Notes under the pieces: model-generated
The model's database searches: none
What the model was told of the DNA's origin: nothing
Seen by the model: the letters and a program-made list of their open reading frames with translations, nothing else
NCBI GenBank assembly: GCA_020631555.1
Contig: JAHDGY010000003.1
Coordinates: 27,512 to 91,511 of the forward strand
Reading direction: 5' to 3'
DNA: 64,000 nt
Origin: Flavobacteriales bacterium
GTDB lineage: Bacteria > Bacteroidota > Bacteroidia > Flavobacteriales_D > Parvicellaceae
Shown here: in pieces, positions 1 to 64,000 of the stretch
Layout: the number at the start of each line of letters is the position of its first letter
Position numbering within the stretch: the first letter of the stretch is position 1
Program-made: the position numbers and the translations under genes

Positions 1-214
1 CCGCCTGACTAACTTTTCTTTGATATTTTGATGAAGTTCCAGTAAGCCTTCTAGGCAAAAGCTTTCCTTGCTCATTAACGAACTTCAATAAAAAATCCGG
101 ATCTTTATAGTCAATATACTTAATTCCAGATCTTTGGAATCTACAATACTTTTCTTTCTTAACCTCAATTTTTATTGGAGTTAAGTATCTGATTTCTGAT
201 AAATTTTCTGCCAT
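1..214 (-). CDS. rpsR: 30S ribosomal protein S18 (C-terminus beyond window edge)
   Basis: Reverse-strand translation [72 protein letters not shown]18 motif, adjacent to rpsF. Confidence 0.93.
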
Positions 215-238
215 GACTTGTGGATTTCCTTAAATTGA

Positions 239-571
239 TTAGGCTTTTGCCTTTTTTCTTCTTTTCTCAGCGAATGCAATATGGTCTTTGTCCATCTTAA
301 CAGTTAAAAAACGCATCACTCGCTCGTCTCTTTTGAACTCAACTTCCAATTTTTCGATGAAAGATCCATCAGTTTCGAATTCAAAAAGATTATAAAATCC
401 AGTAGTCTTTTTTTGAATTGGATACGCTAATTTTTTCAAGCCCCAATCCTCTTTCTCGATCACTTTACCTCCAAATTCACCAACTAAATTGATGAACTTT
501 GTCGCTGCTTCCTTTGCCTGAGCTTCAGACAAAACGGGAGTTAAAATGAAAACAGTCTCGTAACGATTCAT
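239..571 (-). CDS. rpsF: 30S ribosomal protein S6
   Basis: [16 protein letters not shown]...[19 protein letters not shown]; classic S6, next to rpsR. Confidence 0.96.
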
Positions 572-742
572 ATGTTTAATTCATTATTTTTATCCGATCT
601 GAACAGAATTTGTGTTCAAAACGGCCGGCAAATATAACAACAACAATCGTCAAATCAAATAAGCTGTATCAATAAATAGCGTAGGGTTAATCTAGATTTA
701 TTCTACATTTGTCTCGTCGATCATTTAAGGAATTAAATTATT

Positions 743-1996
743 ATGTCATACCTATTTACATCCGAATCCGTATCGGAAGGACACCCAGATAAAGTTGCTG
801 ATCAAATTTCAGACGCATTAATAGACAATTTTTTGGCTTTTGATCAAAACTCCAAAGTGGCATGTGAAACGCTGGTAACCACAGGACAAGTGGTTTTGGC
901 TGGTGAAGTAAGATCCAATGTTTATTTAGATGTTCAGAACATTGCTCGAAACGTAATCGGTAAAATCGGTTATACAAAAAGTGAGTACATGTTCGATTAT
1001 AACTCGTGCGGAATTCTTTCTGCAATTCACGAGCAATCAGACGACATCAACCGAGGAGTGGACAGAGAAAACAAAGAAGAGCAAGGCGCTGGTGATCAAG
1101 GAATGATGTTCGGCTACGCCACTACTGAGACTGCCAATTACATGCCTCTCGCCCTTGATTTATCGCACAAAATTTTGCAGGTTTTGGCAGAGTTAAGGAG
1201 AGAAAATAAAGAGATCAAATATTTGAGACCAGACTCAAAGTCTCAGGTAACCATAGAATATGACGACAACAACAAGCCTGTGCGGATTGATGCGATTGTG
1301 GTATCTACTCAACACGATGACTTTGGAGCCGATGAAGAAATGTTGGCCCAAATCAGGAAAGACATTGTTGAGGTTTTGGTCCCTCGTGTGAAAGCTCAGC
1401 TTCCTAAACATATTCAAGCCCTTTTTAATACCGACATTAAATACCACATTAACCCTACCGGGAAGTTTGTAATCGGTGGTCCTCACGGAGATACCGGATT
1501 GACCGGCAGAAAAATTATCGTTGACACTTATGGTGGCAAAGGAGCTCACGGTGGTGGAGCTTTTTCTGGTAAAGATCCAAGTAAAGTGGACCGCTCAGCT
1601 GCGTATGCAACACGACATATTGCTAAAAACTTAGTTGCTGCAGGCCTTTGCGAAGAAGTCTTAGTTCAAGTTTCTTACGCAATTGGAGTTGTAGAGCCTA
1701 TGGGTATTTTCGTGGACACTTACGGCACTGCCAAGGTTAATTTAACGGATGGACAGATTGCTGCTAAAGTTGGTCAGATCTTCGATATGCGTCCAGCGGC
1801 TATTGAAAGCAGATTGAAACTGCGGCAACCTATGTATTCGGAAACGGCTGCTTATGGTCACATGGGAAGAACAAATGAGACTGTAAAGAAGGTTTTCGAA
1901 TCTATCGATGGTAGCCAAATAGAAATTGATGTCGAGTTGTTTACTTGGGAAAAACTCGACTACGTAGAGAAAGTAAAAGCGGCCTTTAGCCTTTGA
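743..1996 (+). CDS. metK: S-adenosylmethionine synthetase
   Basis: [53 protein letters not shown] motifs. Confidence 0.98.
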
Positions 1997-2017
1997 TCTC
2001 TAGATAAATTATTGCAT

Positions 2018-2056
2018 AAAAAAGCGGTGTTTCCGGATCGAAACACCGCTTTTTTT
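2018..2056. terminator. Rho-independent terminator (usable on both strands)
   Basis: aaaaaagcggtgtttc-cggatc-gaaacaccgcttttttt hairpin between convergent metK and M1 peptidase genes. Confidence 0.9.
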
Positions 2057-2088
2057 ATTCATTATTTTTCGTCTTTCACGAACTCAAG

Positions 2089-3951
2089 TTATCGCCCGAA
2101 CACAGGATCCCCTGAAGTTCTTTTATTTCCAGCCCTCCAAACATCATTAGAACTATCTATATCCGCGAGTCTACCAGAGGCATCAATTTCAATTTTCTGG
2201 ATTTGTCCAAAAGGCATATCGATCGGAAGCTCATACAAAGTGTATGTCCATGGCCAATCCTTAGCTACGGCCATTTCACCCTTAAATAAATCTACTCCTT
2301 CCTTAGTCCCCCGCATAATTACCATTGGGATATTGTAAACTTTGATCTCTCCAGACATAGTTGTCACATAAATATCCAAAGGCATTGGCATTTGCCCTAT
2401 TCGCCTAAGAACAACTCTACTACCCGAGCCGTTTGCCTCAACCTTTTCAATTGCATAGTCGATCGTCTTTATAGTCCCTACCCAGTTTTCAAAATACCAA
2501 TCCAACTCAATACCAGACACTTTTTCCATAACACGTTTAAATCGTCGTGGGTTCGGATGCTTAAATTTCCATTCCTCAAAATATTGACGCAAACCTTTAA
2601 ACAACGTTTCTTCCCCAATAACATATCCCAACTGATGTAAGAATACACAGCCTTTAGAGTATACATTAATTCCGTGCGTCGAATTTAAATTATAGTGATC
2701 CGCATGAGTAGTAAGCGGTTCAGCATAATCTTTTGGAGCTAAGTGATAATAACCACGATACGCTCCTGTATGCGGATTTACCTGCTTTTTTCCGTTCACA
2801 TGGTCTTTGACAACATTCTGTCCGAAAGATGTAAACCCTTCATCCATCCAAGCATACTTGGATTCATTGGTGCCCAATACACCCTGATACCAGCTGTGCA
2901 TAGCTTCATGAATGATTACACTGAGTAATCCTCCAAAACTCCCGTGAGAAGTAACTAAAGTGGCCATTGGATATTCCATTCCTCCATCCCCTCCCTGAAG
3001 AATTGAGTATTGCTTGTAAGGGTACTCTCCAAAAGTTTTATTAGCAAATTCAAAAGCCTTAACTGTTAATGGCTGAACCTTTATCCAGTTTTCTGCAAGC
3101 GTATCGGTCTGGTAAAAAAAATGAATTACCGTACCATTGGATAACTTTTGTTGATCGTGTTTGAAATCTGGATCGGCAGCCCAAGCAAAATCGTGAACTT
3201 GTGGAGCCTTAAAATGCCAGCTAAGCTTGCCATTTTTTGGAGCCTTTACTTTCTTGCTCGAATAGCCATGTCCAATTTCATCGGGGTTTTGAAGATAACC
3301 AGTACCACCGATCACATAATCTTTATCCATTGTGATAGTTACGTCAAAGTCACCCCAAACACCATGAAATTCACGACCAACATAAGGATTAGTGTGCCAA
3401 CCATCTTCATCAAATTCACACATCTTTGGATACCACTGAGTCATAGAATAATCTATCCGTTCTTGATTATGCCTACCTGTTCTACGAATTTGCACCGGAA
3501 CCTGACTATTAAATTCCATATAGAATTTTGATTTTCCACCTGGCTTAATCGGTTGAATTAAGTAGACAACCAAAATCGTTCCTTCAATTTCGAACTTCAC
3601 GGTCTTTCCATTCTGCTGCAACTTGTCAATTTTATGGTAACCAATTTCATCTTCCTTCAAATAAGCTATTCTATCCCGGACCCTACCGTCTGGATCTTTA
3701 ATTGTCCGGGACCTCACGTCCATCATACTACCTGGCTGAAACGCATTGTAATACAAATGGTAATAAACTTTTGTAAGTGTTTCACTTGAATTATTAGTGT
3801 ACTCAATTGTCTGCTTACCGGTGAACCGATGCGTTTGGACATCAAAATCAATGTCCATTTTATACTCAATAGCTTGCTGCCAGTAACCTGGCTCCTGCGC
3901 AAACAATTGAGCTGCAATTACGATAAAAAAGAAATTCGCGATATATTTCAT
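2089..3951 (-). CDS. M1 family metallopeptidase (secreted aminopeptidase-like)
   Basis: HEAMHSWYQG...WMDEGFTSF zinc site; signal peptide MKYIANFFFIVIAAQLFAQ; internal start avoids overlap with upstream gene. Confidence 0.9.
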   Translation of the reverse strand: MKYIANFFFIVIAAQLFAQEPGYWQQAIEYKMDIDFDVQTHRFTGKQTIEYTNNSSETLTKVYYHLYYNAFQPGSMMDVRSRTIKDPDGRVRDRIAYLKEDEIGYHKIDKLQQNGKTVKFEIEGTILVVYLIQPIKPGGKSKFYMEFNSQVPVQIRRTGRHNQERIDYSMTQWYPKMCEFDEDGWHTNPYVGREFHGVWGDFDVTITMDKDYVIGGTGYLQNPDEIGHGYSSKKVKAPKNGKLSWHFKAPQVHDFAWAADPDFKHDQQKLSNGTVIHFFYQTDTLAENWIKVQPLTVKAFEFANKTFGEYPYKQYSILQGGDGGMEYPMATLVTSHGSFGGLLSVIIHEAMHSWYQGVLGTNESKYAWMDEGFTSFGQNVVKDHVNGKKQVNPHTGAYRGYYHLAPKDYAEPLTTHADHYNLNSTHGINVYSKGCVFLHQLGYVIGEETLFKGLRQYFEEWKFKHPNPRRFKRVMEKVSGIELDWYFENWVGTIKTIDYAIEKVEANGSGSRVVLRRIGQMPMPLDIYVTTMSGEIKVYNIPMVIMRGTKEGVDLFKGEMAVAKDWPWTYTLYELPIDMPFGQIQKIEIDASGRLADIDSSNDVWRAGNKRTSGDPVFGR

Positions 3952-3976
3952 AAGTATATTGTTTCTTTTATAATTC

Positions 3977-4987
3977 TTAGTTTGTGAACTTTGATTTATC
4001 AATCCCCAACCACTCTAGTGTTGAATTGCAATAGACATCCTCTACTACCTGGTCAGAGAGCCCAGATTCATTTACAAATTTCCCAATTTCTAAATCACCT
4101 AAAGGAAATGGATAATCCGAACCTAAGCAAACCTTTTTAGAACCAACCATTTCAATAACGTATTTAAGCATCACTGGGTCATGCGTTATGCAGTCTATCC
4201 AGAAGTGCCCCAAATACTCTTTTGGATTGACGGGATTATCAATAGCGACCAAATCTGGGCGACAATTAAACCCGTGCTCAATTCTTCCTAAAGTAGCCAG
4301 AAACGAACCTCCAGCATGCACAAAATTCACTTTCAATTTTGGGAACTTCGCAAAAACTCCACCAAAAATCATTGAACAAATAGCCCTGCAAGTTTCTGCA
4401 GGCATTCCAACCAACCAAGGCAACCAATAACTTTCCATTTCCTGTTTGCCCATCATATTCCAGGGATGAACCATCACTGCCATATCCAATCTCTCACAAG
4501 CTTCCCAAACAATATGGAACTTTTCGGCGGAAAGATTTTCTCCCTCAATATTCGACCCTATCTGTACACCCAAATAGCCAATTTGCTTTAAGCGCTCCAA
4601 TTCCCTAACTGCCAATTCTGGATCCTGCATAGGAATTGTGCCCAAAGCCAAATAATTCTTCGGGTATTTATTGACTAGTTCCGCCAAATCATCATTCAAA
4701 AACTCTGAAACTGCCAGACCATCTTTCGATTTTGCAAAATAAGCAAACAGAACTGGAATAGTTGAAACAACCTGAACCTGTGTATTAAACTCCTTGTACT
4801 CTTCAATACGTACTGCTCCATCCCAACAATTCTCATTGATTTCTCGAAAAAAGCGATCTCCTTGCATCATTCTAGCCCAACCTTGCCTGTGGTGATCTAA
4901 ATGAATAAAACCTGAGTATCCGAACTGTTCCGTCCATGCCGGCATCTTGCGCGGCATAATATGCGTATGCATATCAATTTTTAACAT
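3977..4987 (-). CDS. Amidohydrolase, aminocarboxymuconate-semialdehyde decarboxylase (ACMSD)-like
   Basis: MLKIDMHTHIMPRKMPAW..., VHPWNMMG, NFVHAGGSF, LGSDYPFPLGD motifs. Confidence 0.85.
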   Translation of the reverse strand: MLKIDMHTHIMPRKMPAWTEQFGYSGFIHLDHHRQGWARMMQGDRFFREINENCWDGAVRIEEYKEFNTQVQVVSTIPVLFAYFAKSKDGLAVSEFLNDDLAELVNKYPKNYLALGTIPMQDPELAVRELERLKQIGYLGVQIGSNIEGENLSAEKFHIVWEACERLDMAVMVHPWNMMGKQEMESYWLPWLVGMPAETCRAICSMIFGGVFAKFPKLKVNFVHAGGSFLATLGRIEHGFNCRPDLVAIDNPVNPKEYLGHFWIDCITHDPVMLKYVIEMVGSKKVCLGSDYPFPLGDLEIGKFVNESGLSDQVVEDVYCNSTLEWLGIDKSKFTN

Positions 4988-5006
4988 AACCAACCGTTAT
5001 TCCCCA

Positions 5007-5273
5007 TTACAGGGCATTATTTTCATGCAACGAACTAGTTCCATTGCTTTTTTTTGGCACCGGATCGAAGCCGTGAGTTCCCCAGGGATGACACTTCGCC
5101 AATCGCTTTGTCCCCATCCAAAGGCCTTTAAATACTCCCCATTCTTCAATTGCCTGAATCGTATAGTTTGAACATGTTGGTTCGTGTCTACACGTTTGAG
5201 GCAATAAGGGAGAAATCAACCACTGGTAAAGCTTCACAGGAAAAATGAATATGTATTTCCAAACCTGTAACAT
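5007..5273 (-). CDS. yidD: Membrane protein insertion efficiency factor YidD
   Basis: [32 protein letters not shown]...[12 protein letters not shown]. Confidence 0.95.
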
Positions 5274-5418
5274 ACCGGTGTAAATATAGTTGAGAAATCA
5301 CAATTGATAATCCAATATTATTAATTGAATTTAGAATTCATCAAGCTACAAGATCATGGTCGCACTCTTTTGAGAAACCAGCCTTGATCTACCATTCTTA
5401 CTTGACAGAAACAGAGCA

Positions 5419-5446
5419 CAAAAAAAGGGGAACAAGTCCCCTTTTC
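5419..5446 (-). terminator. Terminator at the end of the fad-like operon
   Basis: Minus strand aaaaggggacttgttccccttttttt: 8-bp stem plus T-run, downstream of acyl-CoA dehydrogenase. Confidence 0.75.
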
Positions 5447-5641
5447 AGACGTTTTACCGTCAATACGCTTTAAGTGAGAGTAAAAGCGCTTATTGTAGCA
5501 TTCCTATAATCAAGTGGACCACCTTATGACATTAACACGTCCACTCAAAAACTTCACTTAAATATAATATTTTAATCTAACTTTTTAGCTTATTTGTCGA
5601 TATTTTTTTGTCTTTTATAGATTACCGAAACTTTATTCGGA

Positions 5642-7438
5642 TTAATAGCAATAGTCATTTTCCTGAATCAATCGGTTTGCTATTCTTTGTCTTGCCTCCT
5701 TTGCATTGAAAGGCCCATGCTTTGTAAACCTTTTCAGCCCCATCAGCATCATCCGTAATTCATCCTCCTCAGCAAAAGCATTCAATGCATCTTTTCCCCA
5801 CTTGTTAACTTGATCGGCCAAATCGTACACCAACACACGAAGCATGTCGATTTGCTCTTGACAAGCCGACTCTCCCCGCACATCTACCATTTTCTGAACA
5901 CGCAGCAAAGTTGATTCCGCAATATAAACAGAGATAACCATGTCCGCGATATTTTCTAATATCTCCTGCTCCTTCTCCAATGTTTGAGCAAGCTTTTGTG
6001 CAGCCGACCCTGCAACCATCAAAACCGCTTTCTTAAAATTCCTTACATATTTATGAACCTTCCCGAACATTGAGTCATCTTCATTCCCAAAGTCCGGAAT
6101 AGACATCAATTCATTACCAACAGCCATAGCCGGTCCCATTAAATCTAACTCGCCTTTCATAGCACGCTTTAGAAGCATCCCAACCAACAACAACCTATTG
6201 ATCTCATTGGTACCTTCGAAAATTCTATTAATACGCGCATCACGATAACATTTCTCTATTCGCGTTTCCGCTGAATAACCCATGCCTCCATGTATCTGAA
6301 CCCCCTCATCAACAACATAATCCAAAACGTCTGAACCATAGACTTTCAAAATCGCACATTCAGGTGCAAATTGTTCAATTCCTTTCAAAGTCGCTTGTTC
6401 TTTATCCATACCGCCTTCAACAAGCGACTGAATAGCGTCGTCTATATTCTGAGAAACTCGATAAACAGCCGACTCACAAGCAAATGTCCTAATACACTGT
6501 TCGGCCAATTTATGGCGAATAGCACCATACTTTGAAATGGATCTACCAAATTGTTCGCGCTCATTAGCATACTTTACAGACTCAATAATAGCTCCCTTGC
6601 ATCCGCCCATGACACCGCCCCCTAGTTTGGCGCGCCCAATGTTTAGTATATTCACAGCGATTTTAAATCCGTCTTGTCTATCGCCCAGCAAGTTCTCAGC
6701 CGGCACCTTGACATTATTGTAAAACACCTGCCTTGTTGAAGACCCTTTAATTCCCATCTTTTTCTCTTCCGGATTCAAACTAATTCCTTCAGATTTTGCC
6801 TCCACCAAAAACGCAGTCAAATTATCGTCGTCGTCAATTTTGGCGAAAACAGTCATTAAATCCGCAAATCCACCATTAGTAATCCACATTTTCTGACCGT
6901 TAAGAACGTAATGCTTTCCGTCGTCCGTTAACTTAGCACAAGTTTTACCTGAATTTGCATCCGAACCGGCTGAAGGCTCCGTAAGGCAGTAGGACGCCTT
7001 CCATTCGCCAGTAGCTAATTTAGAGGCATACTTTTCTTTTTGTGCTTGCGTTCCGTAATACAAAAGTGGAAGAGTTCCAATCCCTGTATGAGCGCCATAG
7101 GCCACGGAAAATGAATGACCGTTACCAAGTGCCTCAGCCGCTAACATACTGGTTTTAAAATCCACTCCCATTCCACCAAACTCTTCTGGAACCGACAAAC
7201 CTAACAATCCCAATTCACCGGATTTGTCAAGCAACCGTTCCATTAATCCTTCTTCCATCGCATCGATTTCTTCAAGCTTTGGCTCTACCTCAGTAGCAAT
7301 AAAATCTTTACACATTTGCGCAATCATGCGATGCTCCTCGGTCCATTCCTCTGGAGTAAATATTTCATGTGGATGCGTCTCGCGAATGAGAAACTCTCCT
7401 CCTTTTATAGCGTTCATTTTCTGTTCTGTTGATTCCAT
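5642..7438 (-). CDS. Acyl-CoA dehydrogenase (long form, C-terminal extension)
   Basis: YCLTEPSAGSDANSGKT, GGMGYSAETRIEKCYRDARINRIFEGTNEINRLL. Confidence 0.93.
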   Translation of the reverse strand: MESTEQKMNAIKGGEFLIRETHPHEIFTPEEWTEEHRMIAQMCKDFIATEVEPKLEEIDAMEEGLMERLLDKSGELGLLGLSVPEEFGGMGVDFKTSMLAAEALGNGHSFSVAYGAHTGIGTLPLLYYGTQAQKEKYASKLATGEWKASYCLTEPSAGSDANSGKTCAKLTDDGKHYVLNGQKMWITNGGFADLMTVFAKIDDDDNLTAFLVEAKSEGISLNPEEKKMGIKGSSTRQVFYNNVKVPAENLLGDRQDGFKIAVNILNIGRAKLGGGVMGGCKGAIIESVKYANEREQFGRSISKYGAIRHKLAEQCIRTFACESAVYRVSQNIDDAIQSLVEGGMDKEQATLKGIEQFAPECAILKVYGSDVLDYVVDEGVQIHGGMGYSAETRIEKCYRDARINRIFEGTNEINRLLLVGMLLKRAMKGELDLMGPAMAVGNELMSIPDFGNEDDSMFGKVHKYVRNFKKAVLMVAGSAAQKLAQTLEKEQEILENIADMVISVYIAESTLLRVQKMVDVRGESACQEQIDMLRVLVYDLADQVNKWGKDALNAFAEEDELRMMLMGLKRFTKHGPFNAKEARQRIANRLIQENDYCY

Positions 7439-7483
7439 GTGTTTTGTTTTGGGAAGTATCCGGGATACTCTTAAGTTTTATGA

Positions 7484-8665
7484 TTAGTTCAATAGTTCGT
7501 ATACCCCGCATGCGCCTTGACCAGTTCCGACGCACATGGTTACGGCACCATACTTTTGATTTCTTCGACGCATTTCGTTAAATAACTGTACTGATAGTTT
7601 GGCTCCGGTACAACCTAATGGATGACCAAGGGCTATCGCACCTCCATTTACATTTACCAATTCAGGATTTATGTCAAGTTCGCGCAACACGGCAACCGAT
7701 TGCGACGCAAAAGCCTCGTTCAATTCAATTTGCTCTAAATCACTAATCGACAAACCTGCTCTTTTAACCGCTTCAGGAATAGCCGCAACTGGACCAATAC
7801 CCATTATTCGCGGCTCCACTCCCATTACTGCATAAGATTTGAGCTGAGCTATCGGCTGCACTCCAAGTTCCTTCACCATTTCTTCCGACATGACCATCAC
7901 GAAGGCTGCTCCGTCAGAAGTTTGAGAAGAGTTACCAGCAGTCACGGATCCGCCTTGTGCAAACACCGGCCTTAACTTTGCCAATGCTTCTATGTTGGTT
8001 CCTTTTCGCGGCCCCTCATCCATATCTACGGTAAACTTCTTTTCTTGTCGCTTTTCCGATTCATCTAGAAAAACTTCCTTCACCTCTATAGGAACGATTT
8101 CATCTTTAAAGACACCCGAATCATTGGCCGCCAGTGCTTTCATATGGGAGTTATAGGCAAACTCATCTTGCTCTTCACGAGACACTTTAAAATCATTGGC
8201 AACCGCCTCGGCTGTAAGCCCCATTCCCCAATACCATGTTGGGTTTTTGGCAGCGACTTTAGCATTTGGCACCAAACGCCACCCACCAAATGGAATTGGA
8301 GACATCGTCTCTACCCCACCAGCAATGATACAGTCCGCCATTCCTGATTGAATTTTAGCAGACGCCATTGCTATCGTTTCCAATCCAGAAGAACAATAGC
8401 GATTTACCGTGACTCCAGGAACTTTGTCTGTATCTAGACTCATTAACGAAATCATTCTACCAATGTTCAGCCCTTGCTCCGCTTCAGGAGTGGCATTTCC
8501 AACGATTAAATCTTCTATTCTATTCTTATCTAATTGAGGAAAATCCTCCAATAATCTTTTAACTACTGCAACTGCAAGGTCGTCTGGTCGAATTGTTTTA
8601 AACAATCCTCTTGGCGCTTTGCCAACCGCCGATCTATATCCACCTACTATATATGCTGTTTTCAT
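7484..8665 (-). CDS. fadA: Acetyl-CoA acyltransferase (thiolase)
   Basis: VNRYCSSGLETIAMA, NVNGGAIALGHPLGCTGA, MCVGTGQGACGVYE. Confidence 0.93.
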   Translation of the reverse strand: MKTAYIVGGYRSAVGKAPRGLFKTIRPDDLAVAVVKRLLEDFPQLDKNRIEDLIVGNATPEAEQGLNIGRMISLMSLDTDKVPGVTVNRYCSSGLETIAMASAKIQSGMADCIIAGGVETMSPIPFGGWRLVPNAKVAAKNPTWYWGMGLTAEAVANDFKVSREEQDEFAYNSHMKALAANDSGVFKDEIVPIEVKEVFLDESEKRQEKKFTVDMDEGPRKGTNIEALAKLRPVFAQGGSVTAGNSSQTSDGAAFVMVMSEEMVKELGVQPIAQLKSYAVMGVEPRIMGIGPVAAIPEAVKRAGLSISDLEQIELNEAFASQSVAVLRELDINPELVNVNGGAIALGHPLGCTGAKLSVQLFNEMRRRNQKYGAVTMCVGTGQGACGVYELLN

Positions 8666-8672
8666 AGTGCTA

Positions 8673-11060
8673 TTAGTTTCTTAAAATCTTACCTGTTTGC
8701 AACAAGCTTTGCATGCGCTCCAACGTTTTTCGTTGTCCGCATAATTCCACAAATGCCCTTCGCTCCAAATCCAACAAATATTGTTCTGACACCTGAGTTG
8801 GAGAAGAGAGATCTCCTCCGCAAAGCACATAACCTAGTTTTTCGGAGATTACCAAATCGTGCTCAGACATGTAATTTCCACTCATCATAGAATGTGCACC
8901 AACGTGCACCAATCCCAATCCTTCATTTCCAAGAACTGTAATATCTTTTCTTCTGGCAGGCTGAGTATAACCCTTCTCCGCCATTTCCAGACAGGCCTCC
9001 TTTGCATAAGTTAGTTGACGTTCTTTCGAAACAATAACCTCATCAATACCTCGACGCAAATACCCCAATTCGAACGCCTCTTCCGCTGATGTAGACACCT
9101 TGGCCTGGCCAACTGTTAAAAAACGATTTCTAAACTGATTGGTTCTCATATCACCATCGTTAAAGTCATCAGAAGTTCGAAGGGCAAATTCCTTTGTTCC
9201 TCCTCCGCCGGGGATAACCCCAACACCGAACTCTACAAGCCCCATGTACGTTTCCGCATGAGCAACTACCTTATCGGCATGAAGACACATTTCACAGCCT
9301 CCCCCTAGCGCCATATTGTGGGGAGCAATAACTACAGGGATAGAAGAATATCGAATTCTCATCATTGTGTTCTGAAAGGCACGAACAGCAAAATCAAGTT
9401 CATCGAATTCTTGTTCCACCGCCATCATGAAAATCATCCCCACATTTGCACCAGCTGAAAAATTCTGACCATCGTTGCAAATAACAACTCCATTCCAACT
9501 ATCGTCACCTTCAGCAAGATCAATCGCCTTATTGATCCCTTGAATAACACCTCCACCAATGGTGTTCATTTTAGTATGAAATTCGACGTTAATGATACCG
9601 TCGCCCAAATCAATTAAGTGAACATCTTGATTATTCCAGATCGTTTTGGTTTCTCGAAGATTATCAAGAATGAGCAACTCATCAGTACCTGGAACAACTT
9701 GGTAAGACTTACTTGAAATATCGTAGAATTTGCGAACACCTTCTTCAACTTTATAAAATGAATCGTTACCCGCTTCTAACATTTGGTAAACCCATTTGGC
9801 TGGTGGGCATTCGAGCTCTTCCATCACTTGAACAAACTTGGCCACCCCAAAAACATCCCAAGTCTCAAAAGGACCAATTTCCCATCCAAACCCAGCGCAC
9901 ATCGCATCATCAACCTTGTAGATTTCATCGGCAATTTCTGGTATTCGATTGGAACAATATTGGGAAACGCTGGAAACAATATTTCGGTAAAATTCTCCTG
10001 CCTTATCCTTGCCTTTTATAAGCACCTTCAATCGACTTTTGAGGTCATCCACAGTTTTTGCGGCCGCCAGAGTCGCAAACTTGACTTTGCTTTTTTCTAC
10101 GTATTCCAGCGAATTCAAATCCAAAGAGAGGATTTTGCGCTTTCCATTTTCGTCTTTCGTTTTCTTGTAAAACCCCTGTCCTGATTTACTTCCAAGCCAA
10201 TCGTTGGCCACCATTTGGGAAACATAATCTGGAATTTCAAAAACTTCACACTTCTCATCATCCGGACAATTTTGTTTCACTCCGTTGGCAACATGCACAA
10301 GAGTATCTAACCCAACAACATCGCAAGTACGGAAAGTTGCAGACTTTGGTCGACCAAAAACTGGCCCAGTAAGCTTGTCAACTTCATCGACAGAAAGCCC
10401 AAGTTTAGCCACCAAATGAAATAACGACTGAATGGAAAACACTCCAATTCGATTCGCTATAAATGCCGGTGTATCCTTGCACAATACGGTAACTTTACCA
10501 AGGAATCTAGAGCCATAGTCCATTAAAAAGTCTATCAACTCTGGGGCTGTTTCTGTTGATGGAATAATTTCTAATAACTTCAGATATCTCGGCGGGTTGA
10601 AAAAGTGCGTTCCGCAGAAGTGCTTTTTAAAATCCTCCGACCTTCCCTCCAACAACATTTGGATAGGAATTCCTGATGTGTTGGATGAAATAATTGAGCC
10701 CGGAGCACGATATTTCTCCACATTCTCAAACACTATTTTTTTGATATCGAGTCGCTCAACAACAACTTCAACCACCCAATCAGCATCAGAGATTTTGGGC
10801 ATGTCGTCGGTCATGTTTCCTGTGGAAATTCGACCGGCAAAAGATTTGGAATACAAAGGAGATGGATTTGATTTTATGGCCTGCTTTAAAGCCTCATCAA
10901 TCAGCTTATTACGAAGTCTTTTGTTTTCAGAATTTTCCGCACCGCTTGGAACAATATCCAATAGCAACACCTCACAACCAATATTGGCGAAGTGACATGC
11001 AATTCTGGACCCCATAACTCCCGATCCCAGAACTGCCACTTTCTTGATGTTTCTTTTCAT
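8673..11060 (-). CDS. 3-hydroxyacyl-CoA dehydrogenase / enoyl-CoA hydratase fusion
   Basis: Rossmann VAVLGSGVMGSRIACHFANIG; FCGTHFFNPPRYLKLLEIIP; C-terminal crotonase ALGGGCEMCLHADKVVAHAET. Confidence 0.93.
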   Translation of the reverse strand: MKRNIKKVAVLGSGVMGSRIACHFANIGCEVLLLDIVPSGAENSENKRLRNKLIDEALKQAIKSNPSPLYSKSFAGRISTGNMTDDMPKISDADWVVEVVVERLDIKKIVFENVEKYRAPGSIISSNTSGIPIQMLLEGRSEDFKKHFCGTHFFNPPRYLKLLEIIPSTETAPELIDFLMDYGSRFLGKVTVLCKDTPAFIANRIGVFSIQSLFHLVAKLGLSVDEVDKLTGPVFGRPKSATFRTCDVVGLDTLVHVANGVKQNCPDDEKCEVFEIPDYVSQMVANDWLGSKSGQGFYKKTKDENGKRKILSLDLNSLEYVEKSKVKFATLAAAKTVDDLKSRLKVLIKGKDKAGEFYRNIVSSVSQYCSNRIPEIADEIYKVDDAMCAGFGWEIGPFETWDVFGVAKFVQVMEELECPPAKWVYQMLEAGNDSFYKVEEGVRKFYDISSKSYQVVPGTDELLILDNLRETKTIWNNQDVHLIDLGDGIINVEFHTKMNTIGGGVIQGINKAIDLAEGDDSWNGVVICNDGQNFSAGANVGMIFMMAVEQEFDELDFAVRAFQNTMMRIRYSSIPVVIAPHNMALGGGCEMCLHADKVVAHAETYMGLVEFGVGVIPGGGGTKEFALRTSDDFNDGDMRTNQFRNRFLTVGQAKVSTSAEEAFELGYLRRGIDEVIVSKERQLTYAKEACLEMAEKGYTQPARRKDITVLGNEGLGLVHVGAHSMMSGNYMSEHDLVISEKLGYVLCGGDLSSPTQVSEQYLLDLERRAFVELCGQRKTLERMQSLLQTGKILRN

Positions 11061-11114
11061 TTAATAATGATGTTATGTAGGCTAGGCAAGCGAATCAGCA
11101 CAATCCAACAACCT

Positions 11115-11561
11115 TTACCCATTATATATTTCGTCGTTGTTAATTAATTCTTTTATGTCTCCAAGAACCTCCAAACAAGTTTTTATCTTATCGGGGGCAA
11201 TTTTCTCAAATACCTTCTCATTAAACTGGATCACTGAATCTTTAGACAAATCCCTAACCTTCAAACCAGAGGGTGTCAAATAAATTCGAACCATTCGTTT
11301 ATCCTTTACATCGGGTTGCCGACAGATTAATCCTTTCTCTTCCAAAGACTTCAGGGCTCGAGTTAGACTTCTTGCTTCCATACCCATTTTGGGGCCGAGT
11401 TTGGTGGATGGGGTACCGTGTTTCACGTCAATATTTAGCAAAATATAACCAACTGACATTGTGATTCCAAATTTTGAAGCACGCGTATTATACAGCCGAG
11501 CAATTCCGTACCATGCCCACCTGATATGAAAGTCTATTGTTTCCTCGGATTTCATGAACAA
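11115..11561 (-). CDS. MarR family transcriptional regulator
   Basis: KLGPKMGMEARSLTRALKSLEEKGLICRQPDVKDKRMVRIYLTPSG wHTH; first gene of the beta-oxidation operon. Confidence 0.9.
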   Translation of the reverse strand: MFMKSEETIDFHIRWAWYGIARLYNTRASKFGITMSVGYILLNIDVKHGTPSTKLGPKMGMEARSLTRALKSLEEKGLICRQPDVKDKRMVRIYLTPSGLKVRDLSKDSVIQFNEKVFEKIAPDKIKTCLEVLGDIKELINNDEIYNG

Positions 11562-11589
11562 AAACGTCTCATTTTAACACTAAAGTAAC

Positions 11590-11619
11590 TTTTTTTAGTA
11601 TGCATGCATACTAAAAAAA
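11590..11619. promoter_or_regulatory. 30-bp perfect palindrome, putative MarR operator
   Basis: TTTTTTTAGTATGCATGCATACTAAAAAAA, perfectly self-complementary, 28 bp upstream of marR start. Confidence 0.7.
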
Positions 11620-11989
11620 TGGGTATTTTTTTTCGATAAATTCGTTCTACGAAGTTTGTGCGAAAAAGATTTGCCTATTAACCTATACACCGTCAGTACA
11701 TGTCCAGAATCAAAACAGTCAAGCACAAACCATAGACAAGCGCTATTTTTACCTCCATCAATAATTGACGATAAAAAACACACTTAGCAGACCAAAATTA
11801 ATAAACACTTCCATGTCATAATTCCAGTATTTATACCGGAAAATCCTACCTGAAAAGTTATTACACCTAGAGTCGTGTATTTAACCAAACAAGCTTCTGC
11901 CACCCTTTAAATCTGATCCACGAACACAGATATAAAATTGATCATTAATTTGTTATATTTCGACATCTGAAAACTAAAAAACACAACTT

Positions 11990-13930
11990 ATGCGACAGCT
12001 AATTTTTAACCAACACCATTTTTTATCTGTATGTAAATTTGTTCTGCTAGCCCTCATAATGTTAGCCGAAAAATCAAATTGCCAGCACATCAGCAGCAAA
12101 GTGGGCAGGTATGAACCAGGAAGTTTTGTTAGCAATCACTTGCTGGTTAAATTCAAACCTCAACAAACAGGGTCGAGCAATTTTGACTCGTTGTTTAAGT
12201 CCGGTGAACTTCTTAAACTTTCTCGCAAACATAAATGCATTAGACGATCTGCCATCGGCACTGACCCAGAAGGCGCAAGAACATTTTTATTGGAATTTGA
12301 CAACCAGTTGGATATTGAAAAAGCAATAGACCAATACTCTAGAACAGGATTGTTCAAGTATGTTGAACCTGATTTTATTCGAACCGCCCACTCCATTCCA
12401 AACGACCCCCATTGGATCAATCAATGGAGCCATCATAATAAGGGAAATAATGGTGGGAAGACCGACGCCGATATAGATATGGACAAAGCATGGGAGATAG
12501 AAACCGGCTCCAGCTCTATCGTAGTAGCAGTCCTAGATGCTGGAATTAATGCAGATCACCCAGAATTCAAGGACAGACTCACCAGTACAAGCTGGGACTT
12601 CGTTGATGACGATAACAATCCTAACGACGAAGATGGCCATGGCACTAGGGTAGCAGGAGTTATAGCCGCCAACGCCAACAATGGTATTGGCTTCGCAGGA
12701 GTAGACTGGCACTGTAAGCTCATGATTTGCCGAATCGCGGATGCCAAAGAAACTAAATCGAGTCTAGCTGCCAAGGGAATCCGACATGCAGTTAAGAATG
12801 GAGCCAGAGTAATTAATATGTCATTCGGCGGTCCCCACTTTAGCCAAACTGCACTTGACGCCGTGAACTATGCGCACAAAAACAACGTCGTGATGGTCGC
12901 CACGGGAGGCAACAATGGAAAGCTTGGTACTCGTTATCCCGCAGGTTACCCTAATGTCATTGGAGTTGGTTACACAACCAACAGTGATTCCAGAGCGCAT
13001 AAGAGTTCTTATGGAAAACATATTGACCTAGTTGCACCAGGCGTAAACGTTCCCCTATTAGATTATAAAGACTTCAGCAATTATTCAATTACGAAATCAG
13101 GATCTTCTTATGCAGCACCACTTGTTACAGGTGTCGCATCATTACTCTTAGCTCAAGACCCAAATAGAACACCAAATCAGATTAGGTCAATCCTGCAAAA
13201 AACAGCGGAAGACCAAGTTGGTAAACCAAGCGAAGACAAACCGGGATACGACCAGTACCATGGATATGGTAGACTTAATGCCTATCGAGCACTTTCTAGC
13301 TCCTCAAATTCAGGTAATTTACCTCTGCTAGATAACACAAAAGAAGGTTGTTGGAATGGAAGTGTTAACGCCATCTCCGTTTACGACCCAGAACAAAAAT
13401 GCAACATGACCTGCCCCGGAACAACAAACTACAAAAGATTTAGTGATGGATGGTACATTATCTACGGAAATTGGAGCTCAGGAATTTATAACCTAAAAAT
13501 CCAAGATAACGCTGGAAATGGTACAACAAAAAAAGTTCATTTCCGAAGCTACAACAATCAATGGATTCCAGTACCTGACTCAAAGTATTATGATTACGGC
13601 ATCAGAATCCAATTTTGTATCGTAGACAACTCCACTAGCTCCTCAAATTCAGGTAATTTACCTCTGCTAGATAACACAAAAGAAGGTTGTTGGAAAGGAT
13701 GTATTAACGTTTTCCCAAATCCAACGAACGCCGAGTTGAATATTTCCCTATCAGGAATCAAAATTGGCCCTGCTGAAATCAGAGATTTAACCGGTAAAAA
13801 AATTAGACAAATTGAATTGCACGAAGGGTTAAACAAACTTAATATTTCAGACATCGCTGAGGGTATGTATACCATCAATGCTTTAATTGACGGAAAACAC
13901 GTTCTCAAACGATTTATTAAAACGGAATAA
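11990..13930 (+). CDS. S8 (subtilisin-like) peptidase with T9SS C-terminal sorting domain
   Basis: VAVLDAGINADHPEF (Asp), DEDGHGTRVAGVIAA (His), SGSSYAAPLVTGVASLLL (Ser); C-terminal VFPNPTNAELNISLSG...GMYTINALIDGKHVLKRFIKTE. Confidence 0.93.
   Translation: MRQLIFNQHHFLSVCKFVLLALIMLAEKSNCQHISSKVGRYEPGSFVSNHLLVKFKPQQTGSSNFDSLFKSGELLKLSRKHKCIRRSAIGTDPEGARTFLLEFDNQLDIEKAIDQYSRTGLFKYVEPDFIRTAHSIPNDPHWINQWSHHNKGNNGGKTDADIDMDKAWEIETGSSSIVVAVLDAGINADHPEFKDRLTSTSWDFVDDDNNPNDEDGHGTRVAGVIAANANNGIGFAGVDWHCKLMICRIADAKETKSSLAAKGIRHAVKNGARVINMSFGGPHFSQTALDAVNYAHKNNVVMVATGGNNGKLGTRYPAGYPNVIGVGYTTNSDSRAHKSSYGKHIDLVAPGVNVPLLDYKDFSNYSITKSGSSYAAPLVTGVASLLLAQDPNRTPNQIRSILQKTAEDQVGKPSEDKPGYDQYHGYGRLNAYRALSSSSNSGNLPLLDNTKEGCWNGSVNAISVYDPEQKCNMTCPGTTNYKRFSDGWYIIYGNWSSGIYNLKIQDNAGNGTTKKVHFRSYNNQWIPVPDSKYYDYGIRIQFCIVDNSTSSSNSGNLPLLDNTKEGCWKGCINVFPNPTNAELNISLSGIKIGPAEIRDLTGKKIRQIELHEGLNKLNISDIAEGMYTINALIDGKHVLKRFIKTE
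13296..13356 (+). repeat. 61-bp exact direct repeat, copy 1
   Basis: ctagctcctcaaattcaggtaatttacctctgctagataacacaaaagaaggttgttggaa; identical to 13635..13695. Confidence 0.95.
13635..13695 (+). repeat. 61-bp exact direct repeat, copy 2
   Basis: Identical to 13296..13356, offset 339 bp (113 codons, in frame). Confidence 0.95.
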
Positions 13931-13954
13931 TAAGTTTAGATCAAAGACAACTTT

Positions 13955-13986
13955 AAAACCGACTCACTTCTGAGTCGGTTTTTTTT
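13955..13986. terminator. Rho-independent terminator
   Basis: aaaaccgactca-cttc-tgagtcggttttttt between convergent subtilase and folA. Confidence 0.9.
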
Positions 13987-14017
13987 ATTTGAACGCGTTC
14001 AAAATCTTCGCAAAAAA

Positions 14018-14524
14018 CTACTTACGATCGTAGACCTTAATTGTAAACGGATGCTCGTTTTGATCATCGGACGCAAAAAAATCTTCGCTAGAAATTTTCC
14101 ATTTTTCACTTTGAAATTCTGGAAAAAAGGTATCACCTTCAAACGACTTATCAATATGCGTCAGATACATTCTATCGCATAAATCTAATTCAAGAGCCAA
14201 AGCATATATTTGCCCTCCACCTATAATGAAGGCTTCTGTTTCTCCGTTTTGTCGGGCTAGATCAAGTCCATCCTCCAAAGTATTTACCACATTACATTTT
14301 TTCAATTGCAACCCTGGAGTTCGAGTGACCACAATATTAGTCCTCTTGGGAAGCGGTCGCCACTTATCCGGAATAGAATCGTAGTTCCGCCGTCCCATAA
14401 TTATATGATGATTTAACGTGGTTTCTTTAAAGAAACGCATATCACGTGGGAGATTCCAAACTAAGTCATTGTCTTTTCCGATGACACCATTTTTGGCCAC
14501 CGCTGCAATCAAAGAAACTCTCAT
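14018..14524 (-). CDS. folA: Dihydrofolate reductase
   Basis: MRVSLIAAVAKNGVIGKDNDLVWNLPRDMRFFKE...IIMGRRNYDSIP. Confidence 0.96.
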   Translation of the reverse strand: MRVSLIAAVAKNGVIGKDNDLVWNLPRDMRFFKETTLNHHIIMGRRNYDSIPDKWRPLPKRTNIVVTRTPGLQLKKCNVVNTLEDGLDLARQNGETEAFIIGGGQIYALALELDLCDRMYLTHIDKSFEGDTFFPEFQSEKWKISSEDFFASDDQNEHPFTIKVYDRK

Positions 14525-14534
14525 AATTTTTTAC

Positions 14535-15359
14535 CTAAATCGAAACTGCTGCCTTAATATGGGGATAAGGATCATAATTCAGCAATTCAAAATCTTCATA
14601 TTTAAACTCAAATAAATCTCGAACTTCTGGATTGATTTGCATTTTAGGCAATGGCCTGCATTTTCGACTCAATTGTTCTTCAGCTTGTTCAATATGGTTA
14701 TTATACAGATGTACATCGCCGAAAGTGTGCACAAAATGACCCGGCTGTAGTTCACAAACCTGGGCAACCATCATCGTTAATAAGGCATAGGATGCAATGT
14801 TGAAGGGGACCCCTAAAAACGTATCTGCACTGCGCTGATAAAGCTGACAGCTGAGTCTTCCATTACTAACATAAAATTGAAAAAATGCATGACACGGTGG
14901 CAAGGCAGCTTTGCCTTCCGAAACATTATCGCTAAAACTTTTCGAGGTATCTGGTAAAACACCCGGATTCCACGCCGAAACGATTATTCTTCTACTATTC
15001 GGATTAAATTTGATGTCGTTTAACGCCTGCTTTATCTGATCTATTCCGTCACCATTCCAATCCCTCCACTGCTTTCCATAAACCGGACCCAAATCACCAT
15101 TTTCATCTGCCCATTCGTCCCAGATTTTAACCCCATTATCTTGCAAGTATCCAATATTCGTATCCCCATTCAAAAACCACAGAAGTTCATGAATAATGGA
15201 TCGAAGATGTAGCTTTTTAGTAGTGAGCAAAGGAAAACCTTCTTGCAAATCAAAACGCATTTGATAACCAAAAGTGCTGATCGTTCCGGTTCCGGTTCGA
15301 TCACCTTTTTGCTCTCCATTTTCCAAAATGTGTTTTAGAAGATCGTGATATTGCTTCAT
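14535..15359 (-). CDS. thyA: Thymidylate synthase
   Basis: [38 protein letters not shown]...[13 protein letters not shown]. Confidence 0.97.
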
Positions 15360-15451
15360 GATTCGAGGGTTTTCAACTTATTTTCCAAAATTAGACCTAA
15401 TCGAAAAAGAGAAAAGAATACGTTAATAAAAAGAAGGAAGATGTTAACAAA

Positions 15452-17260
15452 TCACACAAACATTCCAACCATTACAGCCGTGAGCAAACAAGCAATTGCT
15501 CCGCCCAACAGAGAACGAACACCAAGTTGAGCAAGCAAAGATTTTCTTTCGGGTGCCAGCGCCCCAATTCCTCCAATTTGAATTCCAATCGAAGCAATGT
15601 TCGCAAAGCCGCAAAGCATATAGGTGCAAATCAGCACCGACCTTTCGGATAGGAGCCCTTGTGCTTGCATCTGACCCAATCTTGGATAAGCTACAAATTC
15701 GTTGAGAATTGTTTTCTGCCCTAACAATTCTCCGATATACAAAATCTCGCTATTATCAATTCCAACAAGCCACGCAATCGGTGCGCACAAATACCCAAGC
15801 ACCATTTGAAATGACAACTCTTTATACTGGGTATTTTGGTCCAACAGCTCATTAATCCCAGAAACATCTCCAATCCAACCCAAAATACCATTGGCTAACG
15901 CAATCAAGGAGATAAATACCAACACCATTGCTCCAACATTTACTGCCAATCGAACCCCGTCTCCGGTTCCTATCGTTATTGCTTCTAATAAGTTGGCACC
16001 AAAGCGCTCCTCGGAAATTTCCATTGATTCTTTAAAGCTTTCTGTTTCAGGAATGAGAATCTTAGCCGCCACAATTGCAGCTGGTGCTGAAATAATTGAG
16101 GCCGTCAACAAATGTTTTGTGAAGTATGCTTGTTTTATCGGATCAGCGCCCCCTAACAGCAATACGTAAGCCGCCAATGCCCCACCTGCTGCAGTAGCCA
16201 TTCCACCAGTCATCAAACACATTACTTCCGATTTCGTCATCCCCAATAAATAAGGCTTGATCAATAGAGGCGACTCCGTTTGACCTAAAAAGACATTGCC
16301 TGCTGCCGCCAAACTTTCGGCCCCAGAAAGAGCCATTGCCTTTTTCATTATTAGAGCAAATACGTACACCAACTTTTGAATCACTCCTAAATAATACAGA
16401 ATACTCATTAGGGCAGAAAAGAAGATGATTGTGGGCAAAATCGTGATCGCGAAAACTAGTAACGGTTGTTGAATTTCTTGCCCATTCACCCCAAACAAAA
16501 ATCGTGTTCCTTCTGAAGCGTAATTGGTGAGTTTTATAAAACCACGCGCTACCCATTCAAGTGCTGCTTGACATGGAGGCAAATACAATATACACACCGC
16601 AAGAATCAACTGAAACAACAACCCTTTACCTACAAGTGACCAGCTAATGGATTTTCTATCTGCACTAAATAACCAAGCCAATAATATCAAACCTACAACA
16701 CCGACAAGACCACGGCTAATCGATTTTCCCGAGGCATTGAATCCTGATATCCCATAAACTGATCCCGTTTCTTTACTAAACTGCAACTCATATCCTCCGC
16801 TTTGTAGAATCAACGAATCATGGCATTTATGAACGATCAACCACTGTTGTTCAACCCCAACAGCTGTCAGCCCGGAATTAGTAATGCTCCCAACAAGCTG
16901 ATCACCTGCCTTCAGTTGAATACTAGATTCTCCCTGTTCACGATTATAAATCATCGAATCGATGGGAACAGAAACTCCCTCGGGAAATCCTATTAAGATT
17001 AACGCTTGTCCCAACAACTGCGCATTTCCCGTAGCAGTATCCTCCGCAAGGATACTTTGGGTAAATTTCAATTCACCACCAGAGTAATTAAACTCAATAA
17101 AATTCCGTTGATCTGCGCGACCAGAAAGATCTTGGGTGGATGAACCATCATAAATACTGGTAAGCAACCATTTCCCTACAAGACCTGACGTATCTTGTGC
17201 ATTGCAGCCTAACGTCACAAAAATTGTGAGAAAGATGATAGAAACCCAGAAACGAAACAT
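15452..17260 (-). CDS. CNT-family nucleoside transporter with N-terminal lipocalin-like/lipoprotein-type extension
   Basis: C-terminal NupC-like core (GVNGQEI..., LGQTESPLLIKPYL, LCGFANIASIGIQIGGIGALAPERK); N-terminal about 170 aa begins with signal plus LGC and contains LVGKWLLTSIYDGS. Confidence 0.88.
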   Translation of the reverse strand: MFRFWVSIIFLTIFVTLGCNAQDTSGLVGKWLLTSIYDGSSTQDLSGRADQRNFIEFNYSGGELKFTQSILAEDTATGNAQLLGQALILIGFPEGVSVPIDSMIYNREQGESSIQLKAGDQLVGSITNSGLTAVGVEQQWLIVHKCHDSLILQSGGYELQFSKETGSVYGISGFNASGKSISRGLVGVVGLILLAWLFSADRKSISWSLVGKGLLFQLILAVCILYLPPCQAALEWVARGFIKLTNYASEGTRFLFGVNGQEIQQPLLVFAITILPTIIFFSALMSILYYLGVIQKLVYVFALIMKKAMALSGAESLAAAGNVFLGQTESPLLIKPYLLGMTKSEVMCLMTGGMATAAGGALAAYVLLLGGADPIKQAYFTKHLLTASIISAPAAIVAAKILIPETESFKESMEISEERFGANLLEAITIGTGDGVRLAVNVGAMVLVFISLIALANGILGWIGDVSGINELLDQNTQYKELSFQMVLGYLCAPIAWLVGIDNSEILYIGELLGQKTILNEFVAYPRLGQMQAQGLLSERSVLICTYMLCGFANIASIGIQIGGIGALAPERKSLLAQLGVRSLLGGAIACLLTAVMVGMFV

Positions 17261-17265
17261 GTTAG

Positions 17266-17868
17266 TTACGACTTCTTCCTAAGATTAATTTCGTCGCGAA
17301 GCCTTGATGCTCTTTCGTAATCTTCATTAGCAATGGCTTCCTTCAATTGATTTTCAAGATCGTTTACAGAAAGAGAATTTATACTTGCAGGAACCTGAGA
17401 CAATTCTTCAACATTAACATCCTCCTCTACTAACGAAGACTCGTCGTCGTCGTCCATATCTTCCAGGATAATGCCGGCCGAACTCAAGATAAATTCGTAG
17501 GTAAACACATCACAACCAAATCGCACCGCCAAAGCGATTGCATCTGAAGTTCTGGCGTCAACCTCTACTTCAATCCCTTCGCGAACACAAATTAGCTTAG
17601 CGAAGAAAATCCCCTCGACCAAATTGTAAACTATAACCTCCTTAACGTTAATTTGGAATTCTGAAGCAACAGATTTAAAAAGATCGTGCGTTAGAGGCCT
17701 ACTCGGCTTCATGCTTTCAAGCTCAATTGCGATGGCCTGCGCTTCGAATCCTCCAATGATGATTGGCAATCTCCTTTTTCCATTTCCTTCCTTGAGCACC
17801 AACGCATAGGCTCCCGATTGGGTTTGACTATAAGAAAGCCCTACGATGTCCAACTTGATCTTTTCCAT
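17266..17868 (-). CDS. Bifunctional nuclease (DUF151) with C-terminal UVR motif
   Basis: MEKIKLDIVGLSYSQTQSGAYALVLKE..GKRRLPIIIGGFEAQAIAIELE; NQLKEAIANEDYERASRLRDEIN. Confidence 0.9.
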   Translation of the reverse strand: MEKIKLDIVGLSYSQTQSGAYALVLKEGNGKRRLPIIIGGFEAQAIAIELESMKPSRPLTHDLFKSVASEFQINVKEVIVYNLVEGIFFAKLICVREGIEVEVDARTSDAIALAVRFGCDVFTYEFILSSAGIILEDMDDDDESSLVEEDVNVEELSQVPASINSLSVNDLENQLKEAIANEDYERASRLRDEINLRKKS

Positions 17869-17957
17869 TCAAATAAACAAATTGGGAAGCACAAAGACCT
17901 CCCAATATCTTGTTACACGAAAATAATAATTATATCCAATGTCTCAAACCAGCCGGT

Positions 17958-18914
17958 TTAATTCTGAAACGCTTTAAATTTTTCTATTGCTGCGGTCAAT
18001 TTCGGAAGCACCTCAAATGCATCGCCAACCACACCGTAATCCGCTGCTTTGAAGAAAGGCGCCTCGGCATCTGTGTTAATTACAACAATGGTTTTACTTC
18101 CATTAACCCCTGCAAGGTGCTGAATAGCTCCTGAAATTCCAACTGCGATGTACAAGTTTGGCCGAATGGCAATTCCAGTTTGACCAACGTGCTCGTGATG
18201 CGGTCTCCATCCAATATCAGCAACCGGCCGAGAACAAGCTGTTGTAGCACCCAACGTCTGAGCTAAATCTTCAACCAAATTCCAGTTTTCCGGCCCCTTT
18301 AATCCGCGACCTCCAGAAACTACCATTTCCGCCTCTGGCAAAGGAGCAACATCTCCGGATTGAATTTTGGTTTCTTTAACCGTAATTCCTGCACCTCCAA
18401 GGTCAGCAGAAAAACCCTCAACTGTAGCCTGTCCCCCAACCTTCTCGGCGGCAAATGAATTTGGCATTAAAGAAAGAACTTTTTTATCTGAATTGATGGC
18501 AACATGGGCAAATGCTTTCCCTGAAAAAGCATTCGTTTTCACAGCAAATCCACTGCTCGTATCAGGCAAAGCAATTACGCTTGATGCATGACCAGCACTA
18601 AGCTTTACCGCCACCCTTGGGCCAACAGCTTTTCCAAGCTGATCTTGAGCCAAAACAACTATCGAAGCTCCAACCGAATCGGCCGCTGCCGTAATCAAAC
18701 GCGTCAACTGTTGTTCGTTATTACTTGTCAATTCACGATTTACCAAAACTTTGGAAGCGCCAAATTCTCCTAACGTGCCTAGTACGTCTTCCCCTAAACT
18801 TCCATTGGTAATCACGGTTACATCACCACCTAATTTTTTCGCGTAAGAAATAGCTTCGCAACCTGCTTTGGCAACCGCATTTTCTTTTGATTCTACAAAT
18901 ACTAATACCGACAT
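17958..18914 (-). CDS. etfA: Electron transfer flavoprotein subunit alpha
   Basis: MSVLVFVESKENAVAKAG..., VVSGGRGLKGPENW, SGAIQHLAGVNGSKTIVVINTDAEAPFF. Confidence 0.95.
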   Translation of the reverse strand: MSVLVFVESKENAVAKAGCEAISYAKKLGGDVTVITNGSLGEDVLGTLGEFGASKVLVNRELTSNNEQQLTRLITAAADSVGASIVVLAQDQLGKAVGPRVAVKLSAGHASSVIALPDTSSGFAVKTNAFSGKAFAHVAINSDKKVLSLMPNSFAAEKVGGQATVEGFSADLGGAGITVKETKIQSGDVAPLPEAEMVVSGGRGLKGPENWNLVEDLAQTLGATTACSRPVADIGWRPHHEHVGQTGIAIRPNLYIAVGISGAIQHLAGVNGSKTIVVINTDAEAPFFKAADYGVVGDAFEVLPKLTAAIEKFKAFQN

Positions 18915-18917
18915 ACC

Positions 18918-19658
18918 TTAAATAACTTTTGCTTCGTTGTGCAACAATTCAACCAATTCTTCCATATTCTCCGGGTCAATATACTTGCATTCCGCTTTTG
19001 CATTTGGAAGCTCATAATTTATCACAGAAGTTAATGCAGCCAACTCAACCGGAGCGACCACATTAAGTGGCTTAGTCCTAGCAGCCATTATTCCTCGCAT
19101 ATTCGGGATCCTTTGTTCTGCCATTCCTTTAGCAGCAGAAAGAACAAATGGCGTAGCGACCTCCACGACTTCAAGCCCTCCAGACACATCTCTTTCCAAA
19201 GTCGCTGTATTTCCATTTACATCCAATTTTGTCGCAAGCGAAACAAACGGCTGATCCAGAAATTCCGCTACCATCGCACCAACCTGCGCCCCGTTGTAAT
19301 TGATGGTTTCCTTGCCGGTCAATACAATATCATATCCACCCTCCTTTGCGTGCTCAGCAATTTGCTTCGCCACGAAAAATGGATCTTTTGGCTCAGCATC
19401 AATCCGAATGGCCTCATTAGCACCAATTGCCAGCGCCTTTCTTATTACAGGATTATCTGCTTCCGTTCCAACGGTAATCGTAGTAACCGTACCCCCTGAA
19501 GCTTCAACAATCTCCAAAGCACGAACCAGCGCATACCATTCATCGTATGGATTTACAATATACTGAACACCATTCTCGTCAAACTTGGTGTTCCCGTCAG
19601 TAAAAGCAATCTTAGACGTGGTGTCCGGAGCTTTACTGATACAAACCAATAATTTCAT
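18918..19658 (-). CDS. etfB: Electron transfer flavoprotein subunit beta
   Basis: MKLLVCISKAPDTTSKIAFTD...NPYDEWYALVRALEI...GKETINYNGAQVG. Confidence 0.95.
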   Translation of the reverse strand: MKLLVCISKAPDTTSKIAFTDGNTKFDENGVQYIVNPYDEWYALVRALEIVEASGGTVTTITVGTEADNPVIRKALAIGANEAIRIDAEPKDPFFVAKQIAEHAKEGGYDIVLTGKETINYNGAQVGAMVAEFLDQPFVSLATKLDVNGNTATLERDVSGGLEVVEVATPFVLSAAKGMAEQRIPNMRGIMAARTKPLNVVAPVELAALTSVINYELPNAKAECKYIDPENMEELVELLHNEAKVI

Positions 19659-19962
19659 CTTAATATATTATTATCGAGAGTTCGATTAGTTCGATGGACA
19701 AAATTAAAACTATTTGCACCACTTGATTCAATTTTTGATTCGGATGAACTTTCTCCCTTAAAACCACCAGAACATTTCCTGACTTAATATTCGCAAGATT
19801 CAGCAATTCTCCGAAGTCCATGCCAGAACGACGGTAGAAAAGTAAAACCCTTCGTACAGAAAGCATGAAATTTAATGGTTGTTTCGACCAAAATTGCCAT
19901 TACCTATTTACACTTTCATCAACTTATCTATTTTTGCAGTTATCAATCTAGATTTACAGGAA

Positions 19963-20940
19963 ATGAAAACGGTACAATTCAGAGAGGCACTAAGAGAGGC
20001 AATGAGCGAAGAAATGAGAAGCGACGAGCGCGTTTTTCTAATGGGTGAGGAAGTTGCGGAATACAATGGGGCTTATAAAGTTTCGCAAGGTATGCTCGAC
20101 GAGTTTGGACCAAAAAGAATAATCGACACTCCAATTGCTGAACTTGGTTTTGCCGGAATTGGTGTTGGTGCTGCAATGAATGGCCTCCGACCAATCGTGG
20201 AATTTATGACTTGGAATTTTGCAATATTGGCGGCTGACCAAATCATTAACAGTGCTGCCAAGATGTTGCAAATGTCCGGTGGACAATATGGTTGTCCCAT
20301 AGTTTTCCGAGGCGGAAACGGGACTGCTGGTCAATTAGCCGCAACGCACTCGCAGAGTTTTGAAGCATTTTATGCACACGTTCCTGGATTGAAGGTTATT
20401 ACCCCTTCCAACCCTTACGATGCCAAAGGTTTATTGAAAGCTGCTATTCGAGATGAAGATCCTGTGGTTTTCTTGGAATCTGAAAAAATGTACGGCGACA
20501 AAGGAGAAATTCCAGAAAACGAATATATCGTACCTATTGGTATTGCAGACATTAAGCGTTCGGGTAGCGACGTCACTATTGTTTCTTTTGGAAAAATCAT
20601 AAAGGAAGCTTATAAAGCTGCTGAAGAACTGAGCAAAGATGGTATTGAATGCGAAATCATCGATTTACGAACTATTCGACCAATTGATTACAACACAGTT
20701 GTTGAATCTGTAAAAAAAACTAACCGTTGTGTTGTTCTGGAAGAAAGTTGGCCAATTGCGTCGATTTCTTCGGAAATTGCTTACCACGTTCAACGTTATG
20801 CTTTTGACCACCTTGATGCTCCTGTGCAAAGAATCACGCAATCGGATACTCCATTTGCTTTTTCTCCACCTTTGATTGAAGAGGCTTCTCCTAATGCTGC
20901 TAGACTTATTCAAGCGGTTAAAGAGGTCGCCTACGCCTAA
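19963..20940 (+). CDS. pdhB: Pyruvate dehydrogenase E1 component subunit beta
   Basis: MKTVQFREALREAMSEEMRSDERVFLMGEEVAEYNGAYKVSQGM...; internal ATG chosen over ORF start by family N-terminus. Confidence 0.94.
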   Translation: MKTVQFREALREAMSEEMRSDERVFLMGEEVAEYNGAYKVSQGMLDEFGPKRIIDTPIAELGFAGIGVGAAMNGLRPIVEFMTWNFAILAADQIINSAAKMLQMSGGQYGCPIVFRGGNGTAGQLAATHSQSFEAFYAHVPGLKVITPSNPYDAKGLLKAAIRDEDPVVFLESEKMYGDKGEIPENEYIVPIGIADIKRSGSDVTIVSFGKIIKEAYKAAEELSKDGIECEIIDLRTIRPIDYNTVVESVKKTNRCVVLEESWPIASISSEIAYHVQRYAFDHLDAPVQRITQSDTPFAFSPPLIEEASPNAARLIQAVKEVAYA

Positions 20941-21160
20941 ATTTGGGCGATTCTAACTTTTAACCTAAACATGGTTACTCCAAAAAACGGGTCTATGACC
21001 CTTGGATAATTCATACCCAGAGGTTCGCTCCGCTGAGGATAATAGAAGCGTCGAAGGGTCGGTGATTGCGGCACAAATGACGAGTGGACCTTCTACCTTT
21101 ATCTGGACACTATAGTTAAGCATGAATTATGGACTTCCTACAAAAAAGTGGACAAATTAG

Positions 21161-21538
21161 TTAAGCGACATTTTTGATATTATTTAGATTATTGAATTCG
21201 CAAATAGTTAAATTTCCCAAAGCGGAATGTCTTCGCTGTCGATTGTACCATGTTTCAATCCATTGAAATATTCCAATCTCGGTTTGTTGTTTCGTTTGAA
21301 TCTGTTGTCTATAAACATGCTCTACTTTTAGAGTTTTGAAGAAACTTTCGGCCACTGCGTTATCCCAACAATTTCCTTTTCTACTCATACTTCTAATGAC
21401 CATTGGATTAGATTCTAAAAGTTTAGAGAATTCACCACAAGCGTATTGTATATCTCTGTCGGAATGGAAGGTAGTGTCCAGATTAGTGTGTCTGGTTATT
21501 GAGGGCTTTAGGTAGCCACAGGGACATTTTTTGGACAA
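21161..21538 (-). pseudogene. IS3-family transposase (OrfB) C-terminal remnant
   Basis: HSDRDIQYACGEFSKLLESNP..MSRKGNCWDNAVAESFFKTLKVEHVY...YNRQRRHSALGNLTICEFN: rve integrase core tail, N-terminal half missing. Confidence 0.85.
21470..21501 (-). repeat. 32-bp sequence shared (inverted) with 49935..49966
   Basis: ggtagtgtccagattagtgtgtctggttattg; inside the IS3 relic ORF. Confidence 0.9.
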
Positions 21539-21702
21539 AAGATACCGGATTAGGACTTTTTGATTTTCTTAGGGTGTTCAGGGTTAATTAGGTCTCAGGA
21601 CACGCCCACGGGGACTTTCGGGCCTCTTTTGTCCTCATGGCCTTTTAGGACTTTTTGATATTCCCCCCTTACAGTGGAAAAAGCGGATTCAAACCCTCTA
21701 AA

Positions 21703-21740
21703 AACGAAGAAACCCCTAGTAAACAAGGGGTTTTCGTTAT
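21703..21740. terminator. Hairpin downstream of tRNA-Val
   Basis: aacgaagaaacccctagtaaacaaggggttttcgtt inverted repeat. Confidence 0.6.
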
Positions 21741-21741
21741 G

Positions 21742-21816
21742 TGGGCGATACTGGATTCGAACCAGTGACCCCCTGCTTGTAAGGCAGGTGCTCTGAACCA
21801 GCTGAGCTAATCGCCC
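21742..21816 (-). tRNA. tRNA-Val (anticodon TAC)
   Basis: Minus strand gggcgattagctcagctggttcagagcacctgccttacaagcagggggtcactggttcgaatccagtatcgccca: full cloverleaf, loop cttacaa. Confidence 0.97.
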
Positions 21817-21891
21817 TTTGATATTAGACCTACGTATCGGTCTTTCAAAAGCGGATGCAAATATAGACGTTTAGCAGAAGGAAGCAAACAA

Positions 21892-23148
21892 TTACTCCAA
21901 AATTTTACCCAAAACCTCAGCAACAGTAAATGTGCTACCCCCGACAAAAATTAAATCTTCCAAATCAGCCCGGTTAACTGCCTCCAGAAACGCCTCCCAA
22001 ACAGACAAATAAGAACATGCAGACAAACCAACATCAGATGCAATCTTCAATAGCTCATCAACATTTAGCGCACGAGAGATATTTGCAGCACACAAGTAAT
22101 AACTAGCAGCATGTGGCAAGAGGCGTAGCAATTTCCGTACGTCCTTGTCATTTACCGTCCCAAAAACAACGTGCAGCTTACTAAATTGTTCCTGTTTGAG
22201 TTGTTCTGCCACCAACGCCAATCCATCTTCGTTGTGAGCGACATCGCATATCGCGCGTGGTAAAATCTCCTTCCCTTGAAAGTCTTCCAAATGGGACAAC
22301 TCAAGAGTCTGCCATCGCCCCATGAGCCCTGTATTAGCCACCACTTTTTCTAATCCCTTAACTTTGGCTTGTTCAGAAACAAAGAACCTATCATTTAAAA
22401 CTTCAACAACCTTGAGAGCCGTACAAGCATTTTCCTTCTGATGACTCCCATGTAATCCAACCTCGCCAACCGATATTTCTTCAGAATAAATAAGTGGAGC
22501 GCGAATGGTAGTAGAGGCCTCATGGAAAACGGATTCCGTTTCAGGTTGACGACGACCAACAATTACAGGCACTCCTAATTTGATAATGCCTGCTTTTTCC
22601 TTGGCTATCTTCTGTTTGGTTTCACCCAAAATATTCATGTGATCCATACCAATGTTAGTAATCACACTAGCCTCCGGAATAATTACGTTAGTGGAATCCA
22701 ACCTACCCCCCAAACCTGTTTCAATTATAGCCAAATCGACTTTTTCTTGAGAGAAATAATAAAACGCTAGCGCCGTTGACCATTCGAAAAAGGAACATGC
22801 TATTTTCTGAAAATCGACCTTGTATTGTGAAACAAATTCGATCACCGCGGCTTGCGAAATTTGCTCATTCCCAATTTTGATGCGTTCTCGAAAATCGACC
22901 AAATGAGGAGAAGAAAAAACACCCACTTTGTACCCTGCCTCTGCGTAAATTGAAGCCATCAAATGCGCGGTGGAACCTTTTCCGTTGGTTCCTGCAATGT
23001 GTATCGACTTAAAATTGTTCTGAGGATTATCTAAAAAATCACAAAGAGCAATTACGCTATCCAAATTGTTTTTGTACGCTGTAGATCCTTGCTTTTGGTA
23101 GGTCGGCATCTGTTTGAACAGATAATCTACCACCTCTTTGTAAGTCAT
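21892..23148 (-). CDS. folC: Bifunctional folylpolyglutamate synthase/dihydrofolate synthase
   Basis: IHIAGTNGKGSTAHLMASIYAEAGYKVGVFSSPHLVDFRERI; DVAHNEDGL. Confidence 0.94.
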   Translation of the reverse strand: MTYKEVVDYLFKQMPTYQKQGSTAYKNNLDSVIALCDFLDNPQNNFKSIHIAGTNGKGSTAHLMASIYAEAGYKVGVFSSPHLVDFRERIKIGNEQISQAAVIEFVSQYKVDFQKIACSFFEWSTALAFYYFSQEKVDLAIIETGLGGRLDSTNVIIPEASVITNIGMDHMNILGETKQKIAKEKAGIIKLGVPVIVGRRQPETESVFHEASTTIRAPLIYSEEISVGEVGLHGSHQKENACTALKVVEVLNDRFFVSEQAKVKGLEKVVANTGLMGRWQTLELSHLEDFQGKEILPRAICDVAHNEDGLALVAEQLKQEQFSKLHVVFGTVNDKDVRKLLRLLPHAASYYLCAANISRALNVDELLKIASDVGLSACSYLSVWEAFLEAVNRADLEDLIFVGGSTFTVAEVLGKILE

Positions 23149-23882
23149 CAGTCTAGTCTAAACAGAATGGTAATTGCCGTGGTTTCCAATTTACTTCTCG
23201 TGTTTTTGGGAGCATATATCAATTTCTTCGCAGCCTTTTCTGCTTCTTTAAACAACCGAACATTATTGGTATTCGTTTTGGCATGATCTGCTCTCGCCTC
23301 AGCTCGAACTACCTTACCATTTTTGTCCACCCATATGGCGACCACTACATCTGCAACCTCCTGTGTAGGGTTGGTTATTTCCGGTTTACTTAGTAAGGCT
23401 CGACCACGCAGAGCACCTCCACTCAGCCCATCATAGCCAGGACCTTTGACTCCTTTACCAAAGCCATCACCATCTTTATCTCCGTCATCATTTCCCTTCG
23501 AAGAACCCTTCCCCCCAAACAACTTCGAAAAATCATTTTTGGGCTTTTCCTTCTTTGGCTCTTCGGTCGACTTTTCAGAACTGGAAGTCTTGCTTTTCTC
23601 TGCTTTTGAAGCAGTAACCGGAGACTCTTCTTCCTGAACCTCTTCCACCGGATCTTCCTCTTGAGGCTCTTGTGGTTGTGGCTCAGGCTCTTCCTCTTGA
23701 GGCTCTTCAGGAGCCCCTCCAGAAGACTCAGAACCGGCGAAATCTATAATAACTATTTGATCTTGAAAAGGAGGGTCTACTTGCTTAAATGCTGGAAAAA
23801 ACAATACTACACAAAGCAACAAAAGGTAGAAAATTACCGCTACTCGACCTGCATTCTTATCTTTCTTCCGGATTGGCTCCAT
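23148..23882 (-). CDS. TonB-like/energy-transducer-type protein with Pro/Glu-rich linker
   Basis: N-terminal TM, EEPQEEEPEPQPQEPQEEDPVEE linker, C-terminal VVAIWVDKNGKVVRAEA; downstream of tolQ/exbD-type genes. Confidence 0.75.
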   Translation of the reverse strand: MEPIRKKDKNAGRVAVIFYLLLLCVVLFFPAFKQVDPPFQDQIVIIDFAGSESSGGAPEEPQEEEPEPQPQEPQEEDPVEEVQEEESPVTASKAEKSKTSSSEKSTEEPKKEKPKNDFSKLFGGKGSSKGNDDGDKDGDGFGKGVKGPGYDGLSGGALRGRALLSKPEITNPTQEVADVVVAIWVDKNGKVVRAEARADHAKTNTNNVRLFKEAEKAAKKLIYAPKNTRSKLETTAITILFRLD

Positions 23883-23883
23883 G

Positions 23884-24270
23884 TTACCCGTGCTTAGTTT
23901 TGATAACAATTTTAAGCTTGTTCTTTTTCGCGATGTTAATTACCTGAACGGCATAATCCCAATCACAATTTTTATCTCCCTCCAACTCTACTGTCTTGTT
24001 ATCTGTCAAATTGTTCAAAATAACTTTCTCCAAATCCTTTACCTGCACTGGACTCTTACTATCTCCAACCATTATGACATTGTTGGCATTTACCGCAACC
24101 ACTAAGCCTTTTGAAGTGGTGTCACCTGATCCGTTTGGCAGATCAATATTATGCCCCGAAGACACCAGAGTTGAGAGAACTACGAAAAAAATCAATAGGA
24201 GGAATACCAGGTCTGTCATCGACGAGGCTCCGCCTTCCAATCGTACCTTGTTTTGCGTTCTAATATTCAT
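23884..24270 (-). CDS. exbD: ExbD/TolR biopolymer transport protein
   Basis: MNIRTQNKVRLEGGASSMTDLVFLLLIFFVV. Confidence 0.9.
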   Translation of the reverse strand: MNIRTQNKVRLEGGASSMTDLVFLLLIFFVVLSTLVSSGHNIDLPNGSGDTTSKGLVVAVNANNVIMVGDSKSPVQVKDLEKVILNNLTDNKTVELEGDKNCDWDYAVQVINIAKKNKLKIVIKTKHG

Positions 24271-24276
24271 AATTAC

Positions 24277-24984
24277 TTAATTACCTGGCGCTTCCAAAAT
24301 ATCCAAGAAAGCAATTGAACTTCCTTCCATTTTTTGAATCACCTTTTCAACCTTAGCTACCAAATAGTTATATGCAACGAAAGCGATAATACCAACAATC
24401 AGACCAGCCACAGTGGTAACCATAGCTTGCATAATACCCCCAGAAAGGCTTTGAATTTCAACACCCTCGTTAGCCATGTTATGAAAGGTTTGAATCATTC
24501 CCAACACGGTTCCTAAAAACCCTATCATTGGAGCAGCACCTGCGATAGTTGCAAGAATGGACATTCTCGCCTCCAACTTGTAAACCTCTAATTTCCCAAC
24601 ATTTTCGATCGTGGCTGCGATATCTTTGATTGGTTTTCCTATCCGAGCTATACCTTTTTCAATCATTCTCGCCATTGGATTATCCGTAGACCCACAAAGG
24701 GTTTTAGCCGAGTCCAATTTACCATCCAATACATAGTCCTTTATCTTATTCATAAAGTCCCGTTCCTCCTTTAAAGCTCGGCGAATCGCCATAAAACGTT
24801 CTACAAAAATGTAAATCGCAATTGCAGAGCAAATAAACAACGGCCCCATAATATACCAACCACCGGCTACCACCAATTCCCAAATAGAAATATCTGTGGT
24901 CGCACCAACCATTGTCGTATCTGACAAGGAAACTCCTGCGCTTCCTGTTTCGTTTATACCTTGTGCAAAAAATGAAATTCTCAT
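24277..24984 (-). CDS. exbB: MotA/TolQ/ExbB proton channel protein
   Basis: GGWYIMGPLFICSAIAIYIFVERF...ATIAGAAPMIGFLGTVLGMIQTFHNMA. Confidence 0.93.
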   Translation of the reverse strand: MRISFFAQGINETGSAGVSLSDTTMVGATTDISIWELVVAGGWYIMGPLFICSAIAIYIFVERFMAIRRALKEERDFMNKIKDYVLDGKLDSAKTLCGSTDNPMARMIEKGIARIGKPIKDIAATIENVGKLEVYKLEARMSILATIAGAAPMIGFLGTVLGMIQTFHNMANEGVEIQSLSGGIMQAMVTTVAGLIVGIIAFVAYNYLVAKVEKVIQKMEGSSIAFLDILEAPGN

Positions 24985-25008
24985 TTATAGCTTATTGATC
25001 TTGTTAAT

Positions 25009-26388
25009 TTAAATTCCTGACATCATAAACGCAGCAACCCCAGTCAAATACCCGACAAGAGCTAACCACGCAATATTCTTCAAATACCAAAAGAAAGAAA
25101 TCTTTTCCATTCCCATTGCTACCACCCCTGCAGCAGAGCCAATGATTAGCATACTACCACCGGTACCTGCAGCATATGCAATGAAATGCCATGTACCCGC
25201 ATCCGTTCCAAAACTAGCCGGATCAAACATCCCCATGCTGGCTGCTACCAGCGGCACATTGTCAATCAAGGCCGATCCAACACCCAACAAAATGACAAAT
25301 ATGTCTGTACTCATTGCGTTCTGAACAGTTTGTCCAAACGTAAATATTAGACCCAGCGATTCTAATGCCGCTACCGTCATCAATATACCAAGAAAAAACA
25401 GAATCGATGGCATTTCAATTTTTGATAACGCTTTAAACGTAGGGCTATTGTGACCGTGGCCATCCGAACCCTCTTCTGGACCAACCGTGGTCATACTAAA
25501 TTGACGATTGCTAACTACTTCGGCAACTAATGCAACGACTCCCAATGACAGCATCATTCCGACGTATGGTGGAAGATGTGTTACAGTCTTGAATATTGGA
25601 ACAAAAACAATCATGATCAATCCTAAGTATAGCATCATCGGTCCTTTCGGGTTTTCATTTTCTTCGCTTCCCGATGGTTGAAATTGCCCCTTAAAGGCTG
25701 GCAGCATACTCGCAATCAACGTCGGAATTATCATACAGATTAGGGATGGAACAATTAAGTATTGGATCAGTTTACCAGTAGTAACCTTTTCACCCATCCA
25801 TAGCATCGTTGTGGTAACATCTCCGATTGGAGACCATGCTCCACCAGCGTTTGCCGCAATTATTATCAATCCTGCAAACCATATTCTATCCTTGTTATCG
25901 GGAACTAGTTTTCTCAATATGGTAATGAGTACAATAGTTGCAGTCAGGTTGTCAATAATGGCCGACAGTATGAACGCCAATATTGCCATAATCCATAGTA
26001 ATGTCCTTTTACTGTTGGTTTTAATAAACCTACGTATGGTAGAGAAACCATTAAATTGATCAATAATCTCCACAATTGTCATCGCGCCAACCAAGAATAT
26101 CAATATTTCACAGGTTTTGCCAAAATGGTGAAGCAAAGTATGTTCCAACCACGTTGCCTTATCCATTCCATGCACATCAGAATGCAGAGGAAGAGCCTTA
26201 AACCCCTCAACGAGTGTTGAATGAGCAGAATCAAACCAGGTTTCAAAATTATCAAGACCAAACGCAACTAACGCCCAAGCAAAAGCCATCATCAACAGGG
26301 CTGGTACTAGTTTGTCAATTTTTAATGAATGTTCTACCGTAATGGCCAAATATCCAAGTACAAATACGGCTACTATAATGGGTTCCAT
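25009..26388 (-). CDS. nhaD: NhaD-type Na+/H+ antiporter
   Basis: FIKTNSKRTLLWIMAILAFILSAIIDNLTATIVLITILRKLVP; NAGGAWSPIGDVTTTMLWMG. Confidence 0.92.
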   Translation of the reverse strand: MEPIIVAVFVLGYLAITVEHSLKIDKLVPALLMMAFAWALVAFGLDNFETWFDSAHSTLVEGFKALPLHSDVHGMDKATWLEHTLLHHFGKTCEILIFLVGAMTIVEIIDQFNGFSTIRRFIKTNSKRTLLWIMAILAFILSAIIDNLTATIVLITILRKLVPDNKDRIWFAGLIIIAANAGGAWSPIGDVTTTMLWMGEKVTTGKLIQYLIVPSLICMIIPTLIASMLPAFKGQFQPSGSEENENPKGPMMLYLGLIMIVFVPIFKTVTHLPPYVGMMLSLGVVALVAEVVSNRQFSMTTVGPEEGSDGHGHNSPTFKALSKIEMPSILFFLGILMTVAALESLGLIFTFGQTVQNAMSTDIFVILLGVGSALIDNVPLVAASMGMFDPASFGTDAGTWHFIAYAAGTGGSMLIIGSAAGVVAMGMEKISFFWYLKNIAWLALVGYLTGVAAFMMSGI

Positions 26389-26399
26389 AATTCTTTAGG

Positions 26400-27629
26400 T
26401 CAAATAAGTTGGTTCAATGCAATTTCGTAGGCTGTCTTCGAAATGTCATTTTTAGCGCTATTGTTCGTGTAAACAGCTTCCAAAGCATTATAAATTCTAA
26501 GCGAAACGTCTTTAAATATTTCTTCGTCTTCCAAAATTTTCAAGTCATTCTCCATTAAATATGCAAACAACCTTGCCATCCCACAATTGGAGATAAAATC
26601 TGGAACCACACTGAGCTGTCCATCCGCATGTGCTGCAATCGACCCAAAGAATATTTCCGGATCCGCGAAGGGCACATTCGCTCCAGGGGCAATAACTTCC
26701 ATACCAGTTGAGATCATTCTATCCAATTGATCCCGTGTAACCAATCGCGATGCTGCGCATGGCAAAAACACCTCTGCATCCACATCCCAAATCCTTTTGT
26801 TAACCTCATCAAAGGAAAGCAGGTTTTCTGCCCGAAGTTTGTTCCCATCTTTATTCAAAAACAAGTCTCTTACAAATTCGAATTCAAACCCTTCTTCGTT
26901 AATCAAACCACCCGACAAGTCAATTATTCCAACAATCTTAGCTCCGTCCTGAGCAAGGTAATATGCTGCAGCTGAACCAACATTTCCCCAACCTTGAACA
27001 ATGACTTTTTTCCCTGTTAGCTCCCCTGCGTACAAACCATAATAATGCTTCACAGATTCGGCAACTCCATAACCTGTAATCATGTCTGCAACGACATATT
27101 TATCCTTAACATTTGGAGAATACTTTGCATCCTCAATTTGTTTAAGAACCCCCTGTCGCAATTGACTTATCCTGTTGATCTTTTGAGGTTCATGAGGTTG
27201 AAAATGACCATTAAAAACTCCCTCCTGCGGATGCCAAATACCACAATCTTCTGTGATGGGAATCACTTCATGAATTTCATCTACATTTAAATCTCCTCCG
27301 GTTCCATAGTAATGTTTCAGCAAAGGGGTTACCGCTTTGTACCACCTTCTCAAAACTCCTTCTTTCCGTTCGTCAAGTGGGTCGAAATTTATTCCGGACT
27401 TTGCCCCGCCAATTGGTGGACCAGCCACTGTAAATTTGATTTCCATTGTTTTGGCAAGAGACTCTACCTCCCTTTTATCCAAACCTTTCCGCATTCGCGT
27501 ACCACCTCCGGCGGCTCCGCCACGCAATGAATTAATCACTACCCAACCTTCAGCTTCCGTTTCCGAATCTTTCCATTCGAAAACAATTTCTGGTCGTTTA
27601 TTTTCAAACTGGCCTAATAAATCTAACAC
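26400..27629 (-). CDS. Glu/Leu/Phe/Val family dehydrogenase
   Basis: GGAAGGGTRMRKGLDKREVESLAKTMEIKFTVAGPPIGGAKSGI; VQGWGNVGSAAAYYLA. Confidence 0.93.
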   Translation of the reverse strand: MLDLLGQFENKRPEIVFEWKDSETEAEGWVVINSLRGGAAGGGTRMRKGLDKREVESLAKTMEIKFTVAGPPIGGAKSGINFDPLDERKEGVLRRWYKAVTPLLKHYYGTGGDLNVDEIHEVIPITEDCGIWHPQEGVFNGHFQPHEPQKINRISQLRQGVLKQIEDAKYSPNVKDKYVVADMITGYGVAESVKHYYGLYAGELTGKKVIVQGWGNVGSAAAYYLAQDGAKIVGIIDLSGGLINEEGFEFEFVRDLFLNKDGNKLRAENLLSFDEVNKRIWDVDAEVFLPCAASRLVTRDQLDRMISTGMEVIAPGANVPFADPEIFFGSIAAHADGQLSVVPDFISNCGMARLFAYLMENDLKILEDEEIFKDVSLRIYNALEAVYTNNSAKNDISKTAYEIALNQLI

Positions 27630-27823
27630 TACCTTTCCTCTTGATTTGTCATTGATTTTATCTTTCAGAAATTTGTAAGTAAAACCTATTGTAAGTGAGC
27701 AAAATTAACAAAATTGACCACCGTTAATTAGACCTATCCAAAAGTTATCCAGCCATTCATGTGGATTCCAACAAAGTAACCAAATACGGCACTTTTCACA
27801 CCCAATAATTGGAGAATCTTCCG

Positions 27824-28867
27824 TTAAGGAAGGTACACACATCCGTTACACCCATCAGCTTTCGCTCCAGTTACAGAACTGAAGCTGTTTACCTCATTTC
27901 TTATTCGCAATACGCCTAGAAATGCAAAGATTAGAGCCTCTTTATAATCAACTATGAGAGGATCCGGAACCTCAATATTACATCCACGATCCAATAATTC
28001 CTGAGTAACAAAATTATTGTGAGCCCCCCCTCCGGTGATTAAAGTAGTACCATCAATTTTCAACAACTCATGAGCTAATTGATCGACCAAGTATTGAGTC
28101 ACCGTTCTCAATTTATCTTCCCATGCCGCTCTGAAACTGTCTAATATGGGTTGAAATCTTTTTATAAAATCTTCCCTTCCCAAACTACGATGCGGCGCAA
28201 CACTTTTCAGGTTATTCAACATTTCCAACAATTGAGGAACCAACTTTGCGTTTGCCGCAATTTCACCATCTTGATCAAACTCAAATCCAAGTTTCGAACT
28301 GCAATAATTGAGCATCATATTGGCCAGAGAAATATCGTAGGCTATTCTGCGTCTATTTTGCCGATACGATATATTCGCTATCCCCCCGATATTTAAACAA
28401 GCCGCATAGTTGCTAAATAATAATTCATCACCAATCGGAACAAGTGGTGCCCCATCTCCTCCTGCGGCCACATCACCCGACCTAAAATCACAAACCACTG
28501 GTAAGGCGCATGCCTTTGCGATATGTGCTCCAGAACCAATTTGGCAAGTAAATCCAAGCTTAGGTTGATGAAAGACTGTATGCCCATGACTTGCAACAAA
28601 GCCAACCTCGAGATTATGCTGTTTCACAAATCTGTGCACATTTTCGCCAATAAAATCTCCAAATTTCTTATCCAAGTGCGCCAGTTCTTGAGCTGTTCCG
28701 GACATACTATTCTGAAGTTCATCAGCAATCTTCCGATCAAACTTTACAGTTTCTGCCTCTAAAATTTTATAAGTCCAACGAGTTTCTAAATTTAGTTCGC
28801 ACATTGCCAAATCCAGACCATCTAATGAAGACCCAGACATTGCTCCGACAACCTTGTATACAGCCAC
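27824..28867 (-). CDS. anmK: Anhydro-N-acetylmuramic acid kinase
   Basis: GAMSGSSLDGLDLAMCEL; SHGHTVFHQP; DFRSGDVAAGGDGAPLVP. Confidence 0.95.
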   Translation of the reverse strand: MAVYKVVGAMSGSSLDGLDLAMCELNLETRWTYKILEAETVKFDRKIADELQNSMSGTAQELAHLDKKFGDFIGENVHRFVKQHNLEVGFVASHGHTVFHQPKLGFTCQIGSGAHIAKACALPVVCDFRSGDVAAGGDGAPLVPIGDELLFSNYAACLNIGGIANISYRQNRRRIAYDISLANMMLNYCSSKLGFEFDQDGEIAANAKLVPQLLEMLNNLKSVAPHRSLGREDFIKRFQPILDSFRAAWEDKLRTVTQYLVDQLAHELLKIDGTTLITGGGAHNNFVTQELLDRGCNIEVPDPLIVDYKEALIFAFLGVLRIRNEVNSFSSVTGAKADGCNGCVYLP

Positions 28868-28952
28868 AGTTAAATTGATTTATTATAGGTTAATTCTACA
28901 TAAAAAATTACTTTTGTCGGGCTTAAAAAAAATCAATTCCACAACCAAACTT

Positions 28953-30095
28953 ATGAATTTTGAACTATCTGAAGAACAAAAGGCGGTAAGGGATGCGGCC
29001 CGAGAATTTGCTAACAACGTTTGTAAACCAGGCGTTATCGAACGAGACACTCATCAACAGTTTCCAGAAGAACAAATAAAGCAACTTGGCGAACTTGGTT
29101 TCATGGGAATGATGGTTTCGCCAGAATACGGAGGAGGTGGAATGGACACCGTTTCTTATGTTCTAGCAATGGAAGAAATTTCTAAAATTGACGCTTCTGT
29201 TTCTGTGTGTATGTCGGTAAACAATTCGCTCGTATGCTGGGGATTGGAAGCATTCGGAAGCGAAGAACAAAAACAAAAATATTTAGTTCCTCTTGCAAAA
29301 GGGGAAAAGATTGGAGCTTTCTGCTTATCCGAGCCGGAAGCTGGATCTGATGCCACATCGCAGAGGACAACAGCCGAAGACAAGGGCGATTATTACCTGC
29401 TGAATGGAACCAAAAACTGGATTACAAGTGGAAGTTCGGCATCTATTTATTTGGTTATCGCCCAAACTGATCGGGAAAAAGGCCATAGAGGAATCAATGT
29501 ATTTATTGTAGAAAGAGGCATGGATGGTTTCGTAGTGGGTGCCAAGGAAGACAAACTCGGAATTCGTGGTTCAGACACGCACACATTAATGTTCAACGAT
29601 GTAAAGGTTCCTAAGGAGAATAGGATTGGAGAAGATGGCTTTGGTTTTAAGTTTGCAATGAAAACTTTGTCTGGTGGCCGAATCGGAATCGCGTCTCAGG
29701 CACTTGGAATTGCCTCCGGTGCTTATGAGCTTGCTAAAGCATATTCGAAAGAAAGAAAAGCTTTCGGCAAACCAATTTGCGAGCATCAGGCTATTCAATT
29801 CAAGATTGCAGATATGGCTACCAGCATCGACGCAGCTAGATTACTCGTGCTTCGAGCTGCATGGATCAAAGATCAGGGACAGAATTACGATGAAGCGGGA
29901 GCTATGGCGAAACTATATGCTTCGCAAGTGGCGATGGACACTACCGTAGAAGCAGTGCAAGTGCATGGTGGATATGGGTACGTGAAAGAATACCATGTTG
30001 AACGACTTATGCGAGATGCTAAAATCACACAGATTTATGAGGGAACTTCTGAAATACAAAAAATTGTAATCGGAAGAAGCGTGTTGAAAGACTAG
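28953..30095 (+). CDS. Acyl-CoA dehydrogenase (short/branched-chain type)
   Basis: MNFELSEEQKAVRDAAREFA..., AFCLSEPEAGSDATSQRT, GGYGYVKEYHVERLMRDAKITQIYEGTSEIQ. Confidence 0.95.
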   Translation: MNFELSEEQKAVRDAAREFANNVCKPGVIERDTHQQFPEEQIKQLGELGFMGMMVSPEYGGGGMDTVSYVLAMEEISKIDASVSVCMSVNNSLVCWGLEAFGSEEQKQKYLVPLAKGEKIGAFCLSEPEAGSDATSQRTTAEDKGDYYLLNGTKNWITSGSSASIYLVIAQTDREKGHRGINVFIVERGMDGFVVGAKEDKLGIRGSDTHTLMFNDVKVPKENRIGEDGFGFKFAMKTLSGGRIGIASQALGIASGAYELAKAYSKERKAFGKPICEHQAIQFKIADMATSIDAARLLVLRAAWIKDQGQNYDEAGAMAKLYASQVAMDTTVEAVQVHGGYGYVKEYHVERLMRDAKITQIYEGTSEIQKIVIGRSVLKD

Positions 30096-30118
30096 GATTT
30101 ACAACAATAATAAAACAA

Positions 30119-30147
30119 CAAAAGGCGGGCCTGGGCCCGCCTTTTGC
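30119..30147 (+). terminator. Rho-independent terminator
   Basis: aaaaggcgggcctgggcccgccttttg hairpin after acyl-CoA dehydrogenase. Confidence 0.88.
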
Positions 30148-30166
30148 ATTTGTGTATCACATCCTC

Positions 30167-30300
30167 CTAATTAATCACAGAAATTTTCTTAGTAAGCAAT
30201 TCACTATTTGATTCAATCTGCAAATAATACGTACCTGTACCAACGGAACCAAGTTCCATTCGAATTTCATTCTCTCCTCTCTTCAAATTCCCCTGACTCT
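30167..30300 (-). pseudogene. Orphan T9SS type A sorting-domain tail (5' part of gene missing)
   Basis: Minus-strand translation ...QSQGNLKRGENEIRMELGSVGTGTYYLQIESNSELLTKKISVIN*; no long upstream ORF. Confidence 0.65.
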
Positions 30301-30445
30301 GTCAATTAGATTTTGTCATAAGTGTGGGGGTTAAAATTTACGGACACCATGTGCGGTGTTTAATATTGGATTAAAGAATTATATTTCAATAATATAAAAT
30401 ATAAAAGAATTTTAATCGGCAATTATAGAAACCGCTACTCTAAAT

Positions 30446-33400
30446 CTAGAAAAACGCTCTCAATTGAATACCTCCTGCATGAATCGCATTATTCTCCTCC
30501 GATTTTCTACCACTGTAGTTAATACTGAGTTGCAAATTGCTAGATAGGTTTCTCTGGACAGCCACAGTCCAAGTAAAATTCCTACCCGGATTCAACGCTT
30601 CCAGCATTTCATAAGAAATACTCCCGCTATTTTCTCCAGTGTAAACGATGTTAATGAAGTTCAAATTTCCGGAGATCATTCCCGTACGAACCTTATTAAA
30701 ACGCGCTTCTGTTCCCACATCCATTATTTGAGCAAACTGCCCTCCTAAGTTTGGCTTATTCTTTTTTATAGAATAACGTCCCAACAAGCTTAACTTAAAC
30801 TCTGTTGATGGCTGATACGATAAACTTGGCTTTATGCTGTAGTAGTTAATATCATATTCACGTCCGCTCGTATAATCCGAAGTATTCACCTTTTCACCAT
30901 ATTCCGCATCTAAAAGTATGGCATACTCGCGCCTTACATTCCAGCGCGACCTCATTTCATGCGAACGTTTTAATCTTCCTTCAAACCCATTAGTAAGAAG
31001 CGTTTTGTTCCTCAGTTCCAAAAATGTATAATCCACACCAAATTTGGAGTTTGTTCTATTGAAAAACAAAGTGTTGCGCCAAGAACTTGCCAGAGAAATG
31101 AGCGTAGCATCATCAATATTGGTGAGAAATGAATTAAATCTTGTTTCTATCGTTTCGCTATTAGTTTTCCTATCGATACTAAAACTCGTCTGGTTATAAA
31201 ATTTTGACATCAATCTTCTGAACACCAACCCACGTCTTCGTCTCCCCCTAACAGAATCGGTTGCACAGGTTCTCGTTTTCGGTTCCAACTTAACCCTCCA
31301 AATAGATTTCGGATCCAGAATCAGAGTTTGCGCTAGTTGATTGGTATAAGTTCTTACATATTCATTGGTTGGAGTAAAAACTCTGATGTGGTCCGCCTCA
31401 TAACCAAAGGCGGCAACCTCAAATTCGTTCAACCCCTTAACACTGTCATTATCGTAATCATTCCAAACATAAACTCCCTGGCCAGGTTGTACCTGCAAAT
31501 AAGCAAACTGTCGTTTCAGCTCCAAGCCACTTCCTACCTCGTAATAAGTTGTTAACCTGACTGATTTTTTCAGCAGATTTAGTGAATAATCCAATCGACC
31601 GATCATCGTTTTATCCGGTTTCTGATTCGTCAATTCGTCATTTTGAATCACCAAACTTCTATACTCCAACCTGCATTGAAGGGTATTGCGCGTATTATTT
31701 AATAAACCGGCAGAAAACCCTATATGATCAGAATTTGTAGCGCTCATCAAGGCGTTATTTCTAGCCTTCCGATCAAATCGGTTACGGTAAAAAACCTCTG
31801 CCTCTATCTTTGCCGAATCCCCATTTTTAACAAAAACTCTCCAATCGTAAAACTGATAGCTTGTATCCGCCAGAGAATCTGATTTCATCCTGGAGAATTG
31901 CAAGTTCCTTTCGTGCTCATCCTGAAAGCCAATACCAAACCACTTGGTTTTCTTTTCCAACAACGACTTATGCCTGATAAAATTACTGGTCCTAAAACCA
32001 GTCGTATTCAAATAACTACCCTCAAAAAAACCACTATAACCAGACTTATTTACTAGCGCGTTTAAATTGTTTTTCAGTCCTAAATATTCTTGACCAACCT
32101 GATAGTAATCCAAACCATACAAAACCTCGCCCCACGATTTTTTCGCCAGACCTATTTGCCCAGCTGCAATATGCTGATCGGATACAAAATCAACATTTCT
32201 GACATTCCAATTCCGACTAAATTCAACCGAACGGAATCTTTCCAAACTATTAAAGTTTCGGCCCATGCGCTCCAAATCTAAATTCAACACCAATCGTAAA
32301 GGATCGTATTGAGCGGTATCCAAAGGTTGGCTGAATGCCAAACGGGTCTTCCAAGCGTCTCCAACGTTGTCAGAACGATCCAGTCTTGAAAACGTATTAG
32401 CATCAAAGTTTGAAATTGCTCCCTCAACAAACAACTTCAATTTATCTGAAAACCTGTAATTAGAATTAAGGGTAACCAATTGCCTTTTCTTCGGGGTAAC
32501 CAAAACCCTTACTGGCTCATAGTTGCCATTTCTGTGAATAACACCATTTATGGTATCAGGAGCAACCCAACGAAACACTCTGCCCTGAGCAGAAAAATCA
32601 GCTTGAACGTAATTTCCGTTTTTCGCACCAACATTGCTAAATGTTAACCGAAACTTGGCCGAATCTGGATTTGTAGAATAGCGGTAAATCGAATATCCCA
32701 AAGAGTCCAACTTGCTATACAATACCTGATTGGCACTATATTCTACCGAATCCACACCGGCATAAAACGCTTTGTGTATGCTATCTCCCACCTGAGCAAG
32801 AAACTGCTGCTGCGCTAGACTTAACTCCTGTTGAAGCGGCTGGTTTTTTGCATCCTGCTCTGAGTAAATTCCCAAATTGATATCCCAATTTTCTTTCTCC
32901 CAAGAATTTCCAAATTGCACCAACGACCGCGCATAATTTTTATCGGAGTATTGAAATTCTACAACAATTCTTCTATCCTTCGTAATCAACTGATTGGTGG
33001 TAAATGTTACCTCTGCCGTATTGTAATCGATCGTGTAATCATTAGCCTGACCGCGTTTCAATTCCTTACCATCTATGTAAACCGACTCCGTGCCAGATAA
33101 AATAATAACGAACGCCTCGCCCTCGCTTCCCCTCAGCCGATAAGGGCCTTGATTTCCTTCAACGCCTTGAATGACATTTCTCGCAAACTTCCCTTTGGAA
33201 ATCGCTCCGCTTAATTTCGCCTTTGTTTGTAATCCAGATTTGGAAAAGGGGTCCAATATCCTTGTAGTGATTGATGCTCCCTGAGCTCTTTTATTGTAGC
33301 GCATAAAGTACCCTGAACCATTCTTCAGCCAAAAATCGCCAGCTCTAACGCTAGAGAAATCATCATACACTTTAATAAAAACCTGATCAAAATCCTGCAG

Positions 33401-33976
33401 CTGTTGCGTATTTCCCTCTGGCTGGATCGGAATATTGTCATCAGAAATAGACGCCACTACTTTGAATCGATGAGAAATATTTCCCGTGAGCTCCAAATTC
33501 AAATTAGAATTGACCGACAAATCCTGATTATTACCGACCATAATTCCTCTAGAAATACTCCCAGTTTTATTAAGATAACCAAGATCAAAAACTGAAGGTC
33601 TGCTATCTTCAATGTTTATTTTGAATGCTTGATTATTGCTCTCATAAAGTTGCTTCAATTTTTCGGAATCCTTATGGAAGTATGGTTTTACAAAAGAAAA
33701 TGAAAACGCTCTGTAGCGAACCATAATAGAATCCGTAGGAAGGTTTTGCCCTTTCCAAATAAGCCGGCCGCGAACGTGATCCACTTCAATATCCTCTCCT
33801 AACGAATCGTTAATCTCCACGGAGTTAAAAACGATGCTGTTGGTGTCGAGCTGAACAGTATCACTTGCGAACCAAATATTTTTACGGAATAAATTTGATG
33901 ACACCTGCGCGTTTATGTCAACCGACCAACAAATCGCCAACAAGCAAACCAATATAGTATTTCTAAGCATTGCCAT
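30446..33976 (-). CDS. Large outer-membrane beta-barrel/surface protein of Bacteroidota (function unassigned)
   Basis: Signal MAMLRNTILVCLLAICWSVDINAQ; SISRGIMVGNNQDLSVNSNLNLELTG...SISDDNIPIQPEGNTQQLQDFDQVFIKVYDD; ends in aromatic GGIQLRAFF. Confidence 0.75.
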   Translation of the reverse strand: MAMLRNTILVCLLAICWSVDINAQVSSNLFRKNIWFASDTVQLDTNSIVFNSVEINDSLGEDIEVDHVRGRLIWKGQNLPTDSIMVRYRAFSFSFVKPYFHKDSEKLKQLYESNNQAFKINIEDSRPSVFDLGYLNKTGSISRGIMVGNNQDLSVNSNLNLELTGNISHRFKVVASISDDNIPIQPEGNTQQLQDFDQVFIKVYDDFSSVRAGDFWLKNGSGYFMRYNKRAQGASITTRILDPFSKSGLQTKAKLSGAISKGKFARNVIQGVEGNQGPYRLRGSEGEAFVIILSGTESVYIDGKELKRGQANDYTIDYNTAEVTFTTNQLITKDRRIVVEFQYSDKNYARSLVQFGNSWEKENWDINLGIYSEQDAKNQPLQQELSLAQQQFLAQVGDSIHKAFYAGVDSVEYSANQVLYSKLDSLGYSIYRYSTNPDSAKFRLTFSNVGAKNGNYVQADFSAQGRVFRWVAPDTINGVIHRNGNYEPVRVLVTPKKRQLVTLNSNYRFSDKLKLFVEGAISNFDANTFSRLDRSDNVGDAWKTRLAFSQPLDTAQYDPLRLVLNLDLERMGRNFNSLERFRSVEFSRNWNVRNVDFVSDQHIAAGQIGLAKKSWGEVLYGLDYYQVGQEYLGLKNNLNALVNKSGYSGFFEGSYLNTTGFRTSNFIRHKSLLEKKTKWFGIGFQDEHERNLQFSRMKSDSLADTSYQFYDWRVFVKNGDSAKIEAEVFYRNRFDRKARNNALMSATNSDHIGFSAGLLNNTRNTLQCRLEYRSLVIQNDELTNQKPDKTMIGRLDYSLNLLKKSVRLTTYYEVGSGLELKRQFAYLQVQPGQGVYVWNDYDNDSVKGLNEFEVAAFGYEADHIRVFTPTNEYVRTYTNQLAQTLILDPKSIWRVKLEPKTRTCATDSVRGRRRRGLVFRRLMSKFYNQTSFSIDRKTNSETIETRFNSFLTNIDDATLISLASSWRNTLFFNRTNSKFGVDYTFLELRNKTLLTNGFEGRLKRSHEMRSRWNVRREYAILLDAEYGEKVNTSDYTSGREYDINYYSIKPSLSYQPSTEFKLSLLGRYSIKKNKPNLGGQFAQIMDVGTEARFNKVRTGMISGNLNFINIVYTGENSGSISYEMLEALNPGRNFTWTVAVQRNLSSNLQLSINYSGRKSEENNAIHAGGIQLRAFF

Positions 33977-34421
33977 GTCTGGTGAACACAGAGTTAACCA
34001 GTTTGTAAAGTTAACGCGAATCAATAGAAAATAATATTAGACCAATCTCGGTGGAGTTACTAAAACCAGAATTTGTAGCAATGGCAATCGAATTTCAATT
34101 TAAAACTATGGCAGTCGAGAAGTTTGGCACCCCCGAGTACCTTAGGATTTAATGGTGTATTGCTAAAATCCACATCCGTTCGTCTTGGAGGAAGTTTTCT
34201 TAGCCAGCCTTTGGCGAATGCCTGATCCACTCCATTCAACCAAACTTAATTGGGCAGAGTCCTTTCGGAGCTATAAACTTATCAATTAGTGCCTAATAAC
34301 TTAATCCTAATTTTTGTAACATTCCATTATCAATACCGCACTGTGCAAAATTTTGCTAGTACGTAGCCCAAATCATCCAATTCAAACACATCTTTGTAAC
34401 AAGTACTTAATTCAAGTTAGA

Positions 34422-35438
34422 ATGAACAGATTGCCATTGATTGTAGGAATTTGTTTGGCTTCTTGCGTGCCCGCGAGAAAATTTCAGGATTTGAACGCCA
34501 AACATAAGGTTTGTGCTAAAGAACTAGCCGAATTCAAAGAAAAGTCGACCACGTACGAAGAGGAAAACAACGAAATGAAGTCGCAAATCGAGCAATTCAA
34601 CAAACAAGTTGGAATTCTAAAATCAGATACATCCATGGTTGGTCGATCCCTGCGAAAGAAGGAATTGCAGTACGACAAAATCACGAACCTTTACGAAACT
34701 TTGCTCGACAAATACAAGCAAAACGACGCTCTGAATCAGTCTGAAAGTTTAAAACTTCAAGGTGAACTGGCCAATACGCAAAGAAACCTTCAGGCCAAAG
34801 AAGATGAACTCAAAAAGCTTGAAACAAATCTAATGGCACTAAAAGCCGACTTGGAAAGCAACGAAAAAGACCTTAAGAAAGCTAGTGCAGAATTAAAACA
34901 ACGGGAAGCCCGGGTAAATGAACTTCAATCGATAATTGATAAAAAAGACGCAACTTTAAAAGAACTTCAGAATAGGGTAGCCAATGCCCTACTCGGATTT
35001 AAAGACAAGGGACTAACAGTGGAAGAAAGAAATGGCAGGATTTACGTTTCAATGGAAGCCAAGTTGTTATTTGCCAGCGGTAGCGCAAAAGTCAGCACGG
35101 AAGGAAAAATGGCGTTAGTTCAACTGGCAACAGCCATTGAGACGGAGGAAGATATCAACGTATTGGTAGAAGGTCACACAGATTCGGATAAAATGAATGG
35201 AAGTGGTAAATACAAGGATAACTGGGATCTAAGCGTAGGGAGATCTACAGCTGTTGTTAGGATAATGACAGAAAATAGCAGCATCAATCCAACACGACTA
35301 ACTGCCGCGGGAAGAGGTGAATTTGCACCAGTCGATCCGGCAGATAGCAAAGAAGCCAAAGCCAAAAACCGACGCATTGAAATCATTTTAATCCCGAAAC
35401 TTGATGAACTTTTCGAGATTATCTCTCAAAAAGAGTGA
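34422..35438 (+). CDS. OmpA family lipoprotein with long coiled coil
   Basis: Lipobox ICLASC; coiled coil; C-terminal LFASGSAKVSTEGK...VLVEGHTDSDKM...NRRIEIILIPK. Confidence 0.9.
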   Translation: MNRLPLIVGICLASCVPARKFQDLNAKHKVCAKELAEFKEKSTTYEEENNEMKSQIEQFNKQVGILKSDTSMVGRSLRKKELQYDKITNLYETLLDKYKQNDALNQSESLKLQGELANTQRNLQAKEDELKKLETNLMALKADLESNEKDLKKASAELKQREARVNELQSIIDKKDATLKELQNRVANALLGFKDKGLTVEERNGRIYVSMEAKLLFASGSAKVSTEGKMALVQLATAIETEEDINVLVEGHTDSDKMNGSGKYKDNWDLSVGRSTAVVRIMTENSSINPTRLTAAGRGEFAPVDPADSKEAKAKNRRIEIILIPKLDELFEIISQKE

Positions 35439-35497
35439 GCCCCGCACAACTGTAGCGATACTACTGCAGACTGGAGCTCCACCAAGGTATACTATCA

Positions 35498-36663
35498 TTA
35501 TTGAATAATGACAGGTTTAACAGCTACACCGTTTACTGTCCTTACGAACAGATGATATGTACCAGAAAGATCTTCTTTAAATCGGATTTGACCCAGCTGG
35601 CCACTTAGCCTGCCAGATTGAATTAGACGCCCGTACGAGTCATTCAACTGATAAACAGCACCATTTTCAAAATCTCCGGATAGATTTATCAGTTCACGCG
35701 TAGGATTTGGATAAACATGAACCGAAACTGATCTGAATTTGCCAATCTCCGTTGTATTTCCACCACAATCCTGGACATTAGATAACTTGGCCATATCCGC
35801 GCCAATTGCTATAGCCGCCTTAGTCATTTTTATAAAATAAGGCATATGCAAATTCGCAACGCGATCATTCGCGGTATGGTAGTTAGGATTTAAATCACTG
35901 TAACTTGCCCCTTAAGTAAACATAAGTGCACCAATACCCTGTTTCCAAAGTTCACCATGATCGCTAACGTCAAACCCGGGATAAATCCTATTCACCGCCA
36001 GTCCAATCTGGGATTGGTGGTTGGCAATGACCTTAGCCGCATTTTCTTCCAATTGGATAGAATTCCCTTTGTCTGACATATGAATTGGAACATCATTCTG
36101 CCCATTCTTGTCATATCCACATTTAAAACTGCTATAATCTGATGATCACTCGGTATTTTTGAAACATAATGTCGTGAACCAACTGTTCCGGTTTCTTCCT
36201 CATCAAAGAATACAAAATCAAGAGTATAGTCAAAACAATAATCTTTAAAAACCCTTGCCATTTCAACCAAGGCGGTAACGCCAGTTCCGTTGTCATCCGC
36301 GCAATAATTTGCTGCTGCATCGTAATGAGCACAAATTATTACTTTCTTGTTCGGATTCGTCTTTCCCAATCGAGAGGCAATGATATTGTTGCCAGTAGCA
36401 TTGAACTTCTGCCTTTCAATTTTATAGTCACCAAAATTTGTAAACTTATTAACCAGGTAGTCGGCCGCGTTGTCGTTATTCCCTTTGGTTCTATCCATCA
36501 GGGAAACCGAATTACCATTGACAATGGTCGTAACTTCTCCAGTAAATTCGTTCAATGTTAAATCAAGACTATCCGAGTTTACCAAATTAAGGATGTCAGA
36601 AATTGTTTGCCCATAACTTCCATAGAAAACTAGGGCCATCATCGTGGTTATCAGTGTTTTCAT
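35498..36663 (-). pseudogene. M28 family peptidase with T9SS tail, disrupted by frameshift and nonsense codon
   Basis: Fragment 1: KKVIICAHYDAAANYCADDNGTGVTALVEMARVF...FVFFDEEETGTVGSRHYV...AVLNVDM; frame change near 36110-36120 continues KNGQNDVPIHMSDKGNS...GIGALMFT*GASYSDLNPNYHTANDRVANLHMPYF... then T9SS tail. Confidence 0.85.
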
Positions 36664-36795
36664 AATTTCAAAGATATATCCACACGGATTGTCAGGCAAC
36701 TTTCCTCTGTTAAAAAGACTTAACCAACCACAAAAAAACTTTGATTATAAACATGTTACACCAGAAACAACTCCAACCCAAACAACATACGACAC

Positions 36796-36827
36796 AAAAA
36801 AAGGCACCGTTTTGGTGCCCTTTTCTT
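36796..36827. terminator. Rho-independent terminator
   Basis: aaaaaaaggcaccgttttggtgcccttttc, downstream of accC (minus strand). Confidence 0.85.
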
Positions 36828-36858
36828 CAATATATACAGCCGATTGCTAAACCGGATT

Positions 36859-38208
36859 CTATTTCTCAATTTCAAAAGTATCCATGAACTTCGTTGTGAA
36901 CTCTCCTTTTCTGAACTGGCTATCCTGCATTAATTGCAAATGAAATGGAATGGTGGTTTCAATACCCTCGATTATATATTCACTCAACGCTCTCTCCATC
37001 TTAGTGATTGCTTCCTCCCGAGTTTGAGCGACAGTTATTAACTTAGAAATCATCGAATCGTAATGCGGTGGTATAGAATACCCAGCATAAACATGGGTGT
37101 CAACTCTAATTCCGTGTCCGCCCGGAGCATGATAATGAGAAATTGTCCCAGGGCATGGCCTAAAGTTATTTAAAGCATCTTCGGCGTTAATTCTACACTG
37201 GATTGAGTGCATTTTAGGAAAGTAGTTATCTCCAGAAATATGGCATCCTGCTGCAATCTTAATTTGCTCTTTGATTAAGTCATAATTAACGACTTCCTCT
37301 GTAATAGTATGTTCCACCTGAATACGGGTATTCATTTCCATGAAGTAGAAATCTCGGTGCTTGTCAACAAGAAACTCTACCGTACCCACCCCCTCGTAAT
37401 TCACGGCTTTAGCTGCCTTTATCGCCGCCTCTCCCATACTAGCTCTTAGCTCATCTGTCATAAATGGTGATGGCGTTTCTTCCACCAACTTCTGGTGTCG
37501 ACGTTGAATTGAGCAATCTCGCTCCGATAAGTGGCAGATATTTCCCTGTTGATCAGCCGCAATTTGAATTTCAATATGATGTGGGTCCTCTACGAATTTC
37601 TCCATGTACATTCCATCGTTTCCAAATGCCGCAGCAGATTCCTGCCGCGCCGAATTCCAAGCCTCCTCAAGATCATCTTCAGAAGCAACAATTCGCATAC
37701 CTCTACCGCCACCACCAGCAGTAGCTTTTAACATTATCGGATACCTGATCTCCTTTGCACAAGCTTTTGCATCTTCCAACGATTCCAAAATTCCGTCTGA
37801 ACCAGGAACTGTAGGCACATTAGCCTTCCTCATTGTCTCCTTTGCAGAAGCCTTATCCCCCATCCCTTCAATTTGCTCCGGAAGTGCACCAATAAACTTT
37901 ATTGAATGCTCCTGGCAAATTTTGGAGAATTTGGCATTCTCCGACAAAAAACCATAACCCGGATGAATTGCGTCAGCGTTTGTTATTTCAGCTGCGGCAA
38001 TAATATTCGGAATATTCAGATAAGAATCTCTACTTGCCGCCGGACCAATACAAACCGCTTCATCTGCAAAGCGAACATGCAGACTATCCGCATCAGCTGT
38101 TGAATAAACAGCAACGGTTTTAATATTCATTTCCTTACAGGTACGAATTACCCTTAAAGCAATTTCACCTCTATTCGCTACTAGTATCTTTTTAAACATA
38201 AAAGCCAA
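36859..38208 (-). CDS. accC: Acetyl-CoA carboxylase biotin carboxylase subunit
   Basis: [51 protein letters not shown]. Confidence 0.97.
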
Positions 38209-38259
38209 GTAAATTAAGTGGCCGAAACCAAATAAAGATAACGACCAAGCAGTAAGGGT

Positions 38260-38811
38260 CTAGGAAGGATCTACCAAAAATAATGGTTGATCATATTCAA
38301 TTGGTGATGAGTCATCAACTAGCACTTTCACAATCCTTCCGCTAACTTCTGATTCAATTTCGTTGAAGAGTTTCATAGCTTCAACAATGCAAAGCACATC
38401 ACCTTCTTTCACTGTATCTCCAACTTCTACAAACAAAGGCTTGTCCGGTGTTGGTCTTCTGTAGAAGGTTCCAATCATAGGTGATTTCACGGTAATATAG
38501 TTTGCACTATCGTCCGATTTAGATTCAGTTTCAGATGGAACCTTTGTATGCTCCTGTACTGCCGCAGAAGAAGCTTGTTCTGGTACTGCTGCTGGAGCAA
38601 CTGGCGCTGCTGTCAATGGAGCAGTCATTGGCGCTGTAACAACAGGTATTTGCTGCTGTACAACTTGAGTTTCACCTGGCACATTGGATTTCTTTCTTGC
38701 CAGCGAGTCCGACTTAATAGTAATCTTGAAATCTTTCTGTTCAATTTCGACCTCATTAACCCCTGCTTTCGCTACAAATTTTATAAGATCTTGTATTTCA
38801 GTTAATTTCAT
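38260..38811 (-). CDS. accB: Biotin carboxyl carrier protein
   Basis: SPMIGTFYRRPTPDKPLFVEVGD...LCIVEAMKLFNEIE biotinyl motif. Confidence 0.96.
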   Translation of the reverse strand: MKLTEIQDLIKFVAKAGVNEVEIEQKDFKITIKSDSLARKKSNVPGETQVVQQQIPVVTAPMTAPLTAAPVAPAAVPEQASSAAVQEHTKVPSETESKSDDSANYITVKSPMIGTFYRRPTPDKPLFVEVGDTVKEGDVLCIVEAMKLFNEIESEVSGRIVKVLVDDSSPIEYDQPLFLVDPS

Positions 38812-38880
38812 TCTTCCCTCATTTATTTTTTCACAACGAGCTGCAAATATAAGAATAATGCCCCTTGCGGTATGATTTCA

Positions 38881-39885
38881 CTACTTCTGAGAACCGTCGT
38901 AAGCCCACTTTAAATAGACAGATCCCCATGTAAAACCGCCTCCAAAAGCTGACAAAACAACATTATCTCCTTTTCTCAATTGACTCTCCCACTCCCAAAG
39001 GCAAAGCGGAATAGTACCAGAGGTTGTGTTTCCGTATTTCTCTATATTAACCATGACTTTATCAGTTGATAAACCCATTCTTCGTGCACAGGCGTCGATA
39101 ATTCTCAAATTGGCCTGATGAGGAACTAACCAATTGACGTCTTCACCTGTTAGATTATTCCGTTCCATAATTTCAACAGAAACATCGGCCACACTGGTAA
39201 CAGCATGTTTAAAAACCACCTTTCCGTCTTGGTAAATATATTGCTCGTCTGAGCCTACGTTTTCCTTTGTTATGGGAGTTAACGATCCTCCTATCTTTTG
39301 TAACAAATATTGCCTCCCAGAACCATCATTTTTCATTATAGTGTCAAGCACACCCAAACCCTCATTATTTGGCTCCAACAACACTGCTCCGCCACCGTCT
39401 CCAAAAATGACACATGTAGCTCTATCTTTATAGTTGACAATCGACGACATTACGTCTGCGCCTACAACTGCAACTTTTTTGTATTTTCCAGTCTCAATAA
39501 ACTGGCTTCCTACCGTTAGCGAATATATAAATCCAGAACATGCAGCGCTTACATCAAACCCCCAAGCGTTAGTTGCGCCAACTTTATCGCATATCACATT
39601 AGCTGTTGATGGAAACCTGTAATCACCTGTTACTGTACCTACTACAATCAAATCCAATTCTGATGGTTCGATTCCCCGTTTTTCACATAACTGGCGAATC
39701 ATAATGACTCCCATGTCAGACAAAGCCTTTTCTGGATCCTTCAAAATACGACGTTCTTTGATTCCCGTTCTTGTGGTAATCCACTCATCCGTGGTATCTA
39801 CCATCTTCTCAAGATCAAAATTTGTAAGCTTATCTTCTGGAATATACCCCGATACGGATGTAATTGCTGCGGTTGTTTTACCCAT
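38881..39885 (-). CDS. fabH: 3-oxoacyl-ACP synthase III
   Basis: DEWITTRTGIKERRI; DVSAACSGFIYSL; VPHQANLRIIDA; YGNTTSGTIPL. Confidence 0.97.
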   Translation of the reverse strand: MGKTTAAITSVSGYIPEDKLTNFDLEKMVDTTDEWITTRTGIKERRILKDPEKALSDMGVIMIRQLCEKRGIEPSELDLIVVGTVTGDYRFPSTANVICDKVGATNAWGFDVSAACSGFIYSLTVGSQFIETGKYKKVAVVGADVMSSIVNYKDRATCVIFGDGGGAVLLEPNNEGLGVLDTIMKNDGSGRQYLLQKIGGSLTPITKENVGSDEQYIYQDGKVVFKHAVTSVADVSVEIMERNNLTGEDVNWLVPHQANLRIIDACARRMGLSTDKVMVNIEKYGNTTSGTIPLCLWEWESQLRKGDNVVLSAFGGGFTWGSVYLKWAYDGSQK

Positions 39886-40823
39886 TATACAAATGCCTCT
39901 TTTATCTTATCTGATAGGTTTGAATGAACAATTTCTTTCGTCAGGCAAAGTAAATTTTTTATTGCTTTCGGGCTAGAAATACCATGTCCAATCATTACTG
40001 GAGCGTTTACACCCAACACAGGTGTGCCTCCGTAGTTCTCATAATTGAATCGCTTAAAATAATCATCTAATAGTCCACGTCGTGCTATTAACGAATAGAA
40101 GGCTTCCGCCTCTTTTAAAACAACGTTGCCAGTAAAGCCATCGCAAACAATAACATCTGCCTTAGAGCCAAAAATATCCCGTCCCTCGACATTACCGATG
40201 AAATTAAATTCCTTAGTCTTGTTCATCAAATAATAGGTAGCCTGCGTTAGGAGGTTTCCCTTTTCAGACTCCTCGCCAATATTCAGCAATCCCACCTTTG
40301 GATTTTCTATACCGCATACATTCTGCGCATAAAGAGACCCTAACAAAGCAAATTGATTTAAAACATCGGGTTTGCAATCAGCATTAATTCCAACGTCGAG
40401 AATAATCCCTTCGGATCCATCCTCCTTTGGCAAAGCAGAAAGTATACAGGGACGAATAACTCCCGGAACCGGTTTAACCGTTAGCATTGAGCCAACCAAC
40501 ATAGCTCCGGAATTTCCCGCACTACCAAACCCATCAATTTCTTTCCGTCGCAGCAATTCAAAACCAACAGAAATACTAGAATTAGGGTTTTTAGACAGTG
40601 CACGAGCTGGATGCTCGCCCATTTCAATAACTTGATCAGTGTGAATTATCGTGAAGTCCGATTTATTTTCTCCCTCACGTTCTAAAATTTTGACAATCTC
40701 GCTTTCATCTCCTAGCAACACAAGTTCAACACTTGAACCCAGTTCTTTTTTTGCTAGAATTGCTCCGAGAGTCGTAGCTTCGGGAGCAAAATCCCCTCCC
40801 ATTATATCCAGAGCGATCTTCAC
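39885..40823 (-). CDS. plsX: Phosphate acyltransferase PlsX
   Basis: MKIALDIMGGDFAPEATTLGAI; EMGEHPARALSKNPNSSISVG; VCDGFTGNVVLK. Confidence 0.97.
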   Translation of the reverse strand: MKIALDIMGGDFAPEATTLGAILAKKELGSSVELVLLGDESEIVKILEREGENKSDFTIIHTDQVIEMGEHPARALSKNPNSSISVGFELLRRKEIDGFGSAGNSGAMLVGSMLTVKPVPGVIRPCILSALPKEDGSEGIILDVGINADCKPDVLNQFALLGSLYAQNVCGIENPKVGLLNIGEESEKGNLLTQATYYLMNKTKEFNFIGNVEGRDIFGSKADVIVCDGFTGNVVLKEAEAFYSLIARRGLLDDYFKRFNYENYGGTPVLGVNAPVMIGHGISSPKAIKNLLCLTKEIVHSNLSDKIKEAFV

Positions 40824-40878
40824 TGACGAAAAGTAGTAAGAATTTTTATTTGGCTAAAACCACAATTCCCAACAACTA

Positions 40879-41070
40879 TTAAAGTGCTGCTTCTTTTTCC
40901 ATAATCACTTTACCTTTATAGTAAAGCTTTCCTTCAGACCAATAGGCTCTGTGATACAAATGTGGTTCTCCTGTAGTTGGACAAAGGGCAATTTGCTGAG
41001 ATGAAGCTTTGTAATGTGTTCTTCTCTTATCCCTTCTTGTCTTCGATATTTTTCGTTTAGGATGTGCCAT
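40879..41070 (-). CDS. rpmF: 50S ribosomal protein L32
   Basis: [44 protein letters not shown]. Confidence 0.96.
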
Positions 41071-41083
41071 TATTTTTCTTTTT

Positions 41084-41617
41084 CTAATTCAACTTTAAAT
41101 TCTTCAATGCATTCCACCTTGGATCGGTATCTTCTGAATCCTTACTCTCCTCATCTTCTTCGACCAATAAATAGTCTGCAAGGTGAGCTAACATTTCCGG
41201 ATTACAACCTCCATCTGGATGAATTCGTCTATTTGGAATAGCGAGATAAATGTGCTCGTAAAGCTGCCTTGAAATATTAAATTCAAACGCATCTTCAGGC
41301 AGACAAACCAACCTTTCATCGTCAACTTCCTGCTTATCTGTTAGCTTTACAAGAAAATTATCCTCCACCGATATTTCTTGTCGAAAATCTTGTAAACACC
41401 TATCGCATTCCAAACCAAGCCATCCACTCAGCACCAACTGAAAGGTTAAAAATCTCTCCGACTTCTCCATACTAACTTCGACCTCAAAATCTCCGGACCT
41501 AATTTCCGAATTCTCAAATGCCTCAAAGAACGATGTATCCAGTACATACTTAAACTGATGTGTCCCGATACTCAAACCGGAAAACCGAATTACATATTCA
41601 TCCATCCGATCTGTCAT
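41084..41617 (-). CDS. YceD/DUF177 family protein
   Basis: [26 protein letters not shown]; located 5' of rpmF-plsX-fabH as is typical. Confidence 0.88.
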
Positions 41618-41770
41618 CAGACATCAATTTAAGGGCTGCAAAGATAAAAAAATATTGTTTTTCAGTGCACCCAAATTGAAATAGACAAACCATTTCGAAA
41701 AATGCACTTGGAAACCACACCGTTTTGTTCCGATATTGCACCACAAACAAATTGCTTTTTCAAATATAAG

Positions 41771-42100
41771 ATGGATTTTGAGTTTGAAAGTAAGTGGAGA
41801 GCCACAGTAAAAAAAGCCTCTAACCATTTCGGTGAAGAGCTGGACTTACAAACTATACTATTTCTAATTGGAGCTCAAGAATTGGGTAAAGGTTATTTAA
41901 AACTCAATAAGAACGAAAAAGTTGAGGTAATGCACATTGCTATCTGCACCTTGCTAGAACCGTACGGATACTACAATTTTATGGGGCTAGATGAAGACGG
42001 CTGGCCACATTTCGAAGCCAGCGACAAACTTCCCTCACTATCCAGTGGGCAACAAGACAGACTCATTAAAGAAGCTGTAATGGAATACATGGATAATTAA
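41771..42100 (+). CDS. Conserved hypothetical protein
   Basis: MDFEFESKWRATVKKASNHFGEELDLQTILFLIGAQELGKGY...; divergent from DUF177 gene. Confidence 0.75.
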   Translation: MDFEFESKWRATVKKASNHFGEELDLQTILFLIGAQELGKGYLKLNKNEKVEVMHIAICTLLEPYGYYNFMGLDEDGWPHFEASDKLPSLSSGQQDRLIKEAVMEYMDN

Positions 42101-42145
42101 CTCAGTGTTTAACAAAACATTTTATTCGCTCTTACAATCAGCTTC

Positions 42146-43219
42146 TCAGTCTTCTAAACTAGCCAAATCCCCAACAAACTGTTTAATTAGCTGTTCGCTT
42201 TGTTTACGACAAACCAACAACGTACCATCGCTTTCAACAACAATATAATCGCTCAGTCCTTCCAAAACCACCGTCTTACCATCCGGAACCTTTACCATAT
42301 TGCCAGAACTTTCGTAAAATCTAACCTTATTACCGATCAATGCATTTTGATTCGAGTCGTGTTCAACATGTGTGTAGAGCGAACCCCAAGTACCTAAATC
42401 AGACCAACCAAATTCGGAGAGAACAACCTTAACATTATCCGCTTTCTCCATTACACCATAGTCAATCGAAATATTCTCTGCTTTCTGATAATTATCATCA
42501 ATAAACGCCTGCTCCGACGAATCGTTGTAAAACCCTGCTCCTTTGGAAAACAACTGATTTATTTCAGGCAAATACCTAGAAAATGAATTGCTAATACTCT
42601 TGGCCGACCAAATAAATATACCTGAATTCCAATAGAAATTTCCAGCCGCCAAAAGCTCCTTAGCCTTTTCTAAATTAGGCTTCTCAGTAAAACTATCTAC
42701 TTTCTGAACACTACCAATCTCTTTACTTCCATCAGCTGAAAACTGGATGTAACCATAACCGGTATCAGGACGAGACGGCTTAATCCCTAATGTCACTAGC
42801 ACATCCCCACCCATAGCCTCAGCAATCGCGGTTTGAATTGTTTTGGTAAATTCCTCCTCTTTCGTCACCAAATGATCAGAAGGAGCAACAACGATACACG
42901 CATCAGGGTTTAGTGCATTTATTTTGTGCGTTGCATAGGCTATACAGGGCGCAGTATTTCTCATACACGGCTCGCACATTATCTGATGTGGCTCCAATTC
43001 CGGCAATTGTTCTGCCACCAACTCCCGGTATTCCTTATTTGTTGCAATAAAAATATTGCCTTTGTCACACGAATTGAGGAACCGGTCATATGTCATCTGA
43101 AGCAAGGTTCGTCCTGTGCCCAAAATATCGTGAAATTGCTTTGGAAATTTCTTTGTACTCATTGGCCAGAATCTACTACCGATCCCACCGGCCATGATTA
43201 CCGCATAATTATCCTTCAT
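42146..43219 (-). CDS. manC: Mannose-1-phosphate guanylyltransferase
   Basis: MKDNYAVIMAGGIGSRFWPMSTKKFPKQFHDI; FTEKPNLEKAKELL; WNSGIFIW. Confidence 0.93.
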   Translation of the reverse strand: MKDNYAVIMAGGIGSRFWPMSTKKFPKQFHDILGTGRTLLQMTYDRFLNSCDKGNIFIATNKEYRELVAEQLPELEPHQIMCEPCMRNTAPCIAYATHKINALNPDACIVVAPSDHLVTKEEEFTKTIQTAIAEAMGGDVLVTLGIKPSRPDTGYGYIQFSADGSKEIGSVQKVDSFTEKPNLEKAKELLAAGNFYWNSGIFIWSAKSISNSFSRYLPEINQLFSKGAGFYNDSSEQAFIDDNYQKAENISIDYGVMEKADNVKVVLSEFGWSDLGTWGSLYTHVEHDSNQNALIGNKVRFYESSGNMVKVPDGKTVVLEGLSDYIVVESDGTLLVCRKQSEQLIKQFVGDLASLED

Positions 43220-43315
43220 AGATAAGCTCAAATTTATTTCTTCACGCTGATAGTAATTTCAGCACAATGCTCCGCATAAAAATAATTATTTACCCACTGG
43301 CTACCCAATCCAGCA

Positions 43316-43990
43316 TTAGCTAGTCTCTACTTCGGCCATCGGATGGACACTATAGTATTTCTTGAATATACTTGGACCGGCAGCTCGACATCGGTAACGC
43401 GTTCGAACCAAAGGTCCCTTAACAAATTCACGCCCCGATCCTTTTAAAGTAAACCGCTCATTTAGCGCCAAATCTTTAACAAATAATTGAGCCCCTGTTT
43501 GCCCATCATATTTTCGAAGCTCCGAAAGCAACCGACGATCAGAAAATGTAGAAGCATAACCTCTACTAACATGATGCTTAACACAAATATCCAAAGGCGG
43601 AGGAAAAATCCCTACACCTAGCAGCGGCTCCATTAATTCCCTAAACTGGTTTTGCCATTCCTTGCCATGAGGTTTGACTTTAGATTTATATTGGTTCCAA
43701 ACCACTAAATGCGCAATCTCGTGAATCAGTGTAACCAGAAAATTATATTGATTTAAATTAGAATTGACCGTGATTCTGTGTCCAAGATTACCATGCGGCG
43801 CCTTATAATCTCCAATTTTAGTTGATCTTGGTCTAGTTATCCTTAAAGTACACTGAAACTTGTCCAACAATTCTGAACAATAATTGACCGCCGGAATTGG
43901 AACGGAACTTTTTAGTGCTTCTCTTGAAGATTTAGACATTGCGCTGAACCTCTTTCTTTGAGCTCCAGGTCGGACAATCGTTGCACCCAT
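43316..43990 (-). CDS. SprT-like domain protein
   Basis: VTLIHEIAHLVVWNQYKSKVKPHGKEWQNQFRELM zinc-metallopeptidase-like motif; start codon uncertain. Confidence 0.85.
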   Translation of the reverse strand: MGATIVRPGAQRKRFSAMSKSSREALKSSVPIPAVNYCSELLDKFQCTLRITRPRSTKIGDYKAPHGNLGHRITVNSNLNQYNFLVTLIHEIAHLVVWNQYKSKVKPHGKEWQNQFRELMEPLLGVGIFPPPLDICVKHHVSRGYASTFSDRRLLSELRKYDGQTGAQLFVKDLALNERFTLKGSGREFVKGPLVRTRYRCRAAGPSIFKKYYSVHPMAEVETS

Positions 43991-44178
43991 TTTTTTTACC
44001 TCGACATCCACCTATCAACGTCGCAACCATCAAGATAGCAAACACATACATTACTCCACTAATTCTAATCCTAATTGATTTAAAGCCCATCATGTTCAAA
44101 ATTATGAATTACAGAGTTATTAACGGTAATGATTTAACCTTATTTTCGCACAGAATCGCAGGATGCGAAAAATCGTAA

Positions 44179-44919
44179 ATGTCTTTTTTTCAATATATTG
44201 GTAAATACTCGCTAATGCTCTCAGCATGCTTCTCATGGCCGGACAAGTTTTCTGTCTTTTGGAACCATGTTATGAAAGAGATGATTCGTCTGGGAGTCAA
44301 ATCTTTAGGCATTGTCATTTTAATGTCTGCTTTCATGGGAGGAGTGATTGTTATTCAGACCAATGCCGCAATCGATAGCCCATTAATTCCAGCTTACACT
44401 GTGGGATTCACCACAAGACAATCGGTAATATTAGAGTTTGCCCCTACCATTATCTGTTTAATCCTTGCAGGAATTGTTGGGTCGAGTATATCCTCTGAAC
44501 TAGGAACTATGAGAATTACGGAGCAAATTGATGCCCTTGACATAATGGGCGTAAATAGCGCTTCTTTTTTAATCCTACCTAAAATTATTGCCGCGGTTAT
44601 CATTTTTCCAATATTAATAATGTATAGTATGGCCACAGGTCTAGTTGGAGGCTGGTTAGCATGCCAGAGTCTTGACAATATTAGCTCTCAGACCTATTTA
44701 ATGGGCCTTCAGTGGTATTGGGATCCATTCTATTTACAATACGCATTGATCAAAACCGCAATTTTCGCTTTCATCATAACTTCAGTGTCTGCTTGCGAAG
44801 GCTACCATGCAAGTGGCGGGACTCTCGAAGTTGGTAGATCAAGTACAAAGGCCGTAATCTACAGTTGTATGACTATTCTTCTAACCAATTACGTGATAAC
44901 CCAGTTATTATTACTGTAG
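44179..44919 (+). CDS. mlaE: MlaE-type ABC transporter permease
   Basis: GGVIVIQTNAAI...ELGTMRITEQIDALDIMGVNSASFLILPKIIAAVI. Confidence 0.92.
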   Translation: MSFFQYIGKYSLMLSACFSWPDKFSVFWNHVMKEMIRLGVKSLGIVILMSAFMGGVIVIQTNAAIDSPLIPAYTVGFTTRQSVILEFAPTIICLILAGIVGSSISSELGTMRITEQIDALDIMGVNSASFLILPKIIAAVIIFPILIMYSMATGLVGGWLACQSLDNISSQTYLMGLQWYWDPFYLQYALIKTAIFAFIITSVSACEGYHASGGTLEVGRSSTKAVIYSCMTILLTNYVITQLLLL

Positions 44920-44923
44920 TAGT

Positions 44924-45676
44924 TTGATAGAAGTAAAAAATATATTCAAGGGGTTCAATGGCGTTGAAATTTTGAAGGACGTTACCTTTACTTTTGAAGC
45001 CGGAAAAACCAATCTTATCATTGGTCAAAGTGGATCGGGAAAATCCGTATTAACCAAATGCATCGTTGGCTTACTTGATCCAGATAGAGGACAAGTACTT
45101 TACGACGGAAGAGATTTGGCTGCGATGAAAGCCAAAGAAAAGAAGGCGATCCGAACAGAAATCGGAATGCTATTCCAAGGTGGTGCGCTGTTCGATTCCA
45201 TGACCGTTATTGAAAACGTAGAGTTTCCCTTGCAAATGTTCACCAAAATGAAACCCAATGAACGGCGAGATCGCGCTAGATTTTGCCTTGACAGGGTGAA
45301 CATAAAAGACAAAGACGGCCTTTATCCCGCAGAAATAAGTGGTGGGATGCAGAAACGAGTTGCAATTGCACGCGCAATTGCTATGCAGCCCAGGTACTTA
45401 TTTTGTGATGAACCAAACTCCGGCTTAGACCCTGTTACTGCAATTGTAATTGATAATCTGATTCAAGAGATCACGCAAGAGTTCAATATAACCACAGTCG
45501 TAATTACACACGACATGAACTCTGTACTAGAGATTGGCGAAAATATCATGTTTATCAACAAGGGAGAAAATTGGTGGGTAGGTGATCGCAACAGTATTCT
45601 GAAAACAGAAAATGAAGAAGTTAACAACTTTGTTTATGTATCAAAGTTTATGAGTCAATTCAGGGATCAGATTTAA
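44924..45676 (+). CDS. mlaF: ABC transporter ATP-binding protein (MlaF type), TTG start
   Basis: IIGQSGSGKSVLTKCIVGLL Walker A; ISGGMQKRVAIARAIA signature; LFCDEPNSGLDP Walker B. Confidence 0.93.
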   Translation: MIEVKNIFKGFNGVEILKDVTFTFEAGKTNLIIGQSGSGKSVLTKCIVGLLDPDRGQVLYDGRDLAAMKAKEKKAIRTEIGMLFQGGALFDSMTVIENVEFPLQMFTKMKPNERRDRARFCLDRVNIKDKDGLYPAEISGGMQKRVAIARAIAMQPRYLFCDEPNSGLDPVTAIVIDNLIQEITQEFNITTVVITHDMNSVLEIGENIMFINKGENWWVGDRNSILKTENEEVNNFVYVSKFMSQFRDQI

Positions 45677-46070
45677 TTTCTTGACACAATTCAATTAAAA
45701 CTCCGTTGGATGATTTCGGATGTAAAAAACAAACCAACTTGTTGTCTGCACCCATTTTAGGTTCGCTGTTTAAAATTTGAAATCCTTCGGCCTTCAATCT
45801 TTTCATTTCTTTTTGAATATCATCTACATCAAATGCAATGTGATGTATTCCTTCACCTCGTTTAGCTATGAATTTGGCAATGGCACTTTCTGGTTTGGTG
45901 GTTTCCAGCAATTCAATTTTGGACTCACCAATTTTTAAAAATGACGTCAATACTCCTTCCCCAGCAACTTCTTCTCGCTTGTAGGGAGAAACATTCAAAA
46001 TCTTGGAATACGTTGCTTCAGCTTCCTTTAAATTTGAAACTGCAATTCCAATGTGCTCGATCTTCTTCAT
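45660..46070 (-). CDS. mce: Methylmalonyl-CoA epimerase
   Basis: MKKIEHIGIAVSNLKEAEATYSKIL...GEGIHHIAFDVDDI. Confidence 0.93.
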   Translation of the reverse strand: MKKIEHIGIAVSNLKEAEATYSKILNVSPYKREEVAGEGVLTSFLKIGESKIELLETTKPESAIAKFIAKRGEGIHHIAFDVDDIQKEMKRLKAEGFQILNSEPKMGADNKLVCFLHPKSSNGVLIELCQEIKSDP

Positions 46071-46143
46071 CCGAATCAACTTTATTCTACAAAGGAAAAT
46101 AATTGGAAGAATTAAACCAGCAATTATAAACCTCTCATCCAAA

Positions 46144-46187
46144 AACTAAGAAAGCTCGCTAGGAGCACCTAACGAGCTTTCTTAGTT
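46144..46187. terminator. Long-stem bidirectional hairpin
   Basis: aactaagaaagctcgctagg-agca-cctaacgagctttcttagtt: 20-bp stem with one mismatch. Confidence 0.85.
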
Positions 46188-46203
46188 CCAACAGACACTA
46201 GTT

Positions 46204-47016
46204 TCAGCGCTTATTAAAATTTTCAAACTTGTTATCGTAATTTAGATAATGCATTCCACTTTTTAAACCTGAGCAATCTACTTGCTTTCCGTATCCTTTT
46301 TTCACTACATTTCCATAGGAATCGTAAACCTCAAAAAGTGACTCAGCATCAGAATCTCCACGTTTAAAACTTATTACGTCTCTAACCTTTTGTGGTTCAA
46401 AAGTCAATTCTTTGACTGCATGATAAAATCTAGCTTGCTGCGAAATTCTTGGCCGACCGGTATAATCAACCTGCTTTACACGGAACTTATTCTCCCCAGA
46501 ATGCGGTTCGACTTTAAAACTGTACTCCCTGCTAACTTTAGATCCAGCCCCTTCAACCTCCCCAATCTTAATCCATTTATTCCACCTATACTGCTCAACA
46601 ATATAGGTTAGCTGACCGCTTTCGTTTTCTGTCACCCACTTCATTGTTAAATCATCATCAACCTTGATAGAGGTAACATCAAATGTGCTTTTTGGCTTAA
46701 GAACTTCCGGATTTAGTACCTTTGGTCCGCACCCTGCTTTATGGTAAAGCTTGACGACAACCGGATCCCCATCTTTCAATTGAAAGTTAGAGAAATCAAT
46801 TTCGAAAGCACTAGAATTTATTTCGTCCGTTGTAATGTCACCATTAACAGTAACCTTTATGGCGCAAAAACCAACACCTGAACCAGCAAATGGATTTTGA
46901 ACGTACAAATTCTTCCCCTGAAAATGTCCGTTTAGAACAACAATACTTTCATCTTGAGCGATCAAACCACCAAAACTGGATAATCCAACAAGAACAAAAA
47001 GCAGCAATTTTAGCAT
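46204..47016 (-). CDS. Secreted hypothetical protein with T9SS-like C-terminal tail
   Basis: Signal MLKLLLFVLVGLSSFGGLIAQ; FEVYDSYGNVVKKGYGKQVDCSGLKSGMHYLNY. Confidence 0.7.
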   Translation of the reverse strand: MLKLLLFVLVGLSSFGGLIAQDESIVVLNGHFQGKNLYVQNPFAGSGVGFCAIKVTVNGDITTDEINSSAFEIDFSNFQLKDGDPVVVKLYHKAGCGPKVLNPEVLKPKSTFDVTSIKVDDDLTMKWVTENESGQLTYIVEQYRWNKWIKIGEVEGAGSKVSREYSFKVEPHSGENKFRVKQVDYTGRPRISQQARFYHAVKELTFEPQKVRDVISFKRGDSDAESLFEVYDSYGNVVKKGYGKQVDCSGLKSGMHYLNYDNKFENFNKR

Positions 47017-47307
47017 AATGTTAGTAACGGCTGGCGTTAGTATACAGCAATAATAACAGCTATTTTGGACATATCAAAATGGCTTATACCTTTTCAACAT
47101 TACAACTACCTGATTACACGTCTATTACCGACTTATCAGCATGTAATTAACTATATAACTTACGCCAATTTATTTATTAAACGGTTTGTATCGGGAAGAA
47201 TACGGCCATTACCAACCATAGGTTACAACAAATCGGCAACCCGTTAAAACCATCTGTAAATAGACTTGAATTTCTCTCCGAATTGCAAACTTTTCCGACC
47301 ACCTGAA

Positions 47308-48027
47308 TCAAGTAGATACGATATACTCTTCTGGAATTAGCGGCTCCATTTTGTATCTCATGACGAGCTGAATTGTGGCAACTACATCTTTTTCACAATA
47401 TTGAATAATCCTATCCAAATCGTTTTCCTTGTAGTACACATTCGCAACTTGACTACCATCAATATCATCTTTAGGAGTAGGAATGTTCAGCACGTAGGTT
47501 AACAAATCGAGAGAAGTGTACGCCTTGTAATCTCCAAATTTCCATAACTCCATTGTGTCTAAGTGCTTTATTTCCCATGGCTTTTTACCTGCGATATCTA
47601 ACAGTCCGGGTAATTCGACTCCAAGAATCACCATTCTGCGCGCGATGTACGGAAAATCAAACTCCTTTCCATTGTGAGCTCCAAGCAAGTGATCTGGACC
47701 ATTAAAATGAGACTGGAGCAAATTGGCAAAGTCAACTAATAACTCCCTTTCATCGTGACTTGCAAAAGATTTTAACCGTACATGATTTTCGCCTTGCTTT
47801 TGAACAACAAACCCAACCGAAATGCAAACAATTTTTCCGAACTCAGCATAAATGCCCGCCCGATCAAACAACTCCTCGGCAGTCTTCTCCTCTCTTTCTT
47901 GGAGAAAAACAGTTTTTTTTGCCCACAATTCACGTCCTCGACTGTCCAATTCATCGTAACTGGAAACCGTAGAAACCGTTTCAATGTCCAAAAAAAGAAC
48001 CTTAGATATATCGAGGTACTTCAGCAA
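47308..48027 (-). CDS. PolB-like 3'-5' exonuclease domain protein
   Basis: VLFLDIETVSTVSSYDEL; LLGAHNGKEFDFPYIARRM; QYCEKDVVATIQL DEDD-type motifs. Confidence 0.85.
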   Translation of the reverse strand: MLKYLDISKVLFLDIETVSTVSSYDELDSRGRELWAKKTVFLQEREEKTAEELFDRAGIYAEFGKIVCISVGFVVQKQGENHVRLKSFASHDERELLVDFANLLQSHFNGPDHLLGAHNGKEFDFPYIARRMVILGVELPGLLDIAGKKPWEIKHLDTMELWKFGDYKAYTSLDLLTYVLNIPTPKDDIDGSQVANVYYKENDLDRIIQYCEKDVVATIQLVMRYKMEPLIPEEYIVST

Positions 48028-48038
48028 AAGATCAAAAC

Positions 48039-49220
48039 CTAGGAATTAAAAGCCGCTATCCCGGTGACGTCTAGTCCCGTAATCAATAAATGGATATCAT
48101 GCGTCCCTTCATAAGTGATCACTGATTCTAGATTCGCCATGTGACGCATTATTGAATATTCATTTGTGATACCCATAGCTCCATGAATTTGGCGCGCCTC
48201 ACGAGCAATATCCAAAGCCATTTCAACATTATTTCGTTTGGCCATAGAAATTTGAGCAGAAGTTGCCCGTCCTTCGTTTCTCAATTGCCCTAGGCGATAC
48301 GTCAAAAATTGCGCTTTAGTAATTTCCGTAATCATTTCTGCCAATTTCTTTTGAATCAACTGAAACGATGCGATTGGCTTACCAAATTGAATCCTTTCCT
48401 TTGAATAACGTAACGCTAAATCGTAACAATCCATCCCGGCTCCAATTGCTCCCCATGCTATTCCATAACGTGCGCTGTCTAAACAACTTAACGGGGCTCC
48501 TAGTCCATTTCTTCCAGGCAGCAAATTCTCCTTAGGAATCTTAACATTATTAAATATTAATTCACCTGTAATTGACGCTCTCAAAGAATGTTTACCATGC
48601 ATTTCTGGTGCAGTAAACCCTTCCATTCCTTTTTCAACCAATAGGCCATGGATTCTACCCTCCTCATTCTTAGCCCAAACCACAGCAACCTGCGATAACG
48701 GCGAATTGGAAATCCACATTTTAGAACCATTCAATAAATAATGATCTCCTTTATCCACAAAGTTGGTCAGCATTCCGCCGGGATTTGACCCATGGTCTGG
48801 CTCTGTCAAACCAAAGCACCCCAACCATTCTCCAGACGCCAATTTCGGCAAAAACTTTTGCTTTTGCTCTTCCGTTCCATACTTCCAGATTGGATACATC
48901 ACCAATGAACTTTGCACAGAAGCAGTTGATCTTAATCCTGAATCGCAACGCTCGAGTTCTTGCATTAACAATCCGTAGGAAATCTGATCTAATCCTGCCC
49001 CACCGTATTCCTCAGGTATGTACGGACCAAAAGCACCAATCTCCCCCAAACCAGGTAATATATGTTCAGGGAATTTAGCCTTCTCAAAACAGTCTTCTAT
49101 AATTGGGCTGACGGTTTCCTTCACCCATGCACGAGAAGAATCACGAATTAACTTATGTTCATCCGTTAGTAACTCATCCATCATGTAGTAATCATGTGCC
49201 TCAAACCTATCGGTGCTCAT
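48039..49220 (-). CDS. Acyl-CoA dehydrogenase, glutaryl-CoA dehydrogenase-like
   Basis: GCFGLTEPDHGSNPGGM; RQIHGAMGITNEYSIMRHMANLESVITYEGTHDIH. Confidence 0.9.
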   Translation of the reverse strand: MSTDRFEAHDYYMMDELLTDEHKLIRDSSRAWVKETVSPIIEDCFEKAKFPEHILPGLGEIGAFGPYIPEEYGGAGLDQISYGLLMQELERCDSGLRSTASVQSSLVMYPIWKYGTEEQKQKFLPKLASGEWLGCFGLTEPDHGSNPGGMLTNFVDKGDHYLLNGSKMWISNSPLSQVAVVWAKNEEGRIHGLLVEKGMEGFTAPEMHGKHSLRASITGELIFNNVKIPKENLLPGRNGLGAPLSCLDSARYGIAWGAIGAGMDCYDLALRYSKERIQFGKPIASFQLIQKKLAEMITEITKAQFLTYRLGQLRNEGRATSAQISMAKRNNVEMALDIAREARQIHGAMGITNEYSIMRHMANLESVITYEGTHDIHLLITGLDVTGIAAFNS

Positions 49221-49686
49221 ATTTGCAAGAATATTGGTGAATAAGGTAGCAAAGCTAAATAATCATTTGAAAAATTTAACATAATCCCCCAAAACTGACT
49301 TTTCTTAACAAGAAGCCACGATCATTCGGCAACAACTAAAATATTGGTAGATAAAATACTTCATTGCATCGAGTGAAGGCGTGCGAGAAAACAAATCAGA
49401 TTTGATCAAAATTGAATAAAAAAAAGTAATTTTCAGCCCCCCCTGACTGAAAAGAAATAATCGTTTCAAAATTTCATTTTTAACATATCCAACCACTTAA
49501 AAAAAATCTATTATATCAATTGAGACCTTTGAATAATTCAGATTGAGGTTTTGGAAACTGTTTAGTGTGACTTTTTAACTGGTTTCTTTTTCGAGAACTA
49601 GCAGATTGTTTTTTGTGATTTTTTGCTTTTGGGGGCATATTTTGCCCTGACTTTCTTAGCCACCTAGCCTGATAATCAGCACCAGG

Positions 49687-49902
49687 TTGTTCCACTTTTT
49701 TGAAATTATGATACGATGTTCCTTTTCAGACACACTCTTCTGGACGGGTATCAACAAAAGTGTAAGAAGAACTCTGAAAATCAGAGGAGCTTTTCCAAAC
49801 GAAGAAGCTGTGCTCGCGCTAATAACTAGCACCGCAAAAGAAAAAGGAGAAAAAGCTTATAAATACCCAATTCACAATTTTAAATTTGAACCTAAATTTT
49901 GA
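49687..49902 (+). pseudogene. IS256/mutator-family transposase C-terminal remnant
   Basis: GINKSVRRTLKIRGAFPNEEAVLALITSTAKEK matches the TNAIESLNR.IRK..K.RG.FPNDEAALKLI region; upstream part missing. Confidence 0.7.
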
Positions 49903-49934
49903 TAATGGACTTATTAAATTATTGAAAACTCCAG

Positions 49935-49966
49935 CAATAACCAGACACACTAATCTGGACACTACC
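49935..49966 (+). repeat. 32-bp sequence shared (inverted) with 21470..21501
   Basis: caataaccagacacactaatctggacactacc equals reverse complement of 21470..21501. Confidence 0.9.
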
Positions 49967-50147
49967 AAACTCCATTTTCAGGGCGGACTATTTTCTTACC
50001 AAAATAATTTCACCGCAATAGCAAGCCGTTAATAGACAACTCACCCACAGTAACGCCGTCTAATGCCAATCACTAGAATCAATGCTACCGAATCAAAATC
50101 CCTTTTTTGCCGATAATTGGGATTTCTGTTAAAAACTCAACCAATAT

Positions 50148-50426
50148 TCATTGCTGAGTCCAAAAACCTCCTGATTTATTGGTTCGATCATTTTGAAATG
50201 ATAAAGGATCTAGAACATCCAAAAAGTGTCGAAAAGTGGTAGTTTTCTTTTTAATTCCTTCTATTTCTCCGTAACCTCGAGACGAAATTAATACCCCTTC
50301 TAGCCTCTCATTACGGGTATTGATAAGATACACCGTCCAGTCCGATTCAGAATTCTCATCCTTGATAACATCAATTGCTACCCCCTCAACTTTCGGTATT
50401 TCAATATCCTTCAACATATTATTCAA
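50148..50426 (-). CDS. Hypothetical protein
   Basis: 92-aa ORF, 8-bp overlap with the 3' end of the upstream serine hydrolase gene. Confidence 0.65.
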   Translation of the reverse strand: MNNMLKDIEIPKVEGVAIDVIKDENSESDWTVYLINTRNERLEGVLISSRGYGEIEGIKKKTTTFRHFLDVLDPLSFQNDRTNKSGGFWTQQ

Positions 50427-51582
50427 TCATCTCTAACGCAGCGTCAATGTGTTCAGTTAAATCATCTGGATGTCCAGTTTCATTTACCAACTTACGTGTT
50501 TCGCCGGTGCGCACAACAACTAAATCTCTTTCCGGAATTCCAATTACATATTGACCTAAAATTCCCCGTGCGTAAAAAATCTGCATCCCCTTATGCTTAG
50601 CGCACCACCAATGCCATCCGTATCGATTGTTTTGTGCTCCGTACTCATCTTTTTCGGTACCCGCACTAATTACCTTGTCAACGTACGCTTCCGAAATCAA
50701 TTGTTTTCCTCCCCACCTGCCCTTGTTCAGCATAAGTTGTCCGATACGAGCAAAATCTGTCGAAGTGGCGTAAAAGCAACAGAATGCCTTTTCCATTCCA
50801 TTTTCCTTATCCAAATTCCACAGTGCATCACTTTCAGCATTTAAAGGAGTCCAAAGCTTGCGTGCTGCGTAATTAGACAGTGGTTCCTTCACCGCCTCGC
50901 GAACTACAAAAGCCATCAGCTGACTATCTCCACTTTTATAACTAAATTTTTTTCCCGGTGTGTCCGTCAATTTCCGGTTACCAATTACCTCCTGCAAATC
51001 ATCTCCATAATATGCTTTCGCATTGTCTGAAAATGGATTCTTTCCGCTTTCAATCCACGTTAACCCCGAACTCATTTTCAGAACATCTGAAATCTTGACA
51101 TTCCTCCTTACGTCAGAACCTAAAACCGAAACATACTTAGCCACAGGATCATTTAAATCAGAAATACGTCCCTCTTCAAGAGCTATTCCTGCTAACAACC
51201 CTACTATAGATTTGGCAACCGAAAACGAATTGGTGGGAGTATTCGCAGAATAATCACTCCAGTATTGCTCAAAAAGCAACTTTCCCTGGTGCACTACCAC
51301 GAATGAAGCTGTACTGATACTGTCCAACTTTTTCTCTGCCAACGCAGTCAATGAAACCTTACCATAATTCGGATGCTTTGTCCAAGGAATCGGATTTGCC
51401 GCTGAGATTTTTCTGTTTTCGAAAATATGGGACTCCGTAATGGAAGGACCAGACCGGCCGACACAGTACGTATTTGCAACCCCTTTTAAAAGATAAGAAT
51501 GACCAGTACAAACCAGTAAAATGCAACAGACGGCTATTCCCCCCCCAACAGAGACAAGAATTTTTTTCAATTTGTTGAGCAT
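50419..51582 (-). CDS. Serine hydrolase (beta-lactamase/class C family)
   Basis: FSVAKSIVGLLAGIALEEGRI (SxxK); FSYKSGDSQLMAFVV; YGWHWWC. Confidence 0.9.
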   Translation of the reverse strand: MLNKLKKILVSVGGGIAVCCILLVCTGHSYLLKGVANTYCVGRSGPSITESHIFENRKISAANPIPWTKHPNYGKVSLTALAEKKLDSISTASFVVVHQGKLLFEQYWSDYSANTPTNSFSVAKSIVGLLAGIALEEGRISDLNDPVAKYVSVLGSDVRRNVKISDVLKMSSGLTWIESGKNPFSDNAKAYYGDDLQEVIGNRKLTDTPGKKFSYKSGDSQLMAFVVREAVKEPLSNYAARKLWTPLNAESDALWNLDKENGMEKAFCCFYATSTDFARIGQLMLNKGRWGGKQLISEAYVDKVISAGTEKDEYGAQNNRYGWHWWCAKHKGMQIFYARGILGQYVIGIPERDLVVVRTGETRKLVNETGHPDDLTEHIDAALEMIE

Positions 51583-51585
51583 AAT

Positions 51586-52290
51586 TTAAATCTCGTAGTC
51601 AAAGTCGAACACATTTGCGAAGTTCAACTTCAGAGATTCTTTTACGCGAGTCATGTCAACAAGTTCCCCCAATTCCGATTGCATTGAGGTAACAGACTTA
51701 TTTGTAATACCGCAAGGCACAATATTGTTAAAGTAAGACAGGTCAGAATTTACGTTAAATCCAATGCCATGCATTGTCACCCATCTGCTAGATTTAACAC
51801 CCATCGCACAGATTTTTCTAGCACGCATTGGGTCATTTGGATCCAACCAAACTCCAGTTTCGCCATCAGAACGTTCAGCGTTAATTCCAAATTCTTTCAA
51901 TGTTAGAATAACTGCCTCTTCTAAACATCTCATGTAGCGGTAAATATCGGTAAAAAAGCACTCGAGATCGAAAATTGGATATCCTACCAACTGACCAGGA
52001 CCATGGTAGGTAATATCCCCCCCACGATTAGTCTGGACATAAGTTGCAGATTTCAATCCAAGCTCCTTTTCTCCAATCAATAAATTATTTTGATCTCCAC
52101 TTTTTCCCAAGGTGTACACGTGGGGGTGCTCACAAAACAGCAAATAGTTTTTTGCCTTTTCCTGTGATTCTTCCGGAAATTTACGATTCCGAATTTTTGC
52201 GTTAATGTTTGCTTCAAAAAGTTCGGTCTGATAATCCCAAGCTTTTTGATATTCGATGGTCCCTAAATCCTGATATTCTACTACATTCAT
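51586..52290 (-). CDS. lipB: Octanoyltransferase
   Basis: RGGDITYHGPGQLVGYPIFDL; KICAMGVKSSRWVTMHGIGFNV. Confidence 0.96.
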   Translation of the reverse strand: MNVVEYQDLGTIEYQKAWDYQTELFEANINAKIRNRKFPEESQEKAKNYLLFCEHPHVYTLGKSGDQNNLLIGEKELGLKSATYVQTNRGGDITYHGPGQLVGYPIFDLECFFTDIYRYMRCLEEAVILTLKEFGINAERSDGETGVWLDPNDPMRARKICAMGVKSSRWVTMHGIGFNVNSDLSYFNNIVPCGITNKSVTSMQSELGELVDMTRVKESLKLNFANVFDFDYEI

Positions 52291-52291
52291 T

Positions 52292-53275
52292 TTATAACTT
52301 CGCCAATTCTCCCTTCAAGTAGTCAATTACATCAACCTCAATACTATCTACATTCTTCAGTTCGGACAGATACACAGAAACCCAGTCTCCAAACAAAATA
52401 TGGTAAAGTGCCCTTTCCGTTTGAGTAGATCCTTTAGACCATATTTCGACATAATGCGGGGTGTACCTCGAAATAATCTCTCGATTGATTTTCATTCGCG
52501 TTTGAGTGCGCACAAAATCTGTTTCATTTCTAAGCACAACAACCGCCTGCATTTCCGACCCTCCAGCCCAGCCAACAAGCTCATTATGATTGTTTTCTGG
52601 CATTACATGATGCCAACACAACATTTTTGCATTTTCATTAATCTGCTGACGCATCCTTGTAGCCACTCCCATGAATGATGCATCTGCATAAATTACCGGC
52701 ATCTTATTGTGCAACAAATTCGCAACATCGTTTGCTTTCGTTTTAATATCTTCAAGCTCCTCCTCTAACATTACAACGGCATCTTTCAAACTTTGCTTGA
52801 ACTCATCGCCAATCAATCCATAATGTCGAAACATGAAAAATTGTTGAGTCAATGAAAATGTCAACATCGCCCGCGGAGACCTCCCCTCCGGAAGAATAAT
52901 ATGATTGTACCCTTTCTCCTTGGCAATTTCTTCCATTTTCCCGCCAGACGTAATGCAACAAATCTCGCATCCCGCCTTTTCTGCTAATTCCAAAGCATGC
53001 AATGTCTCCTCCGTATTCCCAGAAAAAGAACTGGCAATAACCAGCGTGCGATTACTCAAGAAATTAGGAACCCCATAATCGTTGTTAACCACAATGGGAA
53101 CTTTTACCTCATCCGCAACTAACTGCGAAACAATCGTTCCTCCAATTCCAGATCCACCTAAACCAGTTATCAGGACATTGGCAATTTCACCATCGAATGA
53201 TGACAAGGAGGCAGACTCCCCAATTTCAATTGCATGACTTATCTGCTGGGTGAACTGAGAAACTAAAGATTTCAT
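52292..53275 (-). CDS. Bifunctional phosphoglucose/phosphomannose isomerase
   Basis: NVLITGLGGSGIGGTIVSQL; ASSFSGNTEETLHAL; NENAKMLCWHHVMPENNHNELVGW. Confidence 0.92.
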   Translation of the reverse strand: MKSLVSQFTQQISHAIEIGESASLSSFDGEIANVLITGLGGSGIGGTIVSQLVADEVKVPIVVNNDYGVPNFLSNRTLVIASSFSGNTEETLHALELAEKAGCEICCITSGGKMEEIAKEKGYNHIILPEGRSPRAMLTFSLTQQFFMFRHYGLIGDEFKQSLKDAVVMLEEELEDIKTKANDVANLLHNKMPVIYADASFMGVATRMRQQINENAKMLCWHHVMPENNHNELVGWAGGSEMQAVVVLRNETDFVRTQTRMKINREIISRYTPHYVEIWSKGSTQTERALYHILFGDWVSVYLSELKNVDSIEVDVIDYLKGELAKL

Positions 53276-53488
53276 AAATAAGGGTATTATAGCGGACTAA
53301 ATTAGCAATTTCCATCTGAAAAAGAACACGTCAAATTAACCCCGATTCGTGTTGTAGTTTTAAGTCGATTTTATAACATCTCTCCACGTCCAAAGTTTGC
53401 CACTCCCCAATACAGTCAAATGCAAAATTGGGTAGACCTACGGTTTGTATTATCTTCGCGCAACTCGAATCAAATTAAACGCAGCAAC

Positions 53489-55198
53489 ATGGGAGCAGCT
53501 TTGTCAGAACAAGAATTGGTAAGACGTGAATCTTTAGCAAAATTGAGAGAATTCGGAATTAATCCATTTCCTGCAGAACTTTATCCGGTAAGCCATCTTA
53601 GTAAATCTATCAAAGCGAATTACGAAGAAGGCCAAGAAGTATGCGTTGCCGGTCGTTTGATGCGAAAAAAGGTGCAAGGAAAAGCCGCCTTTGCAGAACT
53701 TCAGGATAGCGAAGGTAGAATCCAAATTTACTTTAATCGGGATGAAATTTGCCCCGATGAAGATAAGACATTGTACAACGAGGTTTTCAAACGATTGCTC
53801 GATTTAGGGGATATTCTGGGTATTGAAGGAACATTATTCAAAACTCAGGTTGGTGAAATAACGATTCAAGTTAAACGGTTTACTGTTTTGAGTAAATCGC
53901 TAAAACCCCTCCCTCAACCTAGAACAGATCAAGAAGGAAAAGTTCACGATGCTTTTACTGATCCAGAATTAAGGTATCGTCAGCGCTACGTGGATTTGAT
54001 TGTCAATCCTCAAGTGAAGCAAACTTTTATGACCAGAACCAAAGTCATGAATGAAATGCGACGATTTTTTAATGACAAAGGGTATTTCGAAGTTGAAACT
54101 CCAATTTTGCAACCTATTCCAGGCGGAGCTTCGGCTAGGCCTTTTATTACGCATCACAATGCGCTAAACATTCCCTTATATCTACGTATTGCTAACGAAC
54201 TTTACTTGAAGCGACTAATAGTTGGTGGCTTTGACGGTGTTTACGAATTCGCCAAAGACTTTAGAAATGAAGGAATGGACCGGACCCACAATCCGGAATT
54301 TACCGTGATGGAAATCTATGTAGCATATAAAGACTACAACTGGATGATGGACTTTACGGAAGAAATGCTGGAGAATGTCGCGATGGCCGTGCATGGAAAA
54401 GCAGAATTCATGGTTGGCGAGAATGAAATCAGTTTCAAGCGTCCATTCAAAAGAATTTCTATGACCGATGCCATTAAAGAGCATACGGGCTTTGACATTA
54501 CTGGAAAATCTGAAGAAGAACTCGCAGGCTGGTGCAAAGCAAACGGAATTGAGGTTGACGACTCTATGGGTAAAGGAAAACTGATTGACGAAATTTTCGG
54601 AGAAAAATGTGAACACACCTATATTCAACCGACCTTCATAACTGACTATCCTAAAGAGATGTCTCCTCTTTGCAAAACCCATAGAGAGGATGAGAACCTA
54701 ACGGAACGATTTGAACTAATGGTTAATGGGAAAGAAATTGCTAATGCCTATTCAGAGCTGAACGACCCGATTGATCAAAGAGAAAGATTTGAGGAGCAAT
54801 TGAAGCTTTCTGAAAAGGGAGATGATGAAGCTATGTTTATTGATCAAGACTTTTTGCGTGCCTTGGAATACGGTATGCCTCCTACGTCAGGAATGGGTAT
54901 CGGAATTGATCGATTGGTGATGTTGATAACAAATCAAGCCTCGATTCAAGAAGTTCTTTTCTTTCCTCAAATGAAACCAGAAACTTTTGCTTCGGAAAAC
55001 AAGATTGATTTAAAAGAAAATGAGCAAGCCATTTTTAACATTATCTCGGATAAAAAATCAATGGCATTGAACGACCTCAAGGAAGCAGTTGGCTTATCCA
55101 ATAAACAATGGGACAAAGGGATAAAAAACCTTGGAAAACTGGGAATAACTAAGGTCGTAAAAACAGATGACGCTCTGCTAGTTGAACTAATCGACTAA
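53489..55198 (+). CDS. lysS: Lysyl-tRNA synthetase (class II)
   Basis: RYRQRYVDLIVNP; FRNEGMDRTHNPEFTVMEIYVAY; GMPPTSGMGIGIDRLVMLITN. Confidence 0.96.
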   Translation: MGAALSEQELVRRESLAKLREFGINPFPAELYPVSHLSKSIKANYEEGQEVCVAGRLMRKKVQGKAAFAELQDSEGRIQIYFNRDEICPDEDKTLYNEVFKRLLDLGDILGIEGTLFKTQVGEITIQVKRFTVLSKSLKPLPQPRTDQEGKVHDAFTDPELRYRQRYVDLIVNPQVKQTFMTRTKVMNEMRRFFNDKGYFEVETPILQPIPGGASARPFITHHNALNIPLYLRIANELYLKRLIVGGFDGVYEFAKDFRNEGMDRTHNPEFTVMEIYVAYKDYNWMMDFTEEMLENVAMAVHGKAEFMVGENEISFKRPFKRISMTDAIKEHTGFDITGKSEEELAGWCKANGIEVDDSMGKGKLIDEIFGEKCEHTYIQPTFITDYPKEMSPLCKTHREDENLTERFELMVNGKEIANAYSELNDPIDQRERFEEQLKLSEKGDDEAMFIDQDFLRALEYGMPPTSGMGIGIDRLVMLITNQASIQEVLFFPQMKPETFASENKIDLKENEQAIFNIISDKKSMALNDLKEAVGLSNKQWDKGIKNLGKLGITKVVKTDDALLVELID

Positions 55199-55818
55199 TC
55201 AAACATTAAGGCTAATCACCCGTTACCAAAGGAATACAATATCATAAAATACTGAAGCCTAGTAAAATAAACCAAAATTGCTGTAACTAAATTTCGGCAT
55301 CATGCGTCTCAAATCAAATAGGAAAGCAAGATTGCTATTCTATGATTCCAGAGCAAAACCAAACAACTATTTAACTAGCAACAGAAGCCTCATTTTAGCA
55401 ACTTCTTGGAATGGCTGCTTATCAAGAAAACTTGACATCATACTTAGCACTTAGTTTGTTCGATCAAGTCTATTGAATACGATTAAAAATGAAGTAATCT
55501 CGTCTGCAGAAATTTAGCTCAAAAGAACCGTTCAGGCACTTTGGAGTATAAGCAACAATTATAAAAAGAGAATTCGCATGGACGAAACTGTACAGCAGTA
55601 TGTGCCGCTCATTTTTAGACGTTTTGAACACTCCAGCGAACAATCAATTTGCAATTATTATTATTCGCCACACAACTGCAATTAACATTTATTAACTTAA
55701 ATTAAATCGCTCTTTCGCTAGGAGTAACGACCTTAGAGCTGTTAAACTTTGAATATAACGTTACGTCAATAGCTGGTTCTTTTAGTGACCATTCTTTTGT
55801 CGGTCTAAAACTTAAAAA

Positions 55819-57849
55819 ATGAAAACTATGCAACTAGCCAGATCTCGGGCTTATTCAATTCCAATCCTCAAAGTAAAAGCAAAATTGACAGCGATTCTTA
55901 GTCTATTCTTCGGACTTGGTGTCATTGCCCAAAACGATAAACTTCCCGGAGATCCATCCTTACCATCTTCGAAACAAGAACTGGCTAAAATTGCCAAGTT
56001 GGAAACAAAAAAATATAAATACTCTGTTCGCGATTATTTTCAAAAGCCGAATCAATTCTCGTTTAAGTTCTCCCCTGATGGGCAATTTCTATCCTATAAG
56101 GAGAAGGACAAAAACGGCAAGAACCATGTTTATGTTAAAAATATTGAAAGTGGCAAAATTAGTCGCGCGATTGAAGAAGGTGAAAACTTGATTCTAGGCT
56201 ACTACTGGGCAAATAGCAACCGTTTGATATACTTAAAAGATAAGGGAGGAGATGAAAACTACCATTTGTTCGCTGTGAATATTGATGGCAAAAACGACCT
56301 AGAACTAACCCCCTTCGAAGGAGTCAAAGCAAGTTTTATTAGCCTACTTAAAGACCAAAAGGAGTTTGTGATAATTTCCATGAACAAAACTAACCCACAA
56401 GTTTTCGAACCTTACAAAATTAATATCAACACCGGTAAGCTAGAAAAGTTGTTCGACAACAAAGATCCTATGAATCCAATTGTTGGTTACGAATTTGACA
56501 AAACCGGCAAACTAAGAGGATACACCAAACAAGTAAATGGAACAGAACTCTCTCTCTATTACCGATCCGATAAAGAATTCTCCAAGTTGAAAACAACAAA
56601 TTGGCGAGATGATTTTCATATACTTGATTTCGACTACACAACCGATTACGAGCACGACGCTTTTGTTAAAACCAATTTACATAGCGACAAATCGGAAATT
56701 CATTTATATGATCTGAAAGAAAAGAAGACGATTAAGAAACTCTTTAGCGATAACACCTTTGATATTGGCGGAATAAGTCGATCACGAAAAAGAGGCTACG
56801 AAATTGACTACTACTATTACACTGGTGAGAAATCAGTTTCGGTACCTGTAAGTTCTACCTTTAAAAAGCTTCACAATAAATGTATTGCGCAATTTAAGGG
56901 TCTAGAATTTAATATAGTTAGCACTACGGACGACGAAGATCGGCTTTTGATATACGTTTCAAGCGATAAACTTTATGGCGTTTATTACGTGTACGATGTT
57001 AAAAAGGATGAGTTTAAAGAAGTCTTTAACCTGATGCCACAACTCGATCCTAACGACATGGCTGAAATGAAACCAATTAAATTCAAGTCGCGAGACGGAC
57101 TTGATTTGTATGGCTATATAACCATTCCTAAAGCTGCCGCCAAGGGTAAGGTTCCAATGATTGTAAATCCTCACGGTGGACCATACGGACCACGAGATTA
57201 TTGGGGATTTAATCCAGAATCTCAGTTGTTCGCAAGTAGAGGGTATGCGACTTTGCAAATTAACTTTAGAGGGTCCGGTGGATATGGAAAAAAGTTATTC
57301 TTAGCTGGATGTAAGCAGATTGGCAGAAAAATGCTCAATGATTTGGAAGATGGTGTAGCTTATGCAAAAACCTTAGGCTTCATTGATGAACGTAAAATTG
57401 GGATCTTCGGGGCAAGTTATGGAGGGCTGGCTACGCTGGGAAGTCTTGTAAAAACTCCTGACCTGTACACATGCGGCGTTGATTACGTTGGCGTTTCCAA
57501 CCTATTCACTTTTTTTAAATCATTTCCTCCGTATTGGAAGCCCTATATCATGAAAGTTCGGGAACAATGGTATGATGAAACTTCGGAAGAAGAGAATAAA
57601 ATAATGAAACAAGTATCACCTGCACTAAATGTAGATAAAATCACTAAACCACTTTTAGTGGTGCAGGGAGCGAACGACTCTAGGGTTAACATCGACGAAT
57701 CTGACCAGGTAGTAAAGTCACTGCGGAGTCGGGGTGTCGATGTTCCTTACATGGTAAAATACGATGAGGGGCACGGATTTAGAAAGGAATCCAACCGCAT
57801 TGAACTGTACGAAACCATGATGGGCTTTTTCGCAAAGCATTTGAACTAA
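55819..57849 (+). CDS. S9 family prolyl oligopeptidase-like peptidase
   Basis: IGIFGASYGGLATLGSLVKTPDLY (GxSxGG); NPHGGPYGPRDYWGFNPESQLFASRGYA; catalytic GANDSRV and DEGHGF. Confidence 0.93.
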   Translation: MKTMQLARSRAYSIPILKVKAKLTAILSLFFGLGVIAQNDKLPGDPSLPSSKQELAKIAKLETKKYKYSVRDYFQKPNQFSFKFSPDGQFLSYKEKDKNGKNHVYVKNIESGKISRAIEEGENLILGYYWANSNRLIYLKDKGGDENYHLFAVNIDGKNDLELTPFEGVKASFISLLKDQKEFVIISMNKTNPQVFEPYKININTGKLEKLFDNKDPMNPIVGYEFDKTGKLRGYTKQVNGTELSLYYRSDKEFSKLKTTNWRDDFHILDFDYTTDYEHDAFVKTNLHSDKSEIHLYDLKEKKTIKKLFSDNTFDIGGISRSRKRGYEIDYYYYTGEKSVSVPVSSTFKKLHNKCIAQFKGLEFNIVSTTDDEDRLLIYVSSDKLYGVYYVYDVKKDEFKEVFNLMPQLDPNDMAEMKPIKFKSRDGLDLYGYITIPKAAAKGKVPMIVNPHGGPYGPRDYWGFNPESQLFASRGYATLQINFRGSGGYGKKLFLAGCKQIGRKMLNDLEDGVAYAKTLGFIDERKIGIFGASYGGLATLGSLVKTPDLYTCGVDYVGVSNLFTFFKSFPPYWKPYIMKVREQWYDETSEEENKIMKQVSPALNVDKITKPLLVVQGANDSRVNIDESDQVVKSLRSRGVDVPYMVKYDEGHGFRKESNRIELYETMMGFFAKHLN

Positions 57850-57871
57850 AATCTTGAGGGCTTCCGAAAAC

Positions 57872-57913
57872 AACAATGCCGGCAATTGGAAAATCAAAAA
57901 TGCCGGCATTGTT
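57872..57913. terminator. Inverted repeat between convergent S9 peptidase and tig
   Basis: aacaatgccggca...tgccggcattgtt, 13-bp perfect stem with 16-nt loop. Confidence 0.65.
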
Positions 57914-57933
57914 AAAATCGTTTTTTAGCTAAT

Positions 57934-59292
57934 CTACTTTTCGTAAGCCAATTTTAAGAAATCATCGTAACTCACTTGCTCCTCATCAAGCTTGATGGTT
58001 TCCTTCAAAAAGGCAATAAGCTTTTGATCGTATAGCATATCAAAAATTCGCTTCGCTTCATCTTGACTTTTCAACACCTTCAAAGCACTCTTAGTAAGCT
58101 CATCCTCTTCCGGAATTGGCATATTGTATTGGGCATAATTATTAGCGATTAGCCCCTTTGCAAATCCAAGAACCTCTTCCTCGTCTACCTGCAATTCGTT
58201 TTCCTCGATCAATTTTTTCTCAATCAACTGCCACTTCAAACTATCGGCATAATCATCGTATTCCTTATCAACTTCCTCTCTTGAAATTTCCTTTTCATTG
58301 GAAGCCATGATCCACTTTTTCAGAAATTCATCTGGTAAGTTCATCCCCAACTTCTCCGTCATTTTCTTCGAAAAGTCTCGTTTAAACAATCGGTCACTAT
58401 CTTTTTCAAAACTCACTTCCAATTCCTTCGAAATTCTATCTCTAAATTCTTCCTCCGAATTGATGTTTCCCTCTCCGTAAATCTTATCAAACAACTCTTG
58501 ATTCGTCTCAGCAGGTTGCATTTGCTTAATCTCCGTAAACGTAAAATTAAAGCTAGACTCAAGTCTTTCGGCTTCTTCCTTCGGAATACCAAGCATAGCC
58601 CCCATATCGGCAGCTCCGCGAGAGACCGATTTAGGATCTAAATTTTCAACGGTATCTCCAACTTTCTTACCAATAAAAGATTTCTTGATCTTCTCATCCT
58701 GAATATACTCGATCGACACTGTTGACGAATGACGAATTCCGCCCTCTTTTTCCGATCCATCTTCGGCAAGTTCTGCAAATAACCCAAGAATCATATCTCT
58801 TTCTTCTGCAACCTCCCCTTGAGTCAATTTTCCATATCTTCTTGCGAAGTCTTCTACCTGCTTATCGATAAGTTCGTCATCCACTTTCAGCTTAACATAC
58901 TTATGCTTCTCTCTTTTAGAAAGTTTAATTTCAAAATTTGGTGCCAAACCGATTTCGTAACTAAACTCAAAATCCGATGGATTGTGCCAATCGTATTGCT
59001 CTGCCTCATTTTCCTTTGGCAAAGGATTCCCAAGTACTTCTAGTTTATTTTCTCTGATATGAGACTGGAGTGAAGAACTTAATACCTTATTGATTTCTTC
59101 CGCCAAAACAGAAGGGCCATACTTTTTCTTGATAACCCCAATAGGAACCTTGCCGTTTCTAAATCCCGGTAGATTCAACTGACTACGGTATTTCTTAAGC
59201 GACTTTTCGTACTGCTCCTTATAATCTTCCGGACCAATTTTAATCTTAACGACTGCATTCAATTCGTCAATGTTCTCCTGCGTAATATCCAT
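57934..59292 (-). CDS. tig: Trigger factor
   Basis: YRSQLNLPGFRNGKVPIGVIKKKYGPSVLAEEINKVL. Confidence 0.93.
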   Translation of the reverse strand: MDITQENIDELNAVVKIKIGPEDYKEQYEKSLKKYRSQLNLPGFRNGKVPIGVIKKKYGPSVLAEEINKVLSSSLQSHIRENKLEVLGNPLPKENEAEQYDWHNPSDFEFSYEIGLAPNFEIKLSKREKHKYVKLKVDDELIDKQVEDFARRYGKLTQGEVAEERDMILGLFAELAEDGSEKEGGIRHSSTVSIEYIQDEKIKKSFIGKKVGDTVENLDPKSVSRGAADMGAMLGIPKEEAERLESSFNFTFTEIKQMQPAETNQELFDKIYGEGNINSEEEFRDRISKELEVSFEKDSDRLFKRDFSKKMTEKLGMNLPDEFLKKWIMASNEKEISREEVDKEYDDYADSLKWQLIEKKLIEENELQVDEEEVLGFAKGLIANNYAQYNMPIPEEDELTKSALKVLKSQDEAKRIFDMLYDQKLIAFLKETIKLDEEQVSYDDFLKLAYEK

Positions 59293-59490
59293 ATCTGCAT
59301 AAAATAAAATGGCACAAACCCTTAGGTCCATACCAAATCAAAATAAACCTGTTTGTGACGATCTCCTTAAAAACTACAAGATCTTTCCTCCTAACCGCAT
59401 GTAACGCCCATTAGGATAAACAAAAAGGACCGCAAAGGTAACAAATATTAAAAGGAACCAAATCTTTTACAAGACTTCAATACAAGCTAA

Positions 59491-60267
59491 TTAGGCTTCA
59501 GCCATTAAATCTTTGTTAACGTAGACCAAGTTATCTCCTTTTGCATACTGAACAAAATTGTGATGATCAATAACCGAATAAAACGATAAAGCACAACCAG
59601 GCTTAAATCGATCGTGCAATTCGATAATAAGAACATCCACTTTATCGATCCAGGATTTGTAATTTTCTTCGAATAGCTCCTTTTCAGTACCCTCAACATC
59701 CAACTTCAAAATCCCTATTCTGTCTTCTCCTGAATTGGCAAGAACGCTTTCAATTGTAACCGCAGGAAACCCGTCCGGGTCATTTTCTTCAACCTGCTCT
59801 ACCCTGAACCCTGTTTTACCAGAATCTGGATTGGAAATCTTCACCAATCCGTCATTTACCCATATCGCTGAACAAATACCTTCAAACTTCTCATATCCCC
59901 CACAGTTCATTTGCAAAACTTTAAAATTGGATTCATCCGGTTCAATAGAAATCGTTTTCACCCCATTAAATTTATTCATCAAATGCAACGCCGCATAACC
60001 AACGTTGGCCCCAGCATCGATAATCAACTTCGGATTTATATTCTCTGGCAAACGAAACTCTGTGTGCACAAAATTTTCGTAAAAGTTACTTACGTCCGAA
60101 GTTCCTAGACGGACATAAACTGGACGTTTGGCTTGACGGATATTAACCGAAATTAACTCCTCACCTTCAACAGGCTTTGCCAATGCCTTTGCAACCTTAG
60201 GGCCATCAATTAATCCAAATTTTGAAATTACAGGAGCGAAATGCTCAATCCAACGGACAATCTTCAT
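59491..60267 (-). CDS. FkbM family methyltransferase
   Basis: LIIDAGANVGYAALHLMNKF...ISIEPDESNFKVLQMN...GILKLDVEGTEKELFE. Confidence 0.9.
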   Translation of the reverse strand: MKIVRWIEHFAPVISKFGLIDGPKVAKALAKPVEGEELISVNIRQAKRPVYVRLGTSDVSNFYENFVHTEFRLPENINPKLIIDAGANVGYAALHLMNKFNGVKTISIEPDESNFKVLQMNCGGYEKFEGICSAIWVNDGLVKISNPDSGKTGFRVEQVEENDPDGFPAVTIESVLANSGEDRIGILKLDVEGTEKELFEENYKSWIDKVDVLIIELHDRFKPGCALSFYSVIDHHNFVQYAKGDNLVYVNKDLMAEA

Positions 60268-60373
60268 CTTTTCAGAGGTTTGTGTAATGAAATTAAAACA
60301 TGTTAAATGTAATACACTTAACCAATAAAAGTGATGATTGCTCTGGTTTTATTCAAATCAATCTCCGTTTGAT

Positions 60374-61093
60374 ATGGCGACAGTGAATTTTTATTTAGTC
60401 CGTAGGAATAGGGGAGAGCGCAAAACAGTTCAGGTTAAATACTACGATAAGTTGGCGGATGGACACAAAACCGACTTCTTTCGAAGCTTAAAATTGAAGG
60501 TATATCCCGAACAATGGAAGCCGACAATCGACAAAGAAACAAAGCGCGAAAAATGGTTGACGGATAAGGCTCCGGGCAGCTATGCGGTGAATCAAGAATT
60601 GGGGTTACTAAAGGATCGAATTTTCGAAGTCAGAAAACGATTAACGGTTACGGATAGGTATGGATTTAGTACCTACCCATCCATCGCTCAAATGTTGGAA
60701 TCGTTTCATTCAGTGTTGGACGAAAATTCATCTTTAGAAAACATCATCCGCCAGCCGAAAGTAGACCCGGAACCAGAAGAACCACAAACCGAAGTTGGAA
60801 TTACAGATTTACTTCAACGGTACATCGATGAAGGAGGCAGAGATGGAGAAATGAGTTTAGGAACTTCCCGAAACTATGCTTCGGCCAAGGATCATGTTCA
60901 GGCTTTTGAAAAGTTGCTGGATCGAAAGTTGACGTTGGACCAGCTTTCACGGAACACATTCAACGATTTCAAAGGTTATTTATTGAAGAGAAAAGATTAC
61001 GGCGGAGCAGGCTTGTTAAACTACACCGCAAAGAAGTATTTAGGCAACGTAAGGGACGTTATGCGGAATTATGAAGTAGATACCCAGAGATGA
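60374..61093 (+). pseudogene. Tyrosine recombinase, N-terminal arm plus SAM-like core-binding domain (frame 1)
   Basis: MATVNFYLVRRNRGERKTVQVKYYDKLADGHK...GTSRNYASAKDHVQAFEKLLDRKLTLDQLSRNTFNDFKGYLLKRK; Bacteroidota conjugative-transposon-type integrase N-terminus. Confidence 0.75.
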
Positions 61094-61935
61094 ACAAAGG
61101 TTACTTTAAAGGCGTTTATCCAACCGTAGACAACCAGATTGTGTTTGCCCTGTACGAAGAGTTGAACAAGCTAAAAGAACTCGATTTTCGGCAGCTAATG
61201 TTAGATCAATACTTGGTAAGATTTACCGATGCTCCAGACAATGGAGAATCCTTCTGGACTACCAAGGAGTTAAGTGAAATAATGCAGGTGACAACGGATA
61301 CGATTTGTAAGTACGTCACTCAGCACAATTTACCAGGAAACCTTACCCCGATGGGAAGTATTGAAACTTACCAATTCGATAAGGAACGTGTGATAAATTT
61401 CGTTGTCCGTTACGGATGGTATCAAGATCGGAACCTATTAATTAATCGGTCGGCCATTTACGAGCGTGTGCGGGATTGGTATTGCTTCGCTAGTGAAGCA
61501 CCTTTGAGGTTTTCCGACTTGAAAGCTCTTAATCCTACTGTTCATCTTCGTACGAGTTATGATTCCGGTGGGAGGCCTGTAAAGGCTGTTCACCTGTACC
61601 CTCAAAAAACAAAACGTCACCGGGTATTGCAGCAATTTCCATTGTCTGAATATTGCTTGTCTATTATGGATAAGTATTCGGACGAGGTTAACGAAAATCA
61701 AGTTTTGCCGATTGTCGAATCCAACGCTACGATTAACGAATCGCTAAACAAGCTATTAGAATTATCTGCGTTGTTTAACGACAAGGTTGTGGTGTACGAA
61801 GGGCGCGGCAAGGAGTTAATTGAATCTCCAGAACCTAGGTGGAAGGAATTGACCTTTCATACATCACGTCATAATTTCGGTACAAATATGGCCGCGCGCG
61901 GCATGGATGTGTTTAAGATTATGCAGCTAAGCTAA
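61090..61935 (+). pseudogene. Tyrosine recombinase catalytic half with embedded HTH, truncated before the catalytic Tyr (frame 2)
   Basis: APLRFSDLKAL (Arg I box), LTFHTSRHNFGTNMAARGMDVFKIMQLS* (HxxR box) then stop; internal FWTTKELSEIMQVTTDTICKYVTQHNLPG HTH. Confidence 0.75.
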
Positions 61936-61949
61936 ATTTGAGTTTCTTC

Positions 61950-62183
61950 CTATCTTACTCTTTTTCCAAAAAGAAAACCAGTACTAGCTGAAAGCATCAT
62001 GGTTAGTACTGTTTCAAGCCTCTCCGTCATGGAGCCGTCTCGCACGGCAAAGATTATAATGCACAAAATTATAATCACCAAAGCAATTAAATCCTTGTAA
62101 TTGTGATACACAAGTGCTTTTAGGCTAACATTAGGCTCCCTAACTCCTTGTATTCTTTTGTCATCAATGCGTGGCTCGCTCAT
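61950..62183 (-). CDS. Small protein with two predicted TM segments, co-operonic with AAA ATPase
   Basis: DLIALVIIILCIIIFAV and LTMMLSASTGFLFG hydrophobic stretches; 4-nt ATGA overlap with upstream ATPase gene. Confidence 0.7.
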   Translation of the reverse strand: MSEPRIDDKRIQGVREPNVSLKALVYHNYKDLIALVIIILCIIIFAVRDGSMTERLETVLTMMLSASTGFLFGKRVR

Positions 62184-63508
62184 AATTCAAGTTGTGAATG
62201 AGATGCTAAAAACGGAATATAACTGAACTGGCCATTTAAATAACCTCTACGAATTTCTTTGTCAAAACGCGGCTTAAATTCTGCCAAGGAATTTAACTTG
62301 CTAGCTCCAGTTTTGTCCTTTTCACAAAACCAAATTTCGTCTTGTCGGAATAAATCAAGATCCAGCAAATGAGACTCGTGAGTAGTAAAGATTATCTGAC
62401 CAGCTTTTCGAGGTTCAGAATTGAAGTAGAGCGATAATACTTCTTTAATCAAAACAGGATGGAAACTTGTCTCAAGTTCGTCAATCACGAATACTTCTCC
62501 TTTATGCAAGGTGTGGTGAATTGCTGGTAATAATTCAAAAAGTCTCTGGGTGCCTTTTGACTCTTCACTAAATCTAAATGTTACAAGTTCGCCCGATTCA
62601 TTTTGATGGATTGTGGATATTTTAGCAAAACTTAGTTGTTCCTCATCCTTATATGCACTGTATAAGTCGCCTTCAAACAGAAAATCTACTCCACTTAAAA
62701 TTCCATCCAAAATTCCTTCCTCAATAGAGAGAGGCAGAGAATAGCCCAAGCTTTTTAAGTCAGACCGTGAGTGTTTAACAATAGAGAAGTCAGCAATTCC
62801 AACGTTCGCTTTTCTAATAAATTCTCGTGACGCATTTAAGAATGATTCATCTGTCAAAAAAGTGTGCGCAAGACCTACAGATGTTTCTTTAGATGCAAAA
62901 GAAACTATATTTAAAATCTGAGAAAACCATTTATACGGAAGTTCCATTTCCTCAATTTTTCGGTTGTAACCATCACTGAAAAATGTTTGATTTTCAGACA
63001 ATTCCTCCGCGTAAAACTCCTCTCGATACTTCTCTTTGTTACTTTTTTTCCTATTCGGATTAACGGTAAGCTTTGTTTTGCCTTTATGAATTTTCCTTCT
63101 GAATATGAGAACGCTCGAACTGGCTATTATTTCAAATAACGATTCCATTGAAATGGCATTATCCGTAATTTCAAGAATATAATTGTATCGCTTATTTCCG
63201 CTTAGAAAATGAATATCAAACTTGGTTGGTCTTTTGGGAAAACCTGTAAGTTTAAAACCGGGAATCCTTAATTTTCTATCAACGTCCTTAATTGGATTGG
63301 TAATCAAATCTTGGAGGTATTTAAGCGCCAGCAATAAATTGGTTTTTCCAGACCCATTTGCCCCGTATATAGCGCTTGATCTCAAAACCTTTTTATCCCT
63401 AAATGAGGTCATGTGATTTTCATGCCGCTTATAATTACCCGCGAACATGTCAAACTTAATTTCTTCGTTTATGGACTTAAAATTCGAACAATAAAATGTC
63501 AATAGCAT
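62180..63508 (-). CDS. AAA15-family (COG1106, RloA/AbiLi-like) ATPase
   Basis: CSNFKSINEEIKFDMFAG; Walker A IYGANGSGKTNLLLAL; SEESKGTQRLFELLP signature; Walker B VFVIDELETSFHP; FTTHESHLLD. Confidence 0.85.
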   Translation of the reverse strand: MLLTFYCSNFKSINEEIKFDMFAGNYKRHENHMTSFRDKKVLRSSAIYGANGSGKTNLLLALKYLQDLITNPIKDVDRKLRIPGFKLTGFPKRPTKFDIHFLSGNKRYNYILEITDNAISMESLFEIIASSSVLIFRRKIHKGKTKLTVNPNRKKSNKEKYREEFYAEELSENQTFFSDGYNRKIEEMELPYKWFSQILNIVSFASKETSVGLAHTFLTDESFLNASREFIRKANVGIADFSIVKHSRSDLKSLGYSLPLSIEEGILDGILSGVDFLFEGDLYSAYKDEEQLSFAKISTIHQNESGELVTFRFSEESKGTQRLFELLPAIHHTLHKGEVFVIDELETSFHPVLIKEVLSLYFNSEPRKAGQIIFTTHESHLLDLDLFRQDEIWFCEKDKTGASKLNSLAEFKPRFDKEIRRGYLNGQFSYIPFLASHSQLEL

Positions 63509-63548
63509 GTGTCATTTTTGTTTGTGTAAACGTAACTGTTTTGCTTTA

Positions 63549-63567
63549 CACGTGAAAGTTTCACGTG
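63549..63567. promoter_or_regulatory. 19-nt perfect inverted repeat upstream of AAA15 operon
   Basis: CACGTGAAA-G-TTTCACGTG, about 40 bp upstream of the ATPase start. Confidence 0.6.
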
Positions 63568-63705
63568 AAAAAATCACATATAATTTTATTTATCGCAACT
63601 TTATCATGTGATAACGTTCATTTTCTTATCCTAGAGTCAATTTTCATTATCTGTAGTGGTCTAAAAAACTGGACAGGGAAAATAGAATAATTAAATTTCT
63701 GTCAA

Positions 63706-63792
63706 ATGAAAAGAACACGACTAAAATTCAGTGCTTCGTTTAGGGGTTTGAAGTCCAACGGAACGAAAACTTACGCTAAGGAATTTATTTAA
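63706..63792 (+). pseudogene. IS3-like OrfA N-terminal scrap fused to unrelated sequence
   Basis: MKRTRLKFSASF|RGLKSNGTKTYAKEFI*; first 12 aa resemble IS3-group OrfA start. Confidence 0.45.
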
Positions 63793-63903
63793 GTTCTTTT
63801 AGGACTTTGTATACTGTTGATTTACCAATATTCAATTCTTGGGCAATGGCTATTGCGCTATTTCCTTTTTCATTCATCGCTTTTACTTTCTTGCGGTCTA
63901 CTG
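63785..63903 (-). pseudogene. Serine recombinase/resolvase C-terminal HTH remnant
   Basis: VDRKKVKAMNEKGNSAIAIAQELNIGKSTVYKVLKELK*: resolvase-type C-terminal HTH, N-terminal part absent. Confidence 0.65.
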
Positions 63904-63999
63904 TGTGTATTCCGGTAAATTTGACCATGTAATTCCGGCTGAAAATGACCAGTCGATTCCGGATCAAATTGACCACTTTATTCCGGAGTAAATTGACCA
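63904..63999. mobile_element. Terminus of IS21-like element with four 24-bp tandem repeats (continues past window)
   Basis: Four consecutive 24-mers matching NNNNATTCCGGNNNAAATTGACCA with few mismatches. Confidence 0.6.
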
Positions 64000-64000
64000 G

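Follow-up and report, generated by a model that had tools for sequence, protein, structure and literature searches.

The window analysed here, a stretch of 64,000 nucleotides from a Flavobacteriales bacterium, contains two overlapping genes that on balance probably constitute a self-contained defence cassette of the abortive-infection type, derived from RloAB/AbiL and having a small membrane effector where the nuclease used to be. The genes form a conserved pair of single origin in which a small membrane protein stands in the place of RloB. The pair is a mobile unit of 1.7 kb, occupies a site that is also used by another defence candidate, and has an operator in common with RloB-type relatives. 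If this reading is right, the cassette would have an anti-phage function, the small protein would be its effector, acting by forming a pore or depolarising the membrane, and the cassette would regulate its own expression.

The first gene (62180-63508, minus strand) encodes an RloA/AbiLi-type ABC-like ATPase of 442 aa, an assignment based on the open reading frame, Pfam and PADLOC matches, motifs and phylogeny. The Walker A, Walker B and signature-like motifs listed in the initial annotation are present and intact (GANGSGKTN, VIDELETSFHP and SKGTQR, respectively), together with FTTHESHLLD and the His-loop. The Pfam match is to AAA_21 (1.5e-35) and the best PADLOC match is to AbiLi (4.7e-79), and PADLOC AriA also matches the protein (6e-35) via the generic AAA_21 model. 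One of the features of RloAB/AbiL, an AAA_21 ATPase of the RloA/AbiLi type whose Walker motifs are intact, is therefore present here. A PDB sequence search with the ATPase profile returned no relative, and structure prediction from three sequences was poor, with a mean pLDDT of 46.

The stop codon of the ATPase gene overlaps the start of the second gene by 4 nt (ATGA, 62180-62183, minus strand), as first annotated, and translational coupling is likely. The second gene (61950-62183, minus strand) predicts a protein of 77 aa with a polar N-terminal arm, helices at residues 29-49 and 54-73, and the C-terminal sequence GFLFGKRVR. An AF2 model of moderate confidence (mean pLDDT 68) places helices at 21-27, 29-49 and 54-73. 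The helix at 29-49 is strongly hydrophobic and that at 54-73 is moderately so and rich in Gly and Ser; the earlier description of two hydrophobic stretches holds with the caveat that the second is moderate only, and the two membrane helices are likewise predicted with moderate confidence. Under the positive-inside rule the protein would form a hairpin with both ends in the cytoplasm. A segment conserved among the homologues, (F/L)(I/V)Y-x-NYK(D/E)(I/L)(I/L)A, precedes the first helix, and the second helix contains small residues and has the conserved end GF(L/I)FGK(R/K). Searches of Pfam, PHROGs, NCBIfam, PADLOC and PDB with the 77-aa ORF gave nothing credible.

A pattern scan for the ATPase, covering one genome per species in 84,980 species, yielded three close relatives, in a Kordia MAG (L005), Tenacibaculum finnmarkense TNO006 (L006) and a Lutibacter MAG (L007), and a further one (L039) was found in sampled Bacteroidia genomes. 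The complete ATPases of L005, L006 and L039 are 56-62% identical to that of the window. Every ATPase found at an identity of at least 56% is immediately followed by a small ORF of 74-78 aa, so that all five close loci, window included, have the pairing whose conservation the initial annotation proposed to check, with the membrane protein homologue in the same place. The ORF encodes 77 aa in L005 and 74 aa in L039, each with the same 4-nt overlap, 74 aa in L006 with an overlap of 1 nt, and 78 aa in L007, where it begins 10 nt after the ATPase gene. The small proteins of L005, L006 and L039 share 38-41% identity with the window protein (tblastn 6e-16 to 6e-18), and two pairwise BLASTP comparisons gave 3e-21 and 2e-23. 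Differences between the small ORFs fall mostly in the third codon position (0.45, 0.26 and 0.60 for positions 1, 2 and 3), as expected of a constrained protein. Small ORFs are common, and one could arise by chance at the 3′-end of an ATPase gene, but this explanation is already refuted by the codon-position bias and by the four complete loci, which have all kept the sequence of the ORF, its length, its position and the overlap at its start.

Complete members of the group number four (window, L005, L006 and L039). In L007 (6001-6532) the ATPase is reduced to a remnant of 94 residues and the small ORF is open, diverged and contains a long isoleucine run, its product being recognised by position and profile only. 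Weak genome matches to the small protein in L003 and L004 were dropped as unrelated reading frames. A profile built from three ATPase sequences gives at least 725 bits for the ATPases with a membrane partner and at most 285 bits for all others. The pairing is rare and patchy, in marine and other Bacteroidota, and was present in 1 of 99 genomes of Tenacibaculum and, across the family, in 2 of 351. The pair was absent from plasmids, viral contigs lacked the small protein and yielded a single distant RloAB, and phage records contained only ATPases of <60% identity.

The partners of more distant ATPases were surveyed in all ATPases from the protein searches of the phylum and class samples that were returned as a locus, together with the best plasmid match and one viral contig. 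All 57 ATPases that share 37% identity or less with the window ATPase have RloB downstream, intact in 52 and broken or fragmentary in 5, which bears out the earlier view that the ATPase is of the RloA/AbiL kind with RloB as its usual partner. Each of the 52 intact downstream ORFs matches PF13707 (RloB), and none of the 57 loci encodes the small membrane protein. Absence of the small ORF beside homologous ATPases, which the initial annotation named as an argument against the pairing, is thus seen in all 57 distant relatives, where RloB is found, but in none of the five close ones, a distribution that indicates an exchange of partner rather than a stray ORF. The window ORF has no PF13707 or AbiLii match and the cassette includes no other gene; neither of the two window proteins matches DUF4435 of the PARIS effector AriB, and no match to the HNH nuclease PtuB of Septu was found in the pair. 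T. finnmarkense contains both kinds of locus, the cassette L006 and an RloAB pair (L080). On an Agrobacterium plasmid (L064, 1-5990) an RloAB pair is located directly behind a CBASS-like operon with genes for a patatin phospholipase, a DncV-like cyclase and a ThiF protein.

In an IQ-TREE phylogeny of 60 ATPases that includes the four complete members, the ATPases with a membrane partner form one clade (100/100) within RloA, enclosed by RloB-type groups with support of 99/98 and 96/93. Every bootstrap tree requires one change of partner, with the RloB labels of four broken RloB loci resting on fragments. A single clade inside RloA suggests that the nuclease partner was probably replaced once by the small membrane protein. 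Among well-conserved positions, two separate the two kinds of ATPase most clearly. Residue 427 is Gln in those with a membrane partner and Arg or Lys in 55 of 56 RloB-type ATPases, and the former also carry a one-residue insertion at 255. These positions may be involved in the choice of partner.

A candidate operator, the tandem palindromic motif GTGATTTTTTCACGTGAAACTTTCAC (63552-63577, minus strand), begins 69 nt before the start codon of the ATPase gene. The form GTGAN5TCACGTGAN5TCAC, starting 65-76 nt before the ATG, is found in all four complete members, is the sole strong block shared in upstream alignments, and occurs once in the genome of the window. Of 56 RloB-type ATPases, 11 have a single GTGAN5TCAC site upstream, where dinucleotide shuffles give 0.07, and spacings of 3, 4, 6 and 7 gave almost no matches. 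These 11 loci (L010, L011, L014, L036, L041, L042, L045, L061, L063, L070 and L078) have the site 16-99 nt before the start, and in three RloB-type loci two sites are separated by 71-73 bp, an arrangement like that of a looping repressor. In many of the RloB-type loci the site is directly behind a sequence like TAnnTTTG, the -7 element of Bacteroidota, and would thus overlap the start of transcription.

GTGAN5TCAC is not overrepresented in the host genome (10 other sites, 15 in the reversed control), and a large host regulon was rejected on that ground. The window operator resembles the ParB site parS at about 14 of 16 positions; identity with parS was rejected as the other copies of the operator are unlike it. 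We know of no described regulator for GTGAN5TCAC. The site is kept where RloB is absent, which excludes RloB as the binder and leaves the ATPase or an unseen host factor. Because the site is common to the RloB-type relatives and the ATPase gene alone is common to both kinds of locus, autoregulation is probable, and the candidate operator would serve self-repression by the ATPase.

The insertion site can be compared between relatives in Tenacibaculum. In T. finnmarkense the cassette is flanked on one side by an aminotransferase-containing gene and on the other by an aminopeptidase gene. A genome with flanks of 90-92% identity (G784) has an empty site of 74 bp where L006 has 1708 bp, so the insertion comprises no more than the two genes with their promoter motif; the cassette is a mobile unit of about 1.7 kb. 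In another genome (G794), with 96% identity in one flank and 99% protein identity in the other, the site is occupied by a gene for 520 aa (L101, 10477-12039, minus strand) that matches PDC-S25 (PADLOC 1.4e-172), a ThsA-like, SIR2-type defence candidate. A site that holds different candidate defence modules in two genomes and is empty in a related one bears the usual signature of a defence hotspot, and this site may be a small one. The best evidence for a defence role comes from this shared site, a single locus in a single genus.

A tRNA-Ala gene is found beside the L039 cassette (L066, 7065-7306), and an 18-bp copy of its 3′-end is located 166 bp downstream, just before the cassette. The two 18-bp copies do not bracket the cassette, and integration of the cassette at the tRNA is not supported; the repeat is better seen as a minor relic of an integrated element than as the termini of the cassette itself.

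In the window, the 3′-end of the cassette adjoins a remnant tyrosine recombinase (60374-61935, plus strand) that is probably outside the module. It is split into two frames with a 4-nt overlap and ends before the GH...Y active-site end, in keeping with its earlier description as a wrecked integrase. The remnant also bears an extra segment that is DnaD/helix-turn-helix-like. On the other side are insertion-sequence fragments (63651-64000) that repeat elsewhere in the genome, again as first described. The repeat at 63651-63742 has about 20 further copies in the genome, and the fragmentation of the assembly is explained by the many of these that lie at contig ends; a second end repeat (63904-63978) is found at 4 other places, and the contig ends at the last base of the window, inside these fragments. 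To the left of the recombinase are housekeeping genes, for a trigger factor-like protein, a peptidase, a class II (D/K/N-type) tRNA synthetase and a sugar isomerase. The initial annotation is correct as to the kind of ATPase, its usual RloB partner, the small membrane protein and the conserved pairing, but the defence island that it placed around the pair is not borne out, with housekeeping genes on the left and the assembled sequence stopping on the right.

The ABC ATPase AriA of PARIS keeps AriB sequestered and lets it go when it senses a phage protein (PMC12409363), and AAA ATPases of such a kind neutralise nuclease or toxin partners and form a hub of partner-swapping (PMC10440598). Transmembrane partners in known systems are regarded as suicide effectors (PMC9122126). 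The simplest interpretation puts the small protein in the position of the effector, with the membrane as its target. The RloA-type ATPase would be the sensor and control subunit and, perhaps as an oligomer like AriA, would keep the small protein inactive until a phage product altered its state. The released small protein would then assemble in the inner membrane and depolarise or permeabilise it, and infection would stop. The cassette would supply its own operator, the paired GTGAN5TCAC, for self-repression. The weak second helix and the moderate AF2 confidence speak against an effector role, and the open small ORF in L007, where the ATPase is cut down, is mildly against a freely toxic protein, provided that in L007 it is expressed and active.

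The main rival to a membrane effector is a tether, with the ATPase in the roles of sensor and effector alike, working at the membrane on DNA or proteins, for example during phage DNA entry, and the small protein only as its anchor. The protein is short, its conserved polar arm and the (F/L)(I/V)Y-x-NYK(D/E) segment by helix 1 could bind a cytoplasmic partner, and the retention of the small ORF without a full ATPase in L007 suggests that on its own it may do no harm; in SNIPE, location at the membrane serves defence (PMC13190303). A tether is nevertheless unlikely, as the small protein stands in the operon where a nuclease effector would otherwise be, and no nuclease site is known in the RloA ATPases themselves.

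A toxin-antitoxin pair, in which a constitutively toxic membrane peptide is held by an ATPase antitoxin and stabilises the mobile element, with defence secondary, would fit the overlapping genes, the palindromic operator and the mobile 1.7-kb unit, and AAA ATPases are antitoxins in validated pairs (PMC10440598). The order of ATPase first and toxin second is, however, also that of AbiL and PARIS, and deletion of ariA in PARIS is not toxic (PMC9122126). With the open small ORF beside a broken ATPase in L007 as weak contrary evidence, such a pair appears quite improbable. A role other than defence, whether housekeeping or in the service of a mobile element (maintenance or transport, for instance), would agree with a window free of defence neighbours, but is very doubtful for a pair that is rare and patchy (4 complete copies), is nested in RloA and has a site in common with a SIR2-type defence candidate.

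The preferred reading, a defence cassette with a membrane effector, can be set against known systems. The cassette resembles RloAB/AbiL in its homologous ATPase, in having the ATPase gene first with an overlapping downstream partner, and, for some loci, in a related GTGAN5TCAC operator. It differs in that a membrane protein of 74-77 aa takes the place of the Toprim-like RloB/AbiLii partner (PF13707) and in Gln427. With PARIS (AriA-AriB) it shares two genes, an ABC ATPase sensor and an effector, but it has no DUF4435 Toprim effector and its ATPase is much closer to RloA/AbiLi. The cassette thus has neither the RloB of RloAB/AbiL nor the DUF4435 protein of PARIS, yet most likely would work like them with another effector. 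The retron Ec48 has a small membrane effector of the 2TM type. In the RT-nitrilase system with a 1TM protein, a small transmembrane protein is also the presumed suicide effector (PMC9122126). Systems of this sort have a different sensor, and searches of Pfam, PHROGs, PADLOC and PDB gave no sequence relation for the small window protein. Septu, retron PtuAB and the AAA hub pairs of NetFlax node D29 likewise have an AAA hub that exchanges toxic partners, but the partners named for D29 are nucleases (Toprim, RloB, HNH, HEPN and AarT) and none is a small membrane protein (PMC10440598). The pairing of an RloA-type ATPase with a small membrane protein has no record in the four family libraries or in the literature searched, mostly outside subscription papers, and it is unnamed there, as had been supposed.

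We propose, tentatively, that this is the first ATPase of the RloA/AbiL/AriA group with a non-nuclease effector, a membrane pore or depolariser of about 75 residues, and that the ATPase is also a repressor acting via GTGAN5TCAC. If true, infection sensing, effector release and de-repression would be one ATPase-driven step. The same kind of ATPase with an entirely different effector is a natural experiment indicating that sensor and effector are separable, and it points to residues of the ATPase that may choose the partner, such as Arg/Lys to Gln at 427. It adds a compact, putatively membrane-acting module of 1.7 kb that current defence libraries cannot detect, and the operator common to both kinds of locus makes the regulation of RloA-type systems testable. 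The pairing is suggestive of a known immune switch redirected to act on the membrane.
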